A DNA stretch of 60,074 nucleotides from positions 1 to 60,074 of the forward strand of contig JAGRFY010000009.1 in assembly GCA_020445765.1 (NCBI GenBank), written 5' to 3'. The stretch comes from Rhodocyclaceae bacterium (GTDB taxonomy: Bacteria > Pseudomonadota > Gammaproteobacteria > Burkholderiales > Rhodocyclaceae). Shown piece after piece: positions 1-60,074 of this stretch (position 1 is the first letter of the stretch; every line of letters starts with the position of its first letter). The position numbers and the translations under genes are program-made. Under the pieces are notes generated by a model, which saw only the letters and a program-made list of their open reading frames with translations, ran no database searches and had not been told where the DNA came from.

Positions 1-448
1 AGCCGCCGAGAATGGCCCAGTCGCCCACCGTGACGTGACCGGCCAGGGTCGCGTTGTTGGCGAATATCGTGTGGTCGCCGACGAAGCAGTCGTGGGCGAC
101 ATGCACGTAGGCCATGATCCAGTTGTCGTTGCCGACCCGGGTCACGCCGCCGTCCTGCGCGGTCCCGAGATTGAACGAGCAATACTCGCGAATGGTGTTG
201 CGGTCGCCGATCTCGAGTCGGGTCGGCTCGCCGGCGAACTTCTTGTCCTGCGGCACCGCGCCGATCGAGCAGAACTGGAAGATCTGGTTGTCGCGGCCGA
301 TCCGGGTGTGGCCTTCGATCACCACATGCGGACCGATGCGCGTACCGGCGCCGATCTCGACGTGCGGACCGATGATCGAGAAGGCACCGACCTCGACGTC
401 TTCGCCGAGCCGCGCAGCCGGGTCGACGATGGCGGTCTGGTGGATCAT
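1..448 (-). CDS. lpxA: UDP-N-acetylglucosamine acyltransferase LpxA (3' end missing)
   Basis: First acyl transfer of lipid A synthesis: moves a hydroxyacyl chain from ACP to UDP-GlcNAc in the cytosol. The visible 149 residues start [15 protein letters not shown] and form left-handed beta-helix hexapeptide repeats. The motif HVAHDC (about residues 116-121) carries the family's catalytic histidine. The rest, including the C-terminal helical domain, lies beyond base 1. The start ATG overlaps the fabZ stop by four bases (ATGA), so translation is probably coupled. Last visible gene of the operon that begins at rpsB. Confidence 0.96.
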
Positions 449-882
449 GACAGCTTCTTCAGGGCGCACATGAGCTCGGCCTCGGCCGCGACCTCGCCGT
501 CCACGCGGGCCACCGCCTTGTACTTCCAGATGTTGCGCTTGCTGTTCAGGATCGTCACGGTCATCACCAACTGGTCACCGGGGGTCACCGGGCGCTTGAA
601 GCGCACACCGTCGATGCCGGCGAAATACACCACCGAATCGTCGTCAGGCAACGCCCCCATGGTCTTGAACGACAGCACCGCTGCTGCCTGCGCCATTGCC
701 TCTACGATCAGCACGCCGGGCATCACCGGATGATGAGGAAAATGGCCCGGAAAGAAGGGCTCGTTCATCGTCACGTTCTTGATCGCGACGATGTGCTCCC
801 CCTCGACCAGCTCGGTCACCCGGTCCACCAGCAGGAAAGGATAGCGGTGCGGCAGGTACTGCAGGATTTCGTGGATGTTCAT
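445..882 (-). CDS. fabZ: 3-hydroxyacyl-ACP dehydratase FabZ
   Basis: Removes water from 3-hydroxyacyl-ACP in fatty acid elongation. Its substrate is the same one used by its neighbours LpxA and LpxD, which explains the clustering. 145 residues, single hot-dog fold. Catalytic His47 lies in GHFPHHP and Glu61 in VEAMAQ, with the family's 14-residue spacing. I chose the ATG at 882, whose A is also the last base of the lpxD stop (TGATG); a GTG one codon upstream is possible but less likely. Overlaps lpxA by four bases. Confidence 0.96.
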
Positions 883-1937
883 CACGAGGAGGACCCTTGT
901 TCCAGTTCGGAAAGTCTCTGTTCGAGGGCGCGTATTCTATCCGCCATCGCGTCGAGGTGGCGCAGATGCGCGAAATTGCGCACCCAGTCGGAATGGGGCT
1001 GGAGCGGCGGAATGGAGGTATACACGCCGGGTTTGCGGATGCTCTTCGCGACCACGCTACCGCCCGAAACGACGACGTCGTCGGCGATCTCGATATGGCC
1101 GACGAAGCCGGCCATGCCGCCGATCATGCAGCGCTCGCCGATCCGTGTGCTGCCGGCGATCGCGGCCGCCGCAGCGATGATGGTATGGCGACCGACATGG
1201 ACGTTGTGGCCAATCTGGATCTGATTGTCGAGCTTGACGCCGTCGGCGATCACCGTGTCGTCGAGCGCGCCGCGATCGATCGTGGTGTTGGCGCCGATCT
1301 CGACATCATTGCCGACCATCACCCGCCCGGTCTGCGGAATCTTGACCCAGGACTTGTCGGCATCCCGCGCGAAGCCGAAGCCGTCGGCACCGATCACGGC
1401 CCCCGAATGGACGATGCAGCGCGCACCGAGGCGGCAGCAGTCGTAGATCGAGACACCGGGGTAGAGCTGCGTGTCGTCGCCGATCACGACACCGGCGCCG
1501 ACATGGCAGCCGGCGCCGACGATGACGCGCTCGCCGATCGTCGTGCCCGGCCCGATCCAGCTTCCGTGACCGATCTCGGCGCTGTCCGGCACATCGCTCT
1601 CGAGCACCGCGGTGCGCGCGACGCCGCCCCGGGCGCGGCGCGCCGGCGACAGCAGCTGCGCGAGCCTGGCGAAATAGAGGTAGGGGTCGGGCGTCAGAAT
1701 CCGGGGCGCATCAGTGACGTCGCGCGACGCCGGCGCGACGATCACCGCCGACGCACGACTTTCGGCGACCTTCGACTGATACCGCGGATTCGCCAGGAAG
1801 CCGATGTCACCCTCGCCTGCTGCCTCGAGGGTCGCCACCCGCTGGATCGCAACCGAAGGCTCGCCGACCAGCTCACCGCCCAGCAAATCGACGATCTCGC
1901 CCAGGGTGCGGGGGCTCGGCATCGCGCTCGCGCTCAC
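882..1937 (-). CDS. lpxD: UDP-3-O-acylglucosamine N-acyltransferase LpxD
   Basis: Third step of lipid A synthesis: adds the N-linked hydroxyacyl chain to UDP-3-O-acyl-glucosamine. An N-terminal uridine-binding domain (about 1-100) is followed by hexapeptide repeats (about 105-300) and a C-terminal helix. The catalytic histidine is His244 in QIGHNV. The GTG start at 1937 overlaps the skp stop as GTGA; an in-frame ATG at 1922 gives an N-terminus closer to that of E. coli LpxD and is an equally good start. 351 residues is normal for the family. Confidence 0.95.
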
Positions 1938-2446
1938 TTGCCGGCGGCCAGCGCCTTGATCACCTGGTCGGTGATGTCGATCCGGGTGCTGGCGTAGACC
2001 GCTTCCTGAAAGATGATGTCGAAGCCGTCCCGTTCGGCGATCTCCTTGATCACCTTGTTGGCACGGTCGAGCACCGCCGCCAGCTCCTCGTTGCGGCGTG
2101 CGTTCAGATCCTCGCGGAATTCGCGCTGGGACCGCTGGAAGTCGCGATTGAGTTCGTTGAACTGGCGCTCCGAGTTGCGTCGGTCCTCGGGCGACATCGT
2201 CATGCCGTTGCGCTCGAGATCCTCCTGCAGATTCTGAAGTCGCTTGCCCTGGGCCTGCAGCTCGCGATCGCGCGGTTCGAATTCCTTCTCGAGGCGCTTT
2301 TGCGCGGCGACCGCGGGCGAAGCCTCGCGCATCACCCGATCCGAGTTGACGAAGCCGATCTTGGCCTGCGCACAGACTGTCACGGGAAGGCCGATCAGCA
2401 CGGAGGCCAGCACGGCCAGGCCGATTCGTTTCACTTTGGTCTCCAA
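1934..2446 (-). CDS. skp: Periplasmic chaperone Skp/OmpH
   Basis: Periplasmic holdase that escorts outer-membrane proteins to the BAM complex, encoded just upstream. 170 residues with an N-terminal signal peptide (basic start, then a hydrophobic stretch to about residue 26, ending VCA). The mature part begins AKIGFVNSDRVM, typical of OmpH, followed by a long charged alpha-helical region (about 45-130) that would form the tentacles. Starts 19 bp after the bamA stop. Confidence 0.93.
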   Translation of the reverse strand: METKVKRIGLAVLASVLIGLPVTVCAQAKIGFVNSDRVMREASPAVAAQKRLEKEFEPRDRELQAQGKRLQNLQEDLERNGMTMSPEDRRNSERQFNELNRDFQRSQREFREDLNARRNEELAAVLDRANKVIKEIAERDGFDIIFQEAVYASTRIDITDQVIKALAAGK

Positions 2447-2465
2447 TTATCCTTTCGGGGACCGC

Positions 2466-4766
2466 TCAGAAGATCGAGCCGAGCTGGAACTGGAAGCGCT
2501 GGGTGCGATCCTCGGGCTCCTTGTTCAGCGGCCAGCCGAGACTGAATTTCAGCGGTCCGATCGGCGAACTCCACGAGAACGCCAATCCTGAACTGTAACG
2601 CAACTCCGACAGCTTCAGCGGCTCGCCTTCGCCATAGACCTGGCCGGCATCGACGAATGCCGAGATCCGGAACGACTTTTCGCGCCCCGACCCCGGTACC
2701 GGGAAGTAGAACTCGGCATTGCCGATGATGCGCCGGTCGCCGCCGAGGGATTCGCGATCGCCGGTGTTGCTGTCGACAAACTGGGGCCCGAGCGAACTTT
2801 GCTCGAAACCCCGCACCGAGCCGATGCCGCCGGCATAGAAGCTCTTGTAGAACGGCAGCGACTTGTTGTCCCAGCCCTTCGCCCAGCCGATCTCGCCATT
2901 GAGCATCAGGCTGTAGTCCGAACCGATCGGGAACCAGCGCTGGTGCTCGTAGATCAGCTTGCCGTAGCGCAAGGTGCCGGGCGGCAGTGCGGTCTCGAAC
3001 AGCACCCGTTGGTAGGTGCCCTTGGTCGGGTAGAGGAAGCTGTCGCGGCCGTCGCGCGACCAGCCGATCGTGCCGATCAGACTGGTGACCGACTCGCAGT
3101 CGAAATCTTCGCAGAATCGCTTGTAGCGATCCGGGCTGTCGTCGAAAGTGGTGATCTTGGTGCGGTCGACGGCCAGACCGAAGTTGATCTTGTCGTCCTC
3201 GGCGATCGGGTAGCCGAAGCGAATGCCGCCCCCGATCGAGTCGGTTTCATAGCGCGCGACCGTCAGCGAGGTCGGATCGACGCTTCGCTGATAGATGTCC
3301 CAGCCGAAGCTGACCCCGTCAACCGTGAAGTAGGGATTGGTAAAGGACAGCGACAGCGTCTTGTTGACGCGGCTGGTGTTGACGCTGAGCGATGCCGAGT
3401 TGCCGCTGCCGAACAGGTTCTGCTGCGAGATCGACGCGTTGATGATGATCTTCTCGGAACTCGAGAAGCCGGCACCGAACATCAGGTTGCCGGTCGGCCG
3501 CTCCTTGACCGAGAAATTGACGTCCACCTGGTCGGTGGTACCCGGTACCGACGGCGTCTCGACATTGACTTCGTCGAAGAAGCCGAGGCGCTCGACGCGA
3601 GTGCGCGAACGGTTGATCTTGGAGGCGTCGTACCAGCCACTCTCCATCTGGCGCATCTCGCGGCGTACCACCTCGTCGCGGGTGCGAGTGTTGCCACTGA
3701 CGTCGATCCGCCGCACATACACGCGCCGGCCGGGATCGACGAAGATCGTGAATGCGACCTCGCGCTTGTCGCGGTCCACCTCGGGCGAGGCATTGACGTT
3801 GGCAAAAGCGTAGCCCTCGTCGCCCAGGCGGTCGGTGATCGCCTTGTTGGTTTCGGTCAGCTTGCGCCGGGAAAAGGTCTCGCCCGGCCGGATCGTCACC
3901 AGCTCGCGGTAGTCCTTTTCGTCGATGATGAGGTCGCCGGTCAGGCGAACGCCGGAGATCGTGTACTTCTCGCCTTCGGTGACGTTCACCGTGATGAAGA
4001 CGTCGCGCTTGTCCGCACTGATCGACACCTGGGTGGCGTCAATGCTGAAGTCGAGATAGCCCTGGTCGAGATAGAAGGAGCGCAGGCGCTCGAGGTCGGC
4101 CGAGAGCTTCTGCTTCGAGTACTGGTCGTTCTTGGTGTACCAGGTCAGCCAGCCGGGCGTGGTCAGCTGGAACAGTTCGAGCACGGTCTCTTCGTCGAAA
4201 GCCTTGTTGCCGACCACGCCAATCTTGCGAATCTTCGCGACCTCGCCTTCGACCACCTCGAAGTTGACCGCCACCCGATTGCGCTCGAGCGGCGTCGTCG
4301 AGGCCTTGATGCGTGCCGAGTAGAGACCACGCGACAGGTACTGGCGCTTCAGTTCCTGCTCCGCGCGATCGAGCAACGCCCGGTCGAAGATGCGCGACTC
4401 GGCCAGCCCGACCTCCTTCAGGCCGGCCTTCAGCCCGTCCTTGTCGAACTCCTTGACGCCCTCGAAGTTGACCTGGGCGATCGCCGGGCGCTCGTCCACG
4501 ACGACCACCATGACGCTGCCGTCGGCCTCGATGCGGACGTCGCGAAAGAAGCCGGTGGCGTACAGCGCCTTGATCGACGCACTGGCACCGGCTTCGGTCA
4601 GGCGGTCGCCGACCCTCACCGGCAGGTAGTTGAACACGGTGCCCGCCTCGGTTCGCTGGATACCCTCGACGCGAATGTCGGTGATCACGAACGGATCGAA
4701 GGCTGAAGCGGGCATGGACACGGCGAGCAGGGCCGCGACGAGCCCGACAGGAAGCACTCGATTCAT
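2466..4766 (-). CDS. bamA: Outer-membrane protein assembly factor BamA
   Basis: Central beta-barrel of the BAM complex, which inserts proteins into the outer membrane. 766 residues: a signal peptide of about 22 residues ending ASA, then five POTRA repeats (roughly 24-425) and a 16-strand barrel to the end. The C-terminus RFQFQLGSIF is a beta-signal with terminal aromatic Phe. In the barrel the conserved loop-6 type motif appears as VRGFEQ. It lies 7 bp downstream of rseP and upstream of skp, an envelope-biogenesis block. Confidence 0.97.
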   Translation of the reverse strand: MNRVLPVGLVAALLAVSMPASAFDPFVITDIRVEGIQRTEAGTVFNYLPVRVGDRLTEAGASASIKALYATGFFRDVRIEADGSVMVVVVDERPAIAQVNFEGVKEFDKDGLKAGLKEVGLAESRIFDRALLDRAEQELKRQYLSRGLYSARIKASTTPLERNRVAVNFEVVEGEVAKIRKIGVVGNKAFDEETVLELFQLTTPGWLTWYTKNDQYSKQKLSADLERLRSFYLDQGYLDFSIDATQVSISADKRDVFITVNVTEGEKYTISGVRLTGDLIIDEKDYRELVTIRPGETFSRRKLTETNKAITDRLGDEGYAFANVNASPEVDRDKREVAFTIFVDPGRRVYVRRIDVSGNTRTRDEVVRREMRQMESGWYDASKINRSRTRVERLGFFDEVNVETPSVPGTTDQVDVNFSVKERPTGNLMFGAGFSSSEKIIINASISQQNLFGSGNSASLSVNTSRVNKTLSLSFTNPYFTVDGVSFGWDIYQRSVDPTSLTVARYETDSIGGGIRFGYPIAEDDKINFGLAVDRTKITTFDDSPDRYKRFCEDFDCESVTSLIGTIGWSRDGRDSFLYPTKGTYQRVLFETALPPGTLRYGKLIYEHQRWFPIGSDYSLMLNGEIGWAKGWDNKSLPFYKSFYAGGIGSVRGFEQSSLGPQFVDSNTGDRESLGGDRRIIGNAEFYFPVPGSGREKSFRISAFVDAGQVYGEGEPLKLSELRYSSGLAFSWSSPIGPLKFSLGWPLNKEPEDRTQRFQFQLGSIF

Positions 4767-4773
4767 GAATGGC

Positions 4774-6141
4774 TCAGCCAGAGATGAGGCGATTGATGTC
4801 GTTGTAGAAGGCGAACGCCATGAGCATCACCAGCAGAGCGAGACCTACCTGCTGGCCGATCTCCATGATGCGGTCCGGAACCGGACTGCCCTTGACGATT
4901 TCGACGAGATAATACAGTAAGTGCCCGCCATCCAGCACCGGAATGGGCAGCAGGTTGAGCACCCCCAGCGAGATGCTGATCAGCGCCAGGAACTTGAGGT
5001 AGTGCGCCACCCCCATCTTCGCCGACTGGCCGGCGAAGTCGGCGATCGTCACCGGCCCGGACAGGTTCTTCCACGAGACGTCACCGAGAATCATGCGGCC
5101 GATCACCGAGACGCTCAGCACCGAGGTCTCCCAGGTCTGCTGGAAAGCCTTGCCCAGGGCATCGACCACACCGTAGCGCACCGTTGCGAACATGCGCTCG
5201 CGAAGCCCGGGGTCGTTGGCCACTGCGACGCCGATGCGAGCAACGCTGCGACCGCCGGCCTGCTCGAGTTGCGGCGCCACCGCCAGCACCTGCGGCTGGC
5301 CATCGCGTTCGATCTGTACCGACAGCGTGCGCCCTTCAGACGCCACCACCTTCTCGACCAGCTGCGACCATTGCTCGACCGGCTCGCCGTCGATCGCCAC
5401 CACCTGATCGCCGACACGCAGGCCGGCGAGGTCGGCGGCGCCACCGTCGATCAGGCGGCCGATCACCGGCGCGATCGGTGGGCGCAGCGGGTGCAGCCCG
5501 AGCTGGTCGAGCACGTCGCCGGCCTCGGCTTCGAGCGAAGCGCCGGCCAACGACAGCGTGCGAAGCTCGGCATTGCGTCCCCCCTCCGGGATCACGCCGA
5601 TGCCCACCTGACTGCCGTCGAGCGCGTGCTGAAGCATCGCCCAGCGCAGTTCCTGCCAACTGCGGACATCATCGCCCGCCACCGACACCACCGTGTCGCC
5701 TGCCCGCAATCCGGCACGCGCGGCCGCGCTTTCCGCAGCCGGAAGTTCGATGATTGCCTTGAGTTCCTCGGAGCCGTGTACGAACAGGCCCCAGTAGAGC
5801 ACGACCGCCAGCAGCAGATTCGCGAGCGGGCCGGCGGCGACGATCGCGAAACGCTTGCCGACGGTCTGGCGGTTGAATGCGCGGTGCAACTCGGCCGCCG
5901 GCACCTCGCCTTCGCGCTCGTCGAGCATCTTGACGTAGCCGCCGAGGGGGAAGGCCGCCAGCGCCCACTCGGTTCGGTCGGCGCCGAAACGACGCGACAC
6001 CAGCGGCTTGCCGAAACCGACCGAGAAGCGCAGCACCTTGACCCCACACAGGCGCGCGACCGCATAGTGGCCGAGTTCGTGGAACACGATCAGCACGCCC
6101 AGCGCAATCGCAAACGGAATCAGGTAGTCGAAGAGGTTCAT
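4774..6141 (-). CDS. rseP: Site-2 intramembrane metalloprotease RseP
   Basis: Inner-membrane zinc protease that cuts anti-sigma factors such as RseA and cleared signal peptides, linking envelope stress to sigma-E. 455 residues from ATG 6141 (MNLFDYLIPF). The zinc motif HELGH (21-25) lies in the first membrane helix. Two PDZ domains occupy the periplasmic middle, and the third metal ligand is in the LDGGH motif near the C-terminus. The reading frame stays open upstream of the chosen start, but that part overlaps dxr and is not family-like. Confidence 0.96.
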   Translation of the reverse strand: MNLFDYLIPFAIALGVLIVFHELGHYAVARLCGVKVLRFSVGFGKPLVSRRFGADRTEWALAAFPLGGYVKMLDEREGEVPAAELHRAFNRQTVGKRFAIVAAGPLANLLLAVVLYWGLFVHGSEELKAIIELPAAESAAARAGLRAGDTVVSVAGDDVRSWQELRWAMLQHALDGSQVGIGVIPEGGRNAELRTLSLAGASLEAEAGDVLDQLGLHPLRPPIAPVIGRLIDGGAADLAGLRVGDQVVAIDGEPVEQWSQLVEKVVASEGRTLSVQIERDGQPQVLAVAPQLEQAGGRSVARIGVAVANDPGLRERMFATVRYGVVDALGKAFQQTWETSVLSVSVIGRMILGDVSWKNLSGPVTIADFAGQSAKMGVAHYLKFLALISISLGVLNLLPIPVLDGGHLLYYLVEIVKGSPVPDRIMEIGQQVGLALLVMLMAFAFYNDINRLISG

Positions 6142-6155
6142 GGCGTCCTGCGTGC

Positions 6156-7340
6156 TCAACCGGGAATCAGCGCAAGCGCCTGCCGGCGCGCTGCACTGTC
6201 TGCCTCGAAAACATCCTGCATGCAACGGACAGTGCCCGTACCGATCCGTTCCAGTACGCTGCGACAGACCTCGCTGATGCCGGTGAACGCCAGCCGTCCG
6301 GCGAGGAAGGCGTCGACCGCGACCTCGTTGGCGGCATTCAACACCGCCGCTGCGCTGCCGCCGGCGCGCAGCGCCTGATAGGCCAGGCCAAGGCATGGAA
6401 AGCGCTCGATGTCGGGCGCCTCGAACTCCAGCCGGGCGATCGAGAACAGGTCGAGCGCCGCGACCCCGGATTCGATACGTTCCGGATGGGCCAGGGCGTG
6501 GGCGATCGGGGTCCGCATGTCGGGATTGCCGAGCTGGGCGATGACCGACCCGTCGGCGTATTCGACCATCGAGTGAATCACGCTCTGGGGATGGACCACC
6601 ACCTGGATCGCGTCGGCCTCGGCACCGAACAGCCAGTGTGCCTCGATCACCTCGAGCCCCTTGTTCATCATCGTCGCCGAGTCGACCGAGATCTTGCGGC
6701 CCATCACCCAGTTGGGGTGGGCACAGGCCTGCTCGGGTGTGATGTCTGCCAGCAGCGCAGGCGACAGGGTCCTGAACGGACCACCGGAGGCGGTCAGCAG
6801 GATCCGCCGCACGCCGCTGGCGGCAGGACGGCGGTCGAAATCGCGCGGCAGGGCCTGGAACACTGCGTTGTGTTCGCTGTCGATCGGCAGCAGGCTGGCG
6901 CCGCCGGTCTCGACCGCGTCCATGAACAGCGCGCCCGACATCACCAGCGCCTCCTTGTTGGCAAGCAGCACCTGCTTGCCGCTGCGCGCCGCGGCCAGGG
7001 TCGGGGCCAACCCGGCCGCACCGACGATGGCCGCCATTACCGCATCGGTCTCCGGTGCCGACGCGACCTCGCACAGCGCGGCCTCGCCGTGGCGGATCTC
7101 AGGGCGGGGATCGTCGCGCGTGAATAGTCTGGCGAGTTCATCGGCCGCCGCGGCCGATCCGACCACAACGACCCTCGGTCGCGTCAGCCGGATCTGCTCG
7201 AGCAAGCGGCGGACCCGGCTGTGGGCGGTCAAGGCGAAGATCTCGTAGCGCTCCGGGTGTCGCCGCACGACATCGATCGTGCTGCCGCCGATCGAGCCGG
7301 TGGCCCCGAGAATGGTCAATCGCTTCATGCCCGACTCCAT
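6156..7340 (-). CDS. dxr: 1-deoxy-D-xylulose 5-phosphate reductoisomerase
   Basis: Second step of the MEP isoprenoid pathway: converts DXP to MEP with NADPH. The NADPH loop GATGSIGGS is at the N-terminus, the substrate and metal region includes PIDSEHNA, and [14 protein letters not shown] is a strong family signature. 394 residues from ATG 7340; an ATG at 7328 (MKRLTILGA) is equally plausible. It sits between cdsA and rseP, the betaproteobacterial order, and its product feeds the UppS reaction two genes upstream. Confidence 0.96.
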
Positions 7341-7371
7341 CGAGGATCGCGCGCCCCACGCCGGTTCGCCG

Positions 7372-8196
7372 TCATGCCGACACGCTCAGCAGATGGCCGG
7401 CCAGGGCAGCCAGCGGCAGGGTCGACAGCAGGCTGTCGATCCGGTCGAGCACGCCACCATGCCCCGGCAGGATGGTGCCGCTGTCCTTGACGCCGGCCTG
7501 GCGCTTGGCGAGGGACTCGAACAGGTCGCCGACGATGCTGAGCACGGTGTGCACCACGCAGGCCAGCACCAGCGCCACCAGCGCGCCGGCCCGTGGCGTC
7601 ATCGCGCCGCTGGCGAAGGCTACGATGACGGCGTAGAGCAACACGCCGACGATCGCGCCGTAGGCGCCCTCGCGGCTCTTGCCCGGACTGATCGACGGCG
7701 CCAGCTTGACACGGCCGAAGCGCCGGCCGACGAAATAGGCGGCGATGTCCGCCATCCACACCGAAGCCATCACCGCCAGCAGCCACCACGGCCCGAACTG
7801 CTGGCGGATCGCGATCATCGCCAGAGCCGGCGGCAGCAGCAGCAGCAGCCCCAGCGCAAGGCCCGGCCAGCCGCGCGGCACCTGCCAGCCCGACCTCAGC
7901 CACAGCGGCGCCACCAGCAGCCAGAACAGCGCGCTGGCGCCGAACAGGATCAGGCTCGGCCAGTGGGTCGCGACGACATGACCGCTGGGTGCGATCACCA
8001 GAACCAGCACCGCGAGCAGGCTGGCGAAGACGACCCGCTGCGGCGCGGTGACCCGAATCAGCCCGGTCCATTCCCAGGCACTGAGGGCGGCGACCACCGC
8101 TGCGAACACCGTCCACGCAGGTCCCGGCGCGCCGAACAGGAGGGCACCGAAGACCGATACCAGCACCAGCGCCGTCAGGACGCGGGTCCTAAGCAT
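7372..8196 (-). CDS. cdsA: Phosphatidate cytidylyltransferase CdsA
   Basis: Makes CDP-diacylglycerol from phosphatidate and CTP, the branch point of phospholipid synthesis. 274 residues with about eight hydrophobic helices through the inner membrane. The C-terminal family signature is present as [13 protein letters not shown], carrying the conserved metal-binding aspartates. Overlaps the uppS stop by 8 bases, so translation is likely coupled. Confidence 0.95.
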
Positions 8197-8968
8197 TCCC
8201 GGAGACGTCCTCGGCGCCGCCCTTCAACTGTTCGCTGGTGCGCCCGAAGCGCCGCTCCCGGTGCTGATACGACGCGATCGCCTCGGCCAGCGACGCCTCG
8301 TCGAAATCCGGCCACAGGGTGTCGGTGAAATAGAGTTCGGTATAGGCGAGCTGCCACAGCAGGAAATTCGAGATGCGCTGCTCGCCGCCGGTACGGATGA
8401 AGAGGTCTGGTTCCGGCGCGTAGGCGAGCGCCAGATGGGCAGACAGCGCATCCTCGTCGAAACCGCTGCGCTGATCCGGCGCGGCCGCCAGCATCCGCTC
8501 CATCGCCTGCATGATGTCCCAGCGCCCGCCGTAGTTGGCAGCGATGGTCAGGGTCAGCCGCTGATTGCCGGCGGTACGCGCCTCGGCCTCGCGGATCAGT
8601 CGGACCAGGGATTCGTCGAAGCGCGACAGATCACCGATGACGTGGAAACGGATGCCGTTCTCGTGCAGTTTGTCGAGTTCCTTTTGCAGGGATTTCAGGA
8701 ACAGCTGCATCAGGAACGAGACCTCGTCGGCTGGTCGCCGCCAGTTCTCGGAACTGAACGCGAACAGCGTCAGGAACTCGACGCCGTGGTCGATGCAGGC
8801 ACGGATCACCGCGCGCACCGATTCGACGCCGCGGGCATGACCGGCGACGCGTGGCATCATCCGGCGGCGGGCCCATCGGCCATTGCCGTCCATGATGATC
8901 GCCACGTGGCGTGGCCCTCGGGCGGTGTCGGGAATCGAACGTGTGGAACTTACGAATGGGATGGCCAA
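8189..8968 (-). CDS. uppS: Undecaprenyl diphosphate synthase
   Basis: Cis-prenyltransferase that builds the C55 carrier lipid for peptidoglycan and O-antigen. 259 residues. The signature [10 protein letters not shown] holds the catalytic Asp27. FAFSSENW and the C-terminal [19 protein letters not shown] are also family motifs. Lies 36 bp downstream of frr and overlaps cdsA. Confidence 0.96.
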
Positions 8969-9004
8969 GCCTGCGCCTCGTTCCGAGCTTGCGTTCGCGG
9001 TGGA

Positions 9005-9562
9005 TCAGACCTGGAGCAGTTCCTGCTCTTTCTGGGCGAGCATCCGATCCACTTCGGCGACGTAGCGATCGGTCAGCTTCTGCACCTCGTCCTGGGCGCG
9101 ACGCTCGTCATCCTCGGAGATCTCCTTGTCCTTGGTCGCGTCCTTGAGGTGATTGTTGGCGTCCCGCCGCTGGTTGCGGATCGCCACCTTGGCGGTCTCG
9201 CCCTCGTGCCGCACGACCTTGATCAGCTCGCGCCGGCGTTCTTCGGTGAGCGCCGGCATCGGCACGCGGATGATGTCGCCCTGGTTGGACGGGTTGAGAC
9301 CGAGGTCGGAATCCCGGATCGCCTTCTCGACCTTGGCGAACATCGGCTTCTCCCAAGGCTGGACGCCGATCGTGCGGGCATCGAGCAACGAAATGCCGGC
9401 CACCTGATTGACCGGCACCATGCTGCCGTAATACTCCACCTGAACGTGGTCGAGCAGGCCGGTGTGGGCGCGACCGGTGCGCACCTTGGCAAGATCGGAC
9501 TTCAGCGCCTCGATCGATTTCTGCATCTTCTGTTCGGTGGTTTTCCTGATCTCGGCGATCAT
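9005..9562 (-). CDS. frr: Ribosome recycling factor
   Basis: Splits post-termination ribosomes together with EF-G. 185 residues, the exact family size. Begins [20 protein letters not shown] and carries VRTGRA and the helical third domain ending KEQELLQV. Starts 11 bp after the pyrH stop. Confidence 0.97.
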
Positions 9563-9573
9563 CGATCGACTCC

Positions 9574-10287
9574 TTAACAGTAGACGAGCGTGCCTTCATC
9601 CTCGCCGAGCACGACGCGGCGCAACGCTCCTGGCTTGAAGATGCTGAACACATTGACCGGCAGGCGCTGGTCGCGGCACAGCGCGAAGGCGGTGGCGTCC
9701 ATGACCTGCAGGTTGCGGCTGATGGCTTCGTCGAAACTGAGCTTGTGGTAGCGCGTGGCGGCGGCGTCGGCCTTCGGATCGGCCGTGTAGATGCCGTCCA
9801 CCTTGGTCGCCTTGAGCACGATCTCGGCACCGATCTCGGCGCCGCGCAAGGCGGCGGCGGTGTCGGTCGTGAAGAACGGATTGCCGGTGCCGGCGGCGAA
9901 GATCACGACCCGCCCGTCTTCGAGATAGCGGATTGCCTTGCCGCGTATGTAGGGCTCGACCACCTGCTCCATCGTCAGCGCCGACTGAACGCGACTGACG
10001 ATGCCGGCCCGACGCATCGCGTCGGACAGCGCCATCGCGTTCATCACCGTCGCCAGCATGCCCATGTAGTCGGCGGTCGCGCGGTCCATGCCGGACGACG
10101 CGCCGGCCATGCCACGGAAGATGTTGCCACCGCCGATGACGACGCCGATCTGCACGCCGAGGCGCGTGACCTCGGCGATGTCATTGACGATGCCGCCGAC
10201 CACGTCCTCGTTGATGCCATAGGCATCGTCGCCCATCAGGGCTTCGCCCGAGAGCTTCAGCAGGATTCGCTTGTAGGCGGCAGGCAT
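9574..10287 (-). CDS. pyrH: UMP kinase
   Basis: Phosphorylates UMP to UDP in pyrimidine nucleotide synthesis; a hexameric amino-acid-kinase fold enzyme. 237 residues from ATG 10287 ([19 protein letters not shown]). Nucleotide motifs include [10 protein letters not shown] and the [15 protein letters not shown] region. The open frame runs further upstream, but only into tsf, so the internal ATG was chosen. Ten bases separate it from the tsf stop. Confidence 0.97.
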
Positions 10288-10297
10288 CGGCGGACGC

Positions 10298-11188
10298 TTA
10301 CTTCTGCGCCGAGGCGGCCTGGGCGGCCACTTCCGCAGCGAAGTCGCTGACCTTCTTCTCGATGCCCTCGCCGACGACGAAGAGCTCGAAGCCGGCCACC
10401 CGGGCACCGCGCGACTTCAGCAGCGCCTCGACGGTCTGCTTGCCGTCCTCGGCCTTGACGAAGACCTGGCCGAGCAGGGTCACGTCCTTCAGGAACTTCT
10501 GCACCGAACCCTCGGCGATCTTGTCGAGGATCGCGTCCGGCTTGCCCGCCTCGCGCGCCTTCTCGATCGCGATGCGACGCTCGGCATCGAGCAGGTCGCC
10601 CGGCACGCCACTGGCGTCGAGCGCCTTCGGCTTGCTGGCGGCGATGTGCATCGCCAGATCCTTGCCCAGTTGCTCGTCACCACCGACCAGGTCCACCAGC
10701 ACGCCAATCCGCGAACCGTGCACATAGCTGGCGACGTTGCCTTCCGCCTCGAGCCGCACGAAGCGGCGGATGCTCATGTTCTCGCCGACCTTGCCGACCA
10801 GTGCGGTGCGTACTTCCTCGACCGTCTTGTCGCCAAGCTTCGCTGCCGACAGGGCCTCGACGTCCGCCGGATCGTGCTCGACCACCAGCTTCGCGACCTC
10901 GGCGCCAAGGCCGAGGAAGTCGTCGTTCTTCGAAACGAAGTCGGTCTCGCAGTTGAGCTCGACCATTGCCGCGCGCTTGCCGTCGGCCGTGACTTCGATG
11001 CCGACGATGCCCTCGGCGGTGATCCGGCTCGCCGCCTTGCTCGCCTTGTTGCCCAGCTTGACGCGGAGGATCTCCTCCGCCTTGCCCATGTCGCCGTCCG
11101 CTTCGGTCAGCGCCTTCTTGCATTCCATCATCGGCGCGTCGGTCTTCTCGCGCAGCTCCTTGACCATGCCTGCGGTGATTGCCGCCAT
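10298..11188 (-). CDS. tsf: Translation elongation factor Ts
   Basis: Nucleotide exchange factor for EF-Tu. 296 residues from ATG 11188. The N-terminal UBA-like domain is followed by the EF-Tu contact [12 protein letters not shown] (the usual TDVPM with one change) and ELNCETDFV. Belongs with rpsB in the same transcript; the gap to the rpsB stop is 55 bp, the longest in this operon. Confidence 0.97.
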
Positions 11189-11243
11189 GCTTGCTCCTGC
11201 CTGTATCCTGTGAATTCTATTCGCTGTTACGTGTGCCCGGCCC

Positions 11244-11999
11244 TCAGGCCTCTTCCTCGCCCGGCTCTTCCTCGACCTCGACGAACTCGTCGCCACCGGC
11301 GGCGACGATCTCCTGCACGACCTGGTTGCGGCCGGCCAGCACGGCGTCGGCGACGCCGCGGGCATACAGTCGGATTGCCCGGGAGGAGTCGTCGTTACCC
11401 GGGATCACGTAATCGACCGGCTCCGGCGAGTGGTTGGTGTCCACCACCGCGACCACCGGAATGCCAAGCTTGCGCGCTTCGGTCACGGCGATCTTGTGGT
11501 AGCCGACATCGATCACGAACAGTGCGTCGGGCAGCCCCCCCATGTCCTTGATGCCGCCGATACTCTTCTGCAGCTTGGCGATTTCACGACTGGTCATCAG
11601 CGCCTCTTTCTTCGACAGGCGCTCCATCGAACCGTCGTCCTGCATCGCCTCCATTTCCTTCAGGCGCTTGATCGACTGCTTGACGGTCTTGAAGTTGGTC
11701 AGCATGCCGCCGAGCCAGCGCTCGTCCACATAGGGCATGCCGGCACGCTGGGCCTCTTCGGCGATGATCTCGCGGGCCTGGCGCTTGGTGCCGACGAACA
11801 GGATGGTGCCGCGATTGGCGGCGAGCTTGCGCACGAACTCCATGGCCTCCTGGTACTTGACCATGGTGGTTTCGAGGTTGACGATGTGGATCTTGTTGCG
11901 CTGGCCGAAGATGTACGGGGCCATGCGCGGATTCCAGAAGCGGGTCTGGTGGCCGAAGTGAACGCCTGCTTCCAGCATCTGGCGCATCGTGACTGACAT
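11244..11999 (-). CDS. rpsB: 30S ribosomal protein S2
   Basis: Small-subunit protein S2. 251 residues from ATG 11999 ([20 protein letters not shown]). Signature motifs [21 protein letters not shown] and the late [10 protein letters not shown] are present; the C-terminus is acidic ([12 protein letters not shown]). First gene of the long minus-strand operon, preceded by a good sigma-70 promoter and a leader of about 140 nt that could carry S2 autoregulation. Confidence 0.97.
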
Positions 12000-12125
12000 G
12001 AAGTACTCCGAATCAAGGGTTGAGCCTCCGCCGGACATGCACCGGGCGGGCTCTGCGCCCGCCCGGACCCTCTGGGATCGATCACCTTCATCGACCTGGT
12101 CCGGCGTGTGGATTTATGACTGACC

Positions 12126-12142
12126 GCTTGAGCCAGTCAAGC
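12126..12142 (-). promoter_or_regulatory. Hairpin at the 5' end of the rpsB leader
   Basis: Perfect 6-bp inverted repeat GCTTGA / TCAAGC with a 5-nt spacer. It falls at or just after the predicted rpsB start site, so the mRNA would begin with a hairpin. It could protect the 5' end or form part of S2 feedback control; the function is inferred. Confidence 0.4.
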
Positions 12143-12147
12143 CGAGA

Positions 12148-12177
12148 AGTATAACGTCTGACGACCCCGACTCTCAA
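12148..12177 (-). promoter_or_regulatory. Predicted sigma-70 promoter of rpsB-tsf
   Basis: On the minus strand a -35 box TTGAGA (12177-12172) and a -10 box TATACT (12153-12148) are separated by 18 bp. Transcription would begin near 12141, giving a leader of about 140 nt before the rpsB start. It is the best promoter match in the divergent rpsB/map intergenic region. Confidence 0.65.
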
Positions 12178-12279
12178 GCCTCTCGCACCTGTATTGCGGC
12201 GATGCGCGATTGCCGCAGGCTGCCCCTTGAGCTAGGCTCTTGCCTCTTGCGCACGCGATCGACGACAAAAAATACAGCC

Positions 12280-13101
12280 ATGGGCATCACCATCAAGTCC
12301 CCGACAGACATCGAGAAGATGCGTATCGCCGGCCGGCTGGCCTCGGAGGTGCTCGACTTCATCGAACCCCACGTCAAGCCCGGCGTCACCACCGAGGAAC
12401 TCGACCGGCTCTGCCACGATTACATGGTGCACGAGCAAGGCTGCGTGCCGGCGCCGCTGAATTACGCGCCACCGGGCTATCCGCCCTACCCGAAGTCGAT
12501 CTGCACATCGATCAACCATCAAGTCTGCCACGGCGTGCCGGGGCCGAAGGCGCTGAAGAAAGGCGACATCGTCAACCTCGACATCACCGTCATCAAGGAC
12601 GGCTACCACGGTGACACCAGCCGGATGTTCCAGGTCGGCGCCACCTCGATCCTCGCCCGCCGGCTGTGCCAGGTCACCTTCGAATGCCTGTGGATCGGCA
12701 TCCAGCAGGTCCGTCCGGGCGCGCGCCTCGGCGACATCGGCCATGCCATCCAGCGTCATGCGGAGGGCAGCGGGTTCTCGGTCGTGCGCGAATTCTGCGG
12801 CCACGGCATCGGCCTCAAGTTCCACGAGGAACCGCAGGTGCTGCATTATGGGCGCGCCGGCACCGGCATCGAGCTGCGCGAGGGCATGATCTTCACCATC
12901 GAGCCAATGATCAACGCCGGCAAGGCTGCGATTTCCGAACTGCCGGACGGCTGGACCATCGTCACCAAGGATCGCAGCCTCTCCGCCCAGTGGGAGCACA
13001 CGATTCTGGTGACCGCCGACGGCTTCGAGGTCCTGACCGTGTCGGACGGCACGCCGGCGGTGCCCGAGCTGCCCGCGAACGCCGGCGCCAGCAGCCAATG
13101 A
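12280..13101 (+). CDS. map: Type I methionine aminopeptidase
   Basis: Removes the initiator methionine after deformylation. 273 residues from ATG 12280 (MGITIKSPTDIEKMRIAGRL). The metal-ligand motifs of the pita-bread fold are visible: NLDITV and GDTSRMF (two Asp), GHGIGLKFHEEP (His), FTIEPM (Glu) and WEHTILV (Glu). An upstream in-frame extension is not family-like. A weak promoter TTGCCG-17 bp-TAGGCT (12210-12238) precedes it. Its stop overlaps the glnD start as ATGA. Confidence 0.96.
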   Translation: MGITIKSPTDIEKMRIAGRLASEVLDFIEPHVKPGVTTEELDRLCHDYMVHEQGCVPAPLNYAPPGYPPYPKSICTSINHQVCHGVPGPKALKKGDIVNLDITVIKDGYHGDTSRMFQVGATSILARRLCQVTFECLWIGIQQVRPGARLGDIGHAIQRHAEGSGFSVVREFCGHGIGLKFHEEPQVLHYGRAGTGIELREGMIFTIEPMINAGKAAISELPDGWTIVTKDRSLSAQWEHTILVTADGFEVLTVSDGTPAVPELPANAGASSQ

Positions 13102-15686
13102 GCGACGGACGGGAACGCGAAGGCGTCCTTCCCCCGGAACTGATTGCACGGATTCGCGAAGAGTACCGGAGCGGTTTCGACGCTCTGATCGCCAAGTACC
13201 AGGAGCGACCCACCACCGGGCCGATGCTGCGCGGACGCTGTCGCCTGGTGGACGGCATCCTCGCGACCATGTGGAAGGGCTTCGACATGCCCGACGAGCT
13301 CGCGCTGGTGGCCGTCGGCGGCTACGGGCGCGGCGAGCTCTACCCCTACTCCGACGTCGACATCCTGATTCTGCTGCCCCGGCACGAGTCGCCGGAACTG
13401 CGGGCGCGCATCGGTGCCCTGGTCACCGCCCTGTGGGACATCGGACTCGAGATCGGTCAAAGCGTGCGCACGATCGAGGAATGCGTCTCGGAGGCCGCCG
13501 ACGACGTCACCGTGCAGACCAATCTGCTCGAGGCCCGCCTGCTGGTCGGCGACCGGCAGTTGTTCGATCGCTTCCACTCGGCCACCACGGCGGCCCTGTC
13601 GGTACCGGCGTTCTTCAGCGCCAAGCAGGCCGAGCAGGAACAGCGCTACGCGCGCTACGAGGACACCCCCTATTCGCTCGAGCCGAACTGCAAGGAAAGC
13701 CCCGGCGGCCTGCGCGATCTGCACATGCTGGTGTGGATCAGCCGCGCGGCCGGCTACCGCGACGACTGGCGCGAGCTGATGCGACATGGCCTGGTCACCG
13801 GCTCCGAGGCACGCGAACTGCGCGAGGTCGAACGCTTTCTCCAGCAGATCCGCATCCGCCTGCACCTCTTCGCCGGCCGACGCGAGGATCGGCTGCTGTT
13901 CGATCACCAGGAGGCGCTGGCGCGGGCATTCGATTGCGAACCCCAGGGCGGCAAGCGCGCGTCCGAGGTGTTCATGCAGCGCTACTACATCAACGCCAAG
14001 AAGGTCACGCAGCTCAACACCATCCTGCTGCTGAACTTCTCGGAACAGTTCCTCAGCGACGAAAGCGCGCCGGCGATGATCGTCAGCGAAGACTTCCAGA
14101 CCGTCCGCGAACTGCTCGACATCCGCGACGAAGGGGTCTTCCGCCGCCACCCGCGGGCGATGTTCGAATGCCTGCGCATCCTGCAGCAGCGCTCGGAACT
14201 GAAGGGGCTGACGGCGCGCACGCTGCGCGCGATCTGGGAGCACCGCAACCGCATCGACGCCGACTACCGTGCCGATCCGGAAAACCGGGCGCTGTTCCTG
14301 TCGCTGTTCCAGCAGCGGCGCGGCATCATCGCCGCGTTCCGGCGGATGAACCAGTACGGCCTGCTGTCGCGCTATCTGCCGCCGTGGAACAAGATCCTGT
14401 GCCAGATGCAGCACGACCTGTTCCACGTCTACACGGTGGACCAGCACTGCCTGATGGTGATGCGCAACCTGCGCCGCTTCACGATGGCCGAGCATGCCCA
14501 CGAATATCCGCTGATGAGTCGGCTGATATTCGCGTTCGACGAACACTGGGTGCTCTATGTCGCGGCCCTGTTCCACGACATCGCCAAGGGGCGCGGCGGT
14601 GACCACTCGGTGCTGGGCACCGTCGACGCCCAGGAATTCTGCGAGCAGCACGCCCTCCAGGCGGAGCACACCGAACTGATCGTCTGGCTGGTGCGCCACC
14701 ACCTGACGATGTCCCACATCGCGCAGAAGCAGGATATCGGCGACCCCCAGGTGGTCGGCCGCTTCGCCGAACTGGTGGCCGACGAGCGTCGGCTGTCGGC
14801 GCTCTACCTGCTGACCCACGCGGACATCCGCGGCACCAGCCCGAAGGTCTGGAACGGCTGGAAGGCCAAGCTGCTCGAAGACCTGTTCCATGCCACCCGC
14901 CGCCTGCTGCGAGGCGCCACGCCGCAGCAGGCGATCGGCGCCGATGCGCGCATCGAGGACACCCGGCGGCTGCTGCGCTACTACGGGCTGCGGCCGGACA
15001 CCGAAAAGGCTTTCTGGCGACACCTCGACCCGCTGTACTTCCTGCGGCACTCGCCCGACGAGATCGCCTGGCACACGCGTCAGCTCTACTATCGTCCGGA
15101 ACCGGAAGCGGCAGTGGTCAAGGCCCGCCTGGTCGAGAGCGGCGACGCCATCCAGGCAATGGTCTATACGCCGGACGCCAAGGACTTGTTCAAGCGCCTG
15201 TGCGGCTGCATCGCCCGGCTCGGCTTTACCATCCTCGATGCCAAGATCCATACCACCAAGCACGGTTACGCACTCGACAGCTTCATGCTGCAGAACCCCG
15301 AGGAAGTCTCACACTACCGCAACGTCATCGCGCTGCTCGAGCACGACCTCGGCGAGCATCTGTTCAGCGACGAACCGTTCGAGCGGCCATCCAACGGGCG
15401 CGTACCGCGCAAGCTGCGCCACTTCCCGATGACACCGCGGGTGGACATTCGTGCCGACGAGGGTGGGCGCCACTACGTGCTGAGCCTGTCGGCCGCCGAT
15501 CGGCCATTCCTGCTCTACGACGTCGCCGACGTGCTGGCGGCCAACCACGTATCGCTGCATTCGGCCAAGATCGCCACCCTCGGCGAGCGCGTCGAAGACA
15601 CTTTCGTCATCAGCGGCGGCGGCCTGTCGAAGGACCACACCGTGCTGCGCGTCAAGAAGGCGCTGCAGGAGCGCCTGGCGATCTAG
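13098..15686 (+). CDS. glnD: PII uridylyltransferase / uridylyl-removing enzyme GlnD
   Basis: Primary glutamine sensor of nitrogen control: adds UMP to PII proteins when nitrogen is short and removes it when plentiful. 862 residues. Nucleotidyltransferase motif GGYGRGELYPYSDVD with Gly74 and catalytic Asp86 and Asp88; HD hydrolase domain with His493-Asp494 in LFHDIAKG; two C-terminal ACT domains (about 690-770 and 790-862) that bind glutamine. Coupled to map by the ATGA overlap. Confidence 0.96.
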   Translation: MSDGREREGVLPPELIARIREEYRSGFDALIAKYQERPTTGPMLRGRCRLVDGILATMWKGFDMPDELALVAVGGYGRGELYPYSDVDILILLPRHESPELRARIGALVTALWDIGLEIGQSVRTIEECVSEAADDVTVQTNLLEARLLVGDRQLFDRFHSATTAALSVPAFFSAKQAEQEQRYARYEDTPYSLEPNCKESPGGLRDLHMLVWISRAAGYRDDWRELMRHGLVTGSEARELREVERFLQQIRIRLHLFAGRREDRLLFDHQEALARAFDCEPQGGKRASEVFMQRYYINAKKVTQLNTILLLNFSEQFLSDESAPAMIVSEDFQTVRELLDIRDEGVFRRHPRAMFECLRILQQRSELKGLTARTLRAIWEHRNRIDADYRADPENRALFLSLFQQRRGIIAAFRRMNQYGLLSRYLPPWNKILCQMQHDLFHVYTVDQHCLMVMRNLRRFTMAEHAHEYPLMSRLIFAFDEHWVLYVAALFHDIAKGRGGDHSVLGTVDAQEFCEQHALQAEHTELIVWLVRHHLTMSHIAQKQDIGDPQVVGRFAELVADERRLSALYLLTHADIRGTSPKVWNGWKAKLLEDLFHATRRLLRGATPQQAIGADARIEDTRRLLRYYGLRPDTEKAFWRHLDPLYFLRHSPDEIAWHTRQLYYRPEPEAAVVKARLVESGDAIQAMVYTPDAKDLFKRLCGCIARLGFTILDAKIHTTKHGYALDSFMLQNPEEVSHYRNVIALLEHDLGEHLFSDEPFERPSNGRVPRKLRHFPMTPRVDIRADEGGRHYVLSLSAADRPFLLYDVADVLAANHVSLHSAKIATLGERVEDTFVISGGGLSKDHTVLRVKKALQERLAI

Positions 15687-15729
15687 GCGGCGGTCCGACG
15701 CGATCGATCGGCACCGGTCGCGCGCGGCA

Positions 15730-16254
15730 CTATGGTGCCTGGCGCAGCCGCGCAATCTCCGCCTCGAAGCCGAAGCGGGTGAGGTCCGTGATGCGCCGCG
15801 GGTAGAGAACGCCGTCGAGGTGATCGCATTCGTGCTGCACCACCCGGGCATGGAAGCCCGCGACGCTGCGGTCGATGCGGCTGCCGTCCGGCGCCAGGCC
15901 GGTGTAGCGGATGCGATCGTGACGGGGCACCAGGCCGCGCAGGCCCGGTACCGACAGGCAGCCTTCCCAATCCTCGACGAGATCGTCGCCGATCGGCGTG
16001 ATCTCGGGATTGACCAGAATCGTCAGCGGTATCGGCTCGACCTGCGGGTAGCGTGGATTGTGGTCCACTTCGAACATCACGACGCGCAGCCCGACGCCGA
16101 TCTGCGGCGCCGCGAGCCCGGCGCCGTCGAGCGCGCGCATGGTGTCGAGCATGTCGGTGATCAGCTCGCCGAGTTCGGCATCCGGCACGCGGGCAACCGG
16201 CTCGGCGACCTGCAGCAGGCGCGGATCACCCATGCGCAGGACCGGGCGGATCAT
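15730..16254 (-). CDS. def: Peptide deformylase
   Basis: Removes the N-formyl group from nascent proteins, the step before Map, whose gene is nearby. 174 residues from ATG 16254 ([10 protein letters not shown]). All three family motifs are intact: GAGLAAPQ (44-51), EGCLS with metal ligand Cys99, and HECDH (141-145) with two His ligands and catalytic Glu142. Convergent with glnD; four bases separate it from the upstream mtnP stop, so the two form an operon. Confidence 0.94.
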
Positions 16255-16258
16255 CGAT

Positions 16259-16996
16259 TCATTGCTCGCAGAGCTTGGCGAGGATCGCACGCACCCGCTG
16301 CATCGCCTCGTGCAGCACCGCCTCGATGCTGTCGAAGCAGATCGCCTCGGCGCTGTTGCCGCGCCCGGCCGCGAAGTTCGCGACGACGTTGATCGCCGCA
16401 TAGGCGGTATCGAGTTCGCGCGCCAGGGCCGCCTCCGGCATCGCCGTCATGCCGACCACGTCGGCGCCGTCGCGCTGCAGGCGATTGATCTCGGCGGCGG
16501 TCTCCAGCCGCGGCCCCTGGGTGGTCGCGTACACTGCACCGTCTGCGACGACGATGCCGGCGCCGGCTGCCGCCGCCAGCAATCGCGAACGCAGCGTGGC
16601 GTCGTAGGGCTGGGTGAAATCGATGTGACGCACCGGGTCCTCGCCACCTTCGAAGTAGGTCGTCTTGCGGCCGGAGGTGTAGTCGATGATCTGGTCGGGC
16701 ACCACCAGCACGCCCGGACCGAGGTCGTCGCGGATGCCGCCGACCGAAGCCACCGACACTACCTGCTCGACCTTGGCCTGCTTCAGCGCCCACATGTTGG
16801 CGCGATAATTGACCAGGTGCGGCGGGATCGTGTGGCCGTAGCCGTGGCGTGCGAGAAAGACCACCGGGCAATCGCCCAGGGTGCCGAACATCAAAGCGCC
16901 GGACGGTTCACCGTACGGGGTCCTGACCACCTCGCGGCGGATCACGTCGAAATTGGCGAGCTGCGTGAGCCCGCTGCCACCGATGATCGCGAGCAT
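16259..16996 (-). CDS. mtnP: S-methyl-5'-thioinosine / thioadenosine phosphorylase
   Basis: Purine nucleoside phosphorylase of the MTAP family; recycles the methylthio by-product of polyamine synthesis. 245 residues starting [10 protein letters not shown]. Phosphate-binding and ribose-binding motifs are seen in [21 protein letters not shown] and [13 protein letters not shown]. The base-recognition segment reads NVVANFAAG, with Asn in place of the Asp pair of adenine-specific MTAP. That points to 6-oxopurine (methylthioinosine) preference as in Pseudomonas MTIP; this specificity is inferred. Confidence 0.87.
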
Positions 16997-17118
16997 TGAC
17001 GACCTCCATGCCAGAGGCCCGCGATGTTAGCACGCGCCCACGCTGCCGATCGGTGCGACGCCAGCCCGGATACGCGCGCACGCACCGCTTCGCTTGCATG
17101 CTGCAATGCGCCATCCAA

Positions 17119-17127
17119 TGGTATGAT
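17119..17127 (+). promoter_or_regulatory. Extended -10 promoter for typA
   Basis: TGG followed by TATGAT gives an extended -10 (TGn at 17119-17121, hexamer 17122-17127). No good -35 lies 16-18 bp upstream, as is usual for extended -10 promoters. Transcription would start near 17134, leaving a short leader before the ATG at 17157. Confidence 0.45.
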
Positions 17128-17156
17128 TGTCCGTTTTTCGTCCAGAAAACTTGAAC

Positions 17157-18971
17157 ATGGCCCGCTCCCTTCGCAACATCGCGATCATCGCCCACGTCGA
17201 TCACGGCAAGACCACCCTGGTCGACCAGTTGCTCCGCCAATCCGGCACCTTCCGTGACAACCAGCAGGTTTCCGAGCGGGTCATGGATTCCAACGACCTC
17301 GAGCGAGAACGCGGCATCACGATTCTGTCGAAGAATTGCGCGATCGAGTACCAGGGCACCCACATCAACATCGTCGACACCCCGGGGCATGCCGACTTCG
17401 GCGGCGAGGTCGAGCGTGTGCTGTCGATGGTCGACGGCGTGCTGCTGCTGGTCGATGCGGTCGAGGGGCCGATGCCGCAGACCCGATTCGTCACGCGCAA
17501 GGCGCTGGCGCTGGGGCTCAAGCCAATCGTCGTCATCAACAAGATCGACCGCCCGGGTTCGCGGCCCGACTGGGTCATCAACCACACCTTCGACCTGTTC
17601 GACAAGCTCGGCGCGACCGAGGAGCAGCTCGACTTTCCGGTGGTCTATGCATCGGCCCTGAACGGCTTCGCGATGCTCGACGCCAGTCAGCCCGGAACCG
17701 ACATGCAGCCCTTGTTCGAGGCGATCCTCGAACACGTGCCCGAGCCCGACGTCGACGCCGCCGCCCCCCTGCAGGTGCAGATCTGCTCGCTCGACTATTC
17801 CACCTATATCGGTCAGCTCGGCATCGGTCGCATCACCCGTGGCAGCCTGCGGCCGAACCAGGAAGTGGTGGTGATGTACGGCGCCGAGAATCGCGGCAAG
17901 GCCAAGGTCAGCCAAGTGCTCGGCTTCACCGGACTGGAGCGCGCCCCCACCGATCGGGCCGAGGCCGGCGACATCGTGCTGGTGTCGGGCATCGACCAGG
18001 TCGGCATCGGGGTCACGCTGTGCGACCCGGATCACCTCGAAGGCATGGCGCCGATCGCCGTCGACGAGCCGACGCTGACGATGAACTTCATGGTCAATAC
18101 CTCGCCACTGGCCGGGCGCGAAGGCAAGTTCGTGACCAGCCGCCAGATCCGCGAGCGCCTCGACCGCGAATTGCTGAAGAACGTCGCGTTGCGCGTCGCG
18201 TCAACCAACGATGCCGATGTCTTCGAAGTCTCCGGGCGCGGCGAACTGCATCTGACGATCCTGCTCGAGAACATGCGACGCGAGGGTTTCGAACTCGGCG
18301 TCGGCCGCCCGCGGGTGGTGTTCAAGGAGATCGACGGCGTCAAGTGCGAGCCCTACGAGATGCTCACCGTCGATGTCGAGGACGAGCACCAGGGGGCGGT
18401 GATGGAAGAACTCGGCCGGCGGCGTGGCGAGTTGCAGGACATGGCGCCGGACGGCAAGGGCCGCACACGGCTGGAGTATCGCATTCCGGCCCGTGGCCTG
18501 ATCGGTTTCCAGGGGGAATTCCTGACCCTGACCCGCGGCACCGGCCTCGCCAGCCACGTCTTCGACGACTACGGGCCAATGGCCGGCACCATGGCCGAGC
18601 GCCGCAACGGCGTGCTGATCTCGCAGGAAAACGGCGCTGCCGTCGCCTACGCGCTATGGAAACTGCAGGACCGGGGCCGCATGTTCGTCGATCCGGGCGA
18701 GGCCTTGTACGAAGGCATGATCATCGGTATCCACAGCCGCGACAACGACCTCGTCGTCAATCCGATCAAGGGCAAGCAACTCACCAACGTGCGCGCCTCC
18801 GGTACCGACGAGGCGGTGCGCCTGGTGCCGCCGATCCAGCTCACGCTGGAATCGGCGATCGAGTTCATCGCCGACGACGAACTGGTCGAGATCACGCCGA
18901 AGAGCATCCGCCTGCGCAAGCGCTACCTGAAGGAGCACGAGCGCAAGCGCGCCAGCCGCGAGGCCGGCTGA
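17157..18971 (+). CDS. typA: Ribosome-associated GTPase TypA/BipA
   Basis: EF-G-like translational GTPase needed for ribosome assembly and growth under cold or other stress. 604 residues from ATG 17157 ([10 protein letters not shown]). G1 [11 protein letters not shown]2 ERERGITI, G3 DTPGHADF and G4 NKIDR are intact; domains II, III and V follow, then the BipA-specific C-terminal domain ending [13 protein letters not shown]. The 10-residue in-frame extension upstream begins inside the predicted promoter and was not used. Confidence 0.97.
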
Positions 18972-18995
18972 GCGGCCCTGCAAGGCGCGGCCGGC

Positions 18996-20492
18996 TCAGT
19001 CCTCGAGTTCGCTCTGCGGGATCACCTGCAGCGTCTTCAGGAAGGCGACCAGCGCCTTCTGGTCGTCGACGCTGCGGGCAGCGAAGGCATCGCGCGACAT
19101 GCGCCCCTCACCGCCGTGGTAGAGGATCGCTTCGGTGATCGTGCCGATGTCGCCGCGATGGCCGTAGGGCGCCGAACTGCCCACGTCCCAGAGCCTGCGG
19201 GTCATGAAGAATTCCGCACCCGGCCGGCCGTCCTGATCGGGGCGACCCTGGGCGAGCAGTTCGTTGCAGAAGTAGCGGATCGCGCCGGGCGCCGGCGCGT
19301 CGCACAGATCGTGGCGCTTCAGATCGCTGTAGGCACGGACGACGGCCGTGCTGCCTGGCCCCTTTTCCAGGCGCGGCCGCTCACCGGTGTGGGTCATGTC
19401 GAAGGCGATCGGCGGGCAGCCCTCTTCGGCACCGGCGCAGGTACCAGGCCGGTTGAACGGGTTCGGCTCGACGAACATCCTCGATTCCAGCACCATCGCC
19501 GGCTTGTGGCACGCCGCACAGCCGACCTCGTCGAACACCGACTCGCCGCGCGCGACCATTTCACGGGCGACCCGGCCCTTCGGCAAGACCCGGGTCGGTG
19601 TCGATAGCTGCGCCTGCCAGAGGCTGATTGCGGTCTGGTCGCCGATCGTCAATTCCCGCGTGACGCCGTCTTCGTCGAAGTCCGGATCGAAACCCTTGGC
19701 CGGATTGAGATCGAAACGCTCTTCGGCCTGCATGCCATGATGCAGATTCATCGCGTTGGTCGAGAACTCCCGCAGCGACACCACCGTGCCAGCCTGGGTG
19801 AACGGCTTGACCACCAGATCGCGATCGATGCCGTCGGCACGCACCACTTCGCCGCCGGCGATCTCGACCGCGAAGGCGACGCCCTTGCTCACCAGGGTGT
19901 GAGCGCCGTCGGCGAGCCCGGCTGCCTGCAGGCGCAATTCGGTGCTCATTTCCCGGGCCAGCATCTCGATCGGCCCTGCGCCGTGCATGCCGGGCGCATT
20001 GCGCTCGACGCTGCGCGAGTGCCCGACCGACAGCGTCACCGGATCGAGCGCACCGGCCAGGCCGAAGACGTTCGCGGCAAAATCGCCGGCACCCCCGGTC
20101 TCGGGCAGCGAATGGCAGCCGACGCAGGCGGCGGCATCCGGCCCGGACGTCCTCAAGTGTGCCACCTGGCCATCGGTCAGCAGTTCGCCTTCTTCCGAGA
20201 TGGTCGGCACCTCGCGCTTCTCGCCTGCGCCAGTGCTCGCCGGCCGACCTGCGCCGTCACAACGGTTGAAGCGTGCGACGAACAATCGGCGCCCGAAATC
20301 GCGAATCTGGTCGAAGCCGAGCGCTCCGGCGACAATGTCGTCGTGTTCGATCGACACCGGAACCACCGGCTCGTCTGCCGCCAGTTCCGGCGGGCAGGTC
20401 TTGGCTTGCTGGGCGAGCGCCGACGACATTGCGCCGGCGAGGGCAACACAGATGAGGGTTCGAAGCTTGATGAGCACGTGCTGGTTCTCCAC
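18996..20492 (-). CDS. Secreted di-heme c-type cytochrome, peroxidase-like
   Basis: Predicted periplasmic electron-transfer enzyme, 498 residues. The N-terminal signal peptide (hydrophobic LICVALAGAMSSALA) is followed by two heme sites CxxCH, CVGCH and CAACH, with a wide spacing of about 200 residues as in MauG/CcpA-like and DUF1111-type oxidoreductases. The C-terminal part has the GHRGDIGTITEAILYHGGE segment typical of this superfamily. No partner reductase is adjacent. Peroxide reduction is the likely role, but these proteins also act in biogenesis or oxidation of other substrates. Convergent with typA. Confidence 0.75.
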   Translation of the reverse strand: MENQHVLIKLRTLICVALAGAMSSALAQQAKTCPPELAADEPVVPVSIEHDDIVAGALGFDQIRDFGRRLFVARFNRCDGAGRPASTGAGEKREVPTISEEGELLTDGQVAHLRTSGPDAAACVGCHSLPETGGAGDFAANVFGLAGALDPVTLSVGHSRSVERNAPGMHGAGPIEMLAREMSTELRLQAAGLADGAHTLVSKGVAFAVEIAGGEVVRADGIDRDLVVKPFTQAGTVVSLREFSTNAMNLHHGMQAEERFDLNPAKGFDPDFDEDGVTRELTIGDQTAISLWQAQLSTPTRVLPKGRVAREMVARGESVFDEVGCAACHKPAMVLESRMFVEPNPFNRPGTCAGAEEGCPPIAFDMTHTGERPRLEKGPGSTAVVRAYSDLKRHDLCDAPAPGAIRYFCNELLAQGRPDQDGRPGAEFFMTRRLWDVGSSAPYGHRGDIGTITEAILYHGGEGRMSRDAFAARSVDDQKALVAFLKTLQVIPQSELED

Positions 20493-20587
20493 TGGTCCGC
20501 ATGAATCGATTCGCCGCGAGACACCGGGTCCACGCAGCGACCTTCATTAGTTTTTAATTATTTTCTTACGCGAATCTTAAGTGGACA

Positions 20588-20601
20588 TTGACCCGGATCA
20601 A
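20588..20601 (-). promoter_or_regulatory. FNR/Anr-like operator upstream of the di-heme cytochrome gene
   Basis: TTGAC-CCGG-ATCAA matches the FNR consensus TTGAT-N4-ATCAA at 9 of 10 positions. It is centred about 100 bp upstream of the cytochrome gene start. An AT-rich stretch (20547-20580) between them could hold the -10 region. Cytochrome c peroxidases are classic FNR/Anr targets, so low-oxygen control is plausible. Confidence 0.55.
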
Positions 20602-20752
20602 ACGGTCGGCCAGCCTTGACCAGCGGAATGCCGGAGCGCCGAGACGGGTTGCGCCGGCGCGGCGCGGCCGCTTGGCGCCTGGAGGTGAACGGTGAGCGGC
20701 GCCCGGCGCCGGCGGCGCGCGATGGTTCGCGACCGGGCGGTCGCTTCTCGCT

Positions 20753-21949
20753 TCAGTCGATGATCTCGATCGGGAAATCCCGAGCCGACGCCGCGGCACC
20801 TTCCATGCGCTGGATGGTCTGCTCGGATTCGGCGGCCATGCGGTCCATCTCGACGATGTTCTCGGCCATCTTCGGCAGCGCCTCCTGGCGATAGCGCGAA
20901 ACGTCGTCGAGCGCGGCGCGAATGTCGGCGAACGATTGCCGCAGCACGTCGAGGTCGAGCGCGGTGCCGGCGGCCTGCTTGTGGATCTCGGCACCCTGGG
21001 TCTTCAGGCGCTCGGCGGTGCCGGCGATCAGGGTCTCGGTGGTCTTGGTCACCGCCTGCACCTTCTCCAGCACGATCTTCTGGTTGGCCAGCGCCAGCGC
21101 CAGCGTGACCGCCACCTGCAGTGCGCTGACGGTGACGTTGAGCGCGCGATTCACACCCCGGATCAATTCCTTGTTGTTGCGCACGATCATCTCGATCGTC
21201 AGGAAGCCCTGCTGATTCACCAGCAACTGCTGCTGCAGGTCCTGGATGCGCTGGCGCAGCGGGAACAGCAGCTCTTCCTGAATGAAGACCGTGCGCGGAT
21301 CGTCCGACACCAGTTCGGTCGCGATCCGGTCCTGCAGCTTGCGGTCGATCAGTTCGCCGAGCTTGATCGCCCGTTCCAGCTTGTGGCCGAGCGCGCGCAT
21401 CTGCGTCTGGTCGTCGGCCAGCGTGATGTTGTCCCGCTTGAGTTGATCCTGCCCGGCCTTCAGCGAATTCATCACCGCATCGATCACCGTCGATGCCGCC
21501 TCGTACCGCGTGAAATAGCGCTTCATCGGGGTACCGATGCCCGGCAGGTAGCCCAGGGCCCGCGAAAACCAGCCCGCTTCCAGATCGAATTTGGCCGGAT
21601 CCAGCGCCTCGACCTGCACCTTGAGGTCGATCAGCGCATTGGCCACCTGGCCTCCGTCGCCGCTCTGGTCGGCCAGTTTCCTGACCGGCTGCTGCAGCAT
21701 CTGGCTGCGCCGCGCGGCCTCCTTCTGCAATTGGATGCCCATGGTCTCGACCGCGGCCTTGGCCTGGGTCTGCCCGTCCTGGTCGTCGGCCCCGATGTCG
21801 ACCAGGCGGCCGACCAGCGCATCGGCCTGGGCCTCGAGGTCGGCGTCGGCGGCCGGATCGACCGCGATCCGGGCGGGATCGGCGAGCTTCAGTTCCTTCT
21901 TCAGTGCTTCCTTGTCGGCGAAGACCAGGCTCTGTGTGTCGGCGCTCAT
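20753..21949 (-). CDS. TelA/KlaA-family toxic anion resistance protein
   Basis: Cytosolic, mostly alpha-helical TelA-family protein, 398 residues from ATG 21949 (MSADTQSLVF). Named for tellurite resistance on plasmids; the biochemical function is unknown. Long charged helices fill the C-terminal two thirds, and a conserved core around LGYLPGIGTPMKRYFTRYE and FPLRQRIQDLQQQLLVNQQG is seen. It is transcribed away from the AAA/XpaC-like/VWA genes across a 229-bp gap; TelA, XpaC-like and VWA proteins are known to cluster, so it likely works with them. Confidence 0.86.
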   Translation of the reverse strand: MSADTQSLVFADKEALKKELKLADPARIAVDPAADADLEAQADALVGRLVDIGADDQDGQTQAKAAVETMGIQLQKEAARRSQMLQQPVRKLADQSGDGGQVANALIDLKVQVEALDPAKFDLEAGWFSRALGYLPGIGTPMKRYFTRYEAASTVIDAVMNSLKAGQDQLKRDNITLADDQTQMRALGHKLERAIKLGELIDRKLQDRIATELVSDDPRTVFIQEELLFPLRQRIQDLQQQLLVNQQGFLTIEMIVRNNKELIRGVNRALNVTVSALQVAVTLALALANQKIVLEKVQAVTKTTETLIAGTAERLKTQGAEIHKQAAGTALDLDVLRQSFADIRAALDDVSRYRQEALPKMAENIVEMDRMAAESEQTIQRMEGAAASARDFPIEIID

Positions 21950-22178
21950 GCTGTCTCCTGAAACGCGAATTCGGCCAGGAGGGCAGGATAACCCCAGAAA
22001 CCGGCTTCGACCGCCTGCAGCCTTCGATGAATTCGGCAATGAACGCCGAGCGGCCGCCCGCGAGGCACGGCCGGCAGCCATTGGCGCCGGCCGTGCCGGC
22101 GCGAAGTGGTCGATTCCCACTGGCCGCCGGCGCCGCAGCCGACGATAATCGACGCTCCTTACGCACCGAAGCCCGGCC

Positions 22179-23648
<1,470 letters not shown>

Positions 23649-23709
23649 CCCCGGGATGGCTTTGCGCTAACATCCGCTGGAACTGCAGCGACAGGAAGCA
23701 CACGCCATC

Positions 23710-24483
23710 ATGTTGTCACGCCGGGTATTCGCCGCCCTGGCCGCCGATCCGTCGAGTTGGCTGGTTCTCGCCGTCAGCACCGGTGGCGTCTGGCTGTTCC
23801 ACTTCTGGTTCAGCCCCGGCCTGATGATGAGCGCGGCGTCTTTGGCGGTGGCACTGCTGCTGCTCGCAGCCTGGCCGCTGCTGAAGCTGCGCGACCCGGA
23901 CTTTGCCGGCAAGCTGGTCCGCGGACCGGGCGAATTGGACGCCGACGGGGAAGCCAAGGTGCAGCGCCTCGAGGCCGCCCTCGACCGCCTCGGCGCCGAC
24001 CAGGGGGTCGCCCAATTGCACCTGTTGCGACAGAAGCTCGAGCGCCTGGTCGAGGTGCTGCGGCATCGGCTCGACGAAGGCGAAGTCACCTACGGGCGCT
24101 ATCTCGGGACCGCGGAGCAGGTCTATCTGGCCGCGCTGGACAATCTGAACGAAGTCGTGGTGACGTTGACCAGCCTCGCAGGTATCGACGAGAGCTACCT
24201 TCGGCGGCGCGAAGCCGAGATCGCCAAGGACGGCGTCACCGACAAGGAGGCGATCGAACTCGCGACCATCCGCCAGCGACAGGCGGTGCTGCTCGAGCAA
24301 CGCACCAAGGTCGAGGACTTGCTGGGCGAGAACGAACGGGCGCTGGCGGTGCTCGACAACACGTCGGCAGCGCTGGCCGGCACCCGCACCCGCGGCGGCC
24401 ACGCCAAGCTCAGCGCCGAGGAAGCGATCCGCGAACTCGAGGCGCTGGCCGGCCGCACCGGGCGCTACGCCTCCGGCCGATGA
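23710..24483 (+). CDS. XpaC-like membrane coiled-coil protein
   Basis: 257 residues. Two hydrophobic segments (about 15-34 and 38-58) are followed by a long cytosolic helical and coiled-coil region (about 75-230). This layout and its place beside telA match the XpaC-type proteins annotated as 5-bromo-4-chloroindolyl phosphate hydrolysis proteins. No catalytic motif is visible, so the enzymatic name should not be trusted. Lies 61 bp after the ATPase and 58 bp before the VWA fusion gene. Confidence 0.65.
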   Translation: MLSRRVFAALAADPSSWLVLAVSTGGVWLFHFWFSPGLMMSAASLAVALLLLAAWPLLKLRDPDFAGKLVRGPGELDADGEAKVQRLEAALDRLGADQGVAQLHLLRQKLERLVEVLRHRLDEGEVTYGRYLGTAEQVYLAALDNLNEVVVTLTSLAGIDESYLRRREAEIAKDGVTDKEAIELATIRQRQAVLLEQRTKVEDLLGENERALAVLDNTSAALAGTRTRGGHAKLSAEEAIRELEALAGRTGRYASGR

Positions 24484-24541
24484 ACCCAACCGCAAGCGAC
24501 ATGGCGAACGCGCACAGGCGCGCACACACCGGGGAGTGACG

Positions 24542-26287
24542 ATGGCAAAAGGAAATGCCGGCAGGCGCGGATTTCTGGTAATCGTGGTGCTGGCGGTGGT
24601 CGGAGCGGTTGTCGCCACCCGGTTCCTCGGCCCGGACGGCAGCTTCTCGCTCGACGGCGACAGTGGCAGCCACAGCCGCGCCATGCCGTTCGAGCGGGCC
24701 GCGGACGAACTGCGGCGGATGCGCGAGCAGGTGGATTGGCACGAAGACATCGTCACCGAGCGCGCCCGCATCGAACTGGCCGGCGGCACCGACCTCAAGA
24801 AGCGCCTGCCGGCGATCGACACCTTTCCACTGGTCGTCGTGCCGGCCGGCGGCGCCGGCAATGCGGTGGTGGAGATCTTCGCCTCCACCGAAAAGTCCGG
24901 TACCGGCACCGATGGCTGGATGGTGCGCGTCGCCGAGGACTTCAACAACGCCGGCCTGCGCCTGAAGAGCGGCCGCCCGGCACAGGTGACGATCCGCAAG
25001 ATCGCCTCGGGCACCGGCCACGACTTCATTGCCTCGCGCAAGCACCTGCCACAGGGCTACACCCCGTCGAACGAACTCTGGATCTCGATGATCCGGGCCG
25101 AGGGCATCGCGGTCGAGCCGATCGCCGAGCGCACCGTCGGCAATGTCGCCGGCATCGTCATGAAGCAGTCGGTGGCCTCCCGGCTGCGCGAGAAATATGG
25201 CCGCATCGACGTGCCGACCCTGGTCGACGCAGTGGTCCAAGGCAGCCTGGTGATGGGGTACACTGACCCGTTCGCCAGCAGCACCGGACTCAACTTTCTG
25301 GTCACGGTGCTCAACCGCTTCAGCGACAACCAGCCCCAGGCCATGCTCTCACCGGCGGTCGTGAGTGCGTTCGAGAGCTTCCAGAAAGGCGTGCCCTTCG
25401 TTGCGCTGACGACGCTGCAGATGCGCGAATCGGTCGAACGCAACGGCTCGCTCGACGCTTTCGTCATGGAATACCAGACCTACGTCCAGACCGCGTCGCT
25501 CAAGTCCGGCTACGAGTTCATCCCGTTCGGCGTGCGCCACGACAATCCGCTGGTCGGTATCGGCACGCTCAACGCCGACCAGCGCGAGACCCTGGCCGCC
25601 TTTGCCGAATTCGGCAAAAGGCAGCAATACCGGCGCCTGGCGAAGGAATACGGATTCGACCCGGACATCGACTACAAGGCGGCCTATCCGGTGCCCGAGG
25701 GCGATCTGCTGGTCCAGGCCCAGCACCTGTGGAAGGAGAAGAAGGATGCGGGCAGACCGATCGCGGCAGTCTTCGTCTGCGACGTCAGCGGCTCGATGCG
25801 CGGCGCCCGGCTGTCGCAGCTCAAGAATGCATTGCTCGGCGGTTCCGAATTCATCAGCCCGAACAACTCGATCGGCCTGGTGGTGTTCAACCACCAGGTC
25901 ACCACCGTGCTGCCGATCCGGCCGTTCGACATCACCCAGAAGGCGGCCTTCCACGCCGCTGTCAAGCGCATGGAGGCCGAGGGCAACACCGCGATGTACG
26001 ATGGCGCCGTGGTCGGCCTCAACATGCTGCTCGACGCCAAGGCACGCGATCCGCAGATCAAGCCGGTACTGTTCGTGCTGACCGACGGTGACACCAATCG
26101 CGGGTTCGATTTCGCGGCCAGCGCCGAGGTCTTCGAAGGCCTCGGCATCCCGATCTACACGATCGGATACGAAGCCAAGATCGATCAGCTCAAACAGCTC
26201 TCGTCGCTGGTCGAGGCCGCCAGCCTGAATGCCGGCGAAGGCGAGATCGAATACAAGATCGGTGCCCTGCTGAACGCCGAGATGTGA
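24542..26287 (+). CDS. Substrate-binding-like protein fused to a VWA domain
   Basis: 581 residues, anchored by one N-terminal membrane helix (about 8-27). Residues 85-395 resemble a periplasmic solute-binding fold (AGNAVVEIFASTEKSG, then SGTGHDFIASR). Residues 405-581 form a VWA domain with an intact MIDAS start DVSGS (414-418) and a later conserved TDGD. The ATG at 24542 is preceded by GGGGAG at 5 bp; an upstream in-frame GTG is less likely. It probably faces the periplasm and binds a ligand or partner through the metal site. Four bases separate it from the next gene. Confidence 0.8.
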   Translation: MAKGNAGRRGFLVIVVLAVVGAVVATRFLGPDGSFSLDGDSGSHSRAMPFERAADELRRMREQVDWHEDIVTERARIELAGGTDLKKRLPAIDTFPLVVVPAGGAGNAVVEIFASTEKSGTGTDGWMVRVAEDFNNAGLRLKSGRPAQVTIRKIASGTGHDFIASRKHLPQGYTPSNELWISMIRAEGIAVEPIAERTVGNVAGIVMKQSVASRLREKYGRIDVPTLVDAVVQGSLVMGYTDPFASSTGLNFLVTVLNRFSDNQPQAMLSPAVVSAFESFQKGVPFVALTTLQMRESVERNGSLDAFVMEYQTYVQTASLKSGYEFIPFGVRHDNPLVGIGTLNADQRETLAAFAEFGKRQQYRRLAKEYGFDPDIDYKAAYPVPEGDLLVQAQHLWKEKKDAGRPIAAVFVCDVSGSMRGARLSQLKNALLGGSEFISPNNSIGLVVFNHQVTTVLPIRPFDITQKAAFHAAVKRMEAEGNTAMYDGAVVGLNMLLDAKARDPQIKPVLFVLTDGDTNRGFDFAASAEVFEGLGIPIYTIGYEAKIDQLKQLSSLVEAASLNAGEGEIEYKIGALLNAEM

Positions 26288-26291
26288 TGCC

Positions 26292-26696
26292 ATGGGACCC
26301 CTGACCCGCTGGCTGCTGCTCGCCGTCGCCGCCTTCGGCGCTCTCGCCGGCAGCTACCACGCCTACCTGCGCCAGACGCCCCACAAGGTGCTGGTATTGA
26401 TCGACACCTCGTTCGCGATGCGCGAGGCCCTGCCTCGGCTGCCGGCGATCCTGCGCAGCCTGGAGGGACAGCGCTACACGGTCTATGCACTCGAGACCGA
26501 CAAGGCGCCGATCCACGATTTCTCGGAGCGCCTGCGGCCCGGACGCCTCGATGCCTACGCCCCGCGCAACCTAGACGCGCTGAAGGCGCGTGCGGGCAAG
26601 GCGCCATTCGACCAGGCGGACGAGGTGATACTGGTCAGCAACGCAGGCGCGGATGAATTGAACGTGCCGGCAAGATGGCGGGTGATCGTGCCGTGA
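26292..26696 (+). CDS. Half-size VWA-like protein with membrane anchor
   Basis: 134 residues. An N-terminal hydrophobic helix (about 6-22) is followed by a short domain that begins HKVLVLIDTSFAMREAL, like strand 1 and the metal loop of a VWA domain, but the motif is DTSFAM (Asp38-Ser40) rather than DxSxS. A later EVILVSNAG resembles a VWA core strand. The domain is much shorter than a full VWA. Translationally close to the upstream VWA fusion, so probably its partner. Function unknown. Confidence 0.6.
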   Translation: MGPLTRWLLLAVAAFGALAGSYHAYLRQTPHKVLVLIDTSFAMREALPRLPAILRSLEGQRYTVYALETDKAPIHDFSERLRPGRLDAYAPRNLDALKARAGKAPFDQADEVILVSNAGADELNVPARWRVIVP

Positions 26697-27165
26697 CAGA
26701 ACCCGCCCCGGGGCAAGGACGGATTGCGGGTCCGGATGTCGGCTTGGGCTGACGATTCGGCTGGCGTTCGGGCTGACCAAGGCGACGCGGCTGCGCAAGA
26801 TGCCATGCCCGGCCAGCGTCTCCACTCAAGGACGCCTGCCAAGGGCCGATAGACGGCTTGATGCCGGCGACCGATACTCAATTCGTAGAATGTGGGCCCC
26901 TGCGGCATCGCGACCGAAGCGCCCCGTCGACGCGCGACGGCAATGGCGTCGGCGGGCACTCGCCGCACACCGCCACGCCCGTGATCGGAACAGCGCGGGC
27001 GCCCGGATCATCGCGCTGGCGCAGACCGTCGGCTGGCGAGAAGGTACGGGCGTGGCGACCGGCATACGCGAGCCGAGCGCTCGGCGGACAGGCCGCTTGC
27101 GGCGACATGAAAGGCGTTCTGCCCGCCGCGTCGACTGGAGCAATCCCTAGAGAGGGTAACTGGAC
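26697..27165. other. Intergenic region with no recognised gene
   Basis: 469 bp of high-GC sequence between the VWA-like gene and the binding-protein gene. Short open frames exist on both strands but none has family motifs or a convincing start. Two copies of GGGCTGAC (26746-26753 and 26770-26777) are the only repeat seen. A ribosome binding site AGAGGG (27151-27156) lies at the right edge, 9 bp before the next ATG. A promoter for 27166 is expected but was not identified. Confidence 0.6.
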
Positions 27166-28188
27166 ATGATCGATATGACTCCATTCCGCCATCGACCCGC
27201 CCCGCGTCATGACGTTCACGGCGCGTCTGCAACGTTGCTGGCGCGCGCCGTGATCGCAATAGTGGTGGGCCTGGCGTCACTGTCGCCCGGCATCGCGCAT
27301 GCGGCGAAATGCCTGTTCATCTCGTCCTACCACAGGGGATACGAGTGGTCGGACGGCGTCGAACGGGGGCTGCGATCGGTTCTCGAGGGCAAGTGCGAAC
27401 TGAAGCAGTTCGACATGGACACCAAGCGTCACAAGGAACTCGAGTACCAGCAGGCGAAGGCCCTGGAGGCCAAGCAACTGATCGAGAGCTGGCATCCCGA
27501 CGTCGTGATCACAGCCGACGACAACGCCGCCAAGTTCGTCATCCAGGCCTACTTCAAGGATCATGCGACGCCCTTCGTCTTCTGCGGCGTCAATTGGACG
27601 GTCGAGGAGTATGGCTTTCCCTACCGAAACGTGACCGGGATGGTCGAGATCGCCCCGATCCAGCCATTGCTCGACAAGGTCAAGGCATTGCAGGCCGAGC
27701 ACGGCCGGGCGATCTATATCGGCGCCAACACCCATACGGAAACCAAGAATCTGGCCCGCTTTGCCGACGCCGCGAAGCGCAATGGCATCGAGCTGGATGC
27801 GCGCCTGGTGGACACCGCCGACGAGTGGCTGGCAGCCTATCGATCGGCACAGCAGTACGACTTCATCGTAATGGGCAGCAACTCCGGTATCCGCGAGTGG
27901 AACGAGGAACGGATAACCGCGGCCATCGTCCCGGAGTCGAAGCGCTTGAGCATCACGAGCCACGGCTGGATGATGCCCTACACCATGCTGGGATACACCA
28001 AGGTGCCGGAGGAACAGGGCGAGTGGTCGGGCAAGGCGGCCTTGAGCATTCTCGACGGCACCAAGCCATCCGACATCGCCATCGTGCCCAACAAGAAGTG
28101 GGACATCTGGACGAATACCGCGCTGCTGACGGCGAGCGGCATCACGCTGCCCGATCACCTGCTCGGCAAATCCAAGAAGATCCCGTGA
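27166..28188 (+). CDS. Periplasmic ABC-type substrate-binding protein (orphan)
   Basis: 340 residues with a long signal peptide (hydrophobic AVIAIVVGLASLSPGIAHA, cleavage near residue 46). The mature part KCLFISSYHRGYEWSDGVERG resembles the two-lobed uncharacterised binding proteins of the PF04392 type. No permease or ATPase gene is nearby. Instead it precedes a CHASE-domain sensor kinase by 103 bp, so it may be the periplasmic ligand-binding partner of that sensor. That link is inference from position. Confidence 0.75.
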   Translation: MIDMTPFRHRPAPRHDVHGASATLLARAVIAIVVGLASLSPGIAHAAKCLFISSYHRGYEWSDGVERGLRSVLEGKCELKQFDMDTKRHKELEYQQAKALEAKQLIESWHPDVVITADDNAAKFVIQAYFKDHATPFVFCGVNWTVEEYGFPYRNVTGMVEIAPIQPLLDKVKALQAEHGRAIYIGANTHTETKNLARFADAAKRNGIELDARLVDTADEWLAAYRSAQQYDFIVMGSNSGIREWNEERITAAIVPESKRLSITSHGWMMPYTMLGYTKVPEEQGEWSGKAALSILDGTKPSDIAIVPNKKWDIWTNTALLTASGITLPDHLLGKSKKIP

Positions 28189-28291
28189 CGACGATCCAGG
28201 CGCCGACGACGCGATCCTGTACCGGGGCCGGTCGCGCACCGCGCGGCCGGCCCGATCGCGCGGGCCGGCGCTCGGCCGGTGACGTGATCCG

Positions 28292-31200
28292 ATGACCGAC
28301 GCAGAACCCCGGGCCCCGTCCGCCTTGCGCGTCCGGGAGAGACTGCTGCTCTGGCTGACGGCGTTGCTGCTCAGCCTGGGCGGCGGCGCCTTCTCGGTCT
28401 GGATGGACCTGTCTAGGGCCGAGCACGAGTTTGCGAACGCGGCTTCGTTGATACAGGGTGAGCTGTCGCGACGCATTGGCGCGCTCGAGGTGGTGCTGAC
28501 CGGCCTCGTCGGACTGCATCAGGCCAGTGACGTGGTCAGTCACGTACAGCTGTCCACGCTGTCCGAAGAACTGCTCCGTGCCTATCCCTATATCCGTTCG
28601 ATCATTTCACTGCAGCGGGTCGACGGCAGTGGGCGCGAACGGCTCGAACGCACCATGCAGGAGAACGGCTACGTCCAGTTTCGGATCACCGAACCCGGCC
28701 AGCACGAGGCACTCACAGCGGCATCCGCCCGGCCCAGCTACCTTCCCATCGTCCTGATCGACCCGCTGGAGCCCCGGACCGGCCGCTTGCTGGGTTACGA
28801 CGCCGGTTCGGATCCGGTTCTCGCCGACGCAATCGGCCATGCCACCCGCAGCGGCGAGGTCGCGGCGTCGCCGCCGATCCGATTGATGCGAGACGCGGCG
28901 GGCGTGCTGATCTTCAAGGCGCGGTATCAGGGGCGCTATTCTCCGCGAACGGCGGACGAGCGGATGGCCATGCTGGATGGCGCCATTGCCATCGACCTCG
29001 ATCCGGAAGCGTTGCTGCGGGACCTCGTGTCGGTATCGAGCAGGACCAGGATTGCATTGCTCCAGGTCGCTGCGTCGCCCGATGGGCTGACGACCGAGAA
29101 GCCGCTGTCCGGCGATGCCGCCGAAGCGGACTCGCCGCTGCCGGTATTCACCTATCGGCGCATGCTGGACGTCTATGGCCAGCCGGTCGCCCTGCAGATC
29201 ACGCAACAGGCCGAGCCGGAGGACATCGCCGTCGGCTGGTTGCTGATGGCCCTGGTGAGCCCCCTCCTGGTGATCGTCGCGGTCGGCCTGGCCTGGCGCA
29301 ATCTGCGCATCAGACAGCGGCGCGAACGGGAGATCGAGGAGACCATCCGCAACGACGAGCGACGCTTCAGGAATGTCGTCGAAACTGCCTTCGATGCCGT
29401 GGTGACCACCGACGCACAGGGCAGGATCGCCACCTGGAACCGGCAGGCGGAGCGCTTGTTCGGCTGGCGCGGCGACGAAGCGATCGGCACCGCGAAGCTG
29501 GCCGAGATCATTCCGCGCCGTAGCACCCCGGCGTGCGATGCGGCAGCCGAAGCTGCCGAGCCCGGCGCGCCCGCCCGCGAGTACATCGAGACCATCGCCT
29601 ACCACCGGGATGGCACCGCGTTCCCGGTCGAAGTCGCGATATCGGAAACCCAGAGCGGCGACACCTACCAGCAGAGCGTGTTCATTCGCGACATCCGGGC
29701 GCAGAAGGCGCAGGAGGCGAAACTGCAGCAGGCGAAAGAAGCCGCGGAGGCAGGCAGCCGCGCCAAGAGCGAATTCCTGGCCACCATGAGCCACGAGATC
29801 CGCACCCCGATGAACGGAGTACTGGGCATGACCGAACTGCTGCTGGGATCCGGGCTCAACGCGCAGCAGCGGCACTATGCCGAAACGGCCCACCGCTCCG
29901 GTCGGGCGCTGCTCGACATCATCAACAACATCCTGGATTTTTCCAAGATCGAGGCCAACAAGCTGCAACTGGCCCAAGCGCCCTTCGACCTGCAGGAGAT
30001 CGTCGAGGACGTGCTGCAGATGGTAGCGGAACAGGCGCGAGGCAAGCAGCTGGAGTTGCTCAGCGACATTCCGGCCGGACTGGCCCGCCACCTGATCGGC
30101 GACGGCCCCCGACTGCGCCAGGTACTGCTCAATCTCGTCGGCAACGCAGTCAAGTTCACCGAGCACGGCGAGATCGTGATTCGGCTGCGCCCGGTGACGG
30201 AAGACCCTGACGGGGTTTGCATCTCGTTCGAGGTGGAGGACAGTGGAATCGGCATCGACGCGGAGAAGCTGGCGTGCATCTTCGACCCGTTCACCCAGGC
30301 CGATGGTTCCAGCAGCCGACGTTTCGACGGCACCGGTCTCGGCCTGGCCATATCCCGGCAACTGGTGGCCTTGATGGGTGGCGAGATCGGCGTCGAGAGT
30401 GAACAGGGCGGCGGCTCCACCTTCCGCTTCACGGCTCGATTCGGCCGATCGACGAGGGCCGCCAGGCCGCCGGCCGCATCACTCGAACGATTTGCCGGTG
30501 CCAGGGTCCTGGTGGTCGATGACAACCTGCCTTCCCGCAGCCTGCTGTTGAAGCGGCTCGAGGATTGGCGCCTGCAGGCCAGTGGCGCAGCGGGCGGCAA
30601 CGAGGCGCTGGGCCTGCTGCGGGCCGCAGCCGCTGCGCGCCAACCCTTTGCGGTGGCGATACTCGACCGGATGATGCCGGGCATGGACGGGATCACCCTG
30701 GCGCGCACGATCAAGGCGGATCCGGCCGTGGCGGATGTCCGCCTGCTGATGTACTCGGCCCTGCATGCGGAGGCCGATGACACACTCTGGCAGGAGGTGG
30801 GCATCGAGGCCTATCTGAGCAAGCCGGCGCGTCTGCGCGAATTGCACGACCAGTTGTCGCGTCTGTTGTCGCAAGACCCGGTCGAGACCGCGACGGCTCA
30901 GGCGTCGGACGAGGCTCTGCCCGATACAGCGGCCGGACGCCTGCTCGACCGCCATGTCCTGCTGGTCGAGGACAACCGGGTCAATCAGGCTGTGGCATTG
31001 GGCATGCTGGAACTGTTCGGCTGCCGCGCGGACCTCGCCGAAAACGGCCGCACAGCGCTTGCTTTCGTGCAGGCAGGGCATTGCGACCTGATCCTGATGG
31101 ACTGCCACATGCCCGAAATGGACGGATTCTCAGCCGCCCGGGCGATTCGCGCGCAGGAGCCGGCAGATCGACGCGTGCCGATCATCGCGCTGACCGCCGA

Positions 31201-31750
31201 TGTCCAGAAGGGCGTGCAGGAACGGTGTCATGCCGCCGGCATGGACGATTGCCTCAGCAAGCCATTCTCGCAGAACGCGTTGCAGGCGATGCTCGAAAAA
31301 TGGTTGCCGGCAACGGATGGCGATCCGGATGCGCAGCGCCCCCGCCCGATCGACGCCAAGGCGTCCCGGGACACGGTCGACGAATGCCCGGTCGACCGCC
31401 GCGTGCTGGACAGATTGCGCGCCTTGCGCAGGCCCGGCGCGCCCGATCTCCTGCTCCGGGTGATCCGGATCTATCGCGACAATGCGCCGGTCTTGATCGA
31501 CGACATGGCCAGGGCCCTGGCGGCGGGCGATGGCGAGGGTCTGCGCTTCGCCGCGCACAGCCTGAAATCGAGCAGCGCCAACGTCGGCGGCGTGGCGATG
31601 TCGACGATCTGCGAGCGCCTGGAAATCCTCGGACACGAGAGTCGCCTGCTCGCGGCGGCACCGTTGATGGCAGACCTGAAGCAGGAATACGCGCGGCTGG
31701 ACACGCTGTTGCTGGCAGAAGCCGGCACCACGAGCGACACCGCAGGGTAG
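28292..31750 (+). CDS. CHASE-PAS hybrid sensor histidine kinase with two receivers and HPt
   Basis: 1,152 residues. A membrane helix (about 13-33), a periplasmic CHASE-type sensor (about 50-300, with [20 protein letters not shown]), a second helix (about 312-333), a PAS domain (about 355-480), HisKA with phospho-His501 in [11 protein letters not shown], HATPase (N box GNAVKF, G box GTGLGLAIS), receiver 1 with Asp792 ([11 protein letters not shown]), receiver 2 with Asp937 ([11 protein letters not shown]) and C-terminal HPt with His1089 ([12 protein letters not shown]). A full phosphorelay in one chain, as in BarA/ArcB-type kinases; no cognate regulator is adjacent. Confidence 0.92.
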
Positions 31751-31943
31751 CGCCGGAGTACCGGGTTCGATTCGGGATATTCGGCCGACGGGCAGATCCG
31801 CAGCTGGTGCGGCCCGCCTACGAACGCGGCACGCGTCGTCTGCCGGCCGGGCTGCAGGCACATCTGGAACACCGACCGCCCGACCGAGTCCCTCTGTCGC
31901 GCCGCGCGGATCGCCCCGCAGGGCGCGCTGACGGCCGTCGGCG

Positions 31944-32846
31944 TCAGGCCGCCTTCGGCGCTGGCTTGGCGCGCAGATCGCGGGAAGACAGGTAGGCGGC
32001 GAAGGCCTCGCCGACCTCCGGGTGCTTGAGGCCCAGCTCCAGCGTCGCCTGCAGGTAGCCAAGCTTGGAGCCGCAGTCGTAGCGCACGCCCTTGAACTGG
32101 TGGGCGAGCACGGCCTCTTCGCGCAGCAAGGAGGCGATCCCGTCGGTCAGCTGCAGTTCGCCGCCGGCGCCGGGCTCGATGCGACGCAGGTGCTCGAAAA
32201 TGCTGCCGGTCAGGATGTAGCGGCCGACCACGGCCTGGGTGGTCGGAGCGTCCTTCGGGTTCGGCTTCTCGACGATGCCGGTGACCCGCTGCACCTCGCC
32301 GCTGTCGCGCTCGGTGCTGACGATGCCGTAGCTGCCGGTCTGCTCGCGCGGCACGTTCATGACGCCGAGCACCGAGCAGCGGTGGTAATCGAAGACATCG
32401 ACCATCTGTTTCATGATCGGGCCGCTGCCGGCGCCGTCGAGCAGGTCGTCGGCCAGCAGCACGGCGAACGGGTCGTCGCCGACCACCGGCGCGGCGCACA
32501 GCACCGCGTGGCCGAGGCCGAGGGCCTCCGGCTGGCGGATGTAGATGCAATTGACGCCGCTCGGCACGGTGTCGCGCACGATCTTCAGCAGCGCGTCCTT
32601 GCCGCGCGCCTCGAGTTCGGTCTCGAGTTCGTAGGCCTTGTCGAAATGGTCCTCGATGGCCCGCTTCGATCGTCCGGTGATGAACACCAGGTCGGTCACG
32701 CCGGCGGCCACCGCCTCCTCGACCGCGTACTGGATCAGCGGCTTGTCGACGATCGGCATCATTTCCTTGGGACTGGCCTTGGTCGCCGGCAGGAACCGGC
32801 TGCCCATGCCTGCCACCGGAAACACCGCCTTGGTGAGTTTCTTCAT
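31944..32846 (-). CDS. galU: UTP-glucose-1-phosphate uridylyltransferase
   Basis: Makes UDP-glucose for glycans and lipopolysaccharide. 300 residues. The nucleotidyl motif [18 protein letters not shown] at the N-terminus, the LADDLLDG metal region and the VEKPNP motif are all intact. Begins 26 bp after the ligA stop on the same strand, so the last gene of the smc-zipA-ligA-galU run. Convergent with the hybrid kinase gene. Confidence 0.95.
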
Positions 32847-32871
32847 CGCTTGCGTTCTCCTGGTTCGTGGC

Positions 32872-36005
<3,134 letters not shown>

Positions 36006-36019
36006 TCCCTTCCCTCGAC

Positions 36020-39000
36020 TCAGGCCGGCACCGCATCGGCCAGTCGCAATGCTTCTTCGATATCCACTTCGACCACCCGGCTGACCCCCTGCTCCTGCAT
36101 CGTCACCCCGACCAGTTGCTGCGCGATCTCCATCGTGATCTTGCTGTGGGTGATGAACACGAACTGGGTCTGTGCCGACATCCTGCGCACCATCGCACCG
36201 TAGCGGCCGGTGTTGGCGTCGTCCAGCGGTGCGTCCACCTCGTCGAGCATGCAGAACGGCGCCGGGTTGAGCTGGAACATGGAGAATACCAGCGCGATTG
36301 CGGTGAGCGCTTTTTCGCCTCCGGACAGGAGATGAATACTTGCATTTTTCTTGCCCGGCGGCTGCGCGACGATCTGCACGCCGGCATCCAGGATCTCTTC
36401 GCCGGTCAGCACCAGCCCCGCCTCGCCACCGCCGAACAGCTCCGGAAAGAGCACGCCGAAATGGCGGTTGACGAAATCGTAGGTACTTTGAAGCTGCTCG
36501 CGGGTTTCGCGGTCGATGCGCCGGATCGCGTTCTCCAGCGTTTCGATCGCGGCCACCAGATCGTCGTTCTGGGCATCCAGGTAATCCTTGCGCTCGCGCG
36601 CGCCGGCGAGTTCGTCCAGTGCCGCCAGGTTCACCGCGCCGAGGCCTTCGATCTCGCGGGCAAGCCGCGCCACCTCGCGCGCCAGCGACGCCTCGCGCGG
36701 GCCTTCGGCGAGCAGCGGCGCCAGCCGCGCCTCGTCGGCGTGGCTCTCGTCGAGCCGTTCCTGGAATTGCCCGCAGGCGAGTTCCGACGCCTGCAGGGCG
36801 AGCCGCAATTCCGACAGCTGCTCGCGCAGCGGCGCCACCGACTGCTCGGTGCCGAGCCGCATCGCCTCGTCATCGCGCAGCCGCTGGCCGACCTCGGCGA
36901 GGCGGTCGCGGGCGCCGGCCAGAGTCTGTTCACGCGCGGCATGCAGCGCCACCGCCTGCTGCAGCGCGGCCTTCGACGCCGCGTCGTCGCAGCCGGCGAG
37001 TTCGGCGCTGCGGGCGTCGCGCTCGTGGCCGATGCGCACCAGTTGTTCGTCGGCGAGCGCCAGATTGCGCGCGTTGTCGTCGAGCTTGCCGGCGCATTCG
37101 CGTTCGGTGAAGCCCAGCTCCTGCACCTCGCGGGCCACGGCCTGCTCGCTCGCCCGCGCGGCGCGCAGGGCCTCGTGGCGGTCACGCTGAGTCTGCTCGG
37201 CGCTTGCCAGGCGTTCGCCCTGCAGGCTCGCCATCTCGCCGGCCCGGGCCAGCTCCGCCTCGGCCGCCTGCAGGTGCTGCTGTTCGCGCGCCTCGGCTTC
37301 GCCGAGTTCGGCAAGGTCGTGGGCGACGCGCGCGGCGTGCTCCTCGGCGCGCTGGCGCGCCTGCACCAGTTTCAGGTGCTCGACCTGCAGCGCATGGGTG
37401 CGCTGCTGCAGGGCCTGGGCCTGCTGGCGCCGACCGGATAGCGACTCCTGCAGCATCGCGACCCCGCGTTCCGCTTCCTGCACCCGCTGATGCGCCAGTT
37501 CCGCCGATTCGTCGAGGGCGGCCAGGTGGGTCTCCAGATCGTCGATCTCCCGCTGCCGCTCGAGCACGCCGTGGGTGCGGGCGTCGCCGGCATGTCGCGT
37601 CAGCCCGGTGGCGTCGACCACCTGGCCTTCCTTCGACACCAGCCGCTGCCCGAGCGGCAGCGTCGCCTGCAAGGTGGTCATGCGCACCGGATCGTCGCAG
37701 CAGAGGTGGCCGCGCAGCCAGTCGTCGAGCGCGGCGCCGACCCGCAGGTCGTCGCTGCCGACCAGCGCGCGCATCGGTCGGCAGCCCTCCGGGCAGGCGA
37801 CATCATCGGTGCTCGGGCGCGGCTCGAGCATCAGGCTGACGCTGGCCGGCGCCGGATCGGCGATCAGTTCGGCGAGGCGCTCCGGGCGCTCGACCGCCAG
37901 CGCCGACAGCCGTTCGCGCAGCACCGCCTCGAAGGCGGCCTCCCAGCCGGCCTCGATATGCACCAGCTGCCACAGCGGGCGCCCGGCGTCGATGCCGTGG
38001 CGGGCAAGCCAGGCACCGAGTTCACCACGCTCGCGCACCCGTGCCTGCAACTGGCTGAGGGCCTGCAGCCGGGCCCGCGCCTCGGTACAGGCCCGATGGG
38101 CGCCGCGCTCGACCTCGGCCGCCTCGCGCAGCGCCGACTGCCGTAGCGGCAAGTCACGCTGGAGGCCGGCGACGGATTCGTCGAGGCTGCTGCGCTCGGC
38201 GTCCAGCGTCGCGATCTCGCCCTCGATGCGTGCGATCTCGAGGTCGTCGGGGGCCAGTGCCGACTGGTCGCCGCGTCCGAGTCGTGCGCGCCGCTCGGCC
38301 AGCGCGTCGAGCGCCCGGCGGGCGCTGGTGCGATGGGCCTCCTGCACCCGCAGCTGCTGCTCGACCTGGGCCAGTTCGCGACGCACCGCCTGGGTGGTGG
38401 CTTCGGCGCCGGCCGCCATGTCCTCGAGTTCGGGCAGGCGCTCGGCAGCCTCGTCATGGCGCGCCCGCGCCTCTTCCGAGCGCAGGCGCGCGTTCTCCAG
38501 CAGTTCCCGCCAGCGCTCGCTCTCGCTCACCAGGTCGGACTTGCGGCGCTGCCAGTGGCCGTTCTCGTCGCCCAGTTCCCGCAACCGGCGCTCGATGCGA
38601 TCGCGGTTGTCGCGCAGGCGCTGGCCCTCGGACTCCAGCCGGCTGACTTCGGCGGCGGCGGCGTAGAGTTCGCCCTGCGCCGCATTGACTGCCTCGGAAG
38701 CCAGCATGTGGGCCTCGCGGCCGGCCTCAACGGTGGCTTCCAGCGCCTGCAGCCGCGCGCTGCCGGCCTCCATCGCGCGGCCGGTGTCGGCCACCTGCTG
38801 TTGCAGCCGCCCGGCCTCGTCACGGGCCTGGTTGCGCTTGAGCAGCCACAACAGGTCCTGGCGCTCGGCGTGGGCGTCGCGCAACTCACGGTAGCGCGCC
38901 GCCACTTCGGCCTGGCCGGCCAGGTGCTCGATGCGCTCGCCCAGTTCCATGCGGATGTCGTCGAGGCGCGCCAGGTTGTCGCGGGCATCGGCCAGCCGCC

Positions 39001-39544
39001 CCTCGGTCTCGCGCCGGCGCTCGCGATACTTGGTGACGCCGGCAGCCTCTTCGAGGAAGCCGCGGATCTCCTCCGGCCGCGCCTCGATGATGCGCGAAAT
39101 CATGCCCTGCTCGATGATCGCGTAGGCGCGTGGGCCGAGGCCGGTACCGAGGAACAGGTCGACCACGTCCTTGCGCCGGACCTTGGACCCGTTTATGAAG
39201 TAGCTCGACTCGCCACTGCGGTCGAGCACCCGCTTGACCGAGATCTCCGCGTACTGGGACCACTGGCCCGCGGCCTTGCCCTCGGCGTTGTCGAAGACCA
39301 GCTCGACGCTGGCCCGCGACACCGGCTTGCGGGTGGTCGAACCGTTGAAGATGACGTCCTGCATCGATTCGCCGCGCAGCGCCGATGCCCGCGACTCGCC
39401 CAATACCCAGCGCACGGCGTCGATGATGTTCGACTTGCCGCAGCCGTTGGGCCCGACCACGCCGACCAGCTTGCCGGGGGCGTGCACCGTGGTCGGGTCG
39501 ACAAAGGTCTTGAAACCGGCGAGTTTGAGCTTGGACAGGCGCAC
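36020..39544 (-). CDS. smc: Chromosome segregation protein SMC
   Basis: Condensin ATPase. 1,174 residues: Walker A GPNGCGKS (31-38), long coiled coils (about 170-500 and 670-1000) around a hinge (about 510-650), then signature LLSGGEKALTAIAL and Walker B CMLDEVDAPLDD at the C-terminus. First gene of the smc-zipA-ligA-galU cluster, divergent from dapC across a short gap. Confidence 0.96.
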   Translation of the reverse strand: MRLSKLKLAGFKTFVDPTTVHAPGKLVGVVGPNGCGKSNIIDAVRWVLGESRASALRGESMQDVIFNGSTTRKPVSRASVELVFDNAEGKAAGQWSQYAEISVKRVLDRSGESSYFINGSKVRRKDVVDLFLGTGLGPRAYAIIEQGMISRIIEARPEEIRGFLEEAAGVTKYRERRRETEGRLADARDNLARLDDIRMELGERIEHLAGQAEVAARYRELRDAHAERQDLLWLLKRNQARDEAGRLQQQVADTGRAMEAGSARLQALEATVEAGREAHMLASEAVNAAQGELYAAAAEVSRLESEGQRLRDNRDRIERRLRELGDENGHWQRRKSDLVSESERWRELLENARLRSEEARARHDEAAERLPELEDMAAGAEATTQAVRRELAQVEQQLRVQEAHRTSARRALDALAERRARLGRGDQSALAPDDLEIARIEGEIATLDAERSSLDESVAGLQRDLPLRQSALREAAEVERGAHRACTEARARLQALSQLQARVRERGELGAWLARHGIDAGRPLWQLVHIEAGWEAAFEAVLRERLSALAVERPERLAELIADPAPASVSLMLEPRPSTDDVACPEGCRPMRALVGSDDLRVGAALDDWLRGHLCCDDPVRMTTLQATLPLGQRLVSKEGQVVDATGLTRHAGDARTHGVLERQREIDDLETHLAALDESAELAHQRVQEAERGVAMLQESLSGRRQQAQALQQRTHALQVEHLKLVQARQRAEEHAARVAHDLAELGEAEAREQQHLQAAEAELARAGEMASLQGERLASAEQTQRDRHEALRAARASEQAVAREVQELGFTERECAGKLDDNARNLALADEQLVRIGHERDARSAELAGCDDAASKAALQQAVALHAAREQTLAGARDRLAEVGQRLRDDEAMRLGTEQSVAPLREQLSELRLALQASELACGQFQERLDESHADEARLAPLLAEGPREASLAREVARLAREIEGLGAVNLAALDELAGARERKDYLDAQNDDLVAAIETLENAIRRIDRETREQLQSTYDFVNRHFGVLFPELFGGGEAGLVLTGEEILDAGVQIVAQPPGKKNASIHLLSGGEKALTAIALVFSMFQLNPAPFCMLDEVDAPLDDANTGRYGAMVRRMSAQTQFVFITHSKITMEIAQQLVGVTMQEQGVSRVVEVDIEEALRLADAVPA

Positions 39545-39669
39545 GTGGGCTTGGGGGCGGCAATCGTCGCGGGCGGCCGCTCTCGGCCGTCTCGCAGGCG
39601 CGGCATGATAGCATTTTTCCTTTTCCGCCCATGGCCACGGCGGCCCGCCGCCACGCGCCCGTCATCACC

Positions 39670-40863
39670 GTGAACCCCAATCTCGACAAGCTCCAGCCCT
39701 ACCCCTTCCAGAAGCTCGCCAAGCTGTTCGAAGGCATTCGCCCGCCGGCCGGACTGGCGCCGATCCGCCTGTCGATCGGCGAGCCCAAACACCCGACGCC
39801 GCAGTTCATCCTCGACGCGGTGGCTGCTCACCTGGGCTCGCTGGCCAACTACCCAGCGACCCTCGGCGCCGAAGCCCTGCGCGAGGCGATCGCGGCCTGG
39901 CTCGGCCGGCGCTACGGCCTCCAGAGAATCGACCCAGCGACTCAGGTGGTGCCGGTCAATGGCTCGCGCGAGGCCTTGTTCGCCTTCGCCCAATGCATCG
40001 TCGATGGCAGCCGGCCGGGGGCGCTGGTGGTCAGCCCGAATCCGTTCTACCAGATCTACGAGGGCGCCGCGCTGCTTGCCGGCGCCCGCCCGGCGTTCAT
40101 CGACACCGTTGCCGAGACCGGCTTCGCGATGGATTTCGGGCGCCTGTCCGACGACCAGTGGGCCCGGGTCCAGCTGGTGTACGTGTGCACACCGGGCAAC
40201 CCGACCGGCGCCGTGATGGGGCTCGACGACTGGCGCACGCTGTTCGAATTGTCGGACCGCCACGGCTTCGTCATCGCCGCCGACGAATGCTATTCCGAGA
40301 TCTATTTCGACGAGGCCGACAGGCCGCTGGGCGGGCTCGAAGCGGCCAGCCGCTGCGGCCGCGACGACTTTCGCAACCTGGTGATGTTCTCGAGCCTGTC
40401 GAAGCGCTCCAACGTGCCGGGCATGCGCTCCGGCTTCGTCGCCGGCGACGCCGGTGTGCTGGCGAAATTCCTGCAGTACCGTACCTACCATGGCTGCGCG
40501 ATGAGCCCGGCCTACCAGAGCGCATCGATCGCTGCCTGGAACGACGAGGCCCATGTCGCCGACAACCGGCGCCGCTATCGCGATAAGTTCGAACGGCTGG
40601 TGCCGATGCTCTCGCCCCACCTGGGCTGCACCATGCCCGACGCCGGCTTCTACCTGTGGGCGCGGACACCGGTGGCGGACACCGCTTTCGCCCGGGCTCT
40701 GCAGGCCGAATATAATGTGACGGTTCTGCCCGGCACCTATCTCGGGCGCGACAACGACGGTGCCAACCCGGGCGCCGGCTACGTGCGCATCGCGCTGGTG
40801 GCGGAACTCGAGGAATGTCTCGAGGCCGCCGGCCGCATCGTCGATTTCTGTCAAAAACTCTGA
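39670..40863 (+). CDS. dapC: Succinyldiaminopimelate transaminase DapC
   Basis: PLP-dependent class I/II aminotransferase of lysine and peptidoglycan synthesis. Internal GTG 39670 gives [19 protein letters not shown], the family's usual N-terminus, and 397 residues; an ATG at 39631 would add 13 residues. The PLP lysine is Lys245 in SSLSKRSN, and TPGNPTG and ADECYSEIY are typical. Next gene dapD starts 14 bp downstream and acts one step earlier in the same pathway. Confidence 0.93.
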
Positions 40864-40877
40864 CCTGGACCGATCCC

Positions 40878-41696
40878 ATGCCCAATCTGCAAAACCTCAT
40901 CGAAGAGGCCTTCGAGGCCCGTTCCACGCTGTCCCCCACGTCCGCGCCGGCCGAGGTCCGCGACGCGGTCGAGCAGGTCATCGCCGGCCTCGACGACGGC
41001 ACGCTGCGGGTCGCCGAGAAGAAGGACGGCCAGTGGGTCGTCAACCAGTGGGTCAAGAAGGCCGTGCTGATCTCGTTCCGGCTGCGCGACAACCAGTTGA
41101 TGGCGGGCGGCGCCACCCAGTACTGGGACAAGGTGGACACCAAGTTCGCCAGCTACGACGAAGCCCGCTTCCGCGACGGCGGCTTCCGCGTGGTGCCGCC
41201 GGCAACCGCCCGCCGCGGCAGCTTCATCGCCCCCGATGTGGTGCTGATGCCCTCCTACGTGAACATCGGCGCCTACGTCGGCCGCGGCACGATGGTGGAC
41301 ACCTGGGCCACCGTCGGCTCCTGCGCCCAGATCGGCGCGAACGTGCACCTGTCCGGCGGAGTCGGCATCGGCGGCGTGCTCGAACCGGTCCAGGCCGGCC
41401 CGGTCATCATCGAGGACAACTGCTTCATCGGCGCCCGCTCCGAGATCGTCGAAGGCGTCGTCGTCGAGGAGAATTCGGTGATCTCGATGGGTGTGTATAT
41501 CGGCCAGAGCACCAAGATCTACGATCGCGAGACCGGCGAAGTGCATTACGGGCGGGTGCCGGCCGGCTCGGTCGTCGTCTCAGGCAACCTTCCGTCGGCT
41601 GATGGCAAGTACAGCCTGTATTGCGCCGTAATCGTCAAGAAGGTGGATGCCAAGACCCGCGCCAAGACCGGCATCAACGAACTGCTGCGCACCTGA
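40878..41696 (+). CDS. dapD: Tetrahydrodipicolinate N-succinyltransferase DapD
   Basis: Succinylates tetrahydrodipicolinate in the lysine branch; its product is the substrate of DapC and then DapE. 272 residues from ATG 40878. An N-terminal helical domain (about 1-100) is followed by a left-handed beta helix of hexapeptide repeats ([18 protein letters not shown], then IGGVLEP). E. coli DapD is of very similar size. An open frame upstream is not family-like. Confidence 0.96.
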
Positions 41697-41720
41697 CGAG
41701 CACGCGACCGGAGCCCGCCC

Positions 41721-42914
41721 ATGATCCTCGACAAGCTGTTCCAGCTGATGGCCGAAAAGAATGCATCGGACATCTTCATCTCGGCCGGCGCACCGATTCA
41801 CATCAAGATCGAGGGCAACGCCGTTCCGGTGAACCAGCAGGTCATGGACCCGTCCATGATCCAGCGCATGGTGTACGAAATGATGGCGGCGGAGCAGATC
41901 GCGCAGTTCGAGCGCGACAAGGAGCTGAACCTGTCGTTCGGCCGCCGCGATCTGGGCAACTTCCGGGTCAACGTCTTCTACCAGCGCAACACCATCGGCG
42001 TCGTCGTGCGCTTCATCCAGGGCGACATCCCGAAGCTCGGCAACCTCGGCCTGCCCGAGGTGCTGTCGGAAATCGTGCTCGAGAAGCGCGGCCTGGTGCT
42101 GGTGGTCGGCGCCACCGGCTCCGGCAAGTCGACGACGATGGCGGCGATGCTCGACCATCGCAACGAGAACCGCACCGGTCACATCCTGACCGTCGAGGAC
42201 CCGATCGAGTACCTGTTCAAGCACAAGCGCTCGGTGGTCAACCAGCGCGAGATCGGCCTCGACACCAAGGGCTGGCACGAGGCCCTGAAGAACGCGATGC
42301 GGCAGGCACCGGACTGCATCCTGATCGGCGAGATCCGCGATCGCGAGACCATGCAGGCGGCGCTGGCCTACGCCCAGACCGGCCACCTGTGCCTGGCCAC
42401 CCTGCACGCCAACAACGCCTACCATGCGTTGAACCGCATCGTGAACTTCTTCCCGCTGGAAAACCGGCCACTGCTCTACCTCGACCTCGCGGTCGCGCTG
42501 AAGGCGGTGATCTCCCAGCGGCTGGTGCGCAAGACCGACGGCAAGCGCATCCCGGCGGTCGAGATCCTGATGAACACCCGCCACGTCGCCGAGCTGGTCG
42601 AGCGTGGCGATCTGTCGGAAATCAAGGAAGCGATGGAGCAATCCCTGGCGCCGGGCTCGCAGACCTTCGAGCAGGACCTCTACCGGCTCTACAAGGAAAG
42701 CACGATCTCGCTCGAGGAAGCCCTGTCCCACGCCGATTCGCCGACCAACCTGTCGTGGCTGATCAACAACTCCGAATTCGGCGCCGGCAAGCCGTCGAAG
42801 CAAATCGACGAGGCCCGTCCGCCGGTGATCGAACTCGACAGCGCCGACGGCGACGGCGAAGCCTCGTTCAAGGAATTCACGCTGCACATCGACAGCAACG
42901 CGAGCTACGACTGA
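41721..42914 (+). CDS. pilU: Type IV pilus retraction ATPase PilU
   Basis: Secretion-ATPase superfamily motor that helps disassemble type IV pili. 397 residues. Walker A GATGSGKS, Asp box TVEDPIEY, Walker B ILIGEIRDRETM and His box TGHLCLATLHANN are intact. Length and C-terminal tail match PilU better than PilT. No pilT or other pilus gene is in the window. Follows dapD by 24 bp on the same strand and borders the accessory island. Confidence 0.91.
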   Translation: MILDKLFQLMAEKNASDIFISAGAPIHIKIEGNAVPVNQQVMDPSMIQRMVYEMMAAEQIAQFERDKELNLSFGRRDLGNFRVNVFYQRNTIGVVVRFIQGDIPKLGNLGLPEVLSEIVLEKRGLVLVVGATGSGKSTTMAAMLDHRNENRTGHILTVEDPIEYLFKHKRSVVNQREIGLDTKGWHEALKNAMRQAPDCILIGEIRDRETMQAALAYAQTGHLCLATLHANNAYHALNRIVNFFPLENRPLLYLDLAVALKAVISQRLVRKTDGKRIPAVEILMNTRHVAELVERGDLSEIKEAMEQSLAPGSQTFEQDLYRLYKESTISLEEALSHADSPTNLSWLINNSEFGAGKPSKQIDEARPPVIELDSADGDGEASFKEFTLHIDSNASYD

Positions 42915-43137
42915 CGCCGACCTCCCGCCGCGCGCGGGCATCGGCCATTCCCCGCCCCGACACGGGGTATTGGCGCCGTCGCCCCGGGATTGACCGGGCC
43001 GCGCGCCATACCGCCCTGCGGCAGGCACCTTGCGAACAGCGGATGCCCCTGCATCGCGTTGCTGCGGGCACCCAGTCACGCAATGCCGCGCCGCGCACGC
43101 GGGGCGGCGCCGAGTTCCGGCAACGATCCGGCTTGAG

Positions 43138-43173
43138 CGACGGCTGACAGCCCTTGGACCAAATCAGCCGTCG
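43138..43173. repeat. Perfect 10-bp inverted repeat
   Basis: CGACGGCTGA at 43138-43147 and its reverse complement at 43164-43173 with a 16-nt spacer. No U tract follows on either strand, so it is not a classic intrinsic terminator. It may be a remnant of a mobile element or the distal pilU transcript end. Confidence 0.5.
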
Positions 43174-43458
43174 AAACCCCTCATTGGCCGCGCTTCAGGC
43201 TGGCTGGATGATTGCGCGCTTCGTTGCTTCTAAGCGGTCGTTCGCGAACTCACACAATCGGCCATGACCCGCCGCTCGGAAACCGGAGAGAGCTGTCACT
43301 GGCGGGGCAGCTCAACTTCGGAAGCTGTCGGTCCACCAGCGGAAGCGACTCGGCCTGAACAGCCCTCCTGGCGCAGACAGTTGAGCGCCAGCGGCGCGGC
43401 GAACAGCAGCCGGATGGCCATCAAGTAAGATCCGCTACAACAAGACCGCATTATGATG

Positions 43459-43503
43459 GGGGTGCACTACTTCGCGACTTGACCAAGTTCATTCTTGCAC
43501 CCC
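43459..43503. repeat. Perfect 8-bp inverted repeat at the island edge
   Basis: GGGGTGCA (43459-43466) and TGCACCCC (43496-43503) with a 29-nt spacer. Located where the sequence becomes AT-rich, 75 bp beyond the 3' end of the phosphoribosyltransferase gene. Could be a terminator stem or a cassette boundary. Confidence 0.4.
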
Positions 43504-43577
43504 GATCTGTAGCACTTCAAATTTCGTCGCATGGAACTTGCAAAAATATTGCGTCAGGCTCCGAAACGCAATACAAA

Positions 43578-44798
43578 TTAGTTACCATCGGACTCATCTG
43601 AACGAATTTCCAACCAGCCAATGTAGTCAAGGTGCCTATAGTAGTCATCATAATCCATGCCGTAGCCAAACAGCCAGTAGTCGTCGATACCCTTCCGCGC
43701 CATCTCGTCACGCGACAGCTGAAGATCAAATCCGATAAAATCGGCCCTGCCTACCTCGCTATATTTTCTTAGAAGCGCAGCAGACTTTACCGTCCCATAT
43801 CCGCGCTCCTGTACATATTTGGTCAGCATCTCGAGAGTTCTCCCGGAGTCAACCAAGTCATCAACGATCAGCGCAAGACTCCTATTTCCAGAAGGGCCGG
43901 AAATGTTTCCGTAGTCTATAGAGAACTCCTTGGCTTGTCGCTGGGCATGCGTTGCTGTTGCTTTAATGAAAAAGACACCGCAGGATATGTTGTTCCGCTC
44001 AAGTTCGCCAACCAAGGCATCACATACTTTTCTCGCCCCATTCAGAACACAGATAACGGTCAAGCTCTTTGCGTTTTCTTGCTCTAGCCAATCGATTATC
44101 TCAGCCGACATCCGCTTGATGCAGCTCTCAATATCGGACTGCGTCAAAATCTCCGGGGACTGTGCAACACGCGCACGCCGCCGGGCGTCTGCCAGAGGCT
44201 TGAGCATCACCTTCTTCGAGAAATCGTGCAGCCGCTCGCCAAGAATAACTAGAAATACAATTGCAAGCAAATAGGCGACGCCCTTGCCACTAGCCAAATC
44301 AAAACTTGCCCTAAAAAGCACAAAAACATAACCAGCGCAAATAGCCAGATAGACGAACTGATAGACACCAGTAACCATTTCGGATGATGATGACAAGTAT
44401 TTTTCTAGCGCCTCCTTGAAGCTCGACCGAGTCGCTCGTCCGCGCTTGCCGTCCTCTATTTCTGTAGTTAGTCCGATCTTAAAGCCTCTCAGGCGCACAG
44501 CCTCCAATCTTGACGCCCTATTGACAGCGATCATTAACATTCTTTCATAGTATCGATCAAGTACAAACACAACAGATATATAGAAGGCTAACAGTCCGAG
44601 CGCAACCAGGACAAGTTCCTCTAAGTGCCCATTCGTTGGATCAAGTTTTAATACTCCAGCTGCTGCGACCAAGAAGATAGAAAATGCAGAAGCAGCGAGA
44701 ATTCTAAGCTTCAATAGATACCCATCAAACCTAGCAATTGTATGCCTCGCTTCCTTCCATTCTGAAACCAAGATATCGTTCATCACTCTTATGCCCAT
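43578..44798 (-). CDS. Four-helix membrane protein fused to a hypoxanthine-type phosphoribosyltransferase
   Basis: 406 residues. Two pairs of hydrophobic helices (about 33-50, 62-80; 144-162, 172-188) are joined by a charged loop of about 60 residues. The C-terminal domain (about 220-396) is a type I phosphoribosyltransferase: pyrophosphate loop CVLNGARKV (250-258), PRPP loop VDDLVDSGRTL (312-322) and the HPRT-type FGYGMDYDDYYRHLDYIG. So an HPRT/XPRT-like enzyme tethered to the membrane. Base composition is far lower in GC than the chromosome, which suggests recent transfer. Catalysis looks possible. The role is unknown: purine salvage, or a nucleotide-acting conflict effector. ATG 44783 is a possible later start. 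Confidence 0.72.
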   Translation of the reverse strand: MGIRVMNDILVSEWKEARHTIARFDGYLLKLRILAASAFSIFLVAAAGVLKLDPTNGHLEELVLVALGLLAFYISVVFVLDRYYERMLMIAVNRASRLEAVRLRGFKIGLTTEIEDGKRGRATRSSFKEALEKYLSSSSEMVTGVYQFVYLAICAGYVFVLFRASFDLASGKGVAYLLAIVFLVILGERLHDFSKKVMLKPLADARRRARVAQSPEILTQSDIESCIKRMSAEIIDWLEQENAKSLTVICVLNGARKVCDALVGELERNNISCGVFFIKATATHAQRQAKEFSIDYGNISGPSGNRSLALIVDDLVDSGRTLEMLTKYVQERGYGTVKSAALLRKYSEVGRADFIGFDLQLSRDEMARKGIDDYWLFGYGMDYDDYYRHLDYIGWLEIRSDESDGN

Positions 44799-44957
44799 TG
44801 TTTATTGGCCCGAACGCATGTCCATATACGGCTTGCTGATCGCGGTCGTGTGCTTACTCGTGGGGCGCGTTTTGAAACCAAGAATTCTCAAGACGCGAAC
44901 CTATGTTAGTTTAACCTGCCTGATGCCAATCAGATAGCCTTTTTGGCATAGCTACTT

Positions 44958-44977
44958 GCACCAAGAAGGTGCCTTTT
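44958..44977 (+). terminator. Terminator-like hairpin
   Basis: Stem GCACC / GGTGC with loop AAGAA and a following CTTTT on the plus strand. The stem is short and the T run is only four bases, so the call is weak. Confidence 0.25.
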
Positions 44978-45060
44978 GGATGGGCGAGAATGCAACGAGA
45001 GATTGCAATGCTCTTTGCCTGGGTCAGAGACGCGGACTTCGGCGCTTGCGAATGGCAATT

Positions 45061-45099
45061 TCGGCAGTGGTGACTGTTTTGGATCCAGCAGCCTACGGC
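45061..45099 (+). pseudogene. Tyrosine recombinase remnant, part before the IS
   Basis: In frame the bases encode SAVVTVLDPAAYG, which matches the segment just before the HxxR box of phage-type integrases (GLDPxxYGTHSMRR type). It runs directly into the IS left end and continues after the IS at 46490. No intact coding part is recognised further left. Confidence 0.5.
45090..45099. repeat. Target site duplication, left copy
   Basis: AGCCTACGGC immediately before the IS left end; an identical copy follows the right end at 46480-46489. Ten bases is a normal duplication length for the IS4 family. Confidence 0.9.
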
Positions 45100-45115
45100 C
45101 AATGCCATTAAGTTA
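45100..45115. repeat. IS left terminal inverted repeat
   Basis: CAATGCCATTAAGTTA, 15 of 16 bases complementary to the right end. Confidence 0.9.
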
Positions 45116-45284
45116 GCCGCATACGCTTTATACAACAATGACTTAGGGTATAATCCTTCGATCGCAATGTTGACTCTGAGAATGACCATGACATTGCAAA
45201 GCCCGTGCCATCTTCGCCTAACTCGGCGAGTTTCTTCACTCCGACGCCTTTGCCAAGCTGGCGCGCGTCTCGCCCACCGCCTTC

Positions 45285-46460
45285 GTGCGCGAACGTAAGC
45301 TTCCGCTGCCGCGACTGGTGGCCTTCCTGCTCAACGCGCCGCGCAGCGGCCTGCAGTCCGAACTCGATGCCTTCTTTGATCATGCCCTGGACACGGACGC
45401 CTCCAGGCCGCTGACCAAGAGCGCGCTGTGCCAGGCTCGCCGGCAACTGCAGCCGGCCGCACTGCGCGCGCTGCTGAGCCACAGCGCCGACGTGTTCACT
45501 GCGCACACGCAGGCGCAGCCTTGGCATGGCCGTCGGGTGCTGGCCGTCGATGGCACCACCTTGCGGGTGCCGAAGGTGCCCGAATGCGCGTCGTTCTTCG
45601 GTGGCATGCACATGGCGACGGGCGGGTTCCGGCCGCTGGCGAGGGCTTCGGGCTTGTTCGACGTTGCCCGCGGCGCCTTTGTCGATGCGCGGATCGGCCG
45701 ATATGACGAGGACGAGCGTTCGCTCGCACGCGAGCATCTGCCGCAAATGGGCGCCGGGGATCTGCTGCTGATGGACCGTGGCTATCCTGCCCGTGAGTTC
45801 TTTCATGCACTGATCCGCCGGGGCACCGACTTCTGTGCCCGCATCAGCGATGCGAGCTGGTCCGCGGTGGCGCGGTTCGCCGATGGCGACTTGGACGACG
45901 CCGTCGTCGATCTCGGCGAAGCCGGCGCGCCCTTGCCGCTTCGCCTGCTGCGTCTGGACCGGCCCGGCGGCGAGCCGCTGATCCTGGCGACGACCGTCCT
46001 CGATCGCGCAGTGATACGCCGAGACTTCGAGCAACTGTACCGAACCCGATGGTGCATAGAGGAAGGATTCAAGCTGATCAAGGCGCGCCTGCAGGTCGAG
46101 AACTGGAGCGGCTTGCTTCCGCACACCGTCGAACAGGATTTCTACGCCAATCTGCTGCGCGCCAACTGCGCCGCGGTGATCGCCTGCGAGGTTCGGCCGG
46201 AGGAGGCCTGCGTCGATCCCGAGCGCGGACTCGATCGGCGCGGATGGCGACAGCGGCTCAATCGCAGCCGGGTGATCAAGAGCCTGCGTCACTTCCTGCC
46301 ACGGATTTTGCTCGGCATCGCGCTCGATTCGGTGATCGAACGTCTGCTGGAGCGCCTGCGCGCGCCCGGCGCCATCGAGTGCACACGGCCCGATCGCCAT
46401 GCCGCTCGCCGCTCAGGTGTGCGCATCGCCGATTTCCACTGGGCGTACAAGGCGGCCTGA
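45285..46460 (+). CDS. IS4-family transposase, probably truncated at the N-terminus
   Basis: 391 residues from GTG 45285. DDE residues: Asp89 in AVDGTT, Asp164 in LLMDRGYP, and the IS4 signature Y252-(2)-R255-(3)-E259-(6)-K266. The same frame continues upstream as 21 family-like residues (LGEFLHSDAFAKLARVSPTA then F) with no normal start codon and meets an in-frame TAA at 45219-45221; upstream of that it reads HCKARAIFA. A GAA-to-TAA nonsense change in the original N-terminus would explain this. The catalytic core is complete, but DNA-binding function may be impaired. Confidence 0.85.
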   Translation: MRERKLPLPRLVAFLLNAPRSGLQSELDAFFDHALDTDASRPLTKSALCQARRQLQPAALRALLSHSADVFTAHTQAQPWHGRRVLAVDGTTLRVPKVPECASFFGGMHMATGGFRPLARASGLFDVARGAFVDARIGRYDEDERSLAREHLPQMGAGDLLLMDRGYPAREFFHALIRRGTDFCARISDASWSAVARFADGDLDDAVVDLGEAGAPLPLRLLRLDRPGGEPLILATTVLDRAVIRRDFEQLYRTRWCIEEGFKLIKARLQVENWSGLLPHTVEQDFYANLLRANCAAVIACEVRPEEACVDPERGLDRRGWRQRLNRSRVIKSLRHFLPRILLGIALDSVIERLLERLRAPGAIECTRPDRHAARRSGVRIADFHWAYKAA

Positions 46461-46463
46461 CCT

Positions 46464-46479
46464 TAAGTTAATGGCATTG
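46464..46479. repeat. IS right terminal inverted repeat
   Basis: TAAGTTAATGGCATTG, reverse complement of the left end except for one base. Confidence 0.9.
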
Positions 46480-46489
46480 AGCCTACGGC
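46480..46489. repeat. Target site duplication, right copy
   Basis: AGCCTACGGC, identical to 45090-45099. Confidence 0.9.
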
Positions 46490-46651
46490 TCGCATTCGAT
46501 GCGTTGGGCGAAGGCGACGCTGTCCTACATTCGGACGAAGAATCTGCGAGCCGTGTAAGTACTGCTCGGTCATTTCAAGCTTGGGCCGGCAGTGCGCCAT
46601 CTCGTCGGCTTCGAGGTCGACGATGACCTGGGCTCTCAGAGAAAATGGTGA
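46490..46651 (+). pseudogene. Tyrosine recombinase/integrase C-terminal remnant
   Basis: Continues the frame of the fragment before the IS: SHSMRWAKATLSYIRTKNL, then RAV, a TAA stop (46556-46558), then VLLGHFKLGPAVRHLVGFEV, DDDLG and a TGA at 46649. This is the box II region of phage-type integrases: HxxR (HSMR) and LLGH are kept, but the nucleophilic Tyr of the usual VRYL is His (VRHL). With the stop codon and the IS, the gene is dead. It suggests the island came in with, or was targeted by, an integrative element. Confidence 0.72.
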
Positions 46652-47221
46652 TCTGACTTCGCGTTGGCTGCCCGCCATCAGCCATTAAATCGACCGTCGG
46701 CCATTTCGGCACGTTGCCCAAGCGGCACCATCGGGCGAGGCTGTAGGAGCACGTCTTGACCGCTGTCACGCTTAGCTAAATTGTCGGATTTTGAACTCAT
46801 GCAGATGTTATTTTCTGGTTCTCTAGCAGAATTGCTTGACAATCGTCCTGCAGCTATCGGCAATGATGCAGACTTTCAGGTCTTACGGGATGGACGGCTC
46901 CTCCGGCGGAGGCCCAGGCCGAGAGCCAAGCATGCCCGCGGGCGGCTGCTCAACTCGTACACCTGCCGCACGAGCCCGAGAGACTCATGCGGCAACTTCG
47001 GGTCGAATTGCGACCGACACCTCGTCGAATTCATCGCCCAAAAGCCGCCGCTGGAGCTTCGCTGCCCGCAAGCTGCCGCTCCCTCATGAGTCCTCCCGAT
47101 CGATAGCCAGCGGTCACCCCAGAAATACAGAACCCCGTTGCCGCGGATTCTGGCGACTGATCCTTGTCAGAGCGGCACGGGGACTCGTTACTTGTGTGCC
47201 GGGACCGCCCACTGTCTGAAC
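46652..47221. other. Decayed region with no recognised gene
   Basis: 570 bp between the recombinase remnant and the cytochrome pseudogene. Open frames up to about 127 codons exist on the plus strand but are rich in Arg, Ser and Pro, have no family motifs and look like random GC-rich frames. Base composition is mixed, AT-richer around 46780-46880. Probably old mobile-element debris. Confidence 0.5.
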
Positions 47222-47716
47222 TCATGGTGCGCGGGTGGCCAGGTACGCAGCGATTGCAGCCATATCGTCCACGGTCAATTTCTGAATCACCGGCTTCATC
47301 AACGCGGCAGCTTCGCCGGCGCGCGCGCCGCTCTGGATATCGTAGGGTTGCGGCACCACATAGCTCGGTGAGCGTCCGGCAATCGGCGGAATCGCTGCCG
47401 CACCCTTCAAGTCCGGGCCATGGCAAGCGGCACACGGGGTGGTCTTGCCGCCACCGCCATCGACAACCAGCACTTCGCCTTTCCTGACACTGCCCACCGG
47501 CGCGTAAGTGATGAAGAAGTCGCGGGTTTGGGTCAAGGTGTCGCCCGCCGTGCTGCCGGGCACGCGGCGGATGGTGCCGTCGTCGGATTCTAGTTTGAAG
47601 CCTGGCGGATTGACCGGATAGGCCCAAGTGGGCCCTTACTCGGCCGCGTGCACAGGGTTTGCGATCGCAAGCACCAACGCCCATGGCAGCAGATACCTGG
47701 ATGAACGAACGGACGA
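47222..47716 (-). pseudogene. Broken cytochrome c gene (one heme domain lost)
   Basis: The frame reads a signal-like LLPWALVLAIANPVHAAE, then TAA (47638-47636), then GPTWAYPVNPPGFKLESDDG, and on to CAACHG and a methionine ligand region ALMKPV, ending YLATRAP. In intact relatives the segment after TLTQTRDFF carries a first CxxCH domain of roughly 120 residues; here it jumps directly to ITYAPVGSVRKGE. So the gene has an in-frame stop after the signal peptide, no visible start codon, and an internal in-frame deletion. Remaining heme domain is intact but would not be exported. Confidence 0.7.
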
Positions 47717-48262
47717 TTACATGCCCGATTCCGCCCACGCCATCTTTTCCGTGCCACCAAGCAAGGAGGGCATGGTGGACACCTCAATTCAACGGCACAC
47801 GGCCCGACCGGCGCCATAGCCAATTCGCGACCGACGACACCCTCGGCCAGATTTCAGGATGCCCTATCCTCGGCTTCATTCCCTGCGCATGACCCTGCTC
47901 GCAGCAGACGGGGCACGGAATGCCCGGCACGGTCTCATTCGAACAGCCACTCCAGGGCGCGTCGGGCCGGAGCGGGGTTCATGTTCGCCATCGTAAGGCG
48001 GCCATTCAGGAAGATCCGGCGGGCCGACTCCCGGCGGGGCCTCCACCGTCCAAGCGGGGCCGGCTGCGATCCCCTATCGCTCGCCCTGCCGACGACGCTG
48101 CACCGCAATTCCGCCTCGTCTCGATCCGCCACATGCCCGCGTGAGCAGGCGTCGACATCGCCCGGAATGCCTGTTGCTCGCCACTGACTTCGCCCGCCAG
48201 CCCACTTGCGACCTGACCCGCTTCGCGTAATGATCCTGCCTGACAATCGGCACGGAGATGGC
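47717..48262. other. Intergenic region before the GNAT-peptidase gene
   Basis: 546 bp. A minus-strand frame of 109 codons (47935-48264) ends MANMNPAPARRALEWLFE; I do not recognise it and it has no clear start or ribosome site, so it is not called. The right edge holds GGAG at 48254-48257, the ribosome site of the next gene. No promoter was identified. Confidence 0.5.
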
Positions 48263-49369
48263 ATGCTGCGAAAGGCGGTACTCGAAGATGTGGATGCACT
48301 GGTGTCCCTCGAGAATCACTGCTTCGTCAGCGACCGCCTTGCCCGGCGCAACTTCCGCTACATGCTGACCCGCGCCAACGCCTCGGTGCTGGTCGATGTC
48401 GACGGCGACCGGATGCGGGCCTACGTGCTGCTGCTCTACTCCAACGCCTGTTCGATGGCGCGGCTGTATTCGATCGCGGTCGACCCGGGCTTCAGCGGCC
48501 AGGGGCTCGGCAGCGCACTGATCGAGGCGGCCGAGCGCGAGGCGCTGGAGCACGACTGCGTCTCGATGCGGCTCGAGATCCGAAAGGACAATGCCGCTTC
48601 GCTGGCGCTGTTCGCGCGCCACGGCTACCGCCAATTCACCGAGGTGCTGCGCTACTACGAAGACCAGATGGATGCGTTGCGCTTCGAGAAGCATCTGGTC
48701 CCGCAGTCGCGGCCCGAGCTGCGCAAGGTGCCGTTCTACCGCCAGACGCTCGACTTCACCTGCGGACCGTCGTCGCTGATGATGGCGATGAAGACGCTGG
48801 ACCCCGACCTGGAACTGTCGCGCAAGCTGGAACTGCGGATCTGGCGCGAGGCGACGACGGTGTTCATGACCTCCGGCCACGGCGGCTGCGGGCCATACGG
48901 CCTCGCCCTGTCGGCCTGGCGGCGCGGCTTCGAGCTGGCGATCCACGTCAATGACGACGGCGTCTTTCTCGGCGATTCGGTACGCAGCGCCGAGAAGAAG
49001 GAGGTGATGCGGCTGGTGCAGGAGGATTTCCTCGACGAACTGGCCGAGTTGCCGATCCCGATCGAGCACGGCGCCCTCGACGTCGGCGACCTGCAGGCCA
49101 AGTTCGACGCCGGCGGCATGCTGCTGGTGCTGATCAGCTCCTACGCGATCTACCGCGAACGCTTTCCCCACTGGGTCGTCGTCACTGGCTTCGACGAGCG
49201 CTTCATCTACATCCACGATCCGTTGGTGCAGTACGAGAAGGGCGAAGCGCTCGCCGACTCGCTGCACATGCCGGTGCCGCGGCGCCTGTTCCAGCGCATG
49301 GTGCGCTACGGCAAGGCCGGCCAGAAGGCGGTGCTGGTCCTGCGCCGGCGGGCACACGCCGGAGACTGA
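48263..49369 (+). CDS. GNAT acetyltransferase fused to a C39-like peptidase
   Basis: 368 residues. Residues 1-145 are a RimI-like GNAT domain with acetyl-CoA loop SGQGLGSALI and the late NAASLALFARHGYRQ. Residues 150-365 resemble a papain-like C39 peptidase with Cys167 (FTCGPSSL), His303 (FPHWVVVTG) and Asp319 (IYIHDP) as likely triad. The ATG at 48263 has GGAG 5 bp upstream; in-frame ATG 48230 is also possible. 12 bp before the RLAN ATP-grasp gene, so an operon. Predicted to trim and acylate a peptide made by the partner; this is inference from known domain pairing. Confidence 0.82.
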   Translation: MLRKAVLEDVDALVSLENHCFVSDRLARRNFRYMLTRANASVLVDVDGDRMRAYVLLLYSNACSMARLYSIAVDPGFSGQGLGSALIEAAEREALEHDCVSMRLEIRKDNAASLALFARHGYRQFTEVLRYYEDQMDALRFEKHLVPQSRPELRKVPFYRQTLDFTCGPSSLMMAMKTLDPDLELSRKLELRIWREATTVFMTSGHGGCGPYGLALSAWRRGFELAIHVNDDGVFLGDSVRSAEKKEVMRLVQEDFLDELAELPIPIEHGALDVGDLQAKFDAGGMLLVLISSYAIYRERFPHWVVVTGFDERFIYIHDPLVQYEKGEALADSLHMPVPRRLFQRMVRYGKAGQKAVLVLRRRAHAGD

Positions 49370-49381
49370 GGAGAGAATCTC

Positions 49382-50860
49382 ATGGCCGACCATGTGGTGC
49401 TGGTCGAGAACAGGGCCGACTGGAAGCCCGGTTTTCCGGACATGCAGGTGATCGCGGCCAAGGACTATCTGGCCAAGCCGGAGTACTCGCGGGCGCGCAA
49501 CCTGCGCGTGCTCAACCTGTGCCGCAGCTACCGCTATCTGTCGGTCGGCTATTACTGTTCGCTGCTCGCCGAGGCGCGGGGCCACCGGGTGATTCCGAGC
49601 GTACGCACGATCAACGACCTGTCGCGCCGCTCGATCTACAGCCTCGACATCGAGGATCTCGACGAACGGGTGCAGAAAACCCTGGGCGTGCCGTCGCCGG
49701 GCTTCACCGCCACCGCGATGGAACTGGACGTGTTCTTCGGACAGTGTGCGGTCAAGGGCCTGCAGGATCTCGCGCGCCAATTGTTCGAGACCTTCCGCTC
49801 GCCGCTGTTGAAAGTCGAGTTCCGGCTGCAGGGCAAGTGGCGCATCGCCGGCCTGCGCGCACTGGCACTCAACACGCTCGCAGCCGACCAGCAGGAAGCC
49901 TTCGTCGCCGCGTTGAACACCTACCTCAGCAAGCGCTGGCGCCAGAGCCGGCCGAAGGAGAGCGGCCATCGCTACGACCTGGCGATCCTGTGCAATCCGG
50001 ACGAGGTGATGCCGCCGTCCAATGCGCGCGCACTGCAGCACTTCGTCAGGACGGGGCGCGAGTGCGGCGTCAATGTCGAGCTGATCGGCAAGCGGGATTA
50101 CGGCCGGCTGGCGGAATTCGACGCCCTGTTCATCCGCGAGACCACCGGCATCGATCACTACACCTACCAGTTCGCGAAGAAGGCGGAAGCCGAGGGGCTG
50201 GTGGTGATCGACGACCCGGATTCGATCCTACGCTGCACCAACAAGGTCTATCTGGCCGAACTCCTGCGTGCGCGGCGGGTCCGCACGCCGTTGACCGAGA
50301 TCGTCCGGCGCGACAACCTCGACGGCCTGGAGGCGCGTATCCCCTACCCGATCGTGCTCAAGATCCCGGACGGCTCGTTCTCGCGCGGCGTGTTCAAGGT
50401 GGCCAATCGCACCGAGCTGATGGAGACGGCGGCCCGGCTGTTCAAGAGTTCGGATCTGATCCTCGCCCAGGAATTCATGTACACGCCGTTCGACTGGCGC
50501 ATCGGCATCATGAACAAGGTGCCGATCTTCGCCGCCCAGTACTTCATGTCGAAGAAGCACTGGCAGATCGTCAACCACAAGGGCGACGGCCGTTTCTCGG
50601 AAGGCGGCTTCAAGACCTTCGCGGTGGAAGACGCGCCGGTGGAGGTGGTGCGCACCGCGCTGAAGGCGGCGGGACTGATCGGCTCCGGGCTCTACGGCGT
50701 GGATCTCAAGCAGACCGACAAGGGCGTGGTCGTGATCGAGGTGAACGACAACCCGAACATCGATGCCGGCGTCGAGGACGTGGTGTTGAAAGACAAGCTG
50801 TACACCACGGTGATCGAGGATTTCGTCTGGCGCCTCGACCGCAAGCGGAGCCGACGCTGA
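49382..50860 (+). CDS. RimK-like ATP-grasp ligase with RLAN domain
   Basis: 492 residues. The N-terminal RLAN domain (about 1-190, VVLVENRADWKPGFPDMQVI, and LNLCRSYRYLSVGYYCSLLAEA as two adjacent pieces of it) precedes an ATP-grasp ligase (about 200-490) with PIVLKIPDGSFSRGVFKV as the glycine-rich loop and VVVIEVNDNPNIDAG as the metal-binding end. The family joins an amino acid to a peptide or protein carboxylate. Acts with the upstream GNAT-peptidase in a predicted peptide-synthesis or modification pathway; the substrate is unknown. Confidence 0.87.
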   Translation: MADHVVLVENRADWKPGFPDMQVIAAKDYLAKPEYSRARNLRVLNLCRSYRYLSVGYYCSLLAEARGHRVIPSVRTINDLSRRSIYSLDIEDLDERVQKTLGVPSPGFTATAMELDVFFGQCAVKGLQDLARQLFETFRSPLLKVEFRLQGKWRIAGLRALALNTLAADQQEAFVAALNTYLSKRWRQSRPKESGHRYDLAILCNPDEVMPPSNARALQHFVRTGRECGVNVELIGKRDYGRLAEFDALFIRETTGIDHYTYQFAKKAEAEGLVVIDDPDSILRCTNKVYLAELLRARRVRTPLTEIVRRDNLDGLEARIPYPIVLKIPDGSFSRGVFKVANRTELMETAARLFKSSDLILAQEFMYTPFDWRIGIMNKVPIFAAQYFMSKKHWQIVNHKGDGRFSEGGFKTFAVEDAPVEVVRTALKAAGLIGSGLYGVDLKQTDKGVVVIEVNDNPNIDAGVEDVVLKDKLYTTVIEDFVWRLDRKRSRR

Positions 50861-53091
<2,231 letters not shown>

Positions 53092-53096
53092 GGGGC

Positions 53097-53118
53097 GCCG
53101 GCCTGCATGCAGGCCGGC
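53097..53118. repeat. 22-bp perfect palindrome between prmB and the response regulator
   Basis: GCCGGCCTGCA / TGCAGGCCGGC, an uninterrupted 11-bp inverted repeat 5 bp after the prmB stop and 17 bp before the next ATG. As RNA it would form a very stable hairpin. Possible transcription terminator or attenuator without a U tract, a protein-binding operator, or an mRNA stability element. Confidence 0.7.
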
Positions 53119-53135
53119 AACGGAGAACGGAATCA

Positions 53136-53579
53136 ATGGCAAACGAACGCCCGATCCTGCTGGTGGAAGACAACCCGGACGACGAGGCGCTGACCCTGCG
53201 GGCTTTCGGCAAGAACAAGATCAGCAACCCGGTGGTGGTTGCTCGCGACGGTGTCGAAGCGCTCGACTACCTGTTCGGTACCGGCGCCCATGCCGGTCGC
53301 GACACCTCGGTGATGCCGTCGGTAATCCTGCTGGATCTGAAGCTGCCTCGCATCGACGGCCTCGAGGTGCTGCGCCGCATTCGCGCCGGCGAACACACTT
53401 CGCTGCTGCCGGTGGTGGTGCTGACCACCTCGAAGGAGCAGCAGGACATCAGCGAGGCCTATCGCCTCGGCGCCAACAGCTACATCCGCAAGCCGGTGGA
53501 TTTCGAGCGATTCATCCAGGCAGTCGGCCAGCTCGGGGTCTACTGGCTATCGCTCAACGAGCCGGCCAGCGGCATCTGA
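53136..53579 (+). CDS. Stand-alone response regulator receiver protein
   Basis: 147 residues, a receiver domain without an output domain (Rcp1/CheY-like). Phospho-acceptor Asp67 in VILLDLKLPRIDG, acidic pair near Glu11-Asp12, and Lys in the YIRKP motif are in place. An extra helix between strands 2 and 3 (LFGTGAHAGRDTS) is typical of the Rcp1 subfamily that pairs with phytochrome-like kinases. No kinase is adjacent. A 22-bp palindrome separates it from prmB. Confidence 0.86.
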   Translation: MANERPILLVEDNPDDEALTLRAFGKNKISNPVVVARDGVEALDYLFGTGAHAGRDTSVMPSVILLDLKLPRIDGLEVLRRIRAGEHTSLLPVVVLTTSKEQQDISEAYRLGANSYIRKPVDFERFIQAVGQLGVYWLSLNEPASGI

Positions 53580-53593
53580 GGCACGAGCGGCGG

Positions 53594-53788
53594 CTACTCC
53601 CGCTCGTCGATCCAGGCCTGCTGGATCGCTTCGAGGATGCGCTCGCCGCAATGGCCGGGGTCGTCGTCGAAGGCCGGCAGCGCCAGCACCCAGTTCATCA
53701 GATCGACGAAATTGACCCGGGTCGGATCGACCTCGGGATGCGCCTCGTCGAGTTCGATCGCGATGTCGGTGACGTCGGTCCATTTCAT
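53594..53788 (-). CDS. iscX: Fe-S assembly protein IscX
   Basis: Small acidic regulator of IscS that binds iron. 64 residues from ATG 53788 (MKWTDVTDIAIELDEAHPEV), with the conserved FVDLMNWVLALPAFDDDP and C-terminal WIDERE. Its start shares a base with the fdx stop (TGATG). Last gene of the isc operon. Confidence 0.94.
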   Translation of the reverse strand: MKWTDVTDIAIELDEAHPEVDPTRVNFVDLMNWVLALPAFDDDPGHCGERILEAIQQAWIDERE

Positions 53789-54129
53789 CAGTGCTTGCCC
53801 TCGCTGACCATGTTGATGGTGTAACGCGGAATCTCGATCACCAGTTCCTGATCGGCCAGCCGGGCCTGGCAGGACAGGCGCGAGGTCGGCTCGAGGCCCC
53901 AGGCCTTGTCGAGCAGATCCTCCTCGTCCTCGTCGGCTTCGCCGAGGCTGCCGAACCCTTCCCGCACGATCACGTGACAGGTCGTGCAGGCACAGGATTT
54001 CTCGCAGGCGTGCTCGATCTCGATGCCGTTGGCCAGCAAGGCGTCGCACACGGTCTGCCCGGGGTCGGCTTCTATCACGCTGCCCTCCGGGCACAAGTCG
54101 ACATGCGGCAATACGATGATCCGGGTCAT
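53788..54129 (-). CDS. fdx: ISC-type [2Fe-2S] ferredoxin
   Basis: Electron donor for cluster assembly on IscU. 113 residues. Cluster cysteines C42, C48, C51 and C87 are in the exact places of E. coli Fdx, and an extra Cys46 is present as in the ISC type. Follows hscA by 7 bp. Confidence 0.95.
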   Translation of the reverse strand: MTRIIVLPHVDLCPEGSVIEADPGQTVCDALLANGIEIEHACEKSCACTTCHVIVREGFGSLGEADEDEEDLLDKAWGLEPTSRLSCQARLADQELVIEIPRYTINMVSEGKH

Positions 54130-54136
54130 CTGCGGG

Positions 54137-56005
54137 TCAAACCTCCAATTGATCGATCTTCTGCCCGGCCAGCGCCGAACGGATGCTCTTGTCCATGCGG
54201 GCCGCCGCGAAATCCTCGGTGCCCCGGTTGAGCGCGGTCAGCGCCTGCTTGATCTTGCCGACGTCGCTGCCGGCGACGGCCGCATCGAGCTCGCCGAGCA
54301 GGCCTTCGATCTTTTCCCGCGCAGCCGGCTCGAGCAGTTCGCCATCGGCTGCCAGGGCGTGGCGGGTGGCCTCCGCCAGCCGCTCGCCATCGACCTGCTG
54401 TTCGCGCAGAGCCCGGGCACCCATGTCGTCACCAGCGTGGTCGAAGCCGGATTTCAGCATCTCGGCAATCTCGTCGTCGGTCAGCCCGTACGAGGGCTTG
54501 ACCGTCACGCTGGCCTCGACGCCGGACGACATCTCGCGGGCCGCGACCGACAACAGCCCGTCGGCATCGACCTGGAAGGTCACGCGGATGCGCGCCGCGC
54601 CGGCCACCATCGGCGGAATGCCGCGCAGTTCGAAGCGGGCCAGCGATCGGCAGTCGCTGACCAGTTCGCGCTCGCCCTGCACGACATGGAAGGCCATCGC
54701 GGTCTGGCCGTCCTTGTAGGTCGTGAATTCCTGCGCACGGGCCACCGGAATCGTCGAATTGCGCGGAATCACCTTCTCGGCGAGACCACCCATGGTCTCC
54801 AGCCCCAGCGACAGCGGGATCACATCGAGCAGCAGCCAGTCCTCGTCGGCGCTGCGGTTGCCGGCCAGCGCATTGGCCTGCTTGGCGGCCCCGAGTGCGA
54901 CGACCTTGTCCGGATCGAGGTTGGTCAGCGGCTCCTGCCCGAAGAAATCGGCCACCGCCTTCTGCACGTGGGGCATTCGCGTGGCACCGCCGACCATCAC
55001 CACGCCCTTGATGTCCTCGGCGCGCAATCCGGCGTCGCGCAGCGCCTTGCGCACCGGTGCGAGGGTCTTTCTGACCAGGTTGTCGGTGATCGACGCGAAC
55101 TCGTCGCGCCCGACCGTCAGGTTCACTTCCTCGCCCGATCCGAGCTTGCAGACGATCGGCGCCTCGCTGGCGTGCGACAGCAACTCCTTGGCCTCCCGCG
55201 AGCGCGCCAGCAGGCGGCGCAGATCCTGGGCGCTCGGCGGTTGGATGCGCGCCTGGTCGAGGCTCCAGCAGAACAGCCGGTGATCGAAGTCGTCGCCGCC
55301 GAGGGCGGCGTCGCCATTCGTCGCGAGCACCTCGAACACGCCGCGCGTCAACCTCAGGATCGAGATGTCGAAGGTGCCGCCGCCAAGATCATAGACCGCG
55401 TAGACACCCTCGGCGGCATTGTCGAGGCCGTAGGCGATCGCGGCCGCGGTGGGTTCGTTGAGCAGCCGCAGCACGTTGAGCCCGGCGAGTCCGGCGGCGT
55501 CCTTGGTGGCCTGACGCTGGGCGTCGTCGAAATAGGCCGGCACGGTGATCACCGCGCCGGTCAGCTCACCGCCGAGGCTGGCCTCGGCGCGCTGCCGAAG
55601 GTTCTTCAGGATCTCGGCCGAGACCTCGACCGGACTCTTCGGCCCCTGTACCGTGCGCAGCCGCACCATGCCCGGGGCGTCGACGAAGTCATACGGCGTG
55701 GACTCGATATGGGTGACGTCCTTGAGACCCCGCCCCATGAAGCGCTTGACCGAGGTGATGGTGTTGCGCGGATCGATCGACTGGGCCTGCATCGCCTCGC
55801 GCCCGACCACCACGCCGCCGTCGGCCAGGTAGCGCACCACCGAGGGCAGCATCGCCCTGCCGTCGGCATCGTTGAGACAGACACTGATGCCGTTGCGCAC
55901 GGTGGCGACCAGCGAGTTGGTGGTTCCGAGGTCGATGCCGACCGCCAGCCGGTGCTGGTGCGGTTCGGCGGACATGCCGGGTTCGGAAAGCTGCAGCAAT
56001 GCCAT
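54137..56005 (-). CDS. hscA: Fe-S chaperone HscA
   Basis: Hsp70-type chaperone that releases the cluster from IscU. 622 residues. ATPase domain with [20 protein letters not shown] and [10 protein letters not shown]; substrate-binding domain from about 390; a specialised short C-terminal helix bundle. The ATG shares a base with the hscB stop (TGATG). Runs in the order hscB-hscA-fdx typical of isc operons. Confidence 0.96.
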
Positions 56006-56538
56006 CAGGACTCCAGCGCCGCGAGGGCTTCGTCGATTTCTTGATCCAGTTTCTCTAGGAACATCAGCCGGCGAACGGTCTCGGCTGCGGCGTCGAGATC
56101 GGGCCGATCGTCGAACAACACCGCCAGTTCGTCCTCGACCGTGAGTGCGGCGCTGCGCAGGCGGCGGTGCAGATGTTCGAGCTCATCGACGTCACCCGCC
56201 TGATGGGCTTCGGACACCGCCTCGCGCCATTCCATCTGCTCCATCAGGAACTCCGGCGACATCGCGGTATTGGTCTCGAGCGCCGCATCGACCCCCGCCA
56301 GATCCAGCAGATAGCGGGCCCGGGCGAGCGAGCGCCGCAGGGTCTGGAAACCCTCGTTGACCCGGGTCGCCCACTGCAGCGCCCGACGCCGCTCGGCGTC
56401 CGGCAGGTGGGCGTGGCGGTCCGGATGGACCTGTTGCTGCAACTGCAGGTAGCGTCGCTCCAGGGCCTCCCGGTCGATCCGGTAGCTGCGCGGAAGCTCG
56501 AACAGCGCGAAATAATCCTTGTGCAGGTCGATCGACAT
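56005..56538 (-). CDS. hscB: Fe-S co-chaperone HscB
   Basis: J-domain partner of HscA. 177 residues from ATG 56538. HPD motif at 38-40 in QVHPDRH; the C-terminal three-helix IscU-binding domain begins about residue 85. An upstream frame extension overlaps iscA and is not family-like. Confidence 0.94.
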
Positions 56539-56570
56539 GCAGGCTCCTGCCGCGGGTCGGCCCGGCGCGC

Positions 56571-56894
56571 TCAGACGTTGAAGCTCTCGCCGCAGCCGCA
56601 AGCGTCCTTGACGTTCGGGTTGTTGAACCTGAAGCCCTCGTTGAGGCCCTCGCGCACGAAGTCGAGCTCGGTACCTTCGAGATACGGCAGGCTCTTCGGG
56701 TCTACCAGGATGGTCACGCCATGGCTTTCGAAAGTGAGATCCGAGTCGTCGCGCTGGTCCGCGAACTCGAGCTTGTAGGCCATGCCCGAACAACCCGAGG
56801 TGCGCACCCCGAGACGAATGCCGATGCCCTTGCCGCGCTTGGCAATGAAGTTGGACACGTGCTGCGCGGCACGTTCGCTCATCGTCACGCCCAT
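56571..56894 (-). CDS. iscA: A-type Fe-S carrier IscA
   Basis: 107 residues from ATG 56894. The three cluster ligands Cys35, Cys99 and Cys101 (CGCGES) match E. coli IscA positions. Carries or delivers clusters made on IscU. Five bases separate its ATG from the iscU stop, so the operon is tightly packed. Confidence 0.94.
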
Positions 56895-56899
56895 CGTAT

Positions 56900-57283
56900 T
56901 CACTCCGAGGTCTTCTTCTTGTAGTCGGCGACCGCCGCCTTGATCGCATCCTCGGCCAGGATCGAGCAATGGATCTTGACCGGGGGCAGCGCCAGTTCCT
57001 CGGCGATCTGGGTGTTCTTGATCTCCAGCGCCTGCTCGACGGTCTTGCCCTTGACCCACTCGGTCACCAGCGAACTCGAGGCGATCGCCGAGCCGCAGCC
57101 GTAGGTCTTGAACTTGGCGTCCTCGATGACACCGTCGGCGCCGACCTTGATCTGCAGCTTCATGACGTCGCCACAGGCCGGTGCGCCGACCATGCCGGTG
57201 CCGATGCCGGCTTCTTCCTTGGCGAAGGAACCGACGTTGCGGGGATTTTCGTAGTGGTCCAGAACTTTGTCGCTATATGCCAT
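56900..57283 (-). CDS. iscU: Fe-S scaffold IscU
   Basis: Scaffold on which [2Fe-2S] clusters form. 127 residues. Ligands Cys37, Asp39, Cys63, His105 and Cys106, and the HscA recognition motif LPPVK (99-103), are all present. Lies 18 bp downstream of iscS. Confidence 0.96.
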
Positions 57284-57301
57284 TTCGCTTCTCCTGCGGG
57301 T

Positions 57302-58513
57302 TCAGTGGGCAGCCCACTGCACGGTATTGAGGTCGACCCCCTCCTGCACCATCTCCCACAAGGGCGAGAGCTCGCGCAACTTGCCGATTTTGCGGTGCAA
57401 CAGGTCAATCGTATAGTCGATTTCGTCTTCGGTGGTAAACCGTCCGATCGTGAAGCGGATCGAACTGTGGGCCAGTTCGTCGTTGCGCCCCAGCGCGCGC
57501 AGCACGTAGGACGGCTCCAGCGACGCCGAGGTACAGGCCGAACCCGACGAAACCGCCACGTCCTTGATCGCCATGATCAGCGATTCGCCTTCGACGTAGG
57601 CGAAGGAGATGTTCAGGTTGTGGGGCACCCGGTGCTCGAGATCGCCATTGACGTAGGTCGCCTCGATGCCCGACAGGCCTTCGAGCAGCCGGTCGCGCAG
57701 GGCGCGGATACGTTGGTTCTCGGCTGCCATCTCCTCGCGGGCGATGCGGAAGGCCTCGCCCATGCCGACGATCTGGTGGGTCGCCAGCGTGCCCGAGCGC
57801 AGCCCCCGCTCGTGGCCGCCGCCGTGCATCTGCGCCTCGAGCCTGACCCGCGGCTTGCGCCGCACGTAGAGCGCGCCGATACCCTTCGGCCCGTAGGTCT
57901 TGTGTGCCGAGAACGACATCAGATCGACCTTCAGCTCGCGCAGGTCGATATCGACCTTGCCGGTCGCCTGGGCGGCATCGACATGGAACACCACGCCCTT
58001 CTCGCGGCACAGCTCGCCGATCTCGGCGATCGGCTGGATCACGCCGATCTCGTTGTTCACGAACATCACCGAGACCAGGATGGTGTCCGGACGGATCGCG
58101 GCCTTCAGCACGTCGAGATCGATCAGGCCGTTCTCGAGCACGTCGAGATAGGTCACCTCGAAGCCGACGCGCTCCAGTTCGCGACAGGTATCGAGCACCG
58201 CCTTGTGTTCGGTCTTGACGGTGATCACGTGCTTGCCCTTGCCCTTGTAGAACTGGGCCGCACCCTTGATCGCCAGATTGTCGGATTCGGTCGCGCCGGA
58301 GGTCCAGATGATCTCCTTCGGATCCGCATTGACCAGCGCGGCGACCTCGGCGCGCGCATCCTCGACCGCCTTTTCGGTCTCCCAGCCATAGGCGTGGCTG
58401 CGCGAGGCCGGATTGCCGAAATGCTCGACCAGGTAAGGGATCATCTTCTCCGCCACCCTCGGGTCGACCGGCGTCGTGGCCGAGTAATCGAGGTAGATCG
58501 GGAATTTCAACAT
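57302..58513 (-). CDS. iscS: Cysteine desulfurase IscS
   Basis: PLP enzyme that takes sulfur from cysteine for Fe-S clusters and tRNA thiolation. 403 residues from ATG 58513 ([17 protein letters not shown]). PLP lysine Lys205 ([10 protein letters not shown]) and mobile catalytic Cys327 ([20 protein letters not shown]) match E. coli IscS almost residue for residue. A longer in-frame start is possible but not family-like. Confidence 0.96.
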
Positions 58514-58555
58514 GTGGGTTCTCCGAAGCGTGTCATGCAATCGATTGGGTTGTTC

Positions 58556-59704
<1,149 letters not shown>

Positions 59705-59714
59705 CGAGCAGTCC

Positions 59715-60074
59715 TCAGGCCGATGCGGTCGCCGTGCCGCCGGCACAGCGCTCGCCGCGTCTGTCCTGCACGACCGCCTGGTCGCTCGCGCGCTCGCGCT
59801 GCTGGCGCACCAAGTCACCGAGCCGCACCGAATGCAGGTACTCGTACATGCGCTTGTTGAGGTTGGTCCACAAGTCGTGGGTCATGCAGCGATGCTCGTC
59901 GTGGCAATTCTGCTTGCCGCCGCACTGGGTCGCGTCGAGCGGCTCGTCGACCGCACGGATGATGTCGGCGACGGTGATGTCGAGATCGGCCTTGGCCAGG
60001 CAATAGCCACCGCCCGGGCCGCGCACGCTGTTCACCAGCTTGTGGCGGCGCAGCTTGCCGAACAGCTGCTCGAG
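59715..60074 (-). CDS. iscR: Fe-S cluster regulator IscR (5' end missing)
   Basis: Rrf2-family repressor that senses Fe-S status and controls the isc operon. The window has the last 119 residues; the start and most of the winged helix lie beyond base 60074. Visible: wing residues VNSVRGPGGGYCLAK and cluster ligands C-(5)-C-(5)-C in TQCGGKQNCHDEHRC, followed by MTHDLW. Upstream of the second desulfurase on the same strand, as first gene of the operon. Confidence 0.94.
   Translation of the reverse strand, partial: LEQLFGKLRRHKLVNSVRGPGGGYCLAKADLDITVADIIRAVDEPLDATQCGGKQNCHDEHRCMTHDLWTNLNKRMYEYLHSVRLGDLVRQQRERASDQAVVQDRRGERCAGGTATASA

Follow-up and report, generated by a model that had tools for sequence, protein, structure and literature searches.

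What would a phosphoribosyltransferase (PRTase) fold of the HPRT type do at the end of a membrane module? This question is raised by a gene at positions 43578..44783 (minus strand) of a 60,074-nucleotide stretch of DNA from a Rhodocyclaceae bacterium (contig JAGRFY010000009.1), here called the window. Recognised as an open reading frame with Pfam and NCBIfam profile matches, the gene codes for a protein of 401 aa if the second ATG (44783) is taken as the start, as is done throughout; an upstream in-frame ATG at 44798 would give five extra residues. The protein consists of a four-helix membrane module, with helices within residues 28-181, joined to an HPRT fold at residues 213-391. This is the architecture that an earlier note on this DNA had described, and the alternative that it had named, a soluble protein without membrane helices, does not hold because the helices are clearly present in the hydropathy profile. 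The gene is also foreign in composition. Its G+C content is 0.48 and its GC3 0.51, compared to about 0.65 for the rest of the window, and it lies in a low-G+C segment (43400..45099) with values of 0.43-0.57 in 150-base windows. The low G+C extends through both halves of what is a single unbroken frame and, as counted by hand, only 19 of 60 bases are G or C at 44521-44580, so that the very different base composition pointed out earlier is confirmed.

The membrane module and its stand-alone relatives

The N-terminal membrane module covers residues 1-205 (44169..44783, minus strand), and its first part resembles two small stand-alone membrane proteins. By hydropathy, the four hydrophobic helices are at residues 28-46 (44646..44702), 57-75 (44559..44615), 143-161 (44301..44357) and 163-181 (44241..44297), all encoded on the minus strand. 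With segment ends placed by eye, the three sides assigned as cytosolic (N-terminal, middle, C-terminal) carry 5, 13 and 7 lysines plus arginines, and the two outer loops carry none and one. Based on this distribution, the HPRT domain and both ends of the membrane module should be on the cytosolic side.

Residues 1-205 match no Pfam family, and neither Pfam nor NCBIfam profiles assign the module to a transporter family. Its sole NCBIfam match, to an XrtX-associated protein (E 0.0021), has 17.8 bits and is far below the cut-off of 75. The earlier note had compared the paired helices to SLATT-domain proteins of conflict systems and proposed an HMM search. By eye, the N-terminal end of the protein does have the helix-TM-TM-helix layout of SLATT and 2TM effectors; unlike these, however, the protein has two more helices and an enzyme domain, and it gives no Pfam SLATT match. 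What the PADLOC profiles gave for residues 1-165 were two weak matches, one with RTasSLATT, an RT-associated SLATT profile (E 0.021), the other with a profile for a 2TM effector (E 0.023). Residues 1-122 gave the same two matches and a third weak one, to ZorD (E 0.05), while in a small control none of nine hydrophobicity-preserving shuffles of these residues had any PADLOC match.

Two stand-alone relatives of the module point in another direction. One, of 147 aa (L040:1468-1908), was found in a search with the N-module over 398 genomes with a per-genome E-value of 4.6e-4, and the other, of 150 aa (L123:1342-1791), in a search over 369 genomes with a two-row profile that already included L040 (E 7.6e-6). 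Both are the best matches from searches over about 400 genomes, and the E-values adjusted for that are approximately 0.18 for L040 and 0.003 for L123. In local alignments, the module scores 87 against L040 and 80 against L123, and neither score is reached in 500 shuffles made so as to preserve hydrophobicity; L040 aligned with L123 scores 107, which is likewise reached by 0 of 500 shuffles. The two proteins look three-helical by eye, with L123 giving two segments at the threshold used, and both match the PADLOC profile for Hydrolase-TM (PDLC03009; E 2.9e-4 for L040 and 5.9e-7 for L123). Proteins of this type thus occur without any enzyme domain, and the window protein has a fourth helix and an enzyme domain beyond what they cover. 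The window protein itself does not match PDLC03009. Any link between the module and Hydrolase-TM would, therefore, run in two steps, via L040 and L123, and with these comparisons the earlier interpretation of the protein is partly supported and that of the module shifts from SLATT towards a possible relationship with Hydrolase-TM.

L040 and L123 represent a patchy family of membrane proteins of about 150 aa without a Pfam model. With a three-row profile, G042 itself was the sole match in a set of 94 genomes around it, and in a set of 100 genomes around G251 the sole matches were G251 and G042. The plasmid searches gave no match for either protein, and the phage search gave none for L123. Among the neighbours, which were named by eye, there is no obvious defence operon beside L040 or L123; a gene judged by eye to be of the CcdB type is present in the L040 neighbourhood. 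Three further candidate relatives were judged to be chance matches, L041 because the match lies opposite another open reading frame, and L124 and L125 as larger multi-span proteins.

The HPRT domain and its altered loop II

The HPRT-type domain (residues 213-391; 43611..44147, minus strand) was identified by profile, structure database and alignment. It matches TIGR01203 with an E-value of 1e-21 and 77 bits, which is under the equivalog cut-off of 150 for this model, and Pfam PF00156 (Pribosyltran) with an E-value of 9.6e-12, which is over the cut-off; its top PDB match is a hypoxanthine-guanine PRTase (E 1.6e-12). PADLOC matches to PsyrT (E 2.2e-4; residues 287-339, 53 residues) and DpdF (E 4.5e-4; residues 303-337, 35 residues) cover the PRPP motif only. 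The protein shares a PRTase fold with the anti-phage systems DprA-PRTase and PsyrTA; unlike the proteins of these systems, which are not known to have a membrane module, it has one.

Residues 196-401 were aligned with HPRT-like proteins from 88 loci, 80 of them viral and eight others, which gave 87 open reading frames and 72 distinct proteins. The 80 viral loci were kept from at least 109 confirmed relatives among at least 600 stretches returned by a pattern scan of viral contigs. The window protein has the residue that is commonest among the 72 listed proteins at G249, D308, D309, D312, G314, T316, K340, W370, G373-D377 and R383, with the motifs GYG.DY and DD..D.G, unlike loop II, being partly fixed by the search patterns that fetched the compared sequences. 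G249, D308/D309, D312, G314, T316, K340, D377 and R383, which are structural or contact positions of HPRTs, are shared with the great majority of the compared proteins, and the positions known to contact PRPP, Mg and the purine are kept.

The earlier statement that the loops are intact applies to part of the active site. The PRPP-binding loop, VDDLVDSGRTL (residues 307-317; 43833..43865, minus strand), is intact in sequence and alignment, and loop I, VLNGA (residues 246-250; 44034..44048, minus strand), is present in the alignment; Arg251 in loop I is unusual in that 52 of the 72 proteins among the matches listed have Phe. By contrast, the flexible catalytic loop, loop II (residues 274-286; 43926..43964, minus strand), which in HPRTs closes over the active site, is not canonical, and the Ser/Arg-Tyr of other HPRTs is replaced by Ala-Thr. 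All 72 compared proteins among the matches listed have the tyrosine, whereas the window protein has Thr278; the preceding Ala277 is Ser in 62, Arg in six and Thr in four of these same proteins. Because there is no tyrosine anywhere in residues 274-286, a shift of the alignment by one column does not rescue it. Thus, the protein is like soluble HPRTs (TIGR01203) in fold and contact residues, and unlike them in being membrane-bound and in having lost the loop II tyrosine. Because the contact residues are kept and this tyrosine is lost, ligand binding by the domain appears better supported than turnover, and a working enzyme could tolerate the loss.

The closest of the 72 listed HPRT-like proteins (L042) is 29.6% identical, and the HPRT domain is, therefore, distant from every soluble relative seen. 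In the same genome, a separate frame codes for a soluble HPRT-like protein of 191 aa (G000:C160:5396-5932), and compared to this protein the window protein has, by hand count, seven extra residues between the PRPP loop and GYGMDY. With this soluble gene elsewhere in the genome, salvage is probably covered. A further HPRT-like protein, from a proteobacterial MAG (L126 5417-6043, minus strand), starts with a putative signal peptide, judged by eye, and is a possible exported HPRT.

Searches with the full protein in 398, 300 and 190 genomes (E 1e-10, 1e-12 and 1e-13, respectively) found the fusion only in the window's own genome; the HPRT part alone was matched in four other genomes in the 398-genome search and in one in the 190-genome search. 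N-module searches in 61 and 398 genomes and a two-row N-profile in 369 genomes also gave no second fusion, with the genome sets of the fusion searches overlapping. No fusion was found in exact-pattern scans of genome contigs and viral contigs, including one viral scan with L040 as query, all of which demand near-exact stretches that distant copies could escape. One genome-contig pattern, which matches the window itself, gave three loci: one codes for an unrelated protein, and the other two code for HPRT-like proteins that lack the membrane module. Using tblastn in plasmids and phages, the matches covered the HPRT part at most and there was no fusion, and blastn in E. coli gave no fusion. On the matched strand, 54 of the 80 kept viral relatives show one hydrophobic segment each, and 26 show none. 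An apparent second fusion, L005 (query 132-387), resolved into two neighbouring genes with an intervening stop. These searches support that the fusion is very rare, and we do not claim that it is unique. Because a single copy is known, neither conservation nor a recurrent defence neighbourhood can be demonstrated.

The 3' end of pilU

The gene stands alone, as the earlier note had it. On one side lies pilU (41721..42914, plus strand; identified by eye from its sequence), on the other an element of the IS4 family (45100..46479, plus strand), and the gene is the only recognisable cargo between the two. The element has a transposase frame at 45285-46460 and 16-bp inverted repeats with 94% complementarity, and it is flanked by the two copies of a 10-bp direct repeat (45090-45099 and 46480-46489). 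The empty site contains only unremarkable frames, and the insertion interrupts no recognisable gene. The IS transposase is the sole other recognisable gene, and there is no recognisable HAD hydrolase partner gene in the cargo; similarly, neither ThsA nor ThsB is among the open reading frames beside the membrane-HPRT gene. Downstream of the IS, a frame at 47222-47563 (minus strand) codes for a cytochrome-c domain (Pfam E 4.6e-7).

Synteny breaks at the 3' end of pilU. In the same-genus genomes G670, G671, G672 and G674, homology to the window ends about 5 bases or less from the pilU stop codon, and in G673, also of this genus, it ends earlier, at 42773. It resumes at an acetyltransferase gene at about 48.2 kb, on the same contig in G670 and on other contigs in G671, G672 and G674. 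A pilU search of 61 genomes gave matches in 37 at E 1e-100, and 30 loci (29 relatives and this genome) were examined over a downstream stretch of 0.8-1.5 kb. In 25 of the 30, pilU is followed by dapE; the loci without dapE are those of this genome, G670 and G671 as well as L150 and L151. Only this genome (lowest value 0.47) and G671 (0.38) have 300-base windows with less than 50% G+C downstream of pilU, and in the other 28 loci the lowest value is at least 0.53. The pilU-dapE order is broken with different contents each time in this genome (42914-48206 of the window), G670 and G671, as in a local hotspot of rearrangement.

At this spot, G670 has pyruvate-dehydrogenase-like genes, named by eye. 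In G671, which belongs to the same genus, the cargo comprises a transposase, an acetyltransferase-like protein (L033 2038-2580), a 316-aa protein (L033 2635-3585) without a Pfam or PADLOC match at E 0.1, and, next to these, a complete pair of genes of the anti-phage system Thoeris. ThsA, of the TM-macro type, has 290 aa (L033, that is G671:C73, 3677-4549; E 8.7e-122 in PADLOC and 3.2e-60 for Pfam ThsA_Macro), and ThsB, the TIR protein, has 189 aa (L033 4611-5180; PADLOC E 3.5e-76, Pfam ThsB_TIR E 2.7e-26). The PADLOC matches span nearly the whole of both profiles, and we therefore conclude that a Thoeris pair is present at the same spot in a species of the same genus. The shared defence spot rests on one other genome, a single case without a statistic. 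Together with the Hydrolase-TM-matching relatives of the module, this pair strengthens the link to conflict systems that had been drawn from the sequence.

A candidate membrane effector

Based on these data, we think it quite possible, if somewhat short of probable, that the membrane-HPRT gene was acquired horizontally and encodes a membrane effector that works as a one-gene system, most likely against phages. An effector is favoured over a salvage enzyme by the combination of a lone foreign gene, an effector-type module, a nucleotide-binding domain whose catalytic loop is altered, a second gene for salvage in the same cell, and the Thoeris genes at the corresponding place in a same-genus species. 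We suggest, more speculatively and with distinctly less confidence, that the HPRT fold now serves as the sensor in a one-gene membrane-disrupting immune effector, in which a ligand in the altered, formerly salvage site directly gates the Hydrolase-TM/SLATT-like module. In the effector reading as such, the HPRT domain would be mainly a sensor and not an enzyme, and the sensed ligand would be PRPP, (p)ppGpp or a purine nucleotide, the level of which shifts on infection. The ligand would change the oligomeric state of the HPRT domain, as in some soluble HPRTs, and this change would be passed on to the helices so that the membrane module clusters or opens. The resulting membrane damage would bring the infected cell to a halt, in a way similar to that proposed for TM-macro ThsA with its macro domain. 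The oligomeric state of HPRT is reported to differ between PRPP and (p)ppGpp, with the switch made by way of loop II (PMC6783271), and oligomerisation induced by nucleotides, with perturbation of the membrane, has been proposed for TM-macro ThsA (PMC11204291).

Two known systems share parts of this design. TM-macro ThsA also has membrane helices and a C-terminal cytosolic nucleotide-binding domain, in addition to occupying, with ThsB, the same genomic spot in the same genus. However, HPRT replaces the macro domain in the window protein, there is no TIR gene nearby, and the membrane parts are no more alike than expected by chance (score 40, reached by 56 of 500 shuffles), which does not support kinship between them. 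In Hydrolase-TM, a membrane protein is paired with a small-molecule enzyme fold, and it is the profile of this system that the stand-alone relatives match; by contrast, in the window protein the fold is that of an HPRT and is joined to the membrane part in cis, there is no HAD hydrolase, and the profile is not matched. A system of a HAD-like hydrolase and a transmembrane protein is reported to inhibit T7 (PMC9122126), and, judging from its name, PDLC03009 probably models the transmembrane protein of that system. The protein would combine, as known effectors do, a membrane part with a nucleotide-binding enzyme fold, here that of an HPRT; a membrane effector with an HPRT domain was not encountered among open-licence PubMed Central papers.

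Other explanations must be weighed against an effector gated by a ligand. The protein could be an active membrane-bound PRTase in defence that consumes PRPP or converts a nucleobase on infection and thereby starves the phage, with the module as anchor or sensor. The kept PRPP, Mg and purine contacts fit such an enzyme, and PRTases are known in defence, for example DprA-PRTase, which is reported to protect against T7 and lambda (PMC9122126); we consider it rather improbable, given the loss of a loop II tyrosine that all compared proteins among the matches listed have and the existence of related membrane proteins without an enzyme domain. A salvage function, in which a membrane-anchored enzyme couples purine-base uptake to phosphoribosylation or is simply a tethered HPRT, would be compatible with the conserved contact residues, and a layout of this kind would make vectorial uptake possible. 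Yet a gene for a soluble HPRT-like protein is already present in the host, the N-module matches no transporter family, loop II is altered, and the gene is rare, foreign in composition, alone and outside any purine operon; we hold this function to be slightly less probable still. On group translocation, there was nothing pertinent among open-licence PubMed Central papers.

The low G+C, the adjoining IS and the occurrence in a single genome would equally suit accessory cargo of a mobile element without a role in defence, be it in a (p)ppGpp response, as a toxin-like selfish stabiliser or with no current role. The intact reading frame and the Thoeris genes found at this position in a species of the same genus count against such cargo, to which we assign about the same low probability as to the active defence PRTase. 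Finally, the gene might be a chimera that an assembly error or a frameshift made out of two genes without relation to each other, which would fit with the lack of a known second copy and with L005, where the apparent fusion was in fact a pair of neighbouring genes; this is highly improbable in view of one uninterrupted frame with low G+C through both halves. We infer function and mechanism, and the candidate effector that results from weighing these explanations is a single gene and so could easily be tested.

If the proposed effector and its gating are correct, then purine-salvage ligands, that is PRPP, (p)ppGpp and purine nucleotides, would join the small molecules by which membrane effectors of bacteria are controlled. 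The protein would also give a lead on how the membrane partner is controlled in Hydrolase-TM systems, on whose defence mechanism we found no paper among open-licence PubMed Central papers. In this genus, the 3' end of pilU would then be a place to seek more defence genes.
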